From contig CAMENP010000005.1 of assembly GCA_945928575.1 (NCBI GenBank), positions 1 to 64,000 of the forward strand: a stretch of DNA of 64,000 nt. The letters are read 5' to 3'. The DNA comes from an uncultured Butyrivibrio sp. GTDB lineage: Bacteria; Bacillota; Clostridia; Lachnospirales; Lachnospiraceae. The stretch's first letter is position 1; each line of letters opens with the position of its first letter. Shown piece after piece: positions 1 through 64,000 of the stretch. Under the pieces are notes generated by a model. That model had not been told where the DNA came from, did no database searches, and saw nothing but the letters and a program-made list of their open reading frames with translations. Made by a program: the position numbers and the translations under genes.

Positions 1-89
1 TTCACAGGGCAGATCTTTTGATTATTTCGGGACATTTTCATTTTTGCTTGACACTAAAGATTGCACGTTTTCATTAAGTTTTGTACCTG

Positions 90-1922
90 TTATTTTTCCA
101 TCAGGTCTATAAAGGACACATATCCGGCATTTTCACTGTTTCTGCCGCTTTGCTTAACATTATAAAGAATATTTTTATCATTAACGATATAATATCTGTG
201 GCCGGAATAAAACGCCCTGCCAATGCCACCGGATATATCCGCCAGCTTCTTTGGTTTGCCGTCCGGCTTAACAATAAGATATGCGATATTATCATCAGTA
301 TATATTACACCTTTGTGGTTGGCTATTTTACCCACACTGTCGGCCGCTACCGTTTCCCTGTCTGACGATCCGGTAACGATATGAAGATTTCCGTCCGACG
401 AAACCGCCGCTATATACTCCGACTCTGACGAATATACTGCCTTGTCCGGATCATTTATTTCAAAAAGTGCTTTGTCTGATGCGCCTGACGCCGAATAGAA
501 TTTTCCGTCATATATATAATAGTTTATTACATTTTCTTCATACCAAATGCAATCTGCATCTTCCTTGCATTTATTGATTCTGACCGCTTCAGCGTCTGCA
601 CCGGCATAATAATACCCGTCATTTTTACGGTAAATTATTCCGGTCCCGGTATCGGCAAGATTGTCCGACAGGTCCTGGACTTCCGAATCCAGTACCGTTA
701 CATAACCGTCCTGACTCATCCGGGTCATGCATATCCTGCCATCAGTTGTAAGATAATAGACTTCATCTCCGCTTGTCCTGTATTTGGATAAGCCGTCCGT
801 TATCTGGGTCACGGAATCATCCGCGTATTTCATGATTTTTCTGCTGTTTACGATACCGTAATCTCCGGTTTCCATATCTATGTACACCACGGTTCCGTCA
901 TCGCACACCCTGAGCACATCTTTATCGTTGTTGTCCCTGCTTATGAGTGTAAGATTTCCGTCGCTGTCGCCAACGTAAAAAGAACTCTCGCCCGATGAAA
1001 AATCACTACTTTCACTGCTCGTTGTCAGAACATAATATTTGCCGTTATCACTGACTTTACACGCATGCGTAAACCCCTGTGCAACATCTATATCAATCTT
1101 AAGAGAATCCGTTCCGTTCATATAAAACACACCGCCGTCCGTTGTAGTATATACAATACCGTTCAGCCGTTCATTATAAGCCGCAAGTGAAGCTATTGAA
1201 GCCTCTATGGTATGTTTTTTGCCGTAGGAATATATGTAGATGCCGTCAGAATCATATCCGATAACCGCGTTGTCTCCGGCGGATATCATCGTCATGCCGC
1301 CGTCCGTGCTGCCCCAAAGCGCATTGCCCGCATCATCTGAAAGATATGCATATTTTCCGTCATAATAAAGCACCCTGCTGTGGTCAATATTCCTGATAAC
1401 ATTAATAATTATAACCGCTGCCGCTGCCGTAAAAATAACCGCCGCCACGCTTATAAAGACAGGGCGAAGTTTATCCTTAAATATTTTGTGGCTGACCACC
1501 AGATTCGAGGTGTCAAGCGTCTCTTTGCCATCATCAAATTTCAGTTCTCTGATGACCTCGGCCGGCTTTCTCCTGCCAAAATGTTTCTTAAAAAAAACAA
1601 TTACTCCGGCAACAAATTTTAAAACTGCATTTCTCGCCACATCAAAAGAAAGGCCCGCCGTTTCCAACCCGCCTTTCTGTGTATTCTGCCTTCCGTAGGA
1701 TTCCCTTGATACAACCGTGTCACGGCCCTTTTCCCTGTCATGTTCCTCCTTGGTGGAATGCATTATTCCGGGTGGGATCGCACCGGCCGTACCGGCCTTC
1801 TGCGCTTTTTCCCACTCTTCTTTACGTCTTAAATAATCCTCGTTAACATAGATAACACGCGCACCGCATTTAGGGCATACAGACTTGCTGTTATGCTCGA
1901 ATCCGCATTTATCGCATATCAT
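90..1922 (-). CDS. Zinc-ribbon membrane-anchored protein with repeat-rich (beta-propeller-like, DUF5050-like) extracytoplasmic region
   Basis: N-terminal CDKCG...CPKCG ribbon, single TM (VFISVAAVIFTAAAAVIIINVI), then repeated YYDGKYAYLSDD / DGTVVYID type blades. Confidence 0.65.
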   Translation of the reverse strand: MICDKCGFEHNSKSVCPKCGARVIYVNEDYLRRKEEWEKAQKAGTAGAIPPGIMHSTKEEHDREKGRDTVVSRESYGRQNTQKGGLETAGLSFDVARNAVLKFVAGVIVFFKKHFGRRKPAEVIRELKFDDGKETLDTSNLVVSHKIFKDKLRPVFISVAAVIFTAAAAVIIINVIRNIDHSRVLYYDGKYAYLSDDAGNALWGSTDGGMTMISAGDNAVIGYDSDGIYIYSYGKKHTIEASIASLAAYNERLNGIVYTTTDGGVFYMNGTDSLKIDIDVAQGFTHACKVSDNGKYYVLTTSSESSDFSSGESSFYVGDSDGNLTLISRDNNDKDVLRVCDDGTVVYIDMETGDYGIVNSRKIMKYADDSVTQITDGLSKYRTSGDEVYYLTTDGRICMTRMSQDGYVTVLDSEVQDLSDNLADTGTGIIYRKNDGYYYAGADAEAVRINKCKEDADCIWYEENVINYYIYDGKFYSASGASDKALFEINDPDKAVYSSESEYIAAVSSDGNLHIVTGSSDRETVAADSVGKIANHKGVIYTDDNIAYLIVKPDGKPKKLADISGGIGRAFYSGHRYYIVNDKNILYNVKQSGRNSENAGYVSFIDLMEK

Positions 1923-1949
1923 ATAAGATTCCTCCGGTCAATTGTTTAC

Positions 1950-3338
1950 CTAGAAGCTCATTTTATCTTCAAAATATGCTGCAAGATCTTCTATTTTGAT
2001 TCTTTCCTGCTCCATTGTATCTCTGTCTCTGACAGTTACACATCCGTCGTTCTCTGAATCAAAATCATATGTTACGCAGAACGGAGTTCCGATTTCATCC
2101 TGTCTTCTGTATCTCTTACCGATATTTCCTCTGTCATCAAACTCACAGTTGTACTTCTTGGAAAGTTCCGCATAGATTTTCTCGGCACCTTCATTGAGCT
2201 TCTTGGAAAGCGGAAGCACACCGATTTTGACAGGTGCGATTGCCGGATGGAAATGAAGAACTGTTCTTACATCTCCGCCTTCAAGTTCTTCTTCATCATA
2301 TGCCGAACATAAAAATGCAAGTGTAACACGGTCTGCACCGAGTGATGGCTCAATAACATAAGGGATATATTTGGAATTATCCTCATCATCAAAATATGAC
2401 ATATCGATTCCCGATGTATTCTGATGCTGTGTGAGGTCATAATCTGTTCTGTCAGCGATTCCCCAAAGCTCGCCCCATCCGAACGGGAAGAGGAATTCAA
2501 TATCGGTTGTACCCTTTGAATAGAAGCAGAGTTCCTCAGGAGAATGATCTCTTGCTCTCATCTCATCTTCTTTGATTCCGAGAGATTTAAGCCAGTTGAT
2601 ACAGAATTCTCTCCAGTATGAAAACCATTCGAGATCTGTTCCCGGTTTGCAGAAAAATTCGAGTTCCATCTGTTCAAACTCTCTTGTTCTGAATGTAAAG
2701 TTACCCGGTGTGATTTCGTTACGGAATGATTTACCGATCTGGCCGATTCCGAAAGGAACTTTCTTACGGGATGTTCTCTGAACATTCTTGAAGTTTACGA
2801 AAATACCCTGTGCTGTCTCAGGTCTTAAATAAACCGTATTCTTGGCATCCTCTGTTACACCCTGGAATGTCTTGAACATAAGGTTGAACTGTCTGATCTC
2901 CGTAAAATTATGCTTACCGCATGAAGGACATGCAATGTTATGGTCAGCAACAAACTGCTCCATTTCGTCCTTGCTCCATGCATCAACGGCACCGTCTATG
3001 GTAAAATTATTCTCGGATGCCCAGTCCTCAATAAGCTTGTCTGCGCGGAATCTTTCCTTACATTCCTTACAATCCATAAGAGGATCTGCAAAACCGCCGA
3101 GATGTCCCGATGCAACCCATGTCTGCGGATTCATGAGAATCGCGCAGTCAACACCTACATTATAAGGGCTTTCCTGAATAAATTTCTGCCACCATGCTTT
3201 CTTAACATTGTTCTTAAGCTCAACACCAAGATTTCCGTAATCCCATGTATTGGCAAGTCCGCCGTATATCTCCGAACCCGGATATACGAAACCTCTTGAT
3301 TTTGCTAAAGCAACAATTTTGTCCATTGTCTTTTCCAT
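1950..3338 (-). CDS. glyS: Glycyl-tRNA synthetase (single-chain class II type)
   Basis: [39 protein letters not shown]-terminus; class II motifs ([35 protein letters not shown]). Confidence 0.95.
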
Positions 3339-3425
3339 AATATATACCTCGCTGTTATATCACATTAATCTCTTAGTGAAATATTTTATATGTTTTGAAC
3401 ATATTTTTCAAGTGTTATTATTAAA

Positions 3426-4169
3426 TTACATAAGTGCATCAAGAATTTCCAGAGAATTCATACGCCTGTCAACATATGTATTCATACATCTGGCCATGAC
3501 CATCCTCAATTCTTCCAGCACCTCATCGGACACCTTGAATGTAAAGAGCCTGCCGATTTCCGAATATACGATATATTGAAGCGTGTACACCGTTCCGCCG
3601 CATAAGGCTATCGCATCCGCTACATTTCGTATGCATCCGCTGCATACGATACCGTTATGCGATATTGAAAAACCGACGGCATTATCTTTGGCACCGCACA
3701 CACGGCATGTAAAGAAATCAGGGTATTCTCCGTTTAAGACAAGCATTTTCAATTCATACACATAACGCACCAGTCTGTTGTCAAGCTTGGGATTTAGCAA
3801 AGCTTTAAATGCCGCATAGATAAGATTAAGCATTTCTGCGCCATTCTGGTTCTCCACTGCGTAATACCCTGCCAGTTCCAGAAAATAACATGCCGTATAC
3901 GTCATTGTAAGATCCCCGGCCAGTTCCCTGAAATAGTTCGTAATCTCCGCATTCACAAGTGTATACGAATCTCTCCCGTATATCAGGTAGAAACTTCCGA
4001 ATGCAAAACTCTCGCTGGCTGCCATAAGATGATTGCCCGGTCTTCTTGCACCCCTGGCAAAAGCACTTATTTTGCCTTTTTCTTTGGTAAGAAGCACTAT
4101 TCTTTTGTCATGTTCTCCTATGGGTGCGGATGAAATCACCATTCCCATGACCTTAATCTGGTCAGCCAT
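3426..4169 (-). CDS. recO: DNA repair protein RecO
   Basis: RecO-like N-terminal OB fold (KVMGMVISSAPIGEHDKRIVLLTKEKGKISAFARGARRP), CRVCG...CSGC; downstream of era. Confidence 0.93.
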   Translation of the reverse strand: MADQIKVMGMVISSAPIGEHDKRIVLLTKEKGKISAFARGARRPGNHLMAASESFAFGSFYLIYGRDSYTLVNAEITNYFRELAGDLTMTYTACYFLELAGYYAVENQNGAEMLNLIYAAFKALLNPKLDNRLVRYVYELKMLVLNGEYPDFFTCRVCGAKDNAVGFSISHNGIVCSGCIRNVADAIALCGGTVYTLQYIVYSEIGRLFTFKVSDEVLEELRMVMARCMNTYVDRRMNSLEILDALM

Positions 4170-4176
4170 TCAGAAC

Positions 4177-5082
4177 TTAATCCTCTTTTCTGTATCCGAA
4201 ATTCTTGATAAGCAGATCCGAATTACGCCACTCTTTACGCACTTTGACCCAGAGTTTCAAATTAACCTTCTGCTCCATCATATGCTCTATCTCATAACGT
4301 GCAGCTGAACCGATTTTCTTAAGCATGGCACCGCCTTTGCCTATTATGATACCTTTGTGGCTGTCCCTTTCACAGATGATCGTCGCCTCGATATCCCATA
4401 TCGGTTCGCCTCCCGCGCCCTTGCGTTCTTTCATTTGTTCAATGGTGACTGCTATTCCGTGCGGGATTTCCTCACTCAGGCACCTCAGTGCCTTCTCACG
4501 TATCAGTTCAGATACAATCTGTCTCATCGGCTGATCGGTGACGGTATCCTCATCATAGTACATCGGACCTTCCCCCAGGTACATAAATATCACATCCGTA
4601 AGGTCGTCCGTGTTCGTTCCCTTAAGTGCGGATACCGGCACGATCTCCGCAAAGTCCATTTCCTTACGGTAAGTGTCTATAAACTTAAGGATCTCGTCCT
4701 TGCGTATCGTATCAACCTTATTGATGACGAGTATAACAGGCTTCTTGCAGCTCTTAAGTCTGGTTATTATGTGCTGCTCTCCCGCCCCGATATAATCGGT
4801 CGGTTCTACAAGCCATAACACAACATCAACATCCGCAAGTGTTTTCTCCGCAACATCCACCATAAATTCCCCAAGCTTATTCTTGGCTTTGTGTATTCCC
4901 GGTGTATCGAGAAAAATAATCTGTCCTCTCTCATCTGTATAAACCGTCTGTATTCTGTTACGGGTTGTCTGCGGTTTATTGGATGTTATTGCTATCTTCT
5001 GGCCTATCAGCCTGTTCATTAATGTGGATTTACCCACATTCGGGCGCCCGATGAGCGCCACAAATCCTGATTTTGTCTCCAA
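4177..5082 (-). CDS. era: GTPase Era
   Basis: GRPNVGKST, DTPGIH, NKVD plus C-terminal KH domain (IIIGKGGAMLKKIG). Confidence 0.97.
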   Translation of the reverse strand: METKSGFVALIGRPNVGKSTLMNRLIGQKIAITSNKPQTTRNRIQTVYTDERGQIIFLDTPGIHKAKNKLGEFMVDVAEKTLADVDVVLWLVEPTDYIGAGEQHIITRLKSCKKPVILVINKVDTIRKDEILKFIDTYRKEMDFAEIVPVSALKGTNTDDLTDVIFMYLGEGPMYYDEDTVTDQPMRQIVSELIREKALRCLSEEIPHGIAVTIEQMKERKGAGGEPIWDIEATIICERDSHKGIIIGKGGAMLKKIGSAARYEIEHMMEQKVNLKLWVKVRKEWRNSDLLIKNFGYRKED

Positions 5083-5099
5083 TTCATTATCCTCGGTTC

Positions 5100-8015
5100 T
5101 TATAATAAATTATATATTTCATCAAAAAGTTCCGCATTGTCGTCAATGCTGCCGCTGCTGCCTATGACGCAAAGCCTGTTGTCTGAGAGAATTGCTTTGA
5201 TTATAGGTTCAAGTGCCTTTATGTCGTCCTGATATGTGTTCAGCACGCCGGCTCTGTCCTTACGGTAATAATCTTCATCCGCACCGCGCATCCATGACTC
5301 AAAAGAGCGGCTTCCCTTACGCTGAGGTGTAAGCGGTATGTCAAGCCCGCTGAATGTTCCGATGATATATTTGGTCATCTCACGCTCCGTTGCATTGAAA
5401 TTCCTGATATATTCAGGTATTCCCTCGTATATGACGTCGGTCTGTTTAAGATTCGGATCCCGGTATGAACAGAAATATCCGTTTCCGGTCACATTGTAGC
5501 CGTTCATACATCCGTAAGCTCCGCCCTTGACTCGTATATTTATCCACAGGTAATCATAATCCATTATCGTCTTGAACACTTTAAGTGCAGGTGAATATTC
5601 AATTCCCTTGTCGCCGAAGCTTCCGCATCTGGCTACATAATTTACCTGCGAAGCGCTCTTATATGCACGTCTGATATTGGTATATTTGAAATTTCTTTCA
5701 ACGGTATCATATGTCACATCCGGAAGTTCATTTATGAATCCCGTTAAATTGTCCCTGACTGCCGTATATACAGCATCATCTCCGGTTAAGGATATGATGA
5801 GCCTGTCCGCGGTAAAAATGCGTTCCGTTATTTTGTTAAGTTTTGAAGATATGGTTTCCTTGCGTTCATCAAAATTATCGTACAGGTCGGATATAAATCT
5901 ATAATATGATATTCCCGATGTAAGTTCCGAATATCTCGATGTTTCAAGATATTGCGCGTTGCATGCCAGCACTGCCGATGAATGTCCGGATGACACCATA
6001 CGGTTCTGCAGTCTGGATTTGATTTCGGCAAGAATTTCTTTCATTCTCTTATAGTCGTCATAATGAGCATTAAATATCATCTCTTGAATGAGATCCATTG
6101 CCTTTGCATACTCCTCACCGATTGCCTTGCAGTCGATGTTGAATCTGGCACTTACCTTGTGGGTATGGATATTCTCATATGTCGAAAGTCCCGATGTTAT
6201 ACCTCCGGTGTGGATGTCGATTTCATTGGATATCTGCTCATATGTGTATCTGCCGGTGTCAACATACCCGAGAGCAGTGCCAAGCAGTCCCACATACGGG
6301 ATATCTTCGGTATCAACCGCTCCGATATCGAATGATAATTTAAGATATCCTATATCATTCGTGTAAACATTATGGTGATCGACCGTTACACCCGATATTT
6401 TTTCAAAATCATTATAAAGAGGTGCCGGTTCTTTTCGTATGTCATCCCTTGTAAGCATCGGTATTGTCTTAAGTTCCTCATCGGTAGAAGGCTCGGACTG
6501 GTATTTCTTGAGCTCTTTTGTCTCTTTTACAAGTCTTTCTATCTCTTCACCGGAAAGTGAAGCTTTATATGCAGCAAGCTTCTTCGCCACTTTCGCATCA
6601 TTGTCGGATGTAAGATTAATTACAGGCTTAAGGATCACAAGCGATGTGTGTGTATTCTCAAGCAGATATCTGCGTACAAGTCCTTCAAAATATCCCGTAT
6701 CTATATTGTTCTTAAGGAATTCATAAGTATCATTCTGGGCAAGGTGTATGAACGGGCTTTTCTCGTCGTAAAGCCAGCTGTCCATAAGGCTCAGGCCGTA
6801 CATAAGGCCATTCGGGAACTGCCCGAAATCCGCCTCGCGGTATCTGAATTCCATTGAATTGATTCCGGCTCTCAATGTATCTTTATTGATTCCGCCGTCC
6901 GCTATTTTCTTCAAAGTATCGTTAATAATACTTAAAAACTCATTCGCTCTGTCCGCGTCGGTATTTTTGGCTGCAATCGTAAACATAGGCTGTTTTAACG
7001 AGCTTTCGTATGAGCATATAATATCATCTCCGATACCTGCATCTATAAGTGCCTGGCGGACCTGCGCTCCCGGTGCCGAAAAAAGAGCATAATCCAGTAT
7101 CTGCATTGCGATATACAATTTCTTATCGAGAGTATCGCCGACAGACAGGTTATATGACAGATAAGTTCTGCCGGACGTTCCTTCGTCTTCGGTTACCGAG
7201 TACTTAGCTTCTACTGTGTGCATGGACTCAAACGGTTTCTGTGTCTTGATCTCGGAGTCAACTTCCATGTAATCATAATTTGAAAGATATTCCCTGTCCA
7301 GATATTCAAGTCTCTCCGCCATATCGCAATTACCGTAAAGATATATATAACTGTTGGACGGATGATATAATTTCTTATGGAATGCAAGAAAATCCTCATA
7401 ACTAAGATCCGGTATGCATTCAGGATCTCCGCCCGATTCCACGCTGTATGCGGTATCAGGATAAAGTGAATTAAGACAGTACCTGTTAAGCACGTCATCA
7501 GGTGAAGAATATGCACCCTTCATCTCGTTATAAACTACACCGTTATATTTAAGAGGTGCTTGTGCATTCTCAAGTTCGTAATGCCAGCCTTCCTGCATAA
7601 AAATCTGTTTTCTGGTATATATATTCGGATTAAAAACAGCATCCATATATACATCCATAAGATTACGGTAATCCACATCATTACAACTTGCCACCGGATA
7701 AACGGTCTTATCCGGATATGTCATCGCATTAAGAAATGTGTTAAGCGACCCTTTTACCAGTTCGATAAACGGATCCTTGACCGGATACTTCGCCGAACCG
7801 CACAGAACCGAATGTTCCAGTATATGCGGTACTCCCGTACTGTCAGGCGGCGGTGTGCGAAATCCTATCGAAAAAACTTTATTCTCATCATCATTGGCCA
7901 GTATAAGAACTCTTGCACCGGACTTTCTGTGTCTGAAAAGATATCCGTCGGATTTCAGTTCTTCTATTCTCTCTTCCTGTATAAGTTCATATTTGTCATT
8001 ATCAAACTTAATCAT
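5100..8015 (-). CDS. M16C-family zinc metallopeptidase (presequence-protease-like, insulinase family)
   Basis: Inverted zinc motif HILEHSVLCGSAKYPVKDPF; about 970 aa; start set at MIKFDNDKYEL because AAAGGA lies inside the first codons of the longer ORF. Confidence 0.93.
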   Translation of the reverse strand: MIKFDNDKYELIQEERIEELKSDGYLFRHRKSGARVLILANDDENKVFSIGFRTPPPDSTGVPHILEHSVLCGSAKYPVKDPFIELVKGSLNTFLNAMTYPDKTVYPVASCNDVDYRNLMDVYMDAVFNPNIYTRKQIFMQEGWHYELENAQAPLKYNGVVYNEMKGAYSSPDDVLNRYCLNSLYPDTAYSVESGGDPECIPDLSYEDFLAFHKKLYHPSNSYIYLYGNCDMAERLEYLDREYLSNYDYMEVDSEIKTQKPFESMHTVEAKYSVTEDEGTSGRTYLSYNLSVGDTLDKKLYIAMQILDYALFSAPGAQVRQALIDAGIGDDIICSYESSLKQPMFTIAAKNTDADRANEFLSIINDTLKKIADGGINKDTLRAGINSMEFRYREADFGQFPNGLMYGLSLMDSWLYDEKSPFIHLAQNDTYEFLKNNIDTGYFEGLVRRYLLENTHTSLVILKPVINLTSDNDAKVAKKLAAYKASLSGEEIERLVKETKELKKYQSEPSTDEELKTIPMLTRDDIRKEPAPLYNDFEKISGVTVDHHNVYTNDIGYLKLSFDIGAVDTEDIPYVGLLGTALGYVDTGRYTYEQISNEIDIHTGGITSGLSTYENIHTHKVSARFNIDCKAIGEEYAKAMDLIQEMIFNAHYDDYKRMKEILAEIKSRLQNRMVSSGHSSAVLACNAQYLETSRYSELTSGISYYRFISDLYDNFDERKETISSKLNKITERIFTADRLIISLTGDDAVYTAVRDNLTGFINELPDVTYDTVERNFKYTNIRRAYKSASQVNYVARCGSFGDKGIEYSPALKVFKTIMDYDYLWINIRVKGGAYGCMNGYNVTGNGYFCSYRDPNLKQTDVIYEGIPEYIRNFNATEREMTKYIIGTFSGLDIPLTPQRKGSRSFESWMRGADEDYYRKDRAGVLNTYQDDIKALEPIIKAILSDNRLCVIGSSGSIDDNAELFDEIYNLL

Positions 8016-8086
8016 TCCGCATTTTCCTTTCAAAAAAACCTCTGTTACATATTTTACTATGAAACAGAGGTTTTAATCAATATATT

Positions 8087-8833
8087 TTAATTGTTTTTCT
8101 TGAGAATAGGACGTAACGGATGATATATCAGTATCGTCACTAACGAGATGGCAAAACCTTTGAGCAGATTAAGCGGTGCGACACACATCACCACAAATGT
8201 TGTGATATTCTTAACATTTTTATTGACCGCCGTACCCATTGCTATAAGCGCATCCATAGGCATTCCGTACATCTCGGCGAATTTCGGCAGAAGATATACC
8301 GCATTGAACGCCGTTCCGGCAACCGCCATAACTATTGTTCCTATTATGCATGATATGATTGCTGTTTTCTTATTTTTCTTAATATGATAAATGATAGTCG
8401 CCGTAAGTATAAATGAACATCCCACAACGAAATTTGCCAGATCTCCGACAAATGCCGTTGATGTTCCCTTAAGAATAAGCTTGATCAGGATCTTAACAGC
8501 TTCCGCAAGCACACCCGCAACAGGTCCGAACGCGAATCCGCATATAAGCACCGGCAGTTCGGAAAAATCCAGCTTGTAAAACGGCGGTGCGAACCAGAGC
8601 GGTATCTCAAAGCACATAAGTATGCCCGAAATTGCCGACATTACACCGATCACAGCGACTTTACGGGTCGTAAGGATTTTCTCGGTGTCATTGTTTTTCT
8701 TCTTGATCGCGCGTTCAACAACATAGGCGATAATAAAAATTGCAGCGATTATTCCCACAAATTCAAGCAGGAAAATCACATTGGAACTTATGGCGTCCCA
8801 AAGTTTCTCAAAGTGTGATAAAAATTTAGTCAT
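8087..8833 (-). CDS. ribU: ECF transporter S component, RibU-like (riboflavin)
   Basis: Multi-TM protein with ECF S-component features (FPFYKLDFSELPVLICGFAFGPVAGV-type segment) downstream of an FMN riboswitch. Confidence 0.85.
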   Translation of the reverse strand: MTKFLSHFEKLWDAISSNVIFLLEFVGIIAAIFIIAYVVERAIKKKNNDTEKILTTRKVAVIGVMSAISGILMCFEIPLWFAPPFYKLDFSELPVLICGFAFGPVAGVLAEAVKILIKLILKGTSTAFVGDLANFVVGCSFILTATIIYHIKKNKKTAIISCIIGTIVMAVAGTAFNAVYLLPKFAEMYGMPMDALIAMGTAVNKNVKNITTFVVMCVAPLNLLKGFAISLVTILIYHPLRPILKKNN

Positions 8834-8897
8834 AATTCGTTCCTCCTAACATCCGGGCGGCCATCCGCCTGCCCTATTGTTCAGGGATGCCTTTTTG

Positions 8898-8931
8898 GCA
8901 AAAAAAGCACCTGAATATAATTCAGGTGCAT
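8898..8931 (-). terminator. Intrinsic terminator between FMN aptamer and ribU-like gene
   Basis: Minus strand GCACCTGAATTATATTCAGGTGC followed by TTTTTTT. Confidence 0.85.
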
Positions 8932-8976
8932 CAGAATCCGGGTGTAAGTATACCAAAAAAAGATATACACACGCTC

Positions 8977-9089
8977 ATCTTCTTCCATCCAGACTGTACT
9001 GTCGGTACCGGAATCTAACCGGTTCAGCAATGCTTCGCACCGCTCGCGGACTCTACCGCCGGTCGGGAATCTCACCCTGCCCTGAAGAT
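8977..9089 (-). ncRNA. FMN riboswitch (RFN element)
   Basis: Minus strand ATCTTCAGGGCAGGGTGAGATTCCCGACCGGCGGTAGAGTCCGCGAG...CCGGTTAGATTCCGGTACCGACAGTACAGTCTGGATGGAAGAAGAT; closing stem ATCTTC/GAAGAT. Confidence 0.96.
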
Positions 9090-9112
9090 TAATATTATTT
9101 TTATCACTAGCG

Positions 9113-9141
9113 ATTATAACTCATATATAGTAAGTGTGCAA
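9113..9141 (-). promoter_or_regulatory. Sigma-A promoter for FMN riboswitch/ribU transcript
   Basis: TTGCAC-N17-TATAAT on minus strand just upstream of aptamer. Confidence 0.75.
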
Positions 9142-9149
9142 GCTTTTTG

Positions 9150-11027
9150 TTAAAGAATGCACAGATCAAAATCACATGCGCTACGGAATGCTTCAAGAGC
9201 CGCAATTATGCCGTTACACATTATATCATCCGATGTTCCGTTGCGGCGTACACTAACCAGCCCGACACTGTATTTACCGATATCTCCGAGCGCCATATCT
9301 CCTTCTTCAAAATCGCTTACGGCAATTGTGTATCCGGTCTTTCTGAGTCTTGCGGCAGATGAAGCAACTTTATTGCTGTCCCTGAACTTATGTCTGCACG
9401 ACAATGAAAGTACCAGCTTTGACGGCTCTATTGCGTATATCCGCACTCTTCGTTCAAACTCTGACATAAACTGGTCCGATGCGATCTGTGCACCTGTAAG
9501 GTTAATCACATATCCTGTATTTTTCTCATTACGGGCAGAGGCTTCCTTAAGGACCTGCTCCATCACATATTCATTAATGGCTGCATCCAGTCCGCGGTAT
9601 TCCGCAAGTTCCGCAATCGTTGTATTATCAATGATATTTCCAGACAGATCTTTATATGTTACTCCGGCAAATCTGTATTTTACTCCTTTAACGCTTACGC
9701 CGGTATAATAGTCCACGCCAAAACCACGATATCCGGCTTCTATTGCCTCAGAAAGTTCCTGTACCATATATGTTCTTCCGTGAGTTGATTCATCCATACA
9801 ATCACTGTACATAAAGAAACGGTTTTTTCCTGATTTTTTGGCCTTATACATTGCATAATCCGCGTTCTGCATAATTTCCTTGACATATGCACCGTCATCA
9901 GGATATACCGCTGCCCCCATACTCATTGTACAATAATATCCGGTTCCCATAAGGTCCCATTTATGCTCAAAAATTTCTCTTATCCGGCCGGTAATATCCT
10001 GCATATCCGCATAATGATCCGGTTTGATTATTATGACAAACTCATCACCGCCAAGCCTGTAACAGCTGTCCGATATCGGTTCTATCTGCATAAGTGCCGT
10101 CGCTATATTCTGTAAAAGCACATCCCCGTACTGATGTCCGAGCGTATCATTTATCTGTTTAAAATCATCCAGGTCAAGATATATAAGTGTGCCTTTCTTG
10201 TTGCTGTTGGCCCCGTCAAGTTCTGCCTTTAAATCTCTTTCAAACTTAAGCCTGTTGTATAATCCTGTAAGGTAGTCGTTATTAGCCTGATATTCGGCTC
10301 TTTCGCGGTCTTTGACCCTCTCCGTGACATCGAGCACCGAACACATAAGAACCTGCTCTCCCTGTATCCACCTTATGTAGATAAAATCCAGGTCAAACCA
10401 TCTTCCCGATTTATCATCCGGCATATCCTTGATTGATGTATCCTGTGTTATATTCTGTGCAGAAAGTGCCTTTCCTATAACACTCTGCATTACCTCAGAC
10501 TTCTCAAGCGTCCTGTTCATAAGAAGCACATTTCTGTTCTCACAATCAAGAACCGCAACGCCGGCGGGTACACAGTCAAGAACATTGCCAAGAAGTTTGT
10601 ATGAGTCTTCAAGAGAGTCTGCAAATATTCTGTGTGATGCCACACTCTGTATAACAAGTGCTGCCTGTGTGATTGTCTTTACCGCATCTTCTTCACATCC
10701 GGCCTCCGTATGTGCGCAGACGTACATCGCAGCTTTCCGGTTAAGATATACCGGTACGCATATCACTTCAGAACCGTCATCAAGAGTGCGGACGCACATA
10801 TCCTTTTCGCCGCTGATATAATCCGATAATGATATATATCCGTCCGATGCCTTCCAGAATCCTGTTTCATCGCGCAATGCCACAACCGCAGTTTTATCCG
10901 GATTATCGTCCGACTGAACAAGGCATAACTCTTTCATCCCCGCGCTTGCAACACATTCCTTCAGAATTTCTTCTGCCGCCAGGGAAAAATCCTTTTCATA
11001 TGATAGAAATTTAAGCAGACATGGCAT
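9150..11027 (-). CDS. Diguanylate cyclase: sensor region + GGDEF + degenerate EAL domain
   Basis: CYRLGGDEFVIII intact; C-terminal EAL-like fold lacks EAL (RFAGVTY) and DDFG (SDFEEGD). Confidence 0.85.
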   Translation of the reverse strand: MPCLLKFLSYEKDFSLAAEEILKECVASAGMKELCLVQSDDNPDKTAVVALRDETGFWKASDGYISLSDYISGEKDMCVRTLDDGSEVICVPVYLNRKAAMYVCAHTEAGCEEDAVKTITQAALVIQSVASHRIFADSLEDSYKLLGNVLDCVPAGVAVLDCENRNVLLMNRTLEKSEVMQSVIGKALSAQNITQDTSIKDMPDDKSGRWFDLDFIYIRWIQGEQVLMCSVLDVTERVKDRERAEYQANNDYLTGLYNRLKFERDLKAELDGANSNKKGTLIYLDLDDFKQINDTLGHQYGDVLLQNIATALMQIEPISDSCYRLGGDEFVIIIKPDHYADMQDITGRIREIFEHKWDLMGTGYYCTMSMGAAVYPDDGAYVKEIMQNADYAMYKAKKSGKNRFFMYSDCMDESTHGRTYMVQELSEAIEAGYRGFGVDYYTGVSVKGVKYRFAGVTYKDLSGNIIDNTTIAELAEYRGLDAAINEYVMEQVLKEASARNEKNTGYVINLTGAQIASDQFMSEFERRVRIYAIEPSKLVLSLSCRHKFRDSNKVASSAARLRKTGYTIAVSDFEEGDMALGDIGKYSVGLVSVRRNGTSDDIMCNGIIAALEAFRSACDFDLCIL

Positions 11028-11034
11028 ATTATTA

Positions 11035-12468
11035 TCATCCCTTTATTATATAAATATTAAGATTTTCCTTGCTGTTAAACGGAAATTCCCTTACCAGACT
11101 GAATTTATCGCTGAGCCTTAACTGTTTTTTTATGAGATTCTTCTCTTTGGAAAGCATGATTATCAAACCGTCTTCACTTAATAATTCGGCGCACTTATCC
11201 AGAAAATCGTCATAAACGCCGGTATCGTCCGGCATCTGGGTTATAATCTCATCAAATTTATATTCATGCCTGAAATCAAAAAAATTCCTATTTATGTAAT
11301 TGATATTGACTCCGGCAGCTGCCGTGTTAATTCTGGCCTTGGCCACAGCTTCGCCAAATGTATCAATTCCGTACATATGCGATGCTCTGACAGCCTTGTT
11401 CCGCTCAATAAGAATTGTTCCGACTCCGCAGAACGGATCCAATATCTGAGCATCTTCTTTAAGGTAATCCCGGACAAGATATACCATCATTGCCGCATTA
11501 ACCGGTTTCATTGATGCAGCCACATAATCGCGTCTGTATGCAAAACGTCTGTCACTCCATGTATGAAGCTTTAACATTATTCCATATCCGCCGCTTCTTG
11601 ATGGAATAAGTTTAATCTCGATCTCATAATCGGACGGTGAATTTATCAGTCTGCCGCCCGATGCCGCCTGTATTCTTGCAGCGGCCTCCGCCGTGTCCGT
11701 CTTAGATGTTACCCTGAAACGGAATGGCTTATCCGCATCATCATGCATCGCCTCTAACAGATGCATAAGGTTTCCCGACATTATATCCGATGCTATTTCG
11801 GATTTGACTGACGGTGCAAGTCCGTTAACCGGAAACAGCATTTCCCTGTAAATTCTGATTGAAGAAACTGCGCGGATTTCTGTTGTTTTAAAAGATACTC
11901 CGCAGAAGATCTGTTTTATTCCCGCTGCATTCTTAAATTCCCCGACTGCATTCATAAGTGCTTCAACGGTATCTTTGCCCGTTGTAAATATAACTTCTAC
12001 AGGCTGATTGGGGTTATGGAATTTATGTTTTACTAATCCGCTGTGTGGAAATATGGAATAAAGCTCCTTCAATTCCGCCGATATGTGTTTCATATCGGCG
12101 TCATCAAAGCAGCCGTTCTCAAGTTCATCTCTTCGATTAATAAGTTCGTCTCTGTATTTGGAACAATCATATGCCTTCAATGCTGCAAGATACGAGCTTT
12201 TGACAAAAAGCTTCTCTTCATTCATATAAGCTTTCATCAAATCGTCAGCACATGAAGGTTCATCGATCATCCCTATTATGAGAGCTGCATTTTTACGGAC
12301 CTTGGCATCTTCGTTTTCCAGCAATGCCTTAAAAATCCTGATATCGTATAAAGGATTTTCTTTAAGTGCTTTCACGGCACCGTCTTCTTTAAGTCCGGCT
12401 TTCATATCGACCAGCGCAGCTCTCGTATTGTTATTTTCTTTAATATCCAATAACTGTTTTTCAAACAT
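11035..12468 (-). CDS. HEAT-like repeats fused to a THUMP/UPF0020 (TRM11/TRM14/RlmL-like) SAM-dependent methyltransferase domain
   Basis: N-terminal HEAT-like helices (VRKNAALIIGMIDEPSCADDLMKAY), then RRDYVAASMKPVNAAM and ILDPFCGVGTILIERNKA motif I. Confidence 0.72.
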   Translation of the reverse strand: MFEKQLLDIKENNNTRAALVDMKAGLKEDGAVKALKENPLYDIRIFKALLENEDAKVRKNAALIIGMIDEPSCADDLMKAYMNEEKLFVKSSYLAALKAYDCSKYRDELINRRDELENGCFDDADMKHISAELKELYSIFPHSGLVKHKFHNPNQPVEVIFTTGKDTVEALMNAVGEFKNAAGIKQIFCGVSFKTTEIRAVSSIRIYREMLFPVNGLAPSVKSEIASDIMSGNLMHLLEAMHDDADKPFRFRVTSKTDTAEAAARIQAASGGRLINSPSDYEIEIKLIPSRSGGYGIMLKLHTWSDRRFAYRRDYVAASMKPVNAAMMVYLVRDYLKEDAQILDPFCGVGTILIERNKAVRASHMYGIDTFGEAVAKARINTAAAGVNINYINRNFFDFRHEYKFDEIITQMPDDTGVYDDFLDKCAELLSEDGLIIMLSKEKNLIKKQLRLSDKFSLVREFPFNSKENLNIYIIKG

Positions 12469-14144
12469 CAGGCCTCATCCTTTACATATCCCGCAATATT
12501 GATCGCATGGTCAGATACTCTTTCGAGATTAGTAAGTATATTGAGGAAAATAACACCTGTCTCCGAATTGCATTCGCGTTTTGAAAGACGTTCAATATGC
12601 TTATCCCTGATTTCCTCTTCAAGATTATCAACCTCATCCTCGTACCGGAATGTCTTCCTTACCATGTCCATATTACCGGTTTCGCGCGCCGCAACCGCAC
12701 TGTCGATTGAAGACTCAACTGCTGTTCTCATAAGCTTAAGGTCATCGACTCCAACCTCCGAGAACTTCATATTTCCGTCACGCAATTTACCGGCAAGTTC
12801 CGCCAGATTCTCCGCATGATCCCCGACACGTTCAAGATCTATAACCGTATACATAAGATCTTTGACCTGTCTGCTCTGTCTGTCGGTAAGTCCGTCATTA
12901 CTTATCTTTACAAGGAAATCCGACAGGTTGGCAACATGGTCGTCAATATGTTTTTCTGTTTCAAGAACCGTATCAATAAGTTCGTATTTATTATACATTA
13001 TTGCATCAAGTGACCGTTTCAGGTTCTCGGAACATATCTTGCCAAGTTTAATGACATAATTGCTGACAGCCTGAATTGCAAGTGACGGAGTGTTAAGAAT
13101 ACGGTCATCCAGAAGCATTGTGGTGTCTTTCTTAACCTCAACACTCGGTGTCTGTACTTCTTCTTTATCACGGATGATAAGCTTGGAAAGGTCAACAAGT
13201 TTGCCCGCAAACGGGTAGAAGAGTGTAGTATTCAATACTTTAAACCCTGAGTGGAATATCGCAATCGATACTGCGGACATAATATATCCTTCTAATCCCG
13301 GGAATATCTTGAATATAATAAATATCAATGTTCCCCATATAATAACACCGAATGTATTAAACAAAAGGTTAATTATCGCTGCACGCTTGGCATTCTTGGA
13401 TACACCGGCACTGGATATGAGCGCCGTGAAGCAGGAACCTATATCTGCACCGAGACATATGAACACGGCCGTAGGTGCATTTACAACACCGAATCCCGAA
13501 AGTGTCTGAAGAACACCGACCGATGCTGATGAACTCTGCATGACACCTGTAACCACGATACCTATAAGAATTCCGAATAACGGATTTGATCCAAGGGTAA
13601 GGAACATATTCTTAACGGCTTCTCCGGCCATATAATCGCTCATCGATGAAGACATCGTAGTCAATCCGAAAAAGAGGAAACCGATTGCGATTATGATTTC
13701 TCCGAGTGTCTGTTTTTTGTGTTTTTTGCAAAACATTATAAATGCTGCACCGACACCAATCATAAGCGGTGCATAGAATGAAGGCTTAAAAAATGTCGCT
13801 GCCTCACCAAGTGAATCGAGTGATACAATCCATGCTGTTACCGTGGTACCGATATTGGCACCCATTATAACACCTACGGCCTGCATGAGATTTAAAATGC
13901 CGGCATTTACAAATCCGACTATCATAACGGTTGTGGCACCTGAACTCTGAATTATGGCTGTTACAAGTGCTCCGACAAGAATTGCTTTAATACGCTTATT
14001 GGTTACGGCTTCAAGAAGGCTTTTCATCTTCTCGCCGGCTGCTTTCTGCAGACCGCCCGACAGAAGTTTCATTCCGTAAAGGAACATACCCAGACCGCCG
14101 AGGAATCCCAATATATTGGATACGTCATCTATAGTCATTATCAT
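12468..14144 (-). CDS. Na+/phosphate cotransporter family protein with C-terminal PhoU-like domain
   Basis: GATTVMIVGFVNAGI and GVMQSSSASVGVLQTLSGFG QSS repeats; PhoU-like helical tail (LERVGDHAENLAELA; LERVSDHAINIAGY). Confidence 0.93.
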   Translation of the reverse strand: MIMTIDDVSNILGFLGGLGMFLYGMKLLSGGLQKAAGEKMKSLLEAVTNKRIKAILVGALVTAIIQSSGATTVMIVGFVNAGILNLMQAVGVIMGANIGTTVTAWIVSLDSLGEAATFFKPSFYAPLMIGVGAAFIMFCKKHKKQTLGEIIIAIGFLFFGLTTMSSSMSDYMAGEAVKNMFLTLGSNPLFGILIGIVVTGVMQSSSASVGVLQTLSGFGVVNAPTAVFICLGADIGSCFTALISSAGVSKNAKRAAIINLLFNTFGVIIWGTLIFIIFKIFPGLEGYIMSAVSIAIFHSGFKVLNTTLFYPFAGKLVDLSKLIIRDKEEVQTPSVEVKKDTTMLLDDRILNTPSLAIQAVSNYVIKLGKICSENLKRSLDAIMYNKYELIDTVLETEKHIDDHVANLSDFLVKISNDGLTDRQSRQVKDLMYTVIDLERVGDHAENLAELAGKLRDGNMKFSEVGVDDLKLMRTAVESSIDSAVAARETGNMDMVRKTFRYEDEVDNLEEEIRDKHIERLSKRECNSETGVIFLNILTNLERVSDHAINIAGYVKDEA

Positions 14145-14161
14145 TTACTCCTTATGTTGTC

Positions 14162-14842
14162 TTACTTAGTATTGACTGCATTCAATTCTGCCTTAACATC
14201 GAGTTTAAAACCATACCACTCATCTTCATGATTGACATAATACAGCGGACAGTATTTTCCCGTAACATCGTAATGTCTTATTATTCCTGTCTCCGGGTCC
14301 AGGTCATATGTCCTGCACAATGCAGCCACAAGCTTAACCAATGACTTATATGTAGCTGTGGTAAACTGGCCTGTCTCGTCCGGATGGCAGCATTCAATAG
14401 CTATAGTATCCTTATTGCGGTTATTGGATGCATAAGAAATCTCATTCAGCGGAACACATTGTATTATTTCGCCTTCAAGTCCTATAATATAATGGCTGCT
14501 TGCACTGGTTGCATGAGTGTCCTTAAGATTCTCAAAATAGTTCCTGTTCTGGGCAGCCGTAGTTCCCGGATTGCCGACATAATGTACAACAATAGCGTTA
14601 ACTTCTTTCAATTCCTTACCCGGTCTTGAATATTCGTTCGGAGTAAGATAATCCTTAATTATATCGTCACTCAGGAGAAACGGGTCCGCAGTGGTCGTTT
14701 CTTCCTTCTGTGCAATATTCTCGATTATCTCCTTAATACCGGAATCGTTCTTTTCAAGAATTTTCTCGGCAACAACGATTATTCCGATAACAGCGATAAT
14801 GATAATCGTACTGATAAATAAAACTTTAAGCTTTCTTCGCAT
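14162..14842 (-). CDS. N-acetylmuramoyl-L-alanine amidase (Amidase_2/PGRP fold), membrane-anchored
   Basis: N-terminal TM; VVHYVGNPGTTAAQNRNYFENL, SSHYIIGLEGEIIQCVPLNEISYAS, HYDVTGKYCP. Confidence 0.9.
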   Translation of the reverse strand: MRRKLKVLFISTIIIIAVIGIIVVAEKILEKNDSGIKEIIENIAQKEETTTADPFLLSDDIIKDYLTPNEYSRPGKELKEVNAIVVHYVGNPGTTAAQNRNYFENLKDTHATSASSHYIIGLEGEIIQCVPLNEISYASNNRNKDTIAIECCHPDETGQFTTATYKSLVKLVAALCRTYDLDPETGIIRHYDVTGKYCPLYYVNHEDEWYGFKLDVKAELNAVNTK

Positions 14843-14887
14843 CCCTCAACCACATCCTGTGTTAATAATCAGCTGACAGCATCAATC

Positions 14888-16423
<1,536 letters not shown>

Positions 16424-16430
16424 TCAATTC

Positions 16431-16952
16431 CTAATCCATATACACTTTACGCGGATAGGTCTTGTTAAGTCTCTCAAGAAGCTCTTCGTTCGGTGTGAAT
16501 TTAAGTTCGACTGCTGTATTGTTCTCATCATAAAGAACTGCAATATATGATATTGATTCTTCATCGCCTGCCGAATAGTCATATTTCTTTCTGTCACTTA
16601 CCGTTCCGCCAAGATGATGTGAACCCTCCGGTGCCATAAAATCCATTTTGCCGAAATTAAATGTGTGAAGTTTCTTACGTACGCTTTTGTGCATAATCTT
16701 GTCTATACGCATTTCGCCGTCATAGAATGAATATTCATATTCCACATCGGTTCTCGTAAATACCATATAAGTCAGAATTATGCCAAGTGCAATTATAAAT
16801 ACTGCCACAAACATAAGCACCGGTGCCTTTGCCGCCAGGATATAAATCATGACAAGCAGAAGCAGATCAAAAGATATTATCGCATATCTTCCCACATAAG
16901 ATTTAAGCGGTGTCTTACGTTTTACAAGACACTCAACAACTGTTTCAAACAT
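16431..16952 (-). CDS. Conserved hypothetical membrane protein (DUF6106-like)
   Basis: Two N-terminal TM helices after FETVVECLVKRKTPLKSYVGRY; sits between purB and guaB. Confidence 0.6.
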   Translation of the reverse strand: MFETVVECLVKRKTPLKSYVGRYAIISFDLLLLVMIYILAAKAPVLMFVAVFIIALGIILTYMVFTRTDVEYEYSFYDGEMRIDKIMHKSVRKKLHTFNFGKMDFMAPEGSHHLGGTVSDRKKYDYSAGDEESISYIAVLYDENNTAVELKFTPNEELLERLNKTYPRKVYMD

Positions 16953-16971
16953 ACAGATGCCTCCTTAACAA

Positions 16972-18405
16972 TCAGACATTAATCTCTGCTTTTACACCGA
17001 GTTCGTCTTTGTATTTATCAAGGATAGGTTTGATATTCTCAGAAATAAATTCCTCAACCTGATCCTTGGAACGTCCTATATAAAGTGACGGATTCATTGA
17101 TTTCTGCAAATCCTCAAGTGTAAGATTGAACGCAGGGTCTGCAGCGATAAGTTCAAGGAGGTTGTTATCAAGCCCTTCCTCTTTGACTCTCTTACCGGCC
17201 TGCATTGAAAGCTGTCTGATCTTCTCGTGAAGTTCCTGACGGTCTCCGCCGGCTTTGACAGCATCCATCATTATATTCTCTGTAGCCATAAACGGAAGTT
17301 CAGCCATGATGTGCTTGTTGATAACTTTAGTATATACTACAAGTCCGTCAACAACATTCAGATACAGATCAAGTATTCCGTCAACGGCAAGGAATGCTTC
17401 AGGTACAGACATTCTCTTATTAGCCGAGTCATCAAGTGTTCTCTCAAACCACTGTGTTGCACTTGTAATCGCCGGATTCATAACATCCGACATTACATAA
17501 TTGGCTAATGATGCAATTCTCTCGCTTCTCATAGGATTACGCTTATATGCCATTGCCGAAGAACCTATCTGTGATTTCTCGAACGGTTCTTCAATCTCCT
17601 TAAGGTGCTGGAGAAGTCTTATATCATTGGAGAATTTGTGCGCACTTGCGGCTATTCCCGCGAGCACATTCACAACTCTTGTATCAACCTTACGTGAATA
17701 AGTCTGTCCCGAAACAGGATAAACATCCGTAAATCCCATCTTTTCCGCTATTTTCTTATCAAGCGCGCGTACCTTTGTCTGGTCGCCCTCAAAAAGCTCC
17801 ATGAAACTTGCCTGTGTTCCTGTTGTTCCCTTGGAACCGAGAAGTTTCATTGAATCGATTATATAATCAAGATCTTCAAGATCAAGCAGCAGTTCCATCA
17901 TCCAAAGTGTGGCTCTCTTGCCTACGGTTGTCGGCTGTGCAGGCTGGAAATGCGTGAATGCAAGTGTCGGAAGATCCTTGTATTTGTCTGCAAATGAAGC
18001 AAGCTCCGAGAGTACGTTTACGACCTTGACCCTTACAAGCTTAAGTGCTTCGGTCATAAGGATAAGGTCCGTGTTGTCGCCTACATAACAGGATGTTGCA
18101 CCGAGGTGGATTATTCCCTTGGCTTTCGGGCACTGTACGCCGTATGCATATACATGGGACATAACATCATGACGCACTTCTTTCTCTCTTGCCCTGGCAA
18201 CATCATAATTGATATCATCCTTATGTGCCTTGAGTTCTTCAATCTGTTCATCGGTTATGTCAAGACCCAGCTCTTTCTCAGACTCGGCGAGCGCAATCCA
18301 GAGTGCTCTCCATGTCCTGAATTTCTTGTCCTGTGAGAAAATATATTGCATTTCTTTGCTTGCATATCTTCCGGCAAGCGGTGTTTCATATCTGTCTGTA
18401 GACAT
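16972..18405 (-). CDS. purB: Adenylosuccinate lyase
   Basis: Signature IGSSAMAYKRNPMRSE; THFQPAQPTTVGKR. Confidence 0.96.
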   Translation of the reverse strand: MSTDRYETPLAGRYASKEMQYIFSQDKKFRTWRALWIALAESEKELGLDITDEQIEELKAHKDDINYDVARAREKEVRHDVMSHVYAYGVQCPKAKGIIHLGATSCYVGDNTDLILMTEALKLVRVKVVNVLSELASFADKYKDLPTLAFTHFQPAQPTTVGKRATLWMMELLLDLEDLDYIIDSMKLLGSKGTTGTQASFMELFEGDQTKVRALDKKIAEKMGFTDVYPVSGQTYSRKVDTRVVNVLAGIAASAHKFSNDIRLLQHLKEIEEPFEKSQIGSSAMAYKRNPMRSERIASLANYVMSDVMNPAITSATQWFERTLDDSANKRMSVPEAFLAVDGILDLYLNVVDGLVVYTKVINKHIMAELPFMATENIMMDAVKAGGDRQELHEKIRQLSMQAGKRVKEEGLDNNLLELIAADPAFNLTLEDLQKSMNPSLYIGRSKDQVEEFISENIKPILDKYKDELGVKAEINV

Positions 18406-18440
18406 AATTCGTATCTCCTTTATAGTTGTTAAATAACATG

Positions 18441-19886
18441 CTATTTGTCATATTCTCCTCTGATGTCATCAGATGGCGGAGCTATAGGATAATCTCCCGT
18501 AAAACATGCATCACAATAATCAGTTCTGCCTTCGATCATGTCACCTAACTTATTGACATCAAGGTATCCGAGTGAATCCGCACCTATATATTCGCAGATT
18601 TCATCAACCGTATGATCATGCGCAATAAGCTGGTCATCGGACGGCACATCAGTGCCGAAATAACACGGATGCATAAAAGGCGGTGAACTGATTCTCACAT
18701 GAACCTCTGCAGCACCTGCATCTTTAAGCATCTTAACGATTCTGGCACTGGTCGTACCTCTTACAATAGAATCATCTATCATAATGACACGCTTGCCTCT
18801 TACAGCTTCCTTAAGCACATTAAGCTTAATCCGGACGCTTGTCTCCCTGCTTGACTGCTTAGGTTTAATGAATGTTCTTCCGACATAACTGTTCTTGATA
18901 AATGCTATTCCGTAAGGTATTCCCGACTCAAGCGAATATCCCAGTGCCGCTACGTTACCGGATTCCGGAACGCCCACAACCATATCCGCATCAACAGGAT
19001 GATCCTTTGCAAGTATTCTTCCTGCCATTATCCTCGAATCATATACACTTATACCGTCAATATTGCTGTCCGGTCTGGCAAAATATATGTATTCAAAGAT
19101 ACATTTGGCACATTTGTCGCATTTATGTACCATATTTGAGGATATTCCGGAAGGTGTGATCGTTACGATCTCACCCGGAAGTACATCTCTTACAAATTCA
19201 GCACCGACAGCATCAAGAGCACATGTCTCCGATGCAAGAATGTATGCATTATCACGCTTACCTATACACAACGGCTTGAAACCGAATTCATCCCTTGCGC
19301 CGATAAGTTTACGCGGGCTCATTACTATAAGTGAATATGCGCCCTTTATTTTCTGCATGGCTCTGGCAACAGCGCCCTCTACATTAGATGTATTAAGTCT
19401 TTCCCTTGCAATATGATATGCTATAACTTCTGAATCTATCGTAGTCTGGAATATGGCACCCGTCTTGGAAAGTTCGTCCCTAAGCTCCGGTGCATTAATA
19501 AGATTACCGTTATGCGCAAGCGCAAGTGTTCCTTTCACATAATTGAGAACAAGCGGCTGTGCATTCTCTCTGGTCGAACTTCCGGCAGTCGAATATCTTA
19601 CATGTCCAACACCGATATTTCCGTTTAATTTCTCTAATATTTCTTCATTAAAAGCCTCATTTACAAGTCCCATGTCCTTATGTGACTGGACTTTGCCCTT
19701 CGGACCCTCCGTATCGCTCACGGCAATACCGCAGCTTTCCTGTCCTCTGTGCTGAAGCGCAAACAATCCGTAATATATGGTAGATGCAACATCATTGCCG
19801 TCAAAATCATATATGCCGAAAACTCCGCATTCTTCATGAAGTTCATCCGAAATAAACATCTCGGAAACTTCTGTCTTCTTACTCAT
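18441..19886 (-). CDS. purF: Amidophosphoribosyltransferase
   Basis: ECGVFGI N-terminal GATase (mature Cys after short propeptide); PRPP motif VIMIDDSIVRGTTS. Confidence 0.96.
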   Translation of the reverse strand: MSKKTEVSEMFISDELHEECGVFGIYDFDGNDVASTIYYGLFALQHRGQESCGIAVSDTEGPKGKVQSHKDMGLVNEAFNEEILEKLNGNIGVGHVRYSTAGSSTRENAQPLVLNYVKGTLALAHNGNLINAPELRDELSKTGAIFQTTIDSEVIAYHIARERLNTSNVEGAVARAMQKIKGAYSLIVMSPRKLIGARDEFGFKPLCIGKRDNAYILASETCALDAVGAEFVRDVLPGEIVTITPSGISSNMVHKCDKCAKCIFEYIYFARPDSNIDGISVYDSRIMAGRILAKDHPVDADMVVGVPESGNVAALGYSLESGIPYGIAFIKNSYVGRTFIKPKQSSRETSVRIKLNVLKEAVRGKRVIMIDDSIVRGTTSARIVKMLKDAGAAEVHVRISSPPFMHPCYFGTDVPSDDQLIAHDHTVDEICEYIGADSLGYLDVNKLGDMIEGRTDYCDACFTGDYPIAPPSDDIRGEYDK

Positions 19887-19909
19887 ATCTGATCCTCTTT
19901 CTGTTATAA

Positions 19910-20782
19910 TTAATTGAATTTATGTCCTGTAAGAAGTTCAAATGCCTCTTTGTATTTATCTACAGTCTTAACCACAACTTCATCCGGAAGAAGAAGGTCA
20001 TTATCCGGGTTAGCCTTAAGCCAGTCTCTTACAAACTGCTTGTCAAATGAAGGCTGTGATTTACCTGCCTCATATCCTTCAAGCGGCCAGAATCTTGAGC
20101 TGTCAGGTGTAAGCATCTCATCGCCGAGAATGACATTACCGTTCTCGTCGAGTCCGAATTCAAACTTCGTATCAGCAATTATAATACCCTTGCTGAGTGC
20201 ATATTCAGCACACTTCTTATATAAAGCTATTGTATAATCCTTAATCTGTTCTGCGTATCCGGCTCCCTTACCAGGGTATATTTTCTCAAGTATCTCTACG
20301 CTCTTCTCAAATGATATATTCTCATCATGCAGGCCGATTTCTGCCTTGGTGCTTGGTGTGTATATCGGTTCAGGAAGCTTATCTGACTCTTTAAGTCCTT
20401 CCTTAAGCTTAATGGAACATACTGTACCGTTCTTCTTATAGCTCTCCCAGCCGCTTCCCGTAATATATCCTCTTACGATACACTCGATTGGAAGCATCTC
20501 AAGCTTCTTGCACATCATGCTCTTGCCTTTAAATCTGTCGTTACGGAAAAATTCAGGCATATCATTAACATCAACCGAAATCATATGGTTAGGGACGATA
20601 TCCTTCGTGTAATCAAACCAGAACTTGGACATCTGTGTAAGTATTGCGCCCTTGTCTGTAATAACATTCTTAAGAATATTATCAAAAGCCGATATTCTGT
20701 CTGTTGCCACAATAATAAGGCTGTCTCCGTTATCATATACTTCACGTACTTTTCCTTCTTTGAAAGGCTTAAATTCCTGCAT
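19910..20782 (-). CDS. purC: Phosphoribosylaminoimidazole-succinocarboxamide synthase
   Basis: EGKVREVYDNGDSLIIVATDRISAFD; start at MQEFKPFKEG. Confidence 0.96.
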   Translation of the reverse strand: MQEFKPFKEGKVREVYDNGDSLIIVATDRISAFDNILKNVITDKGAILTQMSKFWFDYTKDIVPNHMISVDVNDMPEFFRNDRFKGKSMMCKKLEMLPIECIVRGYITGSGWESYKKNGTVCSIKLKEGLKESDKLPEPIYTPSTKAEIGLHDENISFEKSVEILEKIYPGKGAGYAEQIKDYTIALYKKCAEYALSKGIIIADTKFEFGLDENGNVILGDEMLTPDSSRFWPLEGYEAGKSQPSFDKQFVRDWLKANPDNDLLLPDEVVVKTVDKYKEAFELLTGHKFN

Positions 20783-20929
20783 GTTATAAAATCCTCCGTT
20801 ATAATTTATAAATGACAATGTCAATGAAAAATAACACCGCAAACTAAATTATAATACACAGACTTTTGCAAAGTCAACGCATTTAGAATTTTTTGTGAAT
20901 ATAATACAAAATTATACAAAAGAAAACTA

Positions 20930-20958
20930 TTGTTGTTTTGTATTCTATAATGTATACT
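20930..20958 (+). promoter_or_regulatory. Promoter for PilZ gene
   Basis: TTGTTG-N17-TATACT with TG immediately before the -10. Confidence 0.5.
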
Positions 20959-20988
20959 ATATGTAAAACCAGAAAACGGAGGGTTCAT

Positions 20989-21333
20989 ATGACCGAGAAA
21001 AGACGAAGCAAACGTGTCAAAGTCACTCTTGATCTGACGGTTTCATCTATATTTGCCCAGGACAATGACCGTATTACCATTGATTCACCGATCATTGTTA
21101 AGGATATTTCAAGATTCGGCATAGGATTTATATCTAAGTCCATATTGCCTATGAACTATTATTTCAACGCCGCGCTTAACATCGGCGAGGACGATTCGGT
21201 TCTCTATTGCGTTGTTAAAATAATACGCTGCGAGGCCCTTGAAGACGATGAATATTCATATGGCTGCGAATTTGTCGGAATGGCACCTGTTCTCAATTAT
21301 ATATTTGATGACCTTGAACGACGTGACGAATAG
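20989..21333 (+). CDS. PilZ domain protein (c-di-GMP effector candidate)
   Basis: MTEKRRSKRVKVTLDLTVSS (RxxxR) and DISRFGIGF (D/NxSxxG). Confidence 0.88.
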   Translation: MTEKRRSKRVKVTLDLTVSSIFAQDNDRITIDSPIIVKDISRFGIGFISKSILPMNYYFNAALNIGEDDSVLYCVVKIIRCEALEDDEYSYGCEFVGMAPVLNYIFDDLERRDE

Positions 21334-21342
21334 TATATTATA

Positions 21343-21379
21343 AGAAATCGCTGCAAGCATAATGCCTGCAGCGATTTCT
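21343..21379. terminator. Bidirectional intrinsic terminator between PilZ gene and gatB
   Basis: AGAAATCGCTGCA...TGCAGCGATTTCT, 13-bp stem followed by T-rich run. Confidence 0.9.
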
Positions 21380-21381
21380 TT

Positions 21382-22821
21382 TTATTTTGATAATATTTCT
21401 TTTAACATTGTATTTACAAGTCCAGGATTTGCCTTTCCCTTCATTGCTTTCATTGTCTGTCCGACAAGGAAACCGATTGCTTTCTCCTTACCGTTGCGGT
21501 AATCTTCAACCGACTGCGGGTTGGCGGCCACAATCTCCTCGATTGTCTGTCTGAGTGCCGACTCATCATTAACCTGTCCGAGGCCATGTTCATTAACATA
21601 TTTTTCCGGATCTATATCTTCCGAGAAAACTTTCTCAAACACTTCCTTGGCAACAGAACTGTTGATTGTGCCTGCTTCTGTAAGATTTACAAGTGCCGCA
21701 AGATTCTTTGCCGAAAATGTAATATCAGACACATCCATATTATGTTCCTTAAGAAGTCTCATGGTCTCAACCATAAGCCAGTTTGATACTTTCTTAGGTT
21801 TATTGCAAATAGCAACTGCCTCTTCAAAAATATCCGCCATTTTCTTGGAATCGGTAATTATATTGATGTCATAATCAGGAATACCGAATTCCTCTTTATA
21901 ACGTTTCATTTTCTCTGTTTTGAATTCCGGCTGGCGTGATTTTATTTCATCAAGCCATTCATCGCTTATATTGACCGGTACAAGGTCCGGGTCCGGGAAA
22001 TATCTGTAATCCTGTGCATCCTCTTTGGAACGCATGGCATAAGAGTATTCCTTATTGTCATCCCATCGTCTTGTCTCCTGTATAACAGGCTGTCCCGATT
22101 CAAGCAAATCTATCTGTCTTGCCGTCTCAGCTTCGATTGCTCTCTGGATCGCACTGAATGAGTTAAGATTCTTCGTCTCCGTTCTGGTTCCGAATTCCGT
22201 GCTTCCCGCTTCTCTTACCGAAAGGTTTACATCGGCTCTCATTGAACCTTCCTGAAGCTTACAGTCAGATGCTCCGAGATACTGTATTATAAGACGCAGT
22301 TTCTCAAGATATGCAATAACTTCTTTGGCACTTCTCATATCCGGCTCGGATACAATCTCTATAAGAGGCACCCCCGAACGGTTAAAATCAACATATGACA
22401 CATCTTCCCAGTCATCATGGACTAATTTGCCCGCATCTTCTTCCATATGGATCTCATGGATTCTGACCGGTTTTACCGTTCCGTCTTCAAGTTCAATATC
22501 AACATGACCGTTACGGCAGATTGGAAGATATAACTGTGATATCTGATAATTCTGCGGATTATCCGGATAAAAATAGTTCTTACGGTCAAATTTACAATTC
22601 TGTGTTATTGTACAGTTGGTGGCAAGTCCTACAGCCGCCGCATATTCAACAACCTGTTTATTGAGAACAGGGAGTGAACCCGGCATACCTGTACATACAG
22701 GACATGTATGTGTATTAGGTGCTCCTCCGAATGCTGTTGAACATCCGCAGAAAATCTTGGTCTTGGTCGCAAGTTCAACATGAACCTCAAGTCCTATGAC
22801 TGTCTCATAATTCTTAGCCAT
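21382..22821 (-). CDS. gatB: Asp-tRNA(Asn)/Glu-tRNA(Gln) amidotransferase subunit B
   Basis: YETVIGLEVHVELATKTKIFCGC; DFNRSGVPLIEIVSEPD. Confidence 0.97.
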   Translation of the reverse strand: MAKNYETVIGLEVHVELATKTKIFCGCSTAFGGAPNTHTCPVCTGMPGSLPVLNKQVVEYAAAVGLATNCTITQNCKFDRKNYFYPDNPQNYQISQLYLPICRNGHVDIELEDGTVKPVRIHEIHMEEDAGKLVHDDWEDVSYVDFNRSGVPLIEIVSEPDMRSAKEVIAYLEKLRLIIQYLGASDCKLQEGSMRADVNLSVREAGSTEFGTRTETKNLNSFSAIQRAIEAETARQIDLLESGQPVIQETRRWDDNKEYSYAMRSKEDAQDYRYFPDPDLVPVNISDEWLDEIKSRQPEFKTEKMKRYKEEFGIPDYDINIITDSKKMADIFEEAVAICNKPKKVSNWLMVETMRLLKEHNMDVSDITFSAKNLAALVNLTEAGTINSSVAKEVFEKVFSEDIDPEKYVNEHGLGQVNDESALRQTIEEIVAANPQSVEDYRNGKEKAIGFLVGQTMKAMKGKANPGLVNTMLKEILSK

Positions 22822-22822
22822 A

Positions 22823-24292
22823 TTACTGTACCTCCTTATCATACGGTGTCTTGAATCCGCCCCTTGCAAGTTCATAAGTATATGCTGCTCTTATAATGTT
22901 ATGTTCTTTAAAGCAGTCACCTATGATTTGCATTCCTATTGGAAGTCCGTCAGAATCAACTCCGCATGGAATTGACATACCCGGAAGTCCGGCAAGGTTA
23001 AGTGATATCGTATATATATCACCAAGGTACATCTTAATCGGGTCTGCAAGCGATGAACCAAGCTTCGGTGCCGTCGTCGGCGCAACAGGTCCGATAATTA
23101 TATCATATTTAGCAAATGCATTATCAAAAGCTTTCTTGATCAAAGCCTTAACTCTGAGCGCTTTAAGATAATATGCATCATAATATCCCGAACTTAATAC
23201 GAATGAACCGAGCATGATTCTTCTCTTTACCTCAGGTCCGAAGCCCTCTGAACGCGTTCTCTTATACATATCATGAAGTCCGTCGTATTCTTTGGCTCTG
23301 TATCCGTATTTAACTCCGTCAAATCTCTCAAGATTGGAGCTGGCTTCCGCTGCTGCTATCGTATAATATGTCGGAATAGCATAATCCACGAGATCAAGAT
23401 CAAATTCTTCCACTATTGCTCCCTTGGATTTAAGGACATTAACAGCATCAAGAACAGCTTTTTTAACCTGAGGGTCGAGTCCCTCGCCGAAATAAGTACG
23501 CGGAATGCCTATACGCATTCCGGTTACATCATTTACAAGTGCACTTGTAAAATCCGTATCGGTTCTTAACATCGATGTGGAATCCTTAACATCATGTGAT
23601 GCGATCGTCTCCATTATTGTCGCGCAGTCGGTAACATCCTTGCATAACGGACCAATCTGGTCCAGTGATGAGCCGTATGCTATAAGTCCGTAACGTGATA
23701 CAGTACCGTATGTCGGCTTCATTCCGACAACGCCGCAATATGATGCTGGCTGTCTTATTGATCCGCCGGTATCAGATCCGAGTGCAAAAAAACATTCTCC
23801 CGCTGCAACAGCTGCGGCCGAACCACCGGATGAACCTCCCGGTACATGATCTGTATTCCATGGATTGCGTGTAACGCCATATGCAGATGTCTCGGTTGTC
23901 GAACCCATCGCAAATTCATCCATATTGGTCTTACCTATAATAACCGCTCCGGCTTCCTCAAGTCTTATAACAGCTTCTGCCGAAAATGCCGGGACAAAAT
24001 TACCAAGTATACGCGAAGAACATGTTGTAAGCACACCATCTGTACACATATTGTCCTTAATTGCAACAGGCACACCCGCAAGCGGTCCGCTTATCGTACC
24101 GTCTTCTATGCCTGCCTGCACCTCTCCGGCTTTCTTAAGTGCGGCTTCTTTATCAAACGTAACATAGCAGTTAAGCTCTTTTTCTTTCTTTTCAATCTGT
24201 TCAATCACAGCCTGCATGGCATCAACAGCGGTCACATCGCCTTTCTTGATCGCCTTCGCAAGCTGGGTGGCAGTTAAATCCAGTAAACTCAT
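22823..24292 (-). CDS. gatA: Asp-tRNA(Asn)/Glu-tRNA(Gln) amidotransferase subunit A
   Basis: Amidase signature GGSSGGSAAAVAAGECFFALGSDTGGSIRQPASYCG. Confidence 0.97.
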   Translation of the reverse strand: MSLLDLTATQLAKAIKKGDVTAVDAMQAVIEQIEKKEKELNCYVTFDKEAALKKAGEVQAGIEDGTISGPLAGVPVAIKDNMCTDGVLTTCSSRILGNFVPAFSAEAVIRLEEAGAVIIGKTNMDEFAMGSTTETSAYGVTRNPWNTDHVPGGSSGGSAAAVAAGECFFALGSDTGGSIRQPASYCGVVGMKPTYGTVSRYGLIAYGSSLDQIGPLCKDVTDCATIMETIASHDVKDSTSMLRTDTDFTSALVNDVTGMRIGIPRTYFGEGLDPQVKKAVLDAVNVLKSKGAIVEEFDLDLVDYAIPTYYTIAAAEASSNLERFDGVKYGYRAKEYDGLHDMYKRTRSEGFGPEVKRRIMLGSFVLSSGYYDAYYLKALRVKALIKKAFDNAFAKYDIIIGPVAPTTAPKLGSSLADPIKMYLGDIYTISLNLAGLPGMSIPCGVDSDGLPIGMQIIGDCFKEHNIIRAAYTYELARGGFKTPYDKEVQ

Positions 24293-24307
24293 AACTATCC
24301 TTTCCGA

Positions 24308-24601
24308 CTAATCAACTGTTTTAGGAACGATAAACGCTTCTCCGTTGCTCTCAGGCGCATTCTTAAGTGTATCTTCACTTCCGTCGCCGTTGGTAACAAC
24401 ATCCTCACGCATAACATTCTGAACCGGGAATATATGAGACATCGGCTCAACGCCTTCTGTGTCAAGTTCTCCAAGTTTATCTATATAATCCAGCATGCTT
24501 GCCATATCTTTTTTGGCATTCTCCTTGTCTTCGTCAGAAAGTTCAAGCTTGGCAAGTATGCCAACATACTCGATTGTCTCATCACTTATAACATTAGCCA
24601 T
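24308..24601 (-). CDS. gatC: Asp-tRNA(Asn)/Glu-tRNA(Gln) amidotransferase subunit C
   Basis: 97 aa, [18 protein letters not shown]...[19 protein letters not shown]; adjacent to gatA. Confidence 0.95.
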
Positions 24602-24603
24602 GC

Positions 24604-26349
24604 TTAATCCCTCACTTTAATATGAACTTCACGGAGCTGTTGCTCGGTAACCTCATTAGGAGCGCCGCACATAAGATCCTGTGCTGTTCCGCTCATAGGG
24701 AACGGAATGATCTCACGGATATTCTCTTCGTTGCGTAAAAGCATGATCATTCTGTCGATTCCAGGAGCCATTCCCGCATGTGGCGGTGCACCGAACTGGA
24801 ATGCATTGTAAAGAGCTCCGAATTTAGCTTTAAGAACTTCTTCATCATATCCTGCAATTTCAAATGCTTTAACCATTATCTGCATATCATGGTTACGTAC
24901 GGCACCTGATGAAAGCTCAATACCGTTACATACAATATCGTACTGATATGCGAGGATATCAAGCGGATCCATTGTGTTAAGTGCCTCAAGTCCACCTTGC
25001 GGCATTGAGAATGGATTATGCGTAAATCCGATTTTCTTGGTCTCAGGATCTCTCTCGAACATAGGGAAATCGTTGACATAGCAGAATCTGTATGCATTCT
25101 TCTCGATAAGGTCTAACTTCTCTCCGAGTTCAGTACGTATCTGTCCTGCGTAAAACGCTGCTCTTTCTTCCTTATCTGCCATGAAGAAAATAGTATCGCC
25201 GACCTCAAGTCCGGCAAGTTCCATAAATTCAACCTTCATATCATCCGGTATAAACTTGTCGATAGGTCCCTTATAACTCTTGTCTTCAAGCACCTCAAGG
25301 TATCCCAATCCGCCCATTCCGATTCCTGTAGCGAACTTAAGGAGTTTCTCATGGAAGCCCTTTGACATATTGGCATGAACTTTAATGGCTCTTACAGTCT
25401 TGCCGATAAACGGCTTAAATGTACAGCGCTGGAAGAAGTCTGTTACATCTATGATTCTCAACGGATTACGAAGGTCAGGCTTGTCCGAACCAAACTCAAG
25501 CATAGCCTGCTTATAGCTGATGATCGGATAAGGAGCCTTGGTTACTTCATATCCTTCCGGTGCAAATTTCTCGAATGCAGCCGTAAGTACTTCCTCACCA
25601 ACCTTGAATACGTCTTCCTGTGTGGCAAAACTCATTTCAAAATCAAGCTGGTAGAATTCTCCCGGTGAACGGTCAGCTCTCGCATCCTCGTCTCTGAAAC
25701 ACGGAGCCACCTGGAAATATTTATCTATTCCGGACACCATAAGTAACTGCTTGTACTGCTGTGGTGCCTGCGGAAGAGCATAGAACTTGCCCTTGTATTT
25801 TCTTGAAGGAACAATATAATCTCTTGCGCCCTCCGGTGATGATGCACACAGGATAGGTGTCTGTATGTCGACAAAACCCATTTCCGTCATCTTCTGTCTT
25901 AAAAATGCGATAACCTGTGAACGGAAAAGGATATTATTCTTAACTTTCTCATTACGAAGATCAAGATATCTGTATTTAAGTCTTACGGACTCATTAACTT
26001 CCTTGGAGGTCTGCACTTCAAAAGGAAGTGTGGTATATACCTGTCCGAGTGTTGTGATCTTGTGAGCTTCAAGTTCTATCGTTCCCGAAGGGATCTTAGG
26101 ATTATAAGTCTCTTCGTCTCTCTGTTCCATAAGTCCTTCAACACTTATACATTCTTCTTTCTTAATTCCCTTAAGCAGTTCTGCATCTCTTATTACAACC
26201 TGAAGAACCGCATACATATCTCTAAGGTCAATAAATGATACACCGCCGTGGTCTCTGATATTCTCCACCCATCCGGCAACTTTGATCTCTTTACCGATGT
26301 CGTTCTCACTTACGTTATTGAGCGTAGTGTCTCTATATATGTTTCCCAT
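24604..26349 (-). CDS. aspS: Aspartyl-tRNA synthetase (bacterial type)
   Basis: [23 protein letters not shown] fold; [33 protein letters not shown]. Confidence 0.97.
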
Positions 26350-26411
26350 TGTTAAATGGCTCCTTTCAAATTATGGGATATTGCTGTAAAACATTTTAGC
26401 AAAGGCAAAAG

Positions 26412-27101
26412 CTATTTGCAACCTTTATTTAGCAATACTTCCCTGTTGGTGCCGTAAAAAATATTATCATATCCGCTTATTTTTTCACAAATCTGTTCCA
26501 GTCTGGTCCAATCCTCTTCGGCATCAAATTCATATGAGTGTCCCCAGAGGTAAAATAACTGCGGCTTATCGTCCGGCTTTTCAAGAAATTCATCTATCAG
26601 TTCAAAAACCCTGTCATTCTTATGATGGCAGGTCGGCTTAAATCGCATCAGGTCATCCTGCAAGTCAAAACTCAGTGAGTCTTCCACTGTCCTGGCATAC
26701 TCTATTCCTATGGACTTAAGATACTCTACGACCTTATCGTTATAACATCCGTATGCATACGCCATTCCGACCGGTGTTTCTTTGAACACATGTTCAAGTT
26801 TCATCTTATCCAGTTTAAATTCGTCATACATCTGTTCCCCGTCCAGTTCGGCCGGAGCCAGATGTTTCCTTCCGTGAACCGCTATTTCGTGGCCTGCATA
26901 TAATTCCTGTATGCCTTCCCACGGAAGTCTCCTTACCGTAAGTTTATTGCACTGCCATGTATCATCTGTTCCGATTATTCCCGAATTCAGGTTAAAAGTA
27001 CATTTAAGGCCATAATAATTTATTATATCAAGGAGTTTTCTGTCGGATTCCACTCCATCATCATAACTTAATGTAAATGCCTTGTTTTTACCGTCCCACA
27101 T
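26412..27101 (-). CDS. Polysaccharide deacetylase family protein
   Basis: AFTLSYDDGVESDRKLLDIINYYGLKCTFNLN; EIAVHGRKH. Confidence 0.85.
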   Translation of the reverse strand: MWDGKNKAFTLSYDDGVESDRKLLDIINYYGLKCTFNLNSGIIGTDDTWQCNKLTVRRLPWEGIQELYAGHEIAVHGRKHLAPAELDGEQMYDEFKLDKMKLEHVFKETPVGMAYAYGCYNDKVVEYLKSIGIEYARTVEDSLSFDLQDDLMRFKPTCHHKNDRVFELIDEFLEKPDDKPQLFYLWGHSYEFDAEEDWTRLEQICEKISGYDNIFYGTNREVLLNKGCK

Positions 27102-27124
27102 CGTAAATCTTCTCCTTCGCTAAA

Positions 27125-27150
27125 TATGCCCCAACAAATGTCGGGGCATA
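27125..27150 (-). terminator. Hairpin downstream of dapL
   Basis: TATGCCCC...GGGGCATA stem; T-tract weak. Confidence 0.5.
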
Positions 27151-27166
27151 TAGCATCACACATTTT

Positions 27167-28387
27167 TTATTTAATGATTCGCTTCATTCTTTCGATTGCT
27201 TCGACCGTATTCTCATATGTTCCGAACGCTGTCAGTCTGAAATATCCTTCACCGCTAGGTCCGAATCCCGAACCCGGTGTACCGACAACATTGGCATTGG
27301 CAAGTACATAATCGAAGAATTCCCATGATGTCATTCCATCAATTGTCTTAAGCCAGATATATGGTGCATTGACACCGCCCGATACCGAAAATCCGGCTTC
27401 TGCAAGGCCTTCTTTGATAACCTTGGCGTTGTTCATATAATATGCAACCTGTTTCTTAAGTTCTGCCTTGCCCGATTCGGAATAAACAGCCTCACCGGCT
27501 CTCTGAACAATATACGGAGCTCCGTTATATTTGGTTCCGTGTCTTCTTGCCCAAAGTGAATTAAGCATTACTTCACCGCATTTAAGTTCCTTAGGAATTA
27601 CAGTGTATCCGAGACGTACACCGGTAAATCCGGCGTTCTTGGAGAAACTCTTAAGCTCTATCGCGCAAGTCTTGGCTCCGTCGCACTCATAAATTGTATG
27701 AGGAACATCATCCTCTGAAATATATGCCTCATATGCTGCATCATATATAATAAGTGCTTTCTTTTCGTTGGCATAATCAACCCATTTCTGAAGTTCTGTT
27801 TTCGTAATTGTTGCTCCGGTAGGGTTATTCGGGAAGCACAGATATATAATATCCGGTGTTTTCTCGGGAAGTGACGGTGCAAATCCGTTTTCTTCAAGAC
27901 ATGGCATATAGATCACGTTGCTCCAGATTCCTGTCTCAGGATTATATGTTCCCGTTCTACCGGCCATTACATTGGAATCCACATAAACAGGATATACCGG
28001 GTCACATACTGCGATCACATTGTCAAGTCCGAGTATTTCCTGGATATTGCTTGAATCGCACTTGGCTCCGTCGGACACGAAAATCTCATCAATCGCAATA
28101 TCAACGCCTCTTGACTTATAATCACCGGCAGCTATTGCGGAACGCAAAAACTCATATCCGAGATCAGGTGCATATCCGTGAAAAGTCTCCGCTTGTCCCA
28201 TCTCATCAACAGCCTTATGCATAGCTTCAATTATAGTCGGTGCGATAGGCTGTGTAACATCTCCTATGCTGAGTTTGATAACTTTTTTATCAGGGTTGGC
28301 TGCCCTGTATTCTCTTTCTTTCTTTGCTACCGTGGAGAAAAGATAACTTCCCGGAAGCTTTAAATAATTCTCGTTAATTTTAAACAT
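27167..28387 (-). CDS. dapL: LL-diaminopimelate aminotransferase
   Basis: INENYLKLPGSYLFSTVAKKEREYRAANPDKKVIKLSIGDVTQP; PLP site SFSKNAGFTGVRLGY. Confidence 0.95.
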   Translation of the reverse strand: MFKINENYLKLPGSYLFSTVAKKEREYRAANPDKKVIKLSIGDVTQPIAPTIIEAMHKAVDEMGQAETFHGYAPDLGYEFLRSAIAAGDYKSRGVDIAIDEIFVSDGAKCDSSNIQEILGLDNVIAVCDPVYPVYVDSNVMAGRTGTYNPETGIWSNVIYMPCLEENGFAPSLPEKTPDIIYLCFPNNPTGATITKTELQKWVDYANEKKALIIYDAAYEAYISEDDVPHTIYECDGAKTCAIELKSFSKNAGFTGVRLGYTVIPKELKCGEVMLNSLWARRHGTKYNGAPYIVQRAGEAVYSESGKAELKKQVAYYMNNAKVIKEGLAEAGFSVSGGVNAPYIWLKTIDGMTSWEFFDYVLANANVVGTPGSGFGPSGEGYFRLTAFGTYENTVEAIERMKRIIK

Positions 28388-28400
28388 CTGTCATGCCTCC

Positions 28401-29237
28401 TTAATCAAGGTCTATCGTACCTGTAAAAACAGTACGGGCCGGACCTTCCATATATATTATATTATGGGTTTTATCCCATGTAATATTAAGTTCACCGCCG
28501 AGAAGTTTAACAGTAACCGTATCGTTACATAAACCGTTAAGTATGGTTGCAACGGCAGTCGCACAGGCCCCGGTTCCGCATGCAAGCGTCTCGCCCGAGC
28601 CTCTTTCCCATACTCTCATCTGTAATGTATCGCGGTCTATAACTTTAACAAATTCCGTATTCACTCTCTCCGGAAAAACAGGATCGTTCTCGAACAGCGG
28701 TCCGATAGTCTCTATCGGAAAATCATCAACATTATCAACATATACTATGCAATGAGGATTACCCATGGACACGCAGGTTATGCGGTATTCCTTCCCGCCT
28801 ATCGTGACCGGATAATCTTTAACTACATCCGCATCTATATTGACAGGTATAAGTTCAGGTTTAAGTATCGGCTCACCCATATTAACACGGACTGTGTCCA
28901 CCTTACCGTCCACAACATTAAGTGTAAGATATTTGATACCGGAAAGTGTCTCTATAGACAATTCCGTCTTATCCGTAAGTCCGTTATCGTACACATATTT
29001 ACCGACACAGCGGATACCGTTTCCACACATTTTGCCCTGTGATCCATCCGCATTATACATCTCCATATAGAAATCCGCTTTATCCGACGGTTTGATAAGA
29101 ATAAGTCCGTCCGAACCTATTCCGAAATGCCTGTCGCTTACACGTACCGCTGTTTCTGACGGATTATCCAGCTTAGTATCAAGGCAGTTGACATATACAT
29201 AGTCATTGCCCGTTCCGTGCATCTTGGTAAATTCCAT
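28401..29237 (-). CDS. dapF: Diaminopimelate epimerase
   Basis: KMHGTGNDYVYVN; GKMCGNGIRC; ERGSGETLACGTGACA (both active-site Cys). Confidence 0.97.
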   Translation of the reverse strand: MEFTKMHGTGNDYVYVNCLDTKLDNPSETAVRVSDRHFGIGSDGLILIKPSDKADFYMEMYNADGSQGKMCGNGIRCVGKYVYDNGLTDKTELSIETLSGIKYLTLNVVDGKVDTVRVNMGEPILKPELIPVNIDADVVKDYPVTIGGKEYRITCVSMGNPHCIVYVDNVDDFPIETIGPLFENDPVFPERVNTEFVKVIDRDTLQMRVWERGSGETLACGTGACATAVATILNGLCNDTVTVKLLGGELNITWDKTHNIIYMEGPARTVFTGTIDLD

Positions 29238-29258
29238 CAATACCACCAATCCTTTCAA

Positions 29259-29807
29259 CTATTCCCTGTACAGACATATTATCATATGAGCTGTCTCTAC
29301 AAGTCCTGTACCGCTGTCCATACTGCATTTCTGCATGTATTTGTGAGCTTCATCCTCAGTCATATTGTTACGATCCATCAGCACACCCTTAGCCTGCCTT
29401 ATAAGCTCTTTCTCTTCCTCGGTTCTTATTTTGGGAGAAAGTCTCGCTTTCTTTCTGCGGCGTCTCTGCGCCTCGAACATCATGTGAACCGTATTCACGA
29501 GATCAAAGACCTTAATAGGCATTCCGAGTTTCATTATGCCTCCGTCGTTATCATCGAGCCAATGTCCCTGGGATGCAACCAAAAGCATATCGAAGCTTGA
29601 CGGCATACATTCCTTAAGCTGCGTATAGTACATATCGGTAAACCTGTAACTGCACACAACAATTCCTTCGTTAAGAGTATTCACATACTCCAGTGCCTGG
29701 GACCCGCTTGTGCAGACAGCATCTACCTCTATACCATTGCGCACCAGAAGGTTCTTTATTTTCCTGCCGTCTTCAAGCTTCGGAAAAACTATTATGACAT
29801 TTTCCAT
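29259..29807 (-). CDS. ANTAR-domain RNA-binding regulator with pseudo-receiver domain
   Basis: C-terminal ANTAR: KELIRQAKGVLMDRNNMTEDEAHKYMQKCSM; receiver-like N-terminus lacks the phospho-Asp (GIVVCSYRF). Confidence 0.85.
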   Translation of the reverse strand: MENVIIVFPKLEDGRKIKNLLVRNGIEVDAVCTSGSQALEYVNTLNEGIVVCSYRFTDMYYTQLKECMPSSFDMLLVASQGHWLDDNDGGIMKLGMPIKVFDLVNTVHMMFEAQRRRRKKARLSPKIRTEEEKELIRQAKGVLMDRNNMTEDEAHKYMQKCSMDSGTGLVETAHMIICLYRE

Positions 29808-29841
29808 CGTAGTTATCCCGTTTAAGTCATAAAGTGATTAA

Positions 29842-31173
29842 TTAATATTTGTAGAGATATTCATCAATTTCCCACTTGCTGACTTCGACTTTGTATCCCT
29901 TCCATTCTTTTTTCTTGGCATCGATGTATTTCTCTGCTGTCTCTCTGCCGATGAAGTCCATAATGTAATCGTCTTTCTCAAGTTCCTTAACCGCATCGTA
30001 AAGTGTCTCAGGAAGACTTTCGATATGTCTTGCCTTCTTCTCTGCCTTACTCATCTCGTAGATGTTGGCATCAACGCTCTCACATACCTCAAGCTTATTC
30101 TTAATTCCGTCAAGACCTGCCATAAGACATACGGCAAGTGCAAAATAAGGGTTAGCTGAAGGATCCGGACATCTGAGCTCAACTCTGGTTCCTCTGCCTC
30201 TTGCAGCCGGAATTCTTACGAGCGGACTTCTGTTTCTTGCCGACCACGCAATATAAACAGGAGCTTCATATCCCGGTACAAGTCTCTTATATGAATTAAC
30301 AAGAGGATTGGTAATGGCAACGATTCCGTTAATATGTTTCATGATACCTGCTATGAAATGGTATGCAGTTTCACTCAGGCCGTTCTCACCGTTCTCATCC
30401 GCAAATACATTAACGCCGTCTTTCTCAAGTGACATATTGATATGCATTCCCGAACCGCACATATTAGCCTTAGGCTTAGGCATGAATGTTGCATGAAGTC
30501 CGTGTCTTTGTGCAATAGTCTTAACAGCGAGCTTGAATGTCATGATCGAATCCGCTGTCTTAACCGCTTCTCCGTATTTAAAATCTATCTCATGCTGTGC
30601 CGGTGCGCATTCATGGTGTGAAGCCTCGATTTCAAATCCCATATCCTCGAGTGTAAGAACCATATCACGTCTCGCATTCTCTCCAAGGTCATTAGGGCCA
30701 AGGTCAAAGTATCCTGATCTGTCAAGAGAATCCGTTGTCGGGACTCCGTTCTCATCAACATTAAATAAGAAAAATTCACATTCAGGTCCTACATTAAACG
30801 TATATCCAAGCTTAGCAGCTTCTGCTACAGCCTTCTTAAGTATGAATCTCGGATCTCCTTCAAACGGTGTTCCGTCTGTCTTATATACGTCACAGATAAG
30901 TCGTGCTACCTTGCCGGTCTGTGGTCTCCACGGGAAAATGACAAAGCTGTCAAGATCCGGTCTCAGACACATGTCAGATTCCTCAATACGTGCAAATCCG
31001 TCAATCGATGAGCCATCAAACATCATCTGATTATCAAGTGCCTTCTTAAGCTGGCTTTTCGGAACTGCAACATTCTTAAGAATACCGAATATATCTGTAA
31101 ACTGAAGTCGTATAAACTCTACGTCGTTCTCCTCCACTAATCTGATTATGTCTTCCTTTGAATTGTGCGCCAT
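29842..31173 (-). CDS. glnA: Glutamine synthetase type I
   Basis: [41 protein letters not shown]; start at [16 protein letters not shown] with upstream AGGAGG. Confidence 0.96.
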
Positions 31174-31204
31174 TACAGCTACCTCCTTTTTGTCCTTAAT
31201 GAGT

Positions 31205-31233
31205 ATGTTATCAGCCGCCCGAAAATTTGTCAA
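31205..31233 (-). promoter_or_regulatory. glnA promoter
   Basis: TTGACA-N17-TAACAT on minus strand. Confidence 0.65.
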
Positions 31234-31275
31234 TAAAATGTAATTTTTTTGATAAATAAATTTCAAAGATAATAA

Positions 31276-31304
31276 TTGCATATTCTTATTAAAAAAGGTA
31301 TACT
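31276..31304 (+). promoter_or_regulatory. Promoter for CapA-like gene
   Basis: TTGCAT-N17-TATACT, followed by AGGAGGGAAATATG. Confidence 0.7.
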
Positions 31305-31330
31305 GTCTCATATCAAAACAGGAGGGAAAT

Positions 31331-32587
31331 ATGTTATACACCAAATTTAATAAAATCATTTGTTATGTAAGTATCGCAGTCATGGCATTATGCCTGACTA
31401 CCGGCTGCTCATCCAAAAGCACAACAGCCGTTGCCACACCGGAAGGACGCGTTACGCAGGCTTATGTCACTCCTTCTGCCGGACCGGAATCAGAGCCGCA
31501 GACCGAACCGGAAACAATAGCCCCTGTCACGGTAACTCTTTCTGCTGTAGGTGATATGCTTATGCACGCAAGCGCAAGTAATCCTGCCGTTCAGGCTGAC
31601 GGTTCATATAATTATGACTATCTTTTTGCCAATGTCAAGGATACCATCGCAGCTTTTGATGTATCGGTAGTCAATAATGAAGTTATCATGGCCGGTAACG
31701 ATAAAGGGAACATTGGATACCCGGCATTTAATGTCAGAACCGAGCTTGGCGATGCCGAGGTCAAAGCAGGTTTTGATGTAATGTTAAGTGCTACCAACCA
31801 CGCAATAGACCAGGGAGCTTACGGAATCCTCAACTGCCTTGAATACTGGAAAAATTCACATCCGGATGCGGCAATACTCGGCATCCACGATTCCGCAGAA
31901 AGTGCTTCTTCCATATATGTAAGGGATGTAAACGGAATTAAAATCGCGATGCTCAATTATACATACGGTCTCAACGGATTATCCGTACCGGCCGGAATGG
32001 AATATACGATAGATCTTATGACTGATTCTACCAAAGATAAAATAGCCTCCGATATCGCAAGAGCTAAAGAGATTTCCGACTTTGTAATTGTTTTTCCTCA
32101 TTGGGGAACGGAATATAATCTCGGAACAGATGACAGCCAGAAAAGCTGGACGAAATTTTTTGCGGACAACGGCGTGGATCTTATAATCGGAACACACCCG
32201 CATGTCGTGGAACCTGTTGAATGGGTTGACCGCGCCGACGGTGGTAAAATGTTGGTATATTATTCACTCGGTAATTTCGTGTCGGTACAATATTATAATT
32301 TTTCCATGCTCGGCGGCATGGCCAAAGTATCCATTACCAAGGACAGCAGCGGAACGTATATTTCAGATTACGGTATGAATTTTCTCGTCACGCATTACAC
32401 TGCCGGAAGAGGAGCAATAACCACTTATTTTCTGGACAATTACACCGACGAACTTGCTTCACAACATGCAATTCTTACGGAACCGTCGGAGAAATTTATG
32501 GAAGTCAACAAAAACTATCCTTTTACGGTTGCAGGCCTTAAATCACTTGCCAAATCAATATGTCCTGACCTGACACCGAATTATTAA
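31331..32587 (+). CDS. CapA family (poly-gamma-glutamate capsule type) lipoprotein
   Basis: Lipobox [54 protein letters not shown]. Confidence 0.92.
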
Positions 32588-32592
32588 TACAA

Positions 32593-32635
32593 AACACCTG
32601 AACGGACGTCTGCATTTTACGGCCGTTCAGGTGTT
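32593..32635. terminator. Bidirectional intrinsic terminator
   Basis: AACACCTGAACGG...CCGTTCAGGTGTT with flanking A/T tracts. Confidence 0.88.
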
Positions 32636-32639
32636 TTCT

Positions 32640-33914
32640 TTAATTATCTGTTTTTTCTTCTTTGGTATCCCCCATCTTCAGACTGTATTTGGACACGTCA
32701 CAATATTGTCCAGAATACAGGCTGCAATATCCTGATACCGCATAACTTATTGCCGTTACGATCAATATATATGGCGCGCTCTCAAATCCAAATAATTCAA
32801 AGCACATAATCGAAGCCGCAAACGGACAGTTGGTAACGCCGCAGAATAACGAGGCCATTCCGGCAGCTGCCGCAAGTCCCGGTGATATTCCAAGCAGTTT
32901 GCCTACTACACAGCCGAATGTAGCCCCCACAAAGAAAGTCGGAACTATCTCTCCTCCTTTGAATCCGACTCCGAGCATGATTGCGGTAAGCAGAAGTTTG
33001 AGCGCAAATGCGTATGGAACAGCTTCACCTTCAACAACGGCCCTCTCTATGACATTCATTCCGGTTCCGTAATAATCTGTGCTGCGTGTAAGCGCCGTAA
33101 TCCCGATAAAAACCGCAGCTCCGGCCACAACCCTGAGCCATGGATTCTTTATGAGTTTCTCAGCATACTTCTTGGTTTTCTTCATGACAATACAGAATAC
33201 TATTGCAAGCACTCCGCAAAGTCCGGCCAGCACTACCAGTTTAAGTATAAGCACAAAGTTCATATCCGGCACATTGCTAAGCGGCAGTCTCTCCGGTTTG
33301 ATTCCTATCGCAAGCGGAAGCCTGGATGCCGTATATGCTGCTATTACACACGGAAGCAGTGCCTGTATATACATCGTACCGATAACCGCAACTTCCACGG
33401 CAAACACTGCCGCTGCAGCCGGCGTACCGAACAATGCCGAAAAAGCTGCACTCATTCCTGTCATAATAAGGATTTTACGATCACATTCCCTGAATCCGAA
33501 TGATTCGCCGATGGTATTGCCCAGACTTCCTCCAAGCTGCAGTGCTGCGCCCTCCCTTCCGACAGATGCACCAAAAAGATGTGATATTACAGTACTTATA
33601 AATATAAGCGGTGCCATCTTAAACGGAAGCTCATCCTTACCGGATATTGATGTCAGCACAAGATTCGTGCCCTTATCCTTATCAACTTTCATAAGTTTAT
33701 ACAATCCCACTATCATAAGTCCGCCAACAGGCAGCAGATATACCATCCATAAATGGCCGTCACGAAATGTGGCAGCTTTGGACAGCAGATAAGAAAAAGC
33801 CGTACCAACTCCTCCAACCAGAATTCCGGTCAGAAAACCCATAACAATCCATTTAATTATATCTAGCAGTCGCCTGCCGATTTTCTTATAAATCTTAACG
33901 GTTTGTTCTTTCAT
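32640..33914 (-). CDS. CLC-family chloride/fluoride channel or antiporter
   Basis: ASVGREGAALQLGGSLGN; GVGFKGGEIVPTFFVGATFG; GTNLVL in place of canonical GSGIP. Confidence 0.9.
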   Translation of the reverse strand: MKEQTVKIYKKIGRRLLDIIKWIVMGFLTGILVGGVGTAFSYLLSKAATFRDGHLWMVYLLPVGGLMIVGLYKLMKVDKDKGTNLVLTSISGKDELPFKMAPLIFISTVISHLFGASVGREGAALQLGGSLGNTIGESFGFRECDRKILIMTGMSAAFSALFGTPAAAAVFAVEVAVIGTMYIQALLPCVIAAYTASRLPLAIGIKPERLPLSNVPDMNFVLILKLVVLAGLCGVLAIVFCIVMKKTKKYAEKLIKNPWLRVVAGAAVFIGITALTRSTDYYGTGMNVIERAVVEGEAVPYAFALKLLLTAIMLGVGFKGGEIVPTFFVGATFGCVVGKLLGISPGLAAAAGMASLFCGVTNCPFAASIMCFELFGFESAPYILIVTAISYAVSGYCSLYSGQYCDVSKYSLKMGDTKEEKTDN

Positions 33915-33968
33915 AATGCAATCCTTCCACATAACACAGGGGAAGCTTTACGGCTTCCCCTGCGAATG

Positions 33969-35042
33969 CTATTTCTTATCGTCGTATTTATCTTTCAATT
34001 CATCAACAACCTTATCGGTTCCGAATGTCTCAAGAGGCTTATCAAGCATACGCTCCAAATCCTCCTGTTCTTTGTTCTTCTGTGCCTTTCTGGCCTTCCA
34101 CCATTTAAAAAGCATGGCAACTATGATGACAGCCGCTACAATGGCAACTATTATAATTATCACATATCTCATATGGATAGGGCCTCTCATAATAGCTTTA
34201 CCCGAGTCAGAGAATGTATCCGCAAAAAGTTCATCAACATCAAGTGATGTATCGTCATAATATTTCTTAAAATATGACTCAAAAATCTGCTTGGCATTCT
34301 CATCCATAACGGTCTCTGTCTGCTTGCCTACAATGTAAAGCCAGTTGCCGTCCATTACATCCGGCTTATCATTCTGACATGCAAAGTAGCAGAATAACAT
34401 GTGGCCTTCGTCCGTAAACAGTTCAGAATACTTCTTCTCGATGTATTCATCTCTGGCTGATGCATTATCCTCTACACTGTCATAGCTTACAAGACATATG
34501 TAAGGCTGTATTCCCGTCGACTGGTAAAAATCTTCCAGTCCGTTAATAACTGTATTGTTATTCTTACCGAACCAGCCAAGTTCGTCCTCATACCATGTAT
34601 TCGAATAATTAACATACTTGCTGTCAAGCTTGTCACGCTTCTCAGTGCTTCTCGTCACGCCTGATGCGAATCCGAATACCGATCCGCATGACTTGACTAC
34701 GAACCCAATAACAAGTATTACGAATATAACCAGAACCACGCCTAACGAACATCCGGAACTTCTCCTTGCCGGACGCCTGTAATATCCTCCGCCTCCGTGT
34801 GGTGGTGGCGGTGGTGGTGGCGGTGCTCCGTAATGTCCGCCGTATCTTGGTGGTGGTCCGCCGTAAGGTCGTCCTCCACCTCCTCCGCTATAATGATGTC
34901 CTCCGCCTGACGGTCGTCCTCCGCCAAAGCTTCCTCCTGATGAATGTCCTCTTCCGCTGAAGCTTCCGCCTCCGCCTGAATGTGATGAATGGCTGCTTCC
35001 GCCGCCACCCGAGTGGCCTCCGCCACCGCCTCCTCTTGCCAT
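33969..35042 (-). CDS. Membrane protein with Gly/His/Ser/Pro-rich N-terminal low-complexity segment and TPM-like domain
   Basis: MARGGGGGGHSGGGGSSHSSHSGGGGSFSGRGHSSGG...APPPPPPPPHGGGGYY then TM, TPM-like domain (VINGLEDFYQSTGIQPYICLVSYDSV), second TM. Confidence 0.75.
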   Translation of the reverse strand: MARGGGGGGHSGGGGSSHSSHSGGGGSFSGRGHSSGGSFGGGRPSGGGHHYSGGGGGRPYGGPPPRYGGHYGAPPPPPPPPHGGGGYYRRPARRSSGCSLGVVLVIFVILVIGFVVKSCGSVFGFASGVTRSTEKRDKLDSKYVNYSNTWYEDELGWFGKNNNTVINGLEDFYQSTGIQPYICLVSYDSVEDNASARDEYIEKKYSELFTDEGHMLFCYFACQNDKPDVMDGNWLYIVGKQTETVMDENAKQIFESYFKKYYDDTSLDVDELFADTFSDSGKAIMRGPIHMRYVIIIIVAIVAAVIIVAMLFKWWKARKAQKNKEQEDLERMLDKPLETFGTDKVVDELKDKYDDKK

Positions 35043-35078
35043 AATCAATGTCCTCCATTTGTGTAATATATTATGCTT

Positions 35079-36380
35079 CTAATTATGTCTGGTGGGTTTC
35101 ATATATTTATCTTCAAATACCTGATAAGGCAGCGGCTTATCGTGTAAATATCCCTGAACCGCATTACATCCGCATTCGTGGACTATTTTTTCCTCCTCGC
35201 GGCTCTCGATTCCTTCACAGATAACCTCAAACTTAATATCCTTAAAAGTATTCATAAGATTCTTCATAATCTTGCGTCCTGACTCAACGCCGAGACTGTT
35301 GAGTACAAAACCGCGGTCAAACTTGATAACATCTACCGGTATTTTGCCGAGCATGTATAATGAATTATACCCTGAGCCAAAATCATCCATGCTGATCTTA
35401 TATCCCCTGCTGCGCAGAAATTCTATCTGTCTGGTAATCTCACTGAGATTCTCGCAGAAAATAGTCTCCGTCAGTTCAAACTCAAAATATTCCGCAGGAA
35501 TACCCGTCTTACGTATAGCATCATCTATACGCTTTATGAATCCTGTCTCCCAGAAATCCATCCGTGACAGGTTCATCGAAATCGTTGTCAGTTCATAACC
35601 GGCATCCATCCACTTCTTCTGTAATTCTATGACCTTCATTATCACGTAATTATCAAGTCTGGATACAAGTCCCGTATTCTCAAGTGTGTCTATATATACC
35701 GACGGCGGTATTATGTTACCGTTATTATCCTTAATTCTGGAAAGTGCCTCACCGCCTATAAGCTGTTGTTCTTCAATAGAAAACTTAGGCTGTATGTACA
35801 CTTCTATCCTGTCATTATCGAGCGCCGAGAAAAACATCGGAATCACTCCCGCTTCGCTCTGCGTCTTCATCGCCATATCGTCGGTAAAGACCGCTATCGT
35901 CTCCGCATAATTGGTCTTAATGCTGCGTCGCGCATATTGCGCCTTATCTATGATAAGATTAATCTCTTCATCAGTGTTCTCAACAAAATATGCGCCAATA
36001 TATACACGTATTCTCGCCAACGGGAATTCAGCATTAATCTCATCCGAAAAATTCCTGTTCATCGTGTCATATTCCATCTTGAAATCCTGTATATCACGAT
36101 GTCCTGCTTCCACAAGAAGAATAATATGATCAACATAAATTCTTCCGGCAAGCACACAATCCGAATTCATATGGCAATATTGATATACGCAACGCTCAAT
36201 AAGCTTGTCTCCTGCGTCATATCCATACATCTGATTGAAAAATTTAAAATTACTGATGTCCAACGATAACACAACCGGAGATATCATCTCCTGTTTCATA
36301 AGTCTGCCGGCTGTCTGTTTAAAATAATCAATATACGGCAGCCTCGTAAGTGACTCCGTAATTGTCTTTTCCACCCGCAT
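35079..36380 (-). CDS. c-di-GMP phosphodiesterase: degenerate GGDEF + EAL
   Basis: GGDEF site replaced (AGRIYVDHIILLVE); EAL intact (GGEALSRI, ELTET, MDDFGSGYNSL, KFDRGFV, CEGIES, QGYLHDKPLP). Confidence 0.9.
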   Translation of the reverse strand: MRVEKTITESLTRLPYIDYFKQTAGRLMKQEMISPVVLSLDISNFKFFNQMYGYDAGDKLIERCVYQYCHMNSDCVLAGRIYVDHIILLVEAGHRDIQDFKMEYDTMNRNFSDEINAEFPLARIRVYIGAYFVENTDEEINLIIDKAQYARRSIKTNYAETIAVFTDDMAMKTQSEAGVIPMFFSALDNDRIEVYIQPKFSIEEQQLIGGEALSRIKDNNGNIIPPSVYIDTLENTGLVSRLDNYVIMKVIELQKKWMDAGYELTTISMNLSRMDFWETGFIKRIDDAIRKTGIPAEYFEFELTETIFCENLSEITRQIEFLRSRGYKISMDDFGSGYNSLYMLGKIPVDVIKFDRGFVLNSLGVESGRKIMKNLMNTFKDIKFEVICEGIESREEEKIVHECGCNAVQGYLHDKPLPYQVFEDKYMKPTRHN

Positions 36381-36487
36381 AAATCATACCTCTAAACCAA
36401 AAATAACATTTTATAATAGTCGTACAAATAATTCCCATACTTAGTATAATAGCACAAATGTACCAATAAATCAAAATATATTTTACA

Positions 36488-37633
36488 CTATTTGACACCA
36501 TGCGCACCTTTTATTCCGGCCTGTGGTTTCTTTTTCTCATCAATGTGTTCCGAGATGGATTCCCGGCTCATCTTGATCATCTGCGCAACAATCCGCTTTA
36601 TCATCCGTCTTGTGGTTTTATCAAGGCTTCCATAGGACTTGATAATGCTGTTTGCGGTCTTGATGAGATTGGATGAATACTCGTTGAAAGAACCGGCATT
36701 CGGTGCTTTGAGTATTCTGAACACAATATGTATGAACAGCCGGCGTTCTTTGGGTGAGATACCGTCAATCCACTTGCGGCATGCGCTGTTGAAAACAACG
36801 CTCACATCCTTAAGCTTCTCGTCCGGCACAAACTCTTTTCCGATCACATTCCACGATAATACAAAATGCTGCATTATTCCATGCGCGTCGCTATGCACTA
36901 TATTATAGTCATCACCACTGTACATTATCATACCCACAATTGAACTCTGTGGAAGATATGATTCAATCTTCGGACTTATCCGTTCATATTCGGGACTTTC
37001 TATCACTTCTTTCATAAATCCGGGACCGTCAAAACTGTATATTCTCCCGATTCTCATAATCTGTTCGTCACTTCTGTGAAACGTTGAATATATCGCAAGA
37101 TTTCCGCCCTTTGAATGTCCGCATATATACACTTTTCCGGCAAACTTTTCCATTACACAGCCAAGATATTTATCAGCTTCAACCTGCGATGCCACCGGCA
37201 TCATATAACACAAATTGAAATCCTCCTCCCAGCCCGTAATCGTTCCGTCAGTCCCCCTGAATGCAGCCACGACACTGCCGTCGTCCAGAAGGATTGTCAC
37301 TGCTCCGAACTGCATTGCTTTCTCCTCACTGAATTTCTGTGAGTAAAATACCAGTTTCAGATTACGATATCTGTCACACTTTCTCATCCGTATAAACGTC
37401 TTCTGTCCCTCATTCAGTTCCTGGGAATCAAGCATTTCATCCGGATTCTCATATTGCTTAAGACATCTTGCCACGGCATCCTTGATACATACCGGATTGC
37501 CGGCATCAGGACCAACATTTTCAAAATCAACATATGACAGTTGCGACATTATCAATGCATCAATCACATTAAAGCCGTCCTGTTCAAGTGTTATATCACC
37601 CCTCCAGTCCATATAATCCATCAAATTCGTCAT
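36488..37633 (-). CDS. DUF2974 / Mbeg1-like alpha/beta-hydrolase family protein
   Basis: VYICGHSKGGNLAIYSTFH nucleophile elbow; VVAAFRGTDGTITGWEEDFNL. Confidence 0.82.
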   Translation of the reverse strand: MTNLMDYMDWRGDITLEQDGFNVIDALIMSQLSYVDFENVGPDAGNPVCIKDAVARCLKQYENPDEMLDSQELNEGQKTFIRMRKCDRYRNLKLVFYSQKFSEEKAMQFGAVTILLDDGSVVAAFRGTDGTITGWEEDFNLCYMMPVASQVEADKYLGCVMEKFAGKVYICGHSKGGNLAIYSTFHRSDEQIMRIGRIYSFDGPGFMKEVIESPEYERISPKIESYLPQSSIVGMIMYSGDDYNIVHSDAHGIMQHFVLSWNVIGKEFVPDEKLKDVSVVFNSACRKWIDGISPKERRLFIHIVFRILKAPNAGSFNEYSSNLIKTANSIIKSYGSLDKTTRRMIKRIVAQMIKMSRESISEHIDEKKKPQAGIKGAHGVK

Positions 37634-37648
37634 ATATCCTTAATCCTT

Positions 37649-38326
37649 TCAAAGAAACATTCTGATCAAACCTATAATCAGAAGATGTGCCGGATAGAAA
37701 CTCCACATAACCGCCTTGGGAATATGTCCTTTCTTTCCGTCGTGAAAATATATCGGTACCAATGCAAGCGGAGTAACAAGGCTTGCCAGACTTCCGCTTA
37801 TCGCCGATATGATTGCCGCCGCCGTATACATGATCACTTCATACTGCCTTGCATAGTAAAAAACAAGCGCAAGAAGGATACACCTGTAAGAATAATCAAG
37901 TCCGAGTATATAACTTAATGCCGCAGTCCATATGACGATAACTGCCGCGACCGGAATCAGCCGGCGGTTTTTCTTATAAAGGCTGTCTGTTACCCACAAA
38001 AGAAGCAGTGCGAGCGCAAGTGTAAACAAAACATTATTATGCCTGAAATAGAAAAAACATCCGTACACTGCCATATCATACGGTATTTCGGAAATAACGG
38101 CAAGTATTCCAAGTTTCATTGCATATTTGCCCACAGAATGTGTGTATATATATCCCTGCACCAGAAAATATACATATATGGGAAAGGCCAGCCTGCCGAT
38201 GCATCTCATCGTCCAGTATATGCCGGCCGGCATCCCCAGACCCACAAATGCAACAGCAGCATGATCCACAAACATTGAGACCATGGCTGTTATTTTTAAC
38301 ATATCCGTTGTTATTCTCTTATTCAT
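37649..38326 (-). CDS. TraX family membrane protein
   Basis: LKITAMVSMFVDHAAVAFVG...MRCIGRLAFPIYVYFLVQGYIYT; PYDMAVYG; FYPAHLLIIGLIR. Confidence 0.88.
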   Translation of the reverse strand: MNKRITTDMLKITAMVSMFVDHAAVAFVGLGMPAGIYWTMRCIGRLAFPIYVYFLVQGYIYTHSVGKYAMKLGILAVISEIPYDMAVYGCFFYFRHNNVLFTLALALLLLWVTDSLYKKNRRLIPVAAVIVIWTAALSYILGLDYSYRCILLALVFYYARQYEVIMYTAAAIISAISGSLASLVTPLALVPIYFHDGKKGHIPKAVMWSFYPAHLLIIGLIRMFL

Positions 38327-38449
38327 AATTATCCGTCCAAGCCATCTGCTTATTATGCAATAAATTTTATCATAAACCCGAAAAAAATTACAGCTATAAT
38401 TAAAAAAGTGTTATAATAATTTTATTCAATTCAAAATAAATTACGGAGG

Positions 38450-39214
38450 TTGTATATGTTCCGATATGAGACACATTTGCACACATGTGAAGGAAGCATG
38501 TGCGGGGTTACTCCCGGAAGCATGTATCCACAGTATTATAAAGATTTAGGATATGACGGTATTTTTATAACAGACCATTTTTTTAACGGCAATACAAGGA
38601 TTCCCAAGTATGACAGCTGGGAACGGCGCGTCAACGAATTCTGCCTCGGCTATGAACATGCCAAAGAAGCCGGTGATGCAATAGGATTTCCTGTTTATTT
38701 CGGATGGGAAGCTAATTTTGAAGGTGATGAATTCCTGATTTACGGGCTTGATAAGGAATGGCTTTTAAATCATCCCGATATTCTCTCATACAGCCGCAGC
38801 AAACAATATGATATAGTACATGCCGACGGCGGTCTTGTTGTCCAGGCACATCCTTTCAGGGAGCGCGGATACTTGAGCTCAATCCACCTTAATCCGGAGA
38901 ATTGCGATGCCATGGAAGGATACAATTCATTTAATGAAGACTGGCATAATCACAATGCCGAGATTTATTGTACAAAACATAACATTTTCATGACATCAGG
39001 CTCCGACTTGCACAAAATAGGCTCCCTTGCTCCCGAAAGACATTACGGCATGGGATTTGAACATCCCATAAGGAGTGCCTCCGATTATGTCAATGCCATA
39101 TTAAACCGTGAAGGGACCATGCTGGTTCCTGACAGTTCACGTTCTCTTCCTGCAGACATTCACACCGAACTTCCGGTATATGTCAACACAAGAGCCATAG
39201 ACGGATGTATCTGA
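38450..39214 (+). CDS. PHP-domain metal-dependent phosphoesterase
   Basis: YETHLHTCEGS, GIFITDHFF, VQAHPFRERG, MTSGSDLHK; RBS GGAGG. Confidence 0.85.
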   Translation: MYMFRYETHLHTCEGSMCGVTPGSMYPQYYKDLGYDGIFITDHFFNGNTRIPKYDSWERRVNEFCLGYEHAKEAGDAIGFPVYFGWEANFEGDEFLIYGLDKEWLLNHPDILSYSRSKQYDIVHADGGLVVQAHPFRERGYLSSIHLNPENCDAMEGYNSFNEDWHNHNAEIYCTKHNIFMTSGSDLHKIGSLAPERHYGMGFEHPIRSASDYVNAILNREGTMLVPDSSRSLPADIHTELPVYVNTRAIDGCI

Positions 39215-39221
39215 AACAGAA

Positions 39222-39254
39222 ACTGCCGGTTCCCGTATTCCGGGAAACCGGCAG
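39222..39254. terminator. Intrinsic terminator between convergent PHP and DegV genes
   Basis: ACTGCCGGTTCCCG...CGGGAAACCGGCAGT. Confidence 0.8.
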
Positions 39255-39259
39255 TAATA

Positions 39260-40129
39260 TTATCTGTCAATTCCGTAATGAATAAGCGCAAGCATATCCG
39301 GACCTGTATGGGCCCCGATAATCGGGCTTAACATTGTCATCCTGACTTTAAGTTCAGGATGTTTCTCGAGTATCATTTCTTTCAGTGTCTGTGCATCCTT
39401 CATACAATCGGCGCAGCTTATATATACCACATCGCTTACGGCCGGGTCATATGTAGCCTCAAACTTATCCACAAGCGCTTTAAGTGCAAGCTTATTGCCA
39501 CGTTTCTTATCTATCGTATCAAGCTTACCCTCACGGTTAATACAAAGTATCGGCTTAATATTAAGTGCTGTTCCGACAACTGCCGTTGCGGCAGATACAC
39601 GTCCGCCTCTCTTAAGATACATAAGATCTTCGACCTTAAACCAATGGCGTACCTTCAATGCATATTTTCTGAGCCACTCCGCATTCTCCGAAGCGCTCAT
39701 TCCTGCTTCTTTATTGGCAAATGCCGATTCAACCAGAAGTCCCATTCCGCCTGTTGCACTTAAAGAATCCACTATCTCAATAACAGCATCCGGATAATCT
39801 TCTTTAAGATTCTTGGCTGCAAGACATGCTGATTCATATGTATTACTGAGTCCGCTCGAAAGTGAAAGATATACTATATCATTCCCTTCTTTAACAAGCG
39901 GCTCAAAAAGATCCATATAATGTGTCGGTGTGATCTGGCTGGTCTGTGTCTTGACTTTCTGCCTGAGTTTCTCATAATAATTATGCATCATGGCATCGCT
40001 CTCCGGCTTATCGCAATAAAACGTCTCCTCGCCAAGTACATATTCCATCGGGACATATCTTATATCATGGCTGTCCGCGAAGTTCTTATCGATATCAAGT
40101 GAAACGTCTGAAAAAATTAAATAACTCAT
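39260..40129 (-). CDS. DegV family fatty-acid-binding protein
   Basis: IFSDVSLDID...; KVKTQTSQITPTHYMDLFEPL; SSGLSNTYESA; KPILCINREGKL. Confidence 0.92.
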   Translation of the reverse strand: MSYLIFSDVSLDIDKNFADSHDIRYVPMEYVLGEETFYCDKPESDAMMHNYYEKLRQKVKTQTSQITPTHYMDLFEPLVKEGNDIVYLSLSSGLSNTYESACLAAKNLKEDYPDAVIEIVDSLSATGGMGLLVESAFANKEAGMSASENAEWLRKYALKVRHWFKVEDLMYLKRGGRVSAATAVVGTALNIKPILCINREGKLDTIDKKRGNKLALKALVDKFEATYDPAVSDVVYISCADCMKDAQTLKEMILEKHPELKVRMTMLSPIIGAHTGPDMLALIHYGIDR

Positions 40130-40239
40130 TTTTATCCTCCGAATGCTGTTTTCGCTTACTACGTTCAACATCATAACATACTATAACACAAATTGCAATC
40201 TGTTATAATAATGTTACATTTTCATCCGGACGTAATGGA

Positions 40240-41190
40240 TTATTTATTTCTCTGTTCCATAGATTTAATAATATTATATATCACTCTGTGTACCGGTACT
40301 TCAACGGAATATTTATCCGCAATTCTGATAACACATCCGTTAAGCGTATCAATTTCCGTAGGTATTCCCTTCTCCATATCCTGAAGTGTTGACGAACGGT
40401 GCGCATATGTATCCGGGACAAGTTTAGAATAAAAAACATCCTTATATGCTGCCGCATCCGGCCAATATGTCTTATATCCGGCGGCATCCATAACATTGTA
40501 TGTCTCCTCTATAAGGCTGTTCATTATCTCAACCGCATTGCTCATTTCCGACATTGCCCCGTATGTGGTTCCCAGTATTGCGCCGAGTGGATTAAGAGTG
40601 GTATTAAAAAGCATTTTGGCCCACAACGCCTCTTCTATCGTATCCGAAACTTCACTCGGAATACCCGATGCGTTAATCGCATCGGCAAGAGGTTTCATGC
40701 ATTCGTTATCAAATCCGAATAACGAGCCGAGAAGAATCGGAGCTGTGTGAACCGTAACCTTGCTTGTACCCGGATTTTCTTTTTCAAATCCGGTTATGAT
40801 CCTTGCATTATACACTTTATCCTTACCGAATAATTCCGTGTATTTATCATCATTGCCCCATCCGTTCTGGAAAATGACAATGTGTCCGTCGTCGGCAATG
40901 ATGCCTCTGTTCTTACCAAGATTGTCTGCAATCTCGGAATTGGCAAGTGTTTTGGCGCTTATAATAACATAATCGTATGATTCCTTTATCTGTCCGTAAT
41001 CCCTGTATACCCGTACTTTGTCCTCCGGCGCACTCATCACGCCGAATATTCCTGTACGTTTTACACCGTTTTGCTCTATATAGTCCGCGGTCTTACCTCT
41101 TGCAACAATCGCTGTCTCCATATTTTCATTACTGATGGATGCCGCTATCGCCACACCTACTGCTCCTGCTCCGATAATTAATGCTTTCAT
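40240..41190 (-). CDS. Ketopantoate reductase family protein (copy 1)
   Basis: Rossmann GAGAVGVAIAASIS; LWAKMLFNTTLNPLGAILG; HRSSTLQDMEKGIPTEIDTLNG. Confidence 0.88.
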   Translation of the reverse strand: MKALIIGAGAVGVAIAASISNENMETAIVARGKTADYIEQNGVKRTGIFGVMSAPEDKVRVYRDYGQIKESYDYVIISAKTLANSEIADNLGKNRGIIADDGHIVIFQNGWGNDDKYTELFGKDKVYNARIITGFEKENPGTSKVTVHTAPILLGSLFGFDNECMKPLADAINASGIPSEVSDTIEEALWAKMLFNTTLNPLGAILGTTYGAMSEMSNAVEIMNSLIEETYNVMDAAGYKTYWPDAAAYKDVFYSKLVPDTYAHRSSTLQDMEKGIPTEIDTLNGCVIRIADKYSVEVPVHRVIYNIIKSMEQRNK

Positions 41191-41287
41191 TTTAACATCT
41201 CCTTTGGATTTAACCGGCTAAATCATACCACACAGAGCATTTTATTTCAAGACGGATACGTCAAGATAAAATTTTATATCTTTTTGA

Positions 41288-41316
41288 TTGACAAAGCACA
41301 TTGCAACGTGTATATT
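41288..41316 (+). promoter_or_regulatory. Promoter of DUF4234 gene
   Basis: TTGACA-N17-TATATT. Confidence 0.8.
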
Positions 41317-41361
41317 AGTAGTTGTATAAAATATATTAAATTTTTCAGGAGGAAAAAGGAT

Positions 41362-41700
41362 ATGCTTAAGAACCGTAATATCGCATTGGTAATCATTCTT
41401 TCAATCATTACCTGTGGTATCTACCAGCTCTATTGGTTATGGGTAACAATTTCATCACTTGATAACGAAGGTCAGGCAAGTAACATGCCGGCTGTTGCGC
41501 AGTTCATCTTAATGTTCTTCTATGTAGGATTCATTCTTTTCGGACTCAACGCAGATGCTAACATCAATGCTATCAAGGCTAAGAGGGGAATTCCTACAAC
41601 AGATAACAAGGTACTTTACATAATACTCGGTATTTTCTTACCAATCGTACTTGTATGCCTTGTACAGAACGAAATCAACAAGCTTACACCAGCTGCTTAA
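41362..41700 (+). CDS. DUF4234-like small membrane protein
   Basis: MLKNRNIALVIILSIITCGIYQLYWLWVTISSLDNE; RBS AGGAGG upstream. Confidence 0.85.
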   Translation: MLKNRNIALVIILSIITCGIYQLYWLWVTISSLDNEGQASNMPAVAQFILMFFYVGFILFGLNADANINAIKAKRGIPTTDNKVLYIILGIFLPIVLVCLVQNEINKLTPAA

Positions 41701-41726
41701 TTCGTTTAACAACATATTGAAAGATA

Positions 41727-41755
41727 AGGGCTTTCGGCACATACCGGAAGCCCTT
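41727..41755 (+). terminator. Intrinsic terminator/attenuator-like hairpin
   Basis: AAGGGCTTTCGG-CACATA.. -CCGGAAGCCCTT then TT. Confidence 0.7.
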
Positions 41756-41766
41756 TTGGTAATATT

Positions 41767-42144
41767 ATGAAAAAAAGATTATTTAATCTGGTCAAAATAT
41801 ATCTCATCGTGTCTGCAATCATGATTGCGTATGCCGTATTTTTCAACATTACAGGCATCGGTATCCCATGCATATTCAGACTCATAACGCATTTAAATTG
41901 TCCCGGATGCGGAATCAGCCGTTTCGCTCTCAACTGCCTTAAATTCAGGTTCAGTGATGCTATAGGTTATAACTATTTTGCACCATTCATAGTCATTTAC
42001 GTTGCATGGGTCATCATATACACTTCTGTAATTTATGTACGTACCGGCAGCCGCAGCCTCAATCCCAGGCCCGCCTGGTTAAATATCGCGTTTCTTATTC
42101 TGGTCATTATCTGGGGCATCGTCAGGAATTTTTTCAACCTCTGA
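41767..42144 (+). CDS. DUF2752-like membrane protein
   Basis: GIPCIFRLITHLNCPGCGISRFALNCLKFRFSDAIGYN. Confidence 0.87.
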   Translation: MKKRLFNLVKIYLIVSAIMIAYAVFFNITGIGIPCIFRLITHLNCPGCGISRFALNCLKFRFSDAIGYNYFAPFIVIYVAWVIIYTSVIYVRTGSRSLNPRPAWLNIAFLILVIIWGIVRNFFNL

Positions 42145-44031
42145 GCGCCTGCTGTGTTTTGAAAGGATTTTTTCCTTGTACATAGCTTTATCAGCTTCTT
42201 TGAAAACAGTATCAAAGTCAAAATCTTCACATACGCCGAACGCAACTCCTATGCTGGCTCCGATTTCGTAAATATCATTGAAACTGTTCCACGCCGCATC
42301 GAGATATCTTTTAATGTCTTTTCTAAGAACATATTCATCCGCCTCCGGAGTAAAAGAAACAGCACATATAACAAATTCATCGCCGCCAAATCTCGCACTG
42401 AGCTTATTGAGCATGGATGCATTCTTTATTGCATCCGCAACTATACTTATTGCATTATCGCCTTGTTTATGGCCGAAATTATCGTTAATGAATTTCAGTC
42501 CGTTTATGTCAATTGTCGCAACCATTATCCGCGCACCGATTGAAAGTGATGCTTCATTAATAATTCCAGGAAGCTCCTTGTAAAAGGCATTTCTGTTATA
42601 CAGTCCGGTAAGGTGGTCATATCTGTATATTTCTTCCATTGCTTTAGCAGTAAATTTAAGGTACCTCATGTTACGGTAACTGCTGATCGTATTATTCAAT
42701 AATGTGACGGTCTGTGCAATCGTTACATAATTATTAAGCTTAGGTTCAAAATAAAAAGCCGCAAAACCGAAAGGCACGCCAACAAAACTAAGTGCCGAAA
42801 ATACAATAGGATATGCTTTGACAAGTGCCGCACCGATACCCGGAAATACTTTCTTTCTGTCAAAATTAAGCCTTGTTCCCGAAATTGCCGAATCCGAAGC
42901 AAATATCCTTACCATTTCATCATCAAACGGCTGTTTTCTTTCATTCGAAATCGGATTAATATTTTCCTCAAGACAGTCCTTATTAACTGCAATCACAAGT
43001 TCCGTGAAATGGAATCTGCCAAGTCCGACAATGAAATCTTCTATTCTGTCACAAGAAATCATTTCAGCCGATACCGCATTCAATGTTCTCTCATTTTCCT
43101 GATAAGCAAACAATCTGTCCGACTGTTCCCTGAGCAAATCTCCCGTATTTACAACATAATCATTCTTGCCGCATCCACATGATGCGCCGTGTATCAATTC
43201 AAAAGGAACCGCATACTCTTTCCGGACCGGCTCGTTCTCTCTCATTTTATGTATTGTATCAATTATGGAATCTACCATTTTACCAAAGCTGCATCCGCAT
43301 GTGGTTATCGACGGAATATTCCATCTGGCTTCATCGATTCCGTCAAATCCCACAACTATAACATCTTCGGGAACACGGTATCCATGTTTCTGAAGTACAA
43401 CCGACGTAGTTACTGCCATTATGTCATTGGCACACACAAATGCTTCCGGAATCCTGCCGCTCTCAATAACCTTTAAGACAGCATCCCTGGTCGGTTCCTC
43501 CCAATAATCTCCGTATCCTATATTCTCAACTTCAAATTCCGGATCTTTCTCGCGCATGACATTTTTGAACACTTCTATCCTGTCATCCGACAACTTATTA
43601 TTCCTGTTGCCGGCGATAAAAAATATATTCCTCTTGCCATGAAAATCCACGACATGGCGTACTACTTCTTCAAAGCCTTTACTGTAATCAAATTTGTAAT
43701 TAACGCCTTCTATGATTCTGTCGCCAATGGTTATAACCGGTATGTTTCTCTTTGTCGCTTCCGCGCATACCTTAGTTCCGACATTTTTATCATAGAAATC
43801 TTCATCAAAGAATATCAACGCGTCAAGAATATCATAGTCAATCAGTTCAAATATTGACTTTTCTCCCAGTTCGTTCTTCGTGTCCCAGAACAAATCCGAG
43901 CATGTCTGATAAATAAACAGTCTCGCCCCGGCCTCAACAAGCTTGTCATTTAATCCGTTGATAAACTTAAGATGCCTGTGATCATTAGCTCTCGATATAC
44001 ATAATCCTACTATTTTGTAATCCTTAAACAC
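42079..44031 (-). CDS. LacI-type sugar-binding (Peripla_BP_3-like) sensor fused to GGDEF diguanylate cyclase (copy 1)
   Basis: KIVGLCISRANDHRHLKFINGL...VCANDIMAVTTSVVLQKHGYRVPEDVIVVGFDGIDEARW; LSARFGGDEFVICAV; GTG start at 44031 preceded by AAAGGAGG, matching the paralogue N-terminus MYKNYKV. Confidence 0.9.
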   Translation of the reverse strand: MFKDYKIVGLCISRANDHRHLKFINGLNDKLVEAGARLFIYQTCSDLFWDTKNELGEKSIFELIDYDILDALIFFDEDFYDKNVGTKVCAEATKRNIPVITIGDRIIEGVNYKFDYSKGFEEVVRHVVDFHGKRNIFFIAGNRNNKLSDDRIEVFKNVMREKDPEFEVENIGYGDYWEEPTRDAVLKVIESGRIPEAFVCANDIMAVTTSVVLQKHGYRVPEDVIVVGFDGIDEARWNIPSITTCGCSFGKMVDSIIDTIHKMRENEPVRKEYAVPFELIHGASCGCGKNDYVVNTGDLLREQSDRLFAYQENERTLNAVSAEMISCDRIEDFIVGLGRFHFTELVIAVNKDCLEENINPISNERKQPFDDEMVRIFASDSAISGTRLNFDRKKVFPGIGAALVKAYPIVFSALSFVGVPFGFAAFYFEPKLNNYVTIAQTVTLLNNTISSYRNMRYLKFTAKAMEEIYRYDHLTGLYNRNAFYKELPGIINEASLSIGARIMVATIDINGLKFINDNFGHKQGDNAISIVADAIKNASMLNKLSARFGGDEFVICAVSFTPEADEYVLRKDIKRYLDAAWNSFNDIYEIGASIGVAFGVCEDFDFDTVFKEADKAMYKEKILSKHSRRSEVEKIPDDAPDNDQNKKRDI

Positions 44032-44095
44032 AGAATCCTCCTTTAAGTCTGCATGCCGCCCATTCCCAAGTTCCCTTGGTCTCCTTTTATTCAAA

Positions 44096-44140
44096 AATGC
44101 CCTTAGGCCGCAATACTGATTGCGTTAACTAAGGGGCATT
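44096..44140 (-). terminator. Hairpin/terminator downstream of tRNA-Gly
   Basis: Minus strand AATGCCCCTTAG..CGCAAT-CAGT-ATTGCG..CTAAGGGCATT followed by TTTTGAAT. Confidence 0.75.
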
Positions 44141-44157
44141 CGGTACAAATAAAAATA

Positions 44158-44229
44158 AGCGCGAGACGGGGATCGAACCCGCGACCTTCTCCTTGGCAAG
44201 GAGACGCTCCACCACTGAGCCACTCGCGC
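44158..44229 (-). tRNA. tRNA-Gly (anticodon GCC), copy 1; 3' CCA not encoded
   Basis: GCGCGAGTGGCTCAGTGGTGGAGCGTCTCCTTGCCAAGGAGAAGGTCGCGGGTTCGATCCCCGTCTCGCGCT cloverleaf. Confidence 0.97.
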
Positions 44230-44257
44230 ACATCGCGTTAATCACAACGCAATATGT

Positions 44258-44286
44258 ACTATACATCATAGATATGTATTTGTCAA
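44258..44286 (-). promoter_or_regulatory. tRNA-Gly copy 1 promoter
   Basis: TTGACA-N17-TATAGT. Confidence 0.85.
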
Positions 44287-44335
44287 TATACTTTAACAGA
44301 ATTTTTGTTAAAATATTAACTTTTCTGTTTTAAAT

Positions 44336-44360
44336 GCCGCGCACCATTCCAGTGCGCGGC
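44336..44360 (-). terminator. Hairpin downstream of GH5 gene
   Basis: GCCGCGCAC...GTGCGCGGC, T-tract weak. Confidence 0.55.
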
Positions 44361-44373
44361 CAAAATATATATT

Positions 44374-46155
44374 TTATTTAGCTGGGCCATATGTAAATGT
44401 TACGGAGATTGTCTGAATCTGTGTATAATCTTCCGGAACAATTACACCTGTAGGATTAGCTGATGCAGGGTCTCCGTCAGAAGTTCTTGCTTCTGCAGGT
44501 ACCTTATCAACCCATCCGTTGTAAAGATTAAGTCTTGTACACTTCTTATTGTCAGATGTTGTATACCACTTATCTTTGATATCAACTTTCTCGCCGTTAA
44601 TGTCAAGTTCCTGAATATCAATTACATATCCAGGGAAGAGTGTTTCACCGTTGTAAATACCGATTGCTGAAAATGCAAAACTTGTAGCATACTTTCCGGC
44701 TGTCTCTGTGAAATCAAGGGATACAGTGTATGTACCTTCACCTGTTACAACGGCTTCTTCTGCCTTGATACCCGATGTGCTTCCTGACGGATGATCATCA
44801 CCGACTGCATAACTTACCTGATAATCGCTTGAGTTGAACATAATCCATGCAGTACCGTCTTCTATAACAACGTCCTGTGCATCGGATTCTGCCTTCTGTG
44901 TTTTCTTAAGTGCTGCTGCCTTAAGTTCTTCGGCATCTGTATCTTTCTGGCTTGCAAAGCTGTGCTTTGTAATGATCTTAGCCACATCGTCATATTTCAT
45001 CTTACATGTGCTTCTGTCATATACGGTGCTGCAATCCCAAAGCATCGGCGCATATCCGTATGCATCGCAGTTATTGAGGAAGTTCTCATAATAATTGCAC
45101 ATGTCTTCGCCGCCTTCGCTCTTTAAGACACCCCACTCACCAATGATTACGCCGTATCCGGCATCTGTAAACTTAGTAAGTGTCTGAAGTGTTGTGTTCA
45201 TATTGGTGTAATCTGCCTTAACGCCCCAGTTAGCCACACTTCCGTCGATACAATAGTTAGACGGATCATAGTAATGAACTGATACGATAAGCTTATCTTT
45301 GGCTGTATCTGTAGGCATCTTATATCTGTCATCGCAGGTCTTTGCAATGTTAGTATCATATCCAGGTATAAGGAGGAATCTTGTCTCGTTATATCCGCCT
45401 GCTGCTCTTACAACATCAACAAACGTCTGGTTAATAGTATTAACTGTCTCGTAGCATTCATCCTGTGTAAGAACACCTGTCTGCTTACCTGCTGTATTCT
45501 TCCAGTTATCGTTAAGTCTGTCTCCGAGTTCCTCGTTAGCGCCCTCGAATACGACTCTCTCATCATAATCCTTGAAGCCTTCTGCAATATTCTTCCACAT
45601 CTCTTTGTAAAGAGTCATTGCACTTTCACGAACTGATGTATCCTCGTCACCGAACATACCCCACCACTGATTGTCCCAATGGTCATTAATGATAACCTTC
45701 ATATCGGCATCAAGTGCATATCCGACAACTTCTTTAATTCTGTCCATGAACTCCTGTCTGATAGTATAATCACCATCTTCGTAATTAATGGCACATGTCC
45801 ATGCAATAGGAATACGGATTGAGTCAAATCCCGCATCCTTCATTCCCTGTACCATCTCTTTGGTAGTAACAGGCTGTCCCCAGTTAGTCTCATAAAGGTT
45901 AATGGCTGAATTAGTACCGAGCTTACTGCGATCACCTGATTCAAGGGTATTACCGAGGTTAATACCGTTACCCATAAGTCTTGTAAACTCAATCGCAGTC
46001 ATATCAGTGTATTCGCTGCTCTCGCCTGACTGTGTCTCATTTTCTCCGGCTGCCTTGGTATCTGTGCTTGATTTCTTACCGCATCCGCAGATTGCCGTAA
46101 TTACCATTGCAAGAATCAGAAGAAGTGCCGTGAAACGTAATTTTTTAGATCTCAT
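44374..46155 (-). CDS. GH5 family endoglucanase-like lipoprotein with C-terminal beta-sandwich/CBM-like domain
   Basis: Lipobox AICGCGKKSS; GNGINLGNTLES, FEGANEELGDR (acid/base), VIIGEWGVLKSEGG (nucleophile). Confidence 0.9.
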   Translation of the reverse strand: MRSKKLRFTALLLILAMVITAICGCGKKSSTDTKAAGENETQSGESSEYTDMTAIEFTRLMGNGINLGNTLESGDRSKLGTNSAINLYETNWGQPVTTKEMVQGMKDAGFDSIRIPIAWTCAINYEDGDYTIRQEFMDRIKEVVGYALDADMKVIINDHWDNQWWGMFGDEDTSVRESAMTLYKEMWKNIAEGFKDYDERVVFEGANEELGDRLNDNWKNTAGKQTGVLTQDECYETVNTINQTFVDVVRAAGGYNETRFLLIPGYDTNIAKTCDDRYKMPTDTAKDKLIVSVHYYDPSNYCIDGSVANWGVKADYTNMNTTLQTLTKFTDAGYGVIIGEWGVLKSEGGEDMCNYYENFLNNCDAYGYAPMLWDCSTVYDRSTCKMKYDDVAKIITKHSFASQKDTDAEELKAAALKKTQKAESDAQDVVIEDGTAWIMFNSSDYQVSYAVGDDHPSGSTSGIKAEEAVVTGEGTYTVSLDFTETAGKYATSFAFSAIGIYNGETLFPGYVIDIQELDINGEKVDIKDKWYTTSDNKKCTRLNLYNGWVDKVPAEARTSDGDPASANPTGVIVPEDYTQIQTISVTFTYGPAK

Positions 46156-46286
46156 CTCTAAAACTCCTTTTCTTTTTTATGTGGAAATAATCAATATTAT
46201 TTCCATTCACCACTTCTTCAATATAATATTTCAGGCGAATATTGTACATAGTAATTTTTAGTGCGATATGGTGTAATTTTTGTATT

Positions 46287-48170
46287 TTAACGTACCACGG
46301 CCTTCTTATTCATCTTCTCCGTATACATAAGAGAGTCAGACATTTTAAGCTGTGAATCAAAATCAAAACCGGCGACGGAATGTGTTACAACTCCGAGACT
46401 TACGGAAATTTTATACGGCTTGTCAGACGTTCTGTTGACATAATCCAGGTAACTTCTGATATCTGCACGCAGCTGTCCGGTCTTCTCCCCGGCATCGGTA
46501 ACACGCAGACATACAACCATTTCATCACCGCCGAATCGTCCAAGGATCTTATCCCTTACAGGTATGCTTTTGACAGCCTGCGCAACCGCACTTATCGCAA
46601 AATCGCCTTCCTGATGTCCGTATGTATCATTAATATGCTTAAGTCCGTCCAGATCGATTGTAGCAACCATATATTCAACATCTTCAGCTATCTGTTCGGC
46701 CAACATCTTCTGCAGTTCGTTATAAAATGCATGCCTGTTATAAAGTCCCGTAAGATGGTCGTATTTGTACATATTCTCCATCGCGCGGGCCGTATACTGA
46801 AGATAACGCATATTCCGGTAACCGCTGAGCGTTGTATTTATAAGCGTTACAAACTGCATGACCATGCAGTAATTCTTGGTATTGACTTCAAAGAAAAATC
46901 CGGTATATCCTATCGGCATGCCCATATATGTGAGCGCAACAAACACAACCGGCCTGTCTTTTTGCATAATGCTGTCAAAATCCGCAAACATATCGCTTCT
47001 CTTTATTAACAGCGGAAGTTCTTTTACATTGGTTCCGTCAGCATATATCTCATACATGTCTTCTCCGAATCCTCTTGAAAGTGCTTTACCCGGTTCAAGC
47101 GAATCATCAAAACATTCGGTGTTGACAACAATACATGTATCTTCAAAATTAAAATTCTTAAGGTATTCGACGAATTCATGTCTGTTCTTACAGGTAATTG
47201 CCTCCGATGACATCTCATACATAAGATGTTCATTCTCCCTGTACAATCTGAAAATATCATTATGTGACTTAAGCAGCTGGCCTGTGTTCATTATTTTATT
47301 CTCATTATTGCAGCCGCAGGATCCCTCTATCATAGGTATATACGGGACTTCAATTTCACCGCATATATCCTCTCCGGCAGCCGCTTTGGATGCGTGTTCA
47401 ATTATGCACGCCGATACCGCCCCCAGATCACATCCGCATGTAGTGATTGACGGTGTACAGCAAAGTGCCTCATCAAGTCCGTCAAACCCTGTTACTATCA
47501 CATCCCCGGGTATCTTATATCCGTTGCGTTGCAAAACATTGCAAGCTGTAATGGCCATAACATCATTTATAGAAACAATGGCACGGGGCAGCCTGTTGCC
47601 GGATATCAATCCCGAAATAACTCTCTCGGTAGGCACATCCCAGAAATCACCGTATCCGATCATATCCTCTGTGAGAACGGTGCCATGTTCCGAAAGGACT
47701 TTACGGCAGACTTCAATTCTGTCATCCGAATAACTGTTTCCCTTCGGCCCCGCTAACACAAACACATCCGTAATGCCATGTTCTTCAACTATATGCCTTA
47801 CTATCTTCTCAAATCCCGAAACATATTCAAAATTAATATTACAGCATCCTTCCCTGCTCGCACCTATACATATTACCGGCACGCCGTTCTCATGTGCCTT
47901 GTCGCATATTGCCTGCGGAACTCTTTTATCGTAAAATGCTTCATCCCATATTACAACAGTATCAATAATACTGTAGTCCATAAGGTCAAAAATCTGCTGT
48001 TCACCATTGGAGGTCTTGGTATTCCAGTACATATCCGAGCATGTCTGATAAATAAAAAGTCTGTAATCCGTACCCTTAACGTGATTGTAGAGTTCATTTA
48101 TAAATTCATAATGTCTGGTGTCGCTTATATGCGATATACACAAAGCAATTACCTTATAATTCTTGTACAT
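46287..48170 (-). CDS. LacI-type sugar-binding sensor fused to GGDEF diguanylate cyclase (copy 2)
   Basis: KVIALCISHISDTRHYEFINELY...VSINDVMAITACNVLQRNGYKIPGDVIVTGFDGLDEALC; ILGRFGGDEMVVCL. Confidence 0.9.
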   Translation of the reverse strand: MYKNYKVIALCISHISDTRHYEFINELYNHVKGTDYRLFIYQTCSDMYWNTKTSNGEQQIFDLMDYSIIDTVVIWDEAFYDKRVPQAICDKAHENGVPVICIGASREGCCNINFEYVSGFEKIVRHIVEEHGITDVFVLAGPKGNSYSDDRIEVCRKVLSEHGTVLTEDMIGYGDFWDVPTERVISGLISGNRLPRAIVSINDVMAITACNVLQRNGYKIPGDVIVTGFDGLDEALCCTPSITTCGCDLGAVSACIIEHASKAAAGEDICGEIEVPYIPMIEGSCGCNNENKIMNTGQLLKSHNDIFRLYRENEHLMYEMSSEAITCKNRHEFVEYLKNFNFEDTCIVVNTECFDDSLEPGKALSRGFGEDMYEIYADGTNVKELPLLIKRSDMFADFDSIMQKDRPVVFVALTYMGMPIGYTGFFFEVNTKNYCMVMQFVTLINTTLSGYRNMRYLQYTARAMENMYKYDHLTGLYNRHAFYNELQKMLAEQIAEDVEYMVATIDLDGLKHINDTYGHQEGDFAISAVAQAVKSIPVRDKILGRFGGDEMVVCLRVTDAGEKTGQLRADIRSYLDYVNRTSDKPYKISVSLGVVTHSVAGFDFDSQLKMSDSLMYTEKMNKKAVVR

Positions 48171-48245
48171 ATACTCGCCTTTCTCTGAATGCAGACAAAT
48201 CTTCTATATATATTATAGGTCATTAATACCGATATTACAAGGATT

Positions 48246-48713
48246 TTAAAATCCTTCTTTCTTTCTCTTGCGCCGCAGTTCACTTCTTTTTTTACCGGCT
48301 TCCCACTCAGCCTGTTCACTTACAGACTCAGTCTTAAGGCCCGGAACTTCACATGGTTTCCCTTCGTCATCCACCGCTACCATGGTAAGATACGCTCTGT
48401 TTACCGGATATCTCATTCCGTCAAGGCTCTCTACATATGTGTCAACCCTGACTTCCATTGATGTTCTTCCCACATAAGTCAGTCTGGCCACCAGCACAAC
48501 TATTTCATGCTGATTGACACCTCTTATAAAAGTAAGATTGTCAACCGATGCCGTCACAACATAATGGCCCGCATGCCTTACAGCCGCGAGGCTTGCTACT
48601 TCATCAATCCACTCCATCAATTTACCGCCAAAAAGTCTTCCGGCACTGTTAAGGTGCTGCGGTCTCACTGCATACACCTGTTCAATCATTGATTCTTTAA
48701 CTGTTTTCTCCAT
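48246..48713 (-). CDS. Acyl-CoA thioesterase (hotdog fold)
   Basis: YAVRPQHLNSAGRLFGGKLMEWIDEVASLAAVRHAGHYVVTASVDNLTF; start at MEKTVKESMIEQ. Confidence 0.92.
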   Translation of the reverse strand: MEKTVKESMIEQVYAVRPQHLNSAGRLFGGKLMEWIDEVASLAAVRHAGHYVVTASVDNLTFIRGVNQHEIVVLVARLTYVGRTSMEVRVDTYVESLDGMRYPVNRAYLTMVAVDDEGKPCEVPGLKTESVSEQAEWEAGKKRSELRRKRKKEGF

Positions 48714-48736
48714 TATATCATCTCCTGCCGGACGTT

Positions 48737-49693
48737 TTATCTTGACCATGTCAACTCATTATCCCTGCCGGTATAGTCAAAAAGTCCATCATTCTTCTCT
48801 TCGAGTGCTTTTATTATATGATATGTATATTCATTATACGGCGTAGGAATACCGAGTTCTTTTCCCATTCTCATAAGCACGCCTGAAAACATGTCTATTT
48901 CGGTATGCCTGCCGGCATTTAAATCCTGCAATGTTGAATAACATGTCGACGGAACAACCGGACTTCCATGTATGGATGAGGCGGCGGCTTTACTCATATC
49001 AATGCCTTTCGCAGCCGCAATAGCCTTTAATTCACTTCGCAGTCCTTCGCTTACAGCTCTCATGTGTTCGCTGTCATTATAGCATCCGACACCGGCTCCT
49101 ATAACAGCCTGCGGCAGATTATTGCATACATTCAGGCAGAATTTACTCCATATCTCTTCACGTATAAATTCCGTTGCACGGTAATGAATACCGGTGCCTT
49201 CAAACAATTCTTCTATATCATGGACACACCCGTTTCCATGTGTTTCACCGGTTTCGCCGAATATGATTCCTATCGTTGTGTCCGGGTTAAAAACATATCC
49301 TCTGCCTTCCTTATGTGAAGCCACTCTTATCAAAGAATATATCATATGTTCTTCGCCGACCGCTTTACCTATGATTTCCTCGCTGTCAACGCCATTCATA
49401 AGACTCATTATCACTGTATTTTCGGATGTTACTTTCTTTATGCTTTCCAGCGCACCTTCCAACGCACCGTACTTAAGTGCAACCACTAACAGATCAATAT
49501 CTCCCGCCTCTTCCGGGCTCCAGACCTGCGGTCTGTATTCCGTTCCATTGATCACGCATCCGTTTTCCTTAAGCCTTGCGGCTCTTTCTCCGTCAGCAAT
49601 GATTCCAAGTTCAATTCCTTTTTTGTCTGAAAGTCCCCATATAACATATGAGCCTACTGCGCCGGCTCCAAGCACCGCAACTTTACGTATCAT
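48737..49693 (-). CDS. Ketopantoate reductase family protein (copy 2)
   Basis: KVAVLGAGAVGSYVIWGLS; WSKFCLNVCNNLPQAVIGAGVG; STLQDLNAGRHTEIDMFSG. Confidence 0.9.
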   Translation of the reverse strand: MIRKVAVLGAGAVGSYVIWGLSDKKGIELGIIADGERAARLKENGCVINGTEYRPQVWSPEEAGDIDLLVVALKYGALEGALESIKKVTSENTVIMSLMNGVDSEEIIGKAVGEEHMIYSLIRVASHKEGRGYVFNPDTTIGIIFGETGETHGNGCVHDIEELFEGTGIHYRATEFIREEIWSKFCLNVCNNLPQAVIGAGVGCYNDSEHMRAVSEGLRSELKAIAAAKGIDMSKAAASSIHGSPVVPSTCYSTLQDLNAGRHTEIDMFSGVLMRMGKELGIPTPYNEYTYHIIKALEEKNDGLFDYTGRDNELTWSR

Positions 49694-49755
49694 AATAATT
49701 CCTCCTAATATCCTTACTATACATCCAATGTAAAAATATTGTCAACCGTGGGGAA

Positions 49756-50946
49756 TCAGTCCATATTGTCTCTTATTTTTATCATGAAATTGTATAAGCC
49801 GTTCTGCCACACAGGATTATGATGTACGCCGAATACATCATAAAAAACATGTTCAATTCCGGCCTCATCCAATTTCTTATCCAGATCATAGGACACATCT
49901 CCGCAGATATAATCCTCTCTGCCGACCATAACCATAAGAGTCCCAAATCCGCCAGCTCTGTCATCTATTTTCAATTCATCCAACAGCGGAGGGAAATAAT
50001 TATTATCTCCTTTAATCACATCGGCTGCCGAAAATACTCCAACATAATCAAACTTGTCCTGATTATGAAATGCTATCGCCATTGAATTCCTTGCACCCAT
50101 TGAATTTCCGGCAATTGCGGTATGCTTTTTGTCCGTACACACCGAAAAATGTTCGTTAACATATGGCATAAGGCTGCCTATAAGATCTTCCTCCGTCCTG
50201 TCAAAAGCCTCGCATGTCTTTGCGTAACTCATACCTGATGTGGAATTATTCTCATTGACATTGGAATTTGGCATAACCACAACCATTTCGGGGCAATTAT
50301 ATAAATAATGCATATTCTTTATGATAACATCCGCATTCTTATGAAGCCACGTAACTTCGCTTCCGCCAAGTCCGTGCAAAAGATATAACACAGGATATTT
50401 CTTATTTTCATCATAGTTTTCCGGAAGGACAACTTTTGCCGGGCGCAATTTTCCCGTAACTTCAGAGTAATATTCTATATCTATGGCTTCACTGTATGTA
50501 TACCCGGGAATCCTGTCTTTGTAAAAACAGTTGAAATAAAGTGAATGGGATATCCCGTCCTTTCCGGTAACAGGCTTGATATTTTCAGCTATGCCGGAAT
50601 ATATCGGCATAAATCTCACTCCGTAACCGGCTCCCGCAAGTATAACTGCCGTTGCCGGCACAATCAGCAGAATTTTCTTCACGGTCTTGGGGAATCTGAC
50701 TTTGAATTTTATTTTGATCTTAATCGCAAATATCAATGCCGTTATAGCTGTGATTACATACAAAAAAAGTGCTGCAATATTCTCAAATACTCCATCAAGC
50801 ATCACTATTGCCGTTACGCACAGGCACAATTCAATTCCGGTCACGATAAACATAATTCCCGGAAGCTTTTTCTTCTTAACTTTAAATACGACCCCTCCCG
50901 CCAGGCTTAACAACGCAAGCGCCACTGTCACAACAAATCTTATCAT
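49756..50946 (-). CDS. Membrane-anchored alpha/beta-hydrolase esterase (Esterase-D/putative feruloyl or acetyl esterase-like)
   Basis: Several N-terminal TM helices, then YPVLYLLHGLGGSEVTW, AIAGNSMGARNSMAIAF, VFGVHHNPVWQNGL. Confidence 0.85.
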   Translation of the reverse strand: MIRFVVTVALALLSLAGGVVFKVKKKKLPGIMFIVTGIELCLCVTAIVMLDGVFENIAALFLYVITAITALIFAIKIKIKFKVRFPKTVKKILLIVPATAVILAGAGYGVRFMPIYSGIAENIKPVTGKDGISHSLYFNCFYKDRIPGYTYSEAIDIEYYSEVTGKLRPAKVVLPENYDENKKYPVLYLLHGLGGSEVTWLHKNADVIIKNMHYLYNCPEMVVVMPNSNVNENNSTSGMSYAKTCEAFDRTEEDLIGSLMPYVNEHFSVCTDKKHTAIAGNSMGARNSMAIAFHNQDKFDYVGVFSAADVIKGDNNYFPPLLDELKIDDRAGGFGTLMVMVGREDYICGDVSYDLDKKLDEAGIEHVFYDVFGVHHNPVWQNGLYNFMIKIRDNMD

Positions 50947-51042
50947 ATCGTCCTCCTTGGTGCTTTATCTTTCATCTGATTTTACGCCATAAACCACACT
51001 TTAAGTCAAGCAGATTTTGCAATCCAGCATTTTTCGGGGGAT

Positions 51043-51447
51043 GTCTACATTTCTTGCCACCTTTCCTCCATTAGGTAGAGATTCCCGTGAATTTCCCAAG
51101 GTATGTCTACATTTCCTGCCTCATTCGCTCCCTTAGGCAGAGTTTTCCGCGCAGTTCCTGGGCACCGTCTACATTTCTTGTCACCTTTCCTCCATTAGGT
51201 AGAGATTCCCGTGAATTTCCCAAGGTATGTCTACATTTCCTGCTTCATTCGCTCTCTTAGGTAGAGATTTCCGCGCAATTCCCAAGGGATGTCTACATAT
51301 CCTGCTTCATTCGCTCCCTTAGGCAGAGTTTTCCGCACAGTTCCCGGGCGCTGTCTACATTCCCGTCTATTATCTTGCTATTAGGCAGACTTCCGCCGGG
51401 TTCCGTCTACATTTCTACCTCATTTTCCACTCTTAGGCAGCCCCTGC
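51043..51447. repeat. Tandem repeat array: seven units, five full 62-bp units, one 52-bp unit, one truncated
   Basis: GTCTACAT at 51043, 51105, 51167, 51229, 51291, 51353, 51405; each unit also carries TTAGG(T/C)AGA. Confidence 0.95.
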
Positions 51448-51562
51448 TTTTATGTAAAATATACAATCCGCTATACCGAATGAGATGAAAAAAGGTCCGC
51501 GAAACAGTGTACCGGAAGATAGTGCGTTATGCAGCGGCTCCGCATTTTGGGCAAAATAAAAA

Positions 51563-51634
51563 AGCGCGAGACGGGGATCGAACCCGCGACCTTCTCCTTG
51601 GCAAGGAGACGCTCCACCACTGAGCCACTCGCGC
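51563..51634 (-). tRNA. tRNA-Gly (anticodon GCC), copy 2, identical to copy 1
   Basis: Same 72 nt as 44158-44229; followed on minus strand by TTTTTATTTTG. Confidence 0.97.
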
Positions 51635-51682
51635 ATATAATGTGCTATGTATTTGTATTGACCTGTGACAGTCACAAGTGAT

Positions 51683-51711
51683 AATATACAACAGGACAAT
51701 TAATTTGTCAA
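51683..51711 (-). promoter_or_regulatory. tRNA-Gly copy 2 promoter
   Basis: TTGACA-N17-TATATT. Confidence 0.85.
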
Positions 51712-51740
51712 GACTATTTTATTATTTTTTTGAGGTTGTA

Positions 51741-52142
51741 ATGTCAGATACTTACAGAGAATGTCTTATGCAATATTGCGGAAAAGAACCGCTGCCGCCG
51801 GGCGAGACGGTTCTTGAATGTGAAATAGAAAGCATGGAGCCGGACGAATGCGGCGGGATTGAAAGCACTTACTTTTTTTCACTCGGAGGCACGGAAATCG
51901 GTTCGATATCTATATATGAAGAAAAAAATACAGTGAATATATTCGGAGTATACCTGGAACCGGATTTCAGAGGGCACGGATACTCACATGAAATGATGTA
52001 CAGCGTGCTTGAAGATTTAATTCCGGACGGAAAGGAGATTCTGCTTGAAGTTGCGGACAACAACAAACCCGCATTCAGCCTGTATACCGGATGCGGGTTT
52101 GAAGTTATTGATTATGTTGAAGTAAATATTACTCAAGATTAG
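51741..52142 (+). CDS. GNAT family N-acetyltransferase
   Basis: VNIFGVYLEPDFRGHGYSHEMMYSVLEDLI...ILLEVADNNKPAFSLYTGCGFEVIDY; start at MSDTYREC. Confidence 0.88.
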   Translation: MSDTYRECLMQYCGKEPLPPGETVLECEIESMEPDECGGIESTYFFSLGGTEIGSISIYEEKNTVNIFGVYLEPDFRGHGYSHEMMYSVLEDLIPDGKEILLEVADNNKPAFSLYTGCGFEVIDYVEVNITQD

Positions 52143-53616
52143 TGTAACCCATAAGATATTTATCTACCTCTTTGGCTACATCACGGCCCTGTCTTATTGC
52201 ACGGACTACAAGCGACTGTCCGATGTGCATATCTCCGGCAGCGAAAACTTTAGGAACGCTTGTCGCAAAAGCATCAGGCGCGGTTTTGACATTGGTTCTT
52301 GCGTCCACTTCTACGCCGAATGCATCCGTTACATATTTCTGGCTGCCGAGGAAACCTGCCGCTATGAGGACCATCTCGCAAGGAAGTTCAAACTCGCTTC
52401 CGGCGACCTCCGCCATCATAAAACGTCCGGTTTTCTCATCTTTTTTGGATTCCAGCTTAACACACACAAGTTTCTTAAGATTGCCGTTTTTGTCCTTAAC
52501 AAACTCTTTGACTGTCGTCTGATAAATTCTCGGGTCATGTCCGAATACAGCGATAGCCTCCTCCTGACCATAGTCCGTCTTGCAGACCTTCGGCCACTGC
52601 GGCCAAGGGTTATTTGCAGCACGCTCGTCCGGAGCCTTAGGCATCATCTCAAGCTGTGTGATTGATTTACAGCCGAGGCGGATCGAAGTACCGACACAAT
52701 CGTTACCGGTATCTCCGCCGCCGATAACAACGACATTTTTATCCTTAGGATCAATGTATTTCTTGTCTTTAAAATCAGAATCAAGAAGGCTCTTGGTTAC
52801 CGATTTGAGATAATCAACCGCAAAATAGATTCCGTTGGCATCACGGCCCTCCGCTTTGATGTCACGAGGATTGGCTGCACCGCATGCAAGCACGATTGCA
52901 TCGTAATCCTTAAGGATTGTCTGTGCTTTGATGTTTTTGCCGACATCTGCATTGGTAATAAATTCAACGCCCTCAGCTTTAAGATGCTCAACGCGGCGGT
53001 CAACGACCCATTTTTCGAGTTTCATATTCGGAATACCGTACATAAGGAGACCTCCGACGCGGTCGGCTCTCTCATATACCGTGACATTGTGTCCGCGCAT
53101 ATTCAGAAGGTCTGCCGCTGCAAGTCCGGAAGGTCCCGAACCTATGACGGCAACTTTTTTGCCGGTGCGTACTGCCGGGATTTCCGGTTCCACATAACCA
53201 TGCTCAAAAGCATATTCGATAATTGTTTTCTCATTTTCTTTAGTGCTTACGGCATCACCGTTAAGTCCGCATGTGCAGGCTTTTTCACAGAGTGCCGGGC
53301 AGACCCTTGAAGTAAATTCCGGGAAATTGCTCGTCTTGGCAAGTCTGTGATAAGCCCTCTTATAGTTGCCGATGTAAAGAAGTTCATTCCACTCAGGGAT
53401 GAGGTTGTTAAGCGGACAACCGCTTATCATGCCCTTAAGCATTTTGCCCGACTGGCAGAACGGCACACCGCAGTCCATACATCTGGCGGCCTGTTCACAC
53501 TGTTTTTCGAGAGGAAGTGCCTTGTGAAACTCATTAAAATTCTTAATTCTCTGAGTTGGCGTAACTGCCTCGCTGTCAACTCTTTCATAGTCCATAAATC
53601 CTGTTGGTTTTCCCAT
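52129..53616 (-). CDS. gltD: Glutamate synthase small subunit
   Basis: RCMDCGVPFCQSG, CGLNGDAVS, VIGSGPSGLAAADLLNMRGHNVTVYE, VVIGGGDTGNDCVGT. Confidence 0.96.
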   Translation of the reverse strand: MGKPTGFMDYERVDSEAVTPTQRIKNFNEFHKALPLEKQCEQAARCMDCGVPFCQSGKMLKGMISGCPLNNLIPEWNELLYIGNYKRAYHRLAKTSNFPEFTSRVCPALCEKACTCGLNGDAVSTKENEKTIIEYAFEHGYVEPEIPAVRTGKKVAVIGSGPSGLAAADLLNMRGHNVTVYERADRVGGLLMYGIPNMKLEKWVVDRRVEHLKAEGVEFITNADVGKNIKAQTILKDYDAIVLACGAANPRDIKAEGRDANGIYFAVDYLKSVTKSLLDSDFKDKKYIDPKDKNVVVIGGGDTGNDCVGTSIRLGCKSITQLEMMPKAPDERAANNPWPQWPKVCKTDYGQEEAIAVFGHDPRIYQTTVKEFVKDKNGNLKKLVCVKLESKKDEKTGRFMMAEVAGSEFELPCEMVLIAAGFLGSQKYVTDAFGVEVDARTNVKTAPDAFATSVPKVFAAGDMHIGQSLVVRAIRQGRDVAKEVDKYLMGYTNLE

Positions 53617-53634
53617 ATCTGTCTTCCTCCTTTC

Positions 53635-56600
53635 CTATTTCTTAAGCGCGTAGAACGCTTCTATCTGTGCCTGTTCGCTTGAAAGTCCTTTTTCTTCCAT
53701 CTGGACTATCTGATTAAGCATCTTCTTATAATCATGTGGCATTATTTTCTTAAATTTAGGAAGATATTCACTGAAGTTATCAAGAATATGCTTGCCTTTT
53801 TCGGAATTGGTATATGCCACATGTTTCTGTATCATCTGTTTAAGTTCAAGGACATCATATTTATCCGTAACTTCTTCGGAACTTATAAGTTCTTTGTTAA
53901 GGTTAAGGTATAATTTATTATCCTCATCCAGAATATAAGCGATACCACCGCTCATACCGGCTGCAAAGTTCTTTCCGGTCTTACCGAGAACTACCACGCG
54001 GCCGCCGGTCATATATTCACATCCATGCTCGCCGACGCCCTCGACTACCGCTGTGGCGCCTGAGTTACGGACGCAGAAACGTTCTCCGGCAACACCGTTA
54101 ATGTACGCCTCACCGCTTGTAGCACCGTAAAGAGCGACATTACCGATAATTATATTTTCATCATATTTGAAATCCGAACTCTTAGGCGGGTATACGATAA
54201 GCTTGCCGCCCGAAAGTCCCTTACCGAAGTAATCGTTGGAATCTCCGACAAGTTCTATTGTAAGTCCCTTAGGAATAAAAGCACCGAAGCTCTGTCCGCC
54301 GTTACCGTTACATCTTATTGTATATGTGTCTTCATCAAGTCCGTCATTGTAAAGTCTTGTTATTTCAGAACCGAACATTGTACCGAAAGCACGGCTGTTT
54401 ACGTTGGTTACATCAAGTTCAATGCTCTTCTTCTGTTTTTTCTTAAGAGAAGGCATAAGTTCTTTAATAAGAACGGTTTCGTCAAGCGTCTTGTCGAGTT
54501 TAAAATCATATACATGTTTGTTGTAATATTCCATCTTTTCTGTTCCGGCATACGGATTGTCAAGAATGGCTGACAAATCGATTTTACCATGGCGCTCTGC
54601 ACTTCCGTCCTTTTTCTGGAAAAGCATATCTGTTCTTCCGCACATCTCGTCAAGTGTTCTGAATCCGAGTTTTGCCATATATTCACGGAGTTCTTCCGCA
54701 ACGAACCTCATGAAATTGATAACATACTCAGGTTTACCCGCGAATCTCTTTCTGAGTTCAGGGTTCTGTGTTGCAACGCCGACCGGACATGTATCAAGAT
54801 TACAAACACGCATCATTACGCATCCGAGTGTTACAAGCGGTGCGGTTGCAAATCCGAATTCCTCTGCTCCGAGAAGACATGCTATTGCGACATCACGGCC
54901 GTTCATAAGTTTACCGTCAGTCTCAACAATTACCTTGTTACGAAGATTATTCATGATAAGTGTTCTGTGTGTCTCGGCAAGTCCGAGTTCCCACGGAAGT
55001 CCGGCATTGTGGATCGAGCTTCCCGGTGCAGCACCTGTTCCTCCGTCATATCCGGATATAAGAATTACCTGCGCTCCGGCTTTGGCAACACCTGCCGCTA
55101 CCGTTCCGACTCCGGCCTCAGATACCAGCTTGACTGAAATTCTTGCCTGATTGTTGGCATTTTTCAAATCATATATAAGCTGCGCCAGATCTTCGATCGA
55201 ATATATGTCGTGATGAGGCGGCGGTGAGATAAGACTTACTCCAGGTGTTGAAAGTCTTGTCTTGGCAATCCACGGATATACTTTGCCGCCCGGAAGGTGT
55301 CCACCTTCTCCAGGCTTAGCGCCCTGCGCCATCTTAATCTGGATCTCGTTGGCACTTACAAGATATCTTGATGTAACACCGAAACGTCCGGATGCAACCT
55401 GTTTGATCGCTGAGCATTTATTAAGTCCGTCAGGTCCGACGGTAAGTCTCTCAATACTTTCTCCGCCTTCACCGCTGTTGGATCTTCCGTGAAGTGTGTT
55501 CATCGCAATTGCAAGTGTTTCGTGTGCTTCCTGAGAAATCGAACCATATGACATGGCGCCGGTCTTAAATCTCTTCACGATGGAATCAACACTCTCAACC
55601 TCTTCAATCGGAACGCCTTTCTCCGGGAATTTAAAGTCCATACAGCCTCTTAATGTGACAGGATCCATCTCTTCATTAATAAGGTGTGAATATTCCTTAA
55701 ATGTCTCATAATCACCGTTACGCGCTGCAAGCTGAAGAAGATGTATTGTCTGTGGATTATACAGATGTTCTTCCTTGCCGCTTCTTAATTTATGGCTTCC
55801 GACGCTGTCGAATGTCTCGTCTGCCGTAAGTCCGAGCGGATCAAATGCACGGCTGTGTCTCTCATTGACATCTTCTTCGATATCCTTAAGTGTGATACCT
55901 CCGATCCTGCTGACCGTTCCGGTAAAATATTTATCAATAACTTCCGGAGCAATACCTATTGCCTCGAAAATCTTTGAACCTTCATATGACTGTATTGTGG
56001 ATATACCCATTTTGGAGGCAATCTTGACGATTCCGGTAAGAATTGCCTTATTGTAATCCTCAACAGCCGCATAATAATCCTTGTCAAGGATGCCTATATT
56101 GATAAGTTCCTTGATCGTATCCTGCGCAAGATACGGGTTTACCGCACATGCACCGTAACCGAGAAGCGTTGCAAAATGATGTACCGTTCTCGGCTCGCCG
56201 CTTTCAAGAATAAGAGCGACACTGGTCTTTTTCTTGGTAACGACAAGATGCTGGTTCATGGCTGCGACTGCAAGAAGTGAAGGAATGGCAACTCTGTTGT
56301 CATCAACTCCGCGGTCCGTAAGGATAAGGATATTTGCTCCGTCTCCGTGTGCCCTGTCGGCTTCCACAAACATTCTGTCAATAGCTTTCTCAAGTGATGT
56401 ATTCTTGTAATATGTGATAGGAATTTCAGCAACCTTGAAGCCTTCCTTATCCATATTTTTGATTTTTAACAAATCCATATTGGTAAGTATCGGATTGTCG
56501 ACCCTGAGTACATGACAGTTCTCGGCCTTCTCCTCAAGGATGTTGCCGTCCTTACCTATATATACCGACGTTGCTGTGACTATTTTCTCACGGAGCGCAT

Positions 56601-58176
56601 CGATAGGCGGGTTGGTAACCTGCGCAAAAAGCTGTTTAAAATACTCAAACAAAGACGGTCTCTGCTTGGAAATCGGTGCTAACGGAGTATCAACACCCAT
56701 TGCCGCAATCGGTTCGGCGCCGGTCTTTGCCATATTGAGTATTGCTGAGTAAAAATCCTCATATGTGTATCCGAAGGCTTTCTGGAGTCTTGCGCGCTCA
56801 GTCTTATCATATTCGATAGCTTTCTTGTTAGGAATCTTAAGGTCACGCAGCATTACAAGATTATTATCAAGCCACTCACCGTAAGGCTTTCTTGTAGCGT
56901 ATTTGTTCTTAAGTTCCTCATCATCTATAACTCTTCCTTCAACCGTATCGACAAGAAGCATCTTGCCCGGATGAAGTCTCTCTTTGATCTTGATGTTGGA
57001 TGGGTCAATATCGAGGACACCCACCTCTGATGAAAGGACAAGGTAATCATCATTGGTAATATAATAACGTGAAGGTCTGAGTCCGTTACGGTCGAGAACC
57101 GCGCCCATGACATCGCCGTCCGAGAAAAGTATCGACGCAGGTCCGTCCCAAGGTTCCATCATAGTTGCATAATACTGATAGAAATCTCTTTTCTCAAGGC
57201 TTATAAGCTTATTGTTCATCCAAGGTTCCGGAATTGTGATCATAACGGCAAGAGGCAGGTCCATTCCGCTCATTACGAGGAATTCAAGTGTGTTATCAAG
57301 CATTGCCGAATCGGAGCCCTCGGTATTAACAACCGGTATAACCTTGTGCATACTGCCTTCAAAATACTTGCTCTTCATATTCTCTTCGCGGGCAAGCATC
57401 TTATCCGCATTACCCTTGATAGTATTAATCTCACCATTGTGTACAATGAATCTGTTAGGGTGAGCTCTTCTCCAGCTCGGATTGGTATTCGTACTGAATC
57501 TTGAGTGTACCGTCGCAATCGCAGATTCGTAATCCTTACTGCAAAGGTCAGGGAAGAAAGTTCTGAGCTGGTTTACCAGGAACATTCCCTTATATACTAT
57601 TGTTCTGCTTGAAAGAGATACGACATATGTATCGTCATTACTCTGTTCAAAAACCTTCCTTACAATATAAAGCTTTCTGTCAAACGGAAGTCCCTTCTCG
57701 CAATCCTCTGGTTTCTTAATAAAACACTGCATTATCGAAGGCATGACCTCAATAGCCTTGCTTCCGAGTACCTCAGGTCTTATCGGAACTTCTCTCCAAC
57801 CGAGGAATTCAAGATTCTCCTTCTCGACGATGTTCTCAAACATCTTCATGGCCTGTTTTCTCTTAAATTCATCCTGCGGGAAAAAGAACATTCCGACGCC
57901 GTACTCGCGTTCGCCGCCGATATCTATTCCAAGCTGTTTACATGCCTTGGAGAAAAATTTATGGGATACCTGAAGCATAATGCCGACACCGTCACCGGTC
58001 TTGCCTTCGGCATCCTTTCCTGCACGGTGTTCAAGGTTCTCTACAATGCTGAGTGCATTCTCAACCGTCTTATGAGTCTTGATTCCCTTGATATTAACGA
58101 TTGCACCGATACCACAGTTGTCATGTTCGAACTGTGGATTATACAATCCGTCGTTGTGTGTGTTATCGTAAATCAT
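53635..58176 (-). CDS. gltB: Glutamate synthase large subunit
   Basis: HDNCGIGAIVNIKG GATase; SGEGGESIERL; GGTGAAPGSSIHNAGLPWELGLAETH; C-terminal GXGXG repeat domain; start at MIYDNTHNDG. Confidence 0.96.
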   Translation of the reverse strand: MIYDNTHNDGLYNPQFEHDNCGIGAIVNIKGIKTHKTVENALSIVENLEHRAGKDAEGKTGDGVGIMLQVSHKFFSKACKQLGIDIGGEREYGVGMFFFPQDEFKRKQAMKMFENIVEKENLEFLGWREVPIRPEVLGSKAIEVMPSIMQCFIKKPEDCEKGLPFDRKLYIVRKVFEQSNDDTYVVSLSSRTIVYKGMFLVNQLRTFFPDLCSKDYESAIATVHSRFSTNTNPSWRRAHPNRFIVHNGEINTIKGNADKMLAREENMKSKYFEGSMHKVIPVVNTEGSDSAMLDNTLEFLVMSGMDLPLAVMITIPEPWMNNKLISLEKRDFYQYYATMMEPWDGPASILFSDGDVMGAVLDRNGLRPSRYYITNDDYLVLSSEVGVLDIDPSNIKIKERLHPGKMLLVDTVEGRVIDDEELKNKYATRKPYGEWLDNNLVMLRDLKIPNKKAIEYDKTERARLQKAFGYTYEDFYSAILNMAKTGAEPIAAMGVDTPLAPISKQRPSLFEYFKQLFAQVTNPPIDALREKIVTATSVYIGKDGNILEEKAENCHVLRVDNPILTNMDLLKIKNMDKEGFKVAEIPITYYKNTSLEKAIDRMFVEADRAHGDGANILILTDRGVDDNRVAIPSLLAVAAMNQHLVVTKKKTSVALILESGEPRTVHHFATLLGYGACAVNPYLAQDTIKELINIGILDKDYYAAVEDYNKAILTGIVKIASKMGISTIQSYEGSKIFEAIGIAPEVIDKYFTGTVSRIGGITLKDIEEDVNERHSRAFDPLGLTADETFDSVGSHKLRSGKEEHLYNPQTIHLLQLAARNGDYETFKEYSHLINEEMDPVTLRGCMDFKFPEKGVPIEEVESVDSIVKRFKTGAMSYGSISQEAHETLAIAMNTLHGRSNSGEGGESIERLTVGPDGLNKCSAIKQVASGRFGVTSRYLVSANEIQIKMAQGAKPGEGGHLPGGKVYPWIAKTRLSTPGVSLISPPPHHDIYSIEDLAQLIYDLKNANNQARISVKLVSEAGVGTVAAGVAKAGAQVILISGYDGGTGAAPGSSIHNAGLPWELGLAETHRTLIMNNLRNKVIVETDGKLMNGRDVAIACLLGAEEFGFATAPLVTLGCVMMRVCNLDTCPVGVATQNPELRKRFAGKPEYVINFMRFVAEELREYMAKLGFRTLDEMCGRTDMLFQKKDGSAERHGKIDLSAILDNPYAGTEKMEYYNKHVYDFKLDKTLDETVLIKELMPSLKKKQKKSIELDVTNVNSRAFGTMFGSEITRLYNDGLDEDTYTIRCNGNGGQSFGAFIPKGLTIELVGDSNDYFGKGLSGGKLIVYPPKSSDFKYDENIIIGNVALYGATSGEAYINGVAGERFCVRNSGATAVVEGVGEHGCEYMTGGRVVVLGKTGKNFAAGMSGGIAYILDEDNKLYLNLNKELISSEEVTDKYDVLELKQMIQKHVAYTNSEKGKHILDNFSEYLPKFKKIMPHDYKKMLNQIVQMEEKGLSSEQAQIEAFYALKK

Positions 58177-58210
58177 TCTTCCCTGTCCTTTCCAAAAATT
58201 GATTATCTGT

Positions 58211-58239
58211 AATATACTACTGTTTTTTTCGCTTGTAAA
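58211..58239 (-). promoter_or_regulatory. gltBD promoter
   Basis: TTTACA-N17-TATATT. Confidence 0.6.
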
Positions 58240-58527
58240 CAGGAATTTTTCGGGAATTGTCTGATTATTTGTCAATTTGAATTATTAAACATATTTTGTC
58301 TGACTATTCTATGAATTGATTTGTTGTTTTTTCTTCAAAAATTGATTCTCATCATCGTGTCAGGCTTATTTTCCTTAAAATAATAATGTCATTTTATTTC
58401 ATAATCGGTATTTCATGTCTTTGTCACTTATAATTATTAAGGAATTATGTTTTTATGATTAATTTCCTTGAACGCAGGTCTTACAGAAGGTAAAATAAAT
58501 ACATCATATTACGGAGTTGTAATCATA

Positions 58528-59697
58528 ATGAAGAAATCAAGGCCTAAAGAATTAAAATTTATCAATTACAAGAGATATATAATTATATTGTCGATACTGC
58601 TCATTGCGCTCATATCGATAAATATCATGTTCAGGGTAAGCACTGTTTTTGCGCAGGCATACTGTACAAGCGTATATCCTAATGTTGTCAAAGTCATGGG
58701 AGCCGTAAGTTCCCTTGCGCCGTTTTCAATAATAGAAATTCTTATATATATTGCGGCCGCCATTGTGTTTTATGCCATTGTGCGTCTCGTAATAACGCTT
58801 GTGCGCAACCACAGCAAAGCCACGATCTGTTTTTTCACATACAGGTTGAAAAAATACCTGTTAAACCTTGCATGTATAGTTCTGGTATGCCTGCTTATAC
58901 TGAGTTTTAACTGTACCATATTATATCACAGACTTTCATTTACCGTATGCGCCAATATGAAACTTGAAGCGCACAGCGTGAATGAGCTCGCAGCTCTTTT
59001 TAAGATAATGGCGGCAGATACCGCCGACTTATCTGACAAGGTAGAACGAGATAATGACGGTGTATTCACCACCGGCAGTCTTGATGTCAACGAATTATGT
59101 GTCGATGCAATGCATGCAGTAAGGCAGAGTTATCCTTTTATGACCGATTATTATCCGAAAGCCAAGCCAATCCTTGCTTCCAGGCTTATGTCCGCCACCG
59201 GCATGGAAGGTTTCTATTCCCCTTTCACAATGGAAGCCAACTATAATTCCGACGTTCCGGACATTGATATACCTCATACAATCTGTCATGAGCTGGCTCA
59301 CCTAAGCGGTTTTATACATGAGGATGAAGCCAATTTCATCGGATATGCTGCCTGTATGGCGTCCGACAACGAATCGCTCCGATACAGTGCAAGCGTGGAA
59401 ATGCTGATATATGTAATGAATGAATTATATGATAATCTCTCATCCGAACATTACAGTGAACTCATAAGTACACTTGACCCGGGTGTGGTCACCGATATAA
59501 GGGCGCAGGGAGAGTATTGGAGAGAAGCCGGAAATATGTTTGGTGGAAGCCTTAACGATGCAGTCCAGTCAGCCAATGACACATATATAAAATTAAACGG
59601 TGACACAGAAGGCGATGTACGCTACTCCATGGTCACCGAGTTATTGATCGATTATTATTCTGATGAAATAAATGAAATCCTTGCAGCAAATAAGTGA
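58528..59697 (+). CDS. DUF3810-like membrane-anchored putative zinc metallopeptidase
   Basis: Several N-terminal TM helices; HTICHELAHLSGFIHEDEANFIGYAAC. Confidence 0.85.
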   Translation: MKKSRPKELKFINYKRYIIILSILLIALISINIMFRVSTVFAQAYCTSVYPNVVKVMGAVSSLAPFSIIEILIYIAAAIVFYAIVRLVITLVRNHSKATICFFTYRLKKYLLNLACIVLVCLLILSFNCTILYHRLSFTVCANMKLEAHSVNELAALFKIMAADTADLSDKVERDNDGVFTTGSLDVNELCVDAMHAVRQSYPFMTDYYPKAKPILASRLMSATGMEGFYSPFTMEANYNSDVPDIDIPHTICHELAHLSGFIHEDEANFIGYAACMASDNESLRYSASVEMLIYVMNELYDNLSSEHYSELISTLDPGVVTDIRAQGEYWREAGNMFGGSLNDAVQSANDTYIKLNGDTEGDVRYSMVTELLIDYYSDEINEILAANK

Positions 59698-59699
59698 TA

Positions 59700-60584
59700 T
59701 TATATCACAATATCTATTGCTTTATTGACAACGGATATTTCCACTCTCTGATGGGCATCTCCGTTCTCACCGTCAACCGTCCATTCAACGGCTTTATCGC
59801 TTTCTATCACTATTCTGTCAGTCTTAAAGCGTTCCACCATAGGGCTTTTCTGGGACTTTGACAGAAGCCCGGCCACTATCTGCTGGAGTTCAAGCGGAGA
59901 AGCCGGTTCTTTAACCAGTGTCACTTCAAAAAGTCCGTCATCAAGTTCCACGTCCTTACCGCTTATACCTTTCATTCCGCCGACTGAGCGTGAATTGGAA
60001 ATCATTCCGTATATATAACTTCCTTTCATCTCTATTTCATTGCTTCTGATCGTCAGATAATATGCTTTGATGTTAGAGAGACTTTTAAGGCTTTCAAATA
60101 CATACGCCTGATGTCCCAGAACATTTTTCACATTCTGAGGTGTCTTATATGAGACATCTGTAAACAACCCGAAAGCAGCAACATAATTGAAATACCTTCC
60201 GTTCATAAGACCTATGTCATACGACATAACCTCACCCTCTGATATCTTGGCCGCAGCCTTAACCATATTCTTGGGAATACCGAGTGTCGTTGCAAAATCA
60301 TTTGTGGATCCCGCCGGTATATATCCAAGAACCGGCCGCTTATTGATATGTGTCATCATAGCCGAGATAACTTCATTAAGAGTGCCGTCTCCGCCGCTGC
60401 ACACTATCATATCATACAATCCGTCGGCCTCGCATACACGGTCATATCCATCCATCGCATGCTGGGTCGGATATGAAGTAACCATATATCCGTTTCTGGT
60501 AAAAATATCAATTATTTCCATGAGCTTATTTTTGATAAGCCCTTTGCCTGAATGTGAATTATAAACAAATAGTAATTTTTTCAT
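59700..60584 (-). CDS. Diacylglycerol/lipid kinase family protein (YegS/DgkB-like)
   Basis: LFVYNSHSGKG; VCSGGDGTLNEVISAM; GYIPAGSTNDFATTLGIP. Confidence 0.93.
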   Translation of the reverse strand: MKKLLFVYNSHSGKGLIKNKLMEIIDIFTRNGYMVTSYPTQHAMDGYDRVCEADGLYDMIVCSGGDGTLNEVISAMMTHINKRPVLGYIPAGSTNDFATTLGIPKNMVKAAAKISEGEVMSYDIGLMNGRYFNYVAAFGLFTDVSYKTPQNVKNVLGHQAYVFESLKSLSNIKAYYLTIRSNEIEMKGSYIYGMISNSRSVGGMKGISGKDVELDDGLFEVTLVKEPASPLELQQIVAGLLSKSQKSPMVERFKTDRIVIESDKAVEWTVDGENGDAHQRVEISVVNKAIDIVI

Positions 60585-60604
60585 TGCCCACCTCTGTAAA
60601 AAAA

Positions 60605-61474
60605 CTAATCGTTAATTATCCTTTCGCCATCCCCGAAATCAAGTATATAAGGGAAATGCGTCTTACGTTTCTCGACCGGCGGAAGCTGCATATAAGTATC
60701 GCCAAAGAAATTACGCAGCATTCCCTTCATATCCCTTGGGAAATTAAGTTCAACATCTTCAAACTTCCATTTTCTGCACGGAAATGTCCTGCGCTTGTAT
60801 AACATATTAGTGTTGGCATCAGTATCGCACGGATATCCGAACCTCTTTGTCTCGGTATTATTATACATAGTGCATATTGATTTACATTTTCTGTATAATG
60901 CCTTCTTATCGATTCTTAAGAATACCATCGCATGATGTACGAACTTACATATTGCCTTGATAACCGCGCCCAGAAGTCCTGTCTGGAATATCACCGGCTC
61001 AGGTATGCTTCTCAATATAAGAAGTTTTGAGAAAAACCACGCTCTCCATTTCTGAATAAAAAACAGAAAATCATTGTCCGGGTAATTATCATATGCATAT
61101 ATATCAAGGAAGATACCCAAATCACAATTGATATTCTTAAGTGCATTCTCCACAAACTTTGTGCCTCGTATACACAGTCTGGTCGTCATAAGCGGAAAAT
61201 TCGGATTATGTTCGGCATTCAGGACATAATATTTATCGCCCATCTGCTCTTCAACCAGCTTAATGAACTTCTCATAATCTTCACGCGGAAGAGCAATGTC
61301 AATATCATCATCCCACGGAATGAATCCGCCATGCCTTATTGCACCTATTCCGGTTCCCGCTACTCCAAAATAACGGAGCCCGTTCTCATCACATATTTTC
61401 ATGAAATCCTTAAGGATTCCCATCTCCATCGACTGCAGACGCTTAAGTTCCTTATCTTCATAAAACTTTGGCAT
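60605..61474 (-). CDS. LicD family phosphotransferase
   Basis: IGAIRHGGFIPWDDDIDIALPREDYEKF; FPCRKWKFEDVELNFPRD. Confidence 0.93.
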   Translation of the reverse strand: MPKFYEDKELKRLQSMEMGILKDFMKICDENGLRYFGVAGTGIGAIRHGGFIPWDDDIDIALPREDYEKFIKLVEEQMGDKYYVLNAEHNPNFPLMTTRLCIRGTKFVENALKNINCDLGIFLDIYAYDNYPDNDFLFFIQKWRAWFFSKLLILRSIPEPVIFQTGLLGAVIKAICKFVHHAMVFLRIDKKALYRKCKSICTMYNNTETKRFGYPCDTDANTNMLYKRRTFPCRKWKFEDVELNFPRDMKGMLRNFFGDTYMQLPPVEKRKTHFPYILDFGDGERIIND

Positions 61475-61492
61475 ATCAACCTCCGAATAAAT

Positions 61493-63088
61493 TTATCTGT
61501 CCCATTTGTCGCAAAGGGAATTAATCTGGTCGGCAAATTTTGCAAGATCCTTGTTAGCGCCGCCTTCATTATGTCTTATAACAGTCATAAGTCTTCTGCC
61601 CGCTGCCACAAGACGTTCAAACACATCCGAAGCCTTTCTGACAACCGGTTTAACCTTACGCTTACCTACGCCTTCACGTATGCACGTTCCGTCAATAAGA
61701 TTATAACTGCATCCGCTGAAAGGCGCAACCGCATCCAGTCCGTGTTCATCTATAAGACACTTCGTGAATCCTTCGCACACATCGCTTTCGCCGTGTACAA
61801 CAAATACCTTGGAAGGCTTCGGATCAAATGCTTCTATCCATTTGATAAGACCTGCCTTATCGGCATGGCCGCTTACGCCCTCAAGTTTCACAATATCCGC
61901 TTCCACATCTATGGTCTCGCCGAAAAGCTTTACCTCCGATGCGCCTTCAAGAAGCGCACGTCCAAGGGTTCCGTTAGCCTGGTATCCTACGAATACAATC
62001 GTACTCTCCTTACGCCAGAGATTATGCTTAAGGTGATGTCTTATACGTCCGGCTTCACACATTCCCGATGCCGATATGATAACTTTAGGCTTGCTGTCAA
62101 AATTAATTGCCATGGAATCATTACTCGTAACCGAGAGCATAAGTCCCGGAAACTGCAATGGGTTGATACCCTGCGCAACAAGTTCCATCGCTTCTTCATC
62201 AAAGCAGCATTCCTTATTACGGTTAAAAACCTGTGTGGCTTCGACCGCAAGCGGGCTGTCGACATATACCTGGAATCCGTCATGTCCGTGAATAAGATTC
62301 TCTTCCTTAATACGTCTGAAATAATAAAGCATTTCCTGTGTTCTTCCGACTGCAAACGACGGAATGACCACATTACCGCCCCTGTCAAATGTTCTCTGTG
62401 TAATATCGGCCAGTTCCTTTACATAGTCGACCGATGCATTATGATAGCGGTCACCGTATGTGGATTCCATAACAACATAATCAGCTTCCGTTATGTACTT
62501 CGGATCCTTGATTATCGGCCTGTTTACATTACCGATATCGCCTGAAAATACTATTTTCCTGGTATACGGGCCTTCGGTTATCCACATCTCAATGCTCGCC
62601 GAACCAAGAAGATGTCCCGCGTCCGAAAATCTCACATCTATGCCCGGCGCAAGCTCAATCTTATCATCGTAATTACAAGGTACAAGAAATTCGAGTACAC
62701 CCTCTGCATCATTAAGGGTATACATAGGTTCAACCAGTTCCCTGCCGGCACGCTTGGCTTTACGATTCTTCCATTCTGCCTCGGTCTCCTGAATATGTGC
62801 CGAATCCTTAAGCATAATACGGCATAAGTCAACCGTTGCCTCGGTTGCAAGAATAGAGCCTCTGAATCCTCTGGCATACAGAAGCGGAAGAAGTCCCGAA
62901 TGATCTATATGTGCATGTGTCAAAAGCACATAATCAATATCCGGCACATTCATAGGAAGTTCCTGATTCTCATAATCGTCTGTTCCCTGCTCCATTCCGC
63001 AGTCAATAAGGATGTTCTTGTCGCAGGCCTGAATAACGTGGCAGCTGCCGGTAACTTCATGGTCAGCTCCGATAAAAGTAATTTCCAT
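61493..63088 (-). CDS. MBL-fold / beta-CASP RNA-processing exonuclease-like protein
   Basis: LTHAHIDHSGLLPLLYARGF; FSGDIGN; SASGMCEAGRIRHHLKHNL; VEGVSGHADK. Confidence 0.93.
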   Translation of the reverse strand: MEITFIGADHEVTGSCHVIQACDKNILIDCGMEQGTDDYENQELPMNVPDIDYVLLTHAHIDHSGLLPLLYARGFRGSILATEATVDLCRIMLKDSAHIQETEAEWKNRKAKRAGRELVEPMYTLNDAEGVLEFLVPCNYDDKIELAPGIDVRFSDAGHLLGSASIEMWITEGPYTRKIVFSGDIGNVNRPIIKDPKYITEADYVVMESTYGDRYHNASVDYVKELADITQRTFDRGGNVVIPSFAVGRTQEMLYYFRRIKEENLIHGHDGFQVYVDSPLAVEATQVFNRNKECCFDEEAMELVAQGINPLQFPGLMLSVTSNDSMAINFDSKPKVIISASGMCEAGRIRHHLKHNLWRKESTIVFVGYQANGTLGRALLEGASEVKLFGETIDVEADIVKLEGVSGHADKAGLIKWIEAFDPKPSKVFVVHGESDVCEGFTKCLIDEHGLDAVAPFSGCSYNLIDGTCIREGVGKRKVKPVVRKASDVFERLVAAGRRLMTVIRHNEGGANKDLAKFADQINSLCDKWDR

Positions 63089-63197
63089 GTGCCCCTCCAT
63101 ATAATATATTATAGTTCAGCTATTAACTGTTCAGGCTTTTATTTTACCATATTTTTACAAAAAAATAAATACTATATTTATAAGCCGGTGCTTCTTG

Positions 63198-63206
63198 TGT
63201 TATAAT
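63198..63206 (+). promoter_or_regulatory. Extended -10 upstream of PAP2 gene
   Basis: TGTTATAAT. Confidence 0.5.
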
Positions 63207-63244
63207 GTTTTTATCAATTAAATCACCTGACGAAAGGAGCATTT

Positions 63245-64000
63245 ATGGATTTTCTGTATACTCTCCAGAATCTGCGTAATCCGGTTCTGGATACCATAAT
63301 GTCAATAATCACTAATCTCGGCGGCGAATTGATCGTCATAGCCGCACTCTGCATCATATATTGGTGCGTTAACAAGGATTTTGCTTATAAGCTCTGCTTC
63401 ACTTATTTCATATCTGGACTTCTCGTACAAGGCGCCAAGATAGCCTGCCGTATCGAAAGACCGTGGGTAAGGGACTCAAGGCTTACATGCGTGGAATCCG
63501 CGCGTAAAGCAGCAACCGGATATTCATTTCCGAGCGGACATACCCAGGGTGTGACCGGATTGTTCAGTTCAATTGCCTTCCACATAAAGAAATGCTGGCT
63601 TTACATCGTAAGTTTCGTGATAATTGCTGCCGTGATGTTCTCGCGGATGTATCTCGGATGCCATACGCCTCAGGATGTCATAACCGCTTTTGCGATAACG
63701 ATAGTTACCTCGGCAGCCGTAAGCCTTCTCTACGACCGCATATCATCCAATGATAAAGCAAATGTAATAGTATTCATCCTTACCGAGATCGTATCCCTTG
63801 CTCTTATCATTTACAGCAGCTATGTAGTGTCATCCGGCAAATCCACAACAGAACTTGCCATGGACGGTTTCAAAGCAGCCGGTGCCGGTATCGGATTCGG
63901 AATAGGCTGGTTCCTTGAAAAAGAATTCATACATTATGATCCACATTCTGTCAGGACGATATGGGGACAGATTGTTAAAGTTATCGCCGGTCTGGCTACT
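63245..64000 (+). CDS. PAP2 family phosphatase, truncated by window end (absent from supplied ORF track)
   Basis: My translation: MDFLYTLQNLRNPVLDTIMSIITNLGGELIVIAALCIIYWCVNKDF...GYSFPSGHTQGVTGLFSS...SRMYLGCHTPQDV; RBS AAAGGAG. Confidence 0.9.
   Translation, partial: MDFLYTLQNLRNPVLDTIMSIITNLGGELIVIAALCIIYWCVNKDFAYKLCFTYFISGLLVQGAKIACRIERPWVRDSRLTCVESARKAATGYSFPSGHTQGVTGLFSSIAFHIKKCWLYIVSFVIIAAVMFSRMYLGCHTPQDVITAFAITIVTSAAVSLLYDRISSNDKANVIVFILTEIVSLALIIYSSYVVSSGKSTTELAMDGFKAAGAGIGFGIGWFLEKEFIHYDPHSVRTIWGQIVKVIAGLAT

Follow-up and report, generated by a model that had tools for sequence, protein, structure and literature searches.

An intergenic array of alternating TCTAC/GTAGA half-sites at three-turn spacing beside a tRNA-Gly gene of an uncultured Butyrivibrio, and recurrence of its layout elsewhere

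The window analysed here is a 64,000-nucleotide stretch of a contig from an uncultured Butyrivibrio sp. It contains a tandem array in the intergenic region between a tRNA-Gly gene and the gene for an esterase-like membrane protein (Table 1). Both neighbours are read on the minus strand, and the array lies upstream of the esterase start. The preliminary description, made from the letters of the window, placed the tRNA gene correctly; the position it gave as the end of the esterase gene, 50946, is the start of that gene. The esterase-like protein has a paralogue (48% identical) elsewhere in the genome. There is no terminator-like site between tRNA-Gly and the array. By eye, the neighbours of the array look like an esterase, a tRNA and a GNAT gene, and no toxin was recognised among them, such as the ToxN/CptN/TenpN-type endoribonuclease gene that a type III toxin-antitoxin RNA repeat directly precedes.

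Table 1. Features of the array and its surroundings in the window.
Feature	Position	Strand	Remarks
Esterase-like membrane protein gene	49756..50946	-	start faces the array
Whole array	51043..51441	.	14 half-sites, TCTAC alternating with GTAGA/GCAGA
A-B dimer, first copy (units 1 + 2)	51043..51166	+	TRF period 124, 94% matches; units 1 and 3 one base apart
Half-site 1, TCTAC	51044..51048	+	more TCTAC at 51106, 51168, 51230, 51292, 51354, 51406
Half-site 2, GTAGA (inverted)	51075..51079	+	more at 51137 (GCAGA), 51199, 51261
Inverted half-sites, continued	51323 (GCAGA), 51385 (GCAGA), 51437 (GCAGC)		in the window array
Exceptional unit 6, 52 bp	51353..51404	+	GCAGA-to-TCTAC gap 21 bp instead of 31
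Truncated unit 7	51405..51441	+	final half-site degenerate (GCAGC)
tRNA-Gly(gcc)	51563..51634	-	array on the tRNA 3' side, about 120 bp away
Promoter-like TTGACA-17-TATATT, ahead of the tRNA	51683..51711	-	consensus match only; number of promoter-like sites not above shuffles

The seven unit starts reported earlier (51043, 51105, 51167, 51229, 51291, 51353 and 51405) are exact, as are the unit lengths of 62, 62, 62, 62, 62 and 52 bp followed by a truncated seventh unit; the last motif ends near 51441. The array is non-coding, with no ORF of at least 60 aa covering it, and a coding repeat was rejected since no ORF spans it. Allowing at most 3 mismatches, the window has 7 occurrences of the pattern GTCTACATTTC-N17-TTAGGTAGA; 100 shuffles that preserve dinucleotides have none. 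Tandem Repeats Finder (TRF) recovers the period of 62 with a score of 330 (75% matches) and a period of 124 with a score of 438 (94% matches). As had been read, a single base of 62 separates units 1 and 3, and units 2 and 5 resemble each other (6 differences). Unit 4 stands between these types, with 13 differences from unit 1, 12 from unit 2 and 10 from unit 5, and units 6 and 7 are diverged. The A-B dimer of about 124 bp suggested in the preliminary description thus stands for units 1-4, in agreement with TRF, and fails as a strict rule because of the intermediate unit 4 and the diverged units 6-7. The dimer looks like a recent duplication, not the organising principle of the array.

The essential feature of the array is instead an alternating 31-bp layout, to which the 62-bp unit is secondary. 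Specifically, a half-site comes every 31 bp, TCTAC in turn with its reverse complement GTAGA (or GCAGA), so that each 62-bp unit consists of two inverted half-sites 31 bp apart. The first reading of the unit as non-coding and tandem was right, and it missed this pair. The half-site intervals are 31 bp eleven times, then 21 bp, then 31 bp to the degenerate final site. An interval of 31 bp is close to three turns of B-DNA, and two sites together take up 62-64 bp, which approximates six turns at about 10.5 bp each. In unit 6 the gap falls 10 bp short of this interval, a difference of about one helical turn. Of the 7 right-hand sites 3 read GCAGA and the last reads GCAGC, so the window array may be partly degenerate.

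The layout is present at about five other places in the genome of the window (G000; contigs named C3, C10, C12, C33 and so on), with different filler between the half-sites, about 5-6 loci in total. The motif of the window itself has one further occurrence, C12:208-432, with a 62-bp period and a spacing of 31/31; this array lies upstream of a phosphoketolase-like gene. A pattern restricted to the layout finds an array at C10:38350-38512 (spacing 32/31), arrays at C33:1-323 and C12:78994-79155 (31/32, GTAGA/TCTGC) and a short element at C3:146459. The C33:1-323 and C12:78994-79155 arrays have the same sequence and are probably one array split by the assembly. In the C33 array one interval measures 39 bp; a half-site is missing there and the phase is broken. 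Dispersal of the unit without conservation of structure had been named in the preliminary description as the finding that would speak against it; other loci do exist, but they keep the layout and not most of the sequence. The exact unit pattern has no match across the genome contig collection, and the relatives searched contain no direct sequence relative of the window array except one weak match inside a coding sequence of G002, another genome in the comparison.

Other tandem families occur in the same genome, of which TRF surveyed about a third (and about a sixth of the sister genome G001 described below). A GC-rich 61-bp intergenic repeat with CCGCGCGG palindromes and TACCC/GGGTA directly adjoins the C12:208-432 array (L065 1-196 = G000:C12:1-196) and is also found at the ends of C4, C6, C19, C23, C25, C27 and C29; it is a likely cause of many assembly breaks. 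In some copies ACCCGC and GCGGGT alternate at 30/31 bp, and the GC-rich arrays are possibly a further variant of the half-site layout. A second family, of 53/105 bp (CTACGAGCAGAAA...CCACTGCC), lies at L065 11591-11760 (G000:C12) and L081 3877-4242 (C27). Further intergenic arrays of 102 bp and 44 bp lie at L065 11828-12093, L065 12522-12655 and L073 782-905, and the 44-bp family has two loci, each beside a common sequence with the palindrome GGTTTCGGAACGAAACC.

Among four sister species the layout is present in one, G001, a complete genome of the same genus in a single 2.52-Mb contig. It has about 14 loci: about eight are single or short elements, and six are arrays of up to 19 half-sites, near 94.8k, 250k, 847k, 1257k, 1825k and 2046k. 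In this genome the half-site is longer, GGTAGAGATTCC. In the 1825k array the filler is unrelated to that of other arrays and the half-sites are GTAGAA, and the spacing is still 32/32. In the curated set, G001 spacings are 31 bp in 24 cases, 32 bp in 33 and 33 bp in 4; over all genomes nearly all spacings are 30-33 bp, and two are 29 bp. Single elements of two half-sites likewise stay at 31-32 bp. In 20-kb stretches taken at even steps and not chosen for arrays, 31 bp is the commonest TCTAC-to-GTAGA distance (7/13 in G000, 6/11 in G001). A reversed-pattern control gives 0 matches against 34 for the layout pattern in G000, and 1 against 56 in G001.

Three features were seen beside arrays, the first two in G001. 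A c-di-GMP-I riboswitch is next to an array in a divergent promoter region (L195 3792-3880), and a match to group II intron D1-D4 lies directly ahead of a half-site array (L186 3536-3704). At L189 3215-3940, the stretch between a tRNA-Gly gene and the array contains a repeated segment of about 240 bp that includes a copy of the 3' end of the tRNA (CCCCGTCTCGCGCTT), a pattern like that of recurrent insertion or duplication at this end of the tRNA.

Outside these two genomes the layout is rare. The three other genomes of the genus are without arrays, with one lone match in G004; the element is therefore not essential in those three of the five genus genomes. In a survey of 298 genomes of the family, only G000 and G001 have the layout, and three lone matches in the other 296 are probably due to chance. 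A strict two-unit layout pattern, searched over 85,462 species genomes, finds 18 stretches. Among these, intergenic 31-bp arrays are present in Ruminococcaceae RUG13936 (three loci) and Ruminococcaceae YRB3002, in two uncultured Clostridia/Firmicutes MAGs and in two related Spirochaetes MAGs, some of their gaps being 29-30 bp. Two Verrucomicrobiales MAGs have 21-bp arrays at many loci (L114, L116-L118, L120-L122, L125, L130), with TCTACC/GGTAGA alternating every 10-11 bp; one of these genomes has 43 and 45 pattern matches on its two strands. The search was keyed on TCTAC, so it is silent on which half-sites are favoured generally, and common descent is not claimed. A viral origin was rejected: viral contigs give 0 matches to the exact unit pattern and 5 to the two-unit layout, against 3 and 6 for two control motifs, and the five look like chance agreement with coding sequence.

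The elements are intergenic as far as checked, and no single gene family is common to their flanks. Five of about 20 elements follow a tRNA gene directly on its 3' side: the window array (tRNA-Gly), the C10 array (tRNA-Glu) and G001 elements at 847k and 865k (both tRNA-Gly) and at 2077k (tRNA-Lys). One more lies 3' of a 23S rRNA gene (G001 1777k). In the stretches surveyed, 1.6% of the intergenic gaps of G001 and 2.9% of those of G000 lie 3' of a tRNA gene; with background rates of 2% and 4%, at least 5 in 20 would arise with a binomial probability of about 4e-5 and 1e-3, respectively, for a pattern noticed after the fact. As in the window, a Spirochaetales MAG has a 31-bp TTCTAC/GTAGAA array directly 3' of a tRNA-Ser gene (L220 / L280). 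The purine-rich filler strand runs in the direction of the upstream transcription unit in about 12 of 15 elements by eye, and G001 elements run mostly along the direction of replication as judged from GC skew.

Half-site and spacing are the features common to all arrays, which points to DNA read by a protein. In no genome do left and right arms pair significantly better than arms reassigned at random among units, and shuffled versions of the window, C12 and C10 arrays fold as well as the arrays themselves. What is kept is thus spacing and half-site rather than a hairpin, which favours a role at the level of DNA. As expected of a phased binding array, the half-sites are conserved, the spacing is close to an integer number of turns and the filler is free; consistent with this, the odd unit of the window is shortened by about one turn. 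Several observations count against the DNA reading. Sister-species and other-taxa arrays fold significantly on both strands, with z down to about -9, the G001 arrays doing so strongly because both arms have the same 12-bp half-site; such folding would also suit RNA or cruciform hairpins. In addition, most elements are oriented like the upstream transcription unit, as an RNA element would be, three of the five genus genomes are without arrays, some gaps in other taxa measure 29-30 bp, the 39-bp interval breaks the phase of the C33 array, and the flanks have no gene family in common.

On balance we put at about even the chance that the array is a cis-acting extragenic DNA element, namely a helically phased binding array for an inferred protein. 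The proposal builds on the observed layout, its recurrence, the spacing conserved among differing fillers, the intergenic position and the frequent place on the 3' side of genes for stable RNAs. The inverted half-sites, with TCTAC/GTAGA as their core and GGTAGAGATTCC as their form in G001, alternate at three-turn spacing and would all lie on the same side of the helix. A DNA-binding protein, perhaps nucleoid-associated, topology-related or a regulatory dimer, would occupy them cooperatively, and the bound protein may mark or insulate the DNA that follows transcription units, tRNA and rRNA genes in particular. The copy number of an array would rise and fall by slippage or unequal exchange.

A role in RNA, for which the orientation along the upstream transcription unit and along replication leaves room, seems to us rather unlikely. 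The array would then be the 3' trailer of tRNA-Gly or, at other loci, the 3' UTR of other genes, in which hairpins with TCTAC/GTAGA feet stop, protect or process the transcript, or else an RNA sponge derived from the trailer. The position of the elements 3' of genes and tRNAs, mostly in the orientation of transcription, fits such a role, as do the lack of a terminator-like site ahead of the window array, the strong folding of the sister-species and other arrays and the changes in C12 that correspond between the two sides (GTAGAC/GTCTAC and GTAGAT/ATCTAC). However, hairpins need no fixed spacing in both types of gap, and neither the arm pairing nor the folding of the window, C12 and C10 arrays significantly exceeds its control. 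No covariance model of Rfam 15 matches the window array at E<5 (the only match in 50500-51800 is the tRNA) or the arrays of the other loci. A known structured RNA is therefore rejected, and the earlier view that the array belongs to no known family is borne out for RNA.

Neutral expansion is also unlikely in our judgement: here the array is an old, dispersed and functionless minisatellite expanded by slippage, and common spacing reflects common ancestry. The recent 124-bp duplication within the window array, the several other tandem families of the genome and the patchy occurrence in the genus agree with it, but it leaves unexplained why half-sites and spacing are kept among arrays of one genome that differ in filler, why single elements of two half-sites hold 31-32 bp, and why elements lie non-randomly 3' of tRNA genes. 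We regard as very improbable a non-autonomous REP/REPIN-type mobile element that a transposase disperses and that gathers in BIME-like arrays. Extragenic position, palindromic character, GTAG in the foot and the occurrence of singles together with regular alternating clusters recall such elements (PMC2817692, PMC3733652), but Y1_Tnp PF01797 (RAYT) is found in 0 of 5 genus genomes while control genomes are positive, GTAG lies inside the dyad, the copy number is low and no target duplication is visible by eye. CRISPR was rejected, as in the preliminary description, since the "spacers" repeat (units 1 and 3) while the "repeats" vary, and no cas genes were recognised by eye among the flanking ORFs. 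TCTAC/GTAGA resembles the stem of the Cas12a crRNA; this likeness was set aside because the arms here are 26 bp apart on both sides.

The arrays share single traits with several known systems. In plasmid centromere and iteron arrays such as sopC, a partition protein binds an inverted pair of sites within each tandem unit, and a unit measures tens of bp. The present arrays have such units and pairs, but the G001 elements are dispersed over some 14 sites of the chromosome, with no clustering at the origin and no adjoining partition genes recognised. NrdR boxes are two sites about three helical turns apart, as here; however, they have another sequence, each is palindromic, and the pair occurs once per promoter, upstream of nrd genes. 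Minisatellites or VNTRs such as MIRU are intergenic tandem units of about 50-100 bp that vary in copy number. MIRU units have sequence in common across loci, whereas our arrays, of similar unit size and position, have in common the layout and not most of the sequence.

The closest likeness in style is to REPs and BIMEs, extragenic palindromes that occur as singles and as regularly spaced alternating clusters (PMC2817692, PMC3733652); BIMEs are protein-binding sites in other bacteria (PMC2817692). Like BIME clusters, the arrays are extragenic, alternate in orientation with regular spacing, occur as singles and clusters and often lie downstream of genes. They nevertheless fail REP membership as judged by comparison. 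A REP is a palindrome of 20-40 bp with an unpaired tag, whereas the arrays repeat a half-site of 5-12 bp at a spacing fixed near three helical turns with filler that differs between arrays; they are without RAYT, and their 5-6 loci in G000 and 14 in G001 are far below the >100 copies per genome usual for REPs. The GTAG-tagged REP superfamily also has GTAG/CTAC at the dyad ends, but GTAG here is within the complementary arm GGTAGAGATTCC/GGAATCTCTACC rather than an unpaired tag at the foot, and the genus is without the Y1 transposase. The text of the paper on that superfamily does not mention Firmicutes or Clostridia (PMC3733652). Literature on palindromic or tandem intergenic arrays in these groups yielded nothing matching.

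There is a fair chance that the arrays are a new class of element. More tentatively, and with somewhat less than even confidence, we suggest that they represent an undescribed class of chromosomal element, in which alternating TCTAC/GTAGA half-sites share one helical face, are bound by a protein and follow stable RNA genes; other Clostridia and Spirochaetes would have similar arrays, and Verrucomicrobiales a version with one-turn spacing (about 10.5 bp). Even if the neutral reading were true, the arrays would plainly show a bacterial minisatellite whose layout has outlived its sequence. If the phased-binding reading is true, they obey a clear rule, with a half-site at every third turn, and might also account for some assembly breaks and for length polymorphism in intergenic regions next to tRNA genes; if read by a protein, they would constitute a chromosomal marking or insulation system outside Proteobacteria, the source of most described REPs and BIMEs.
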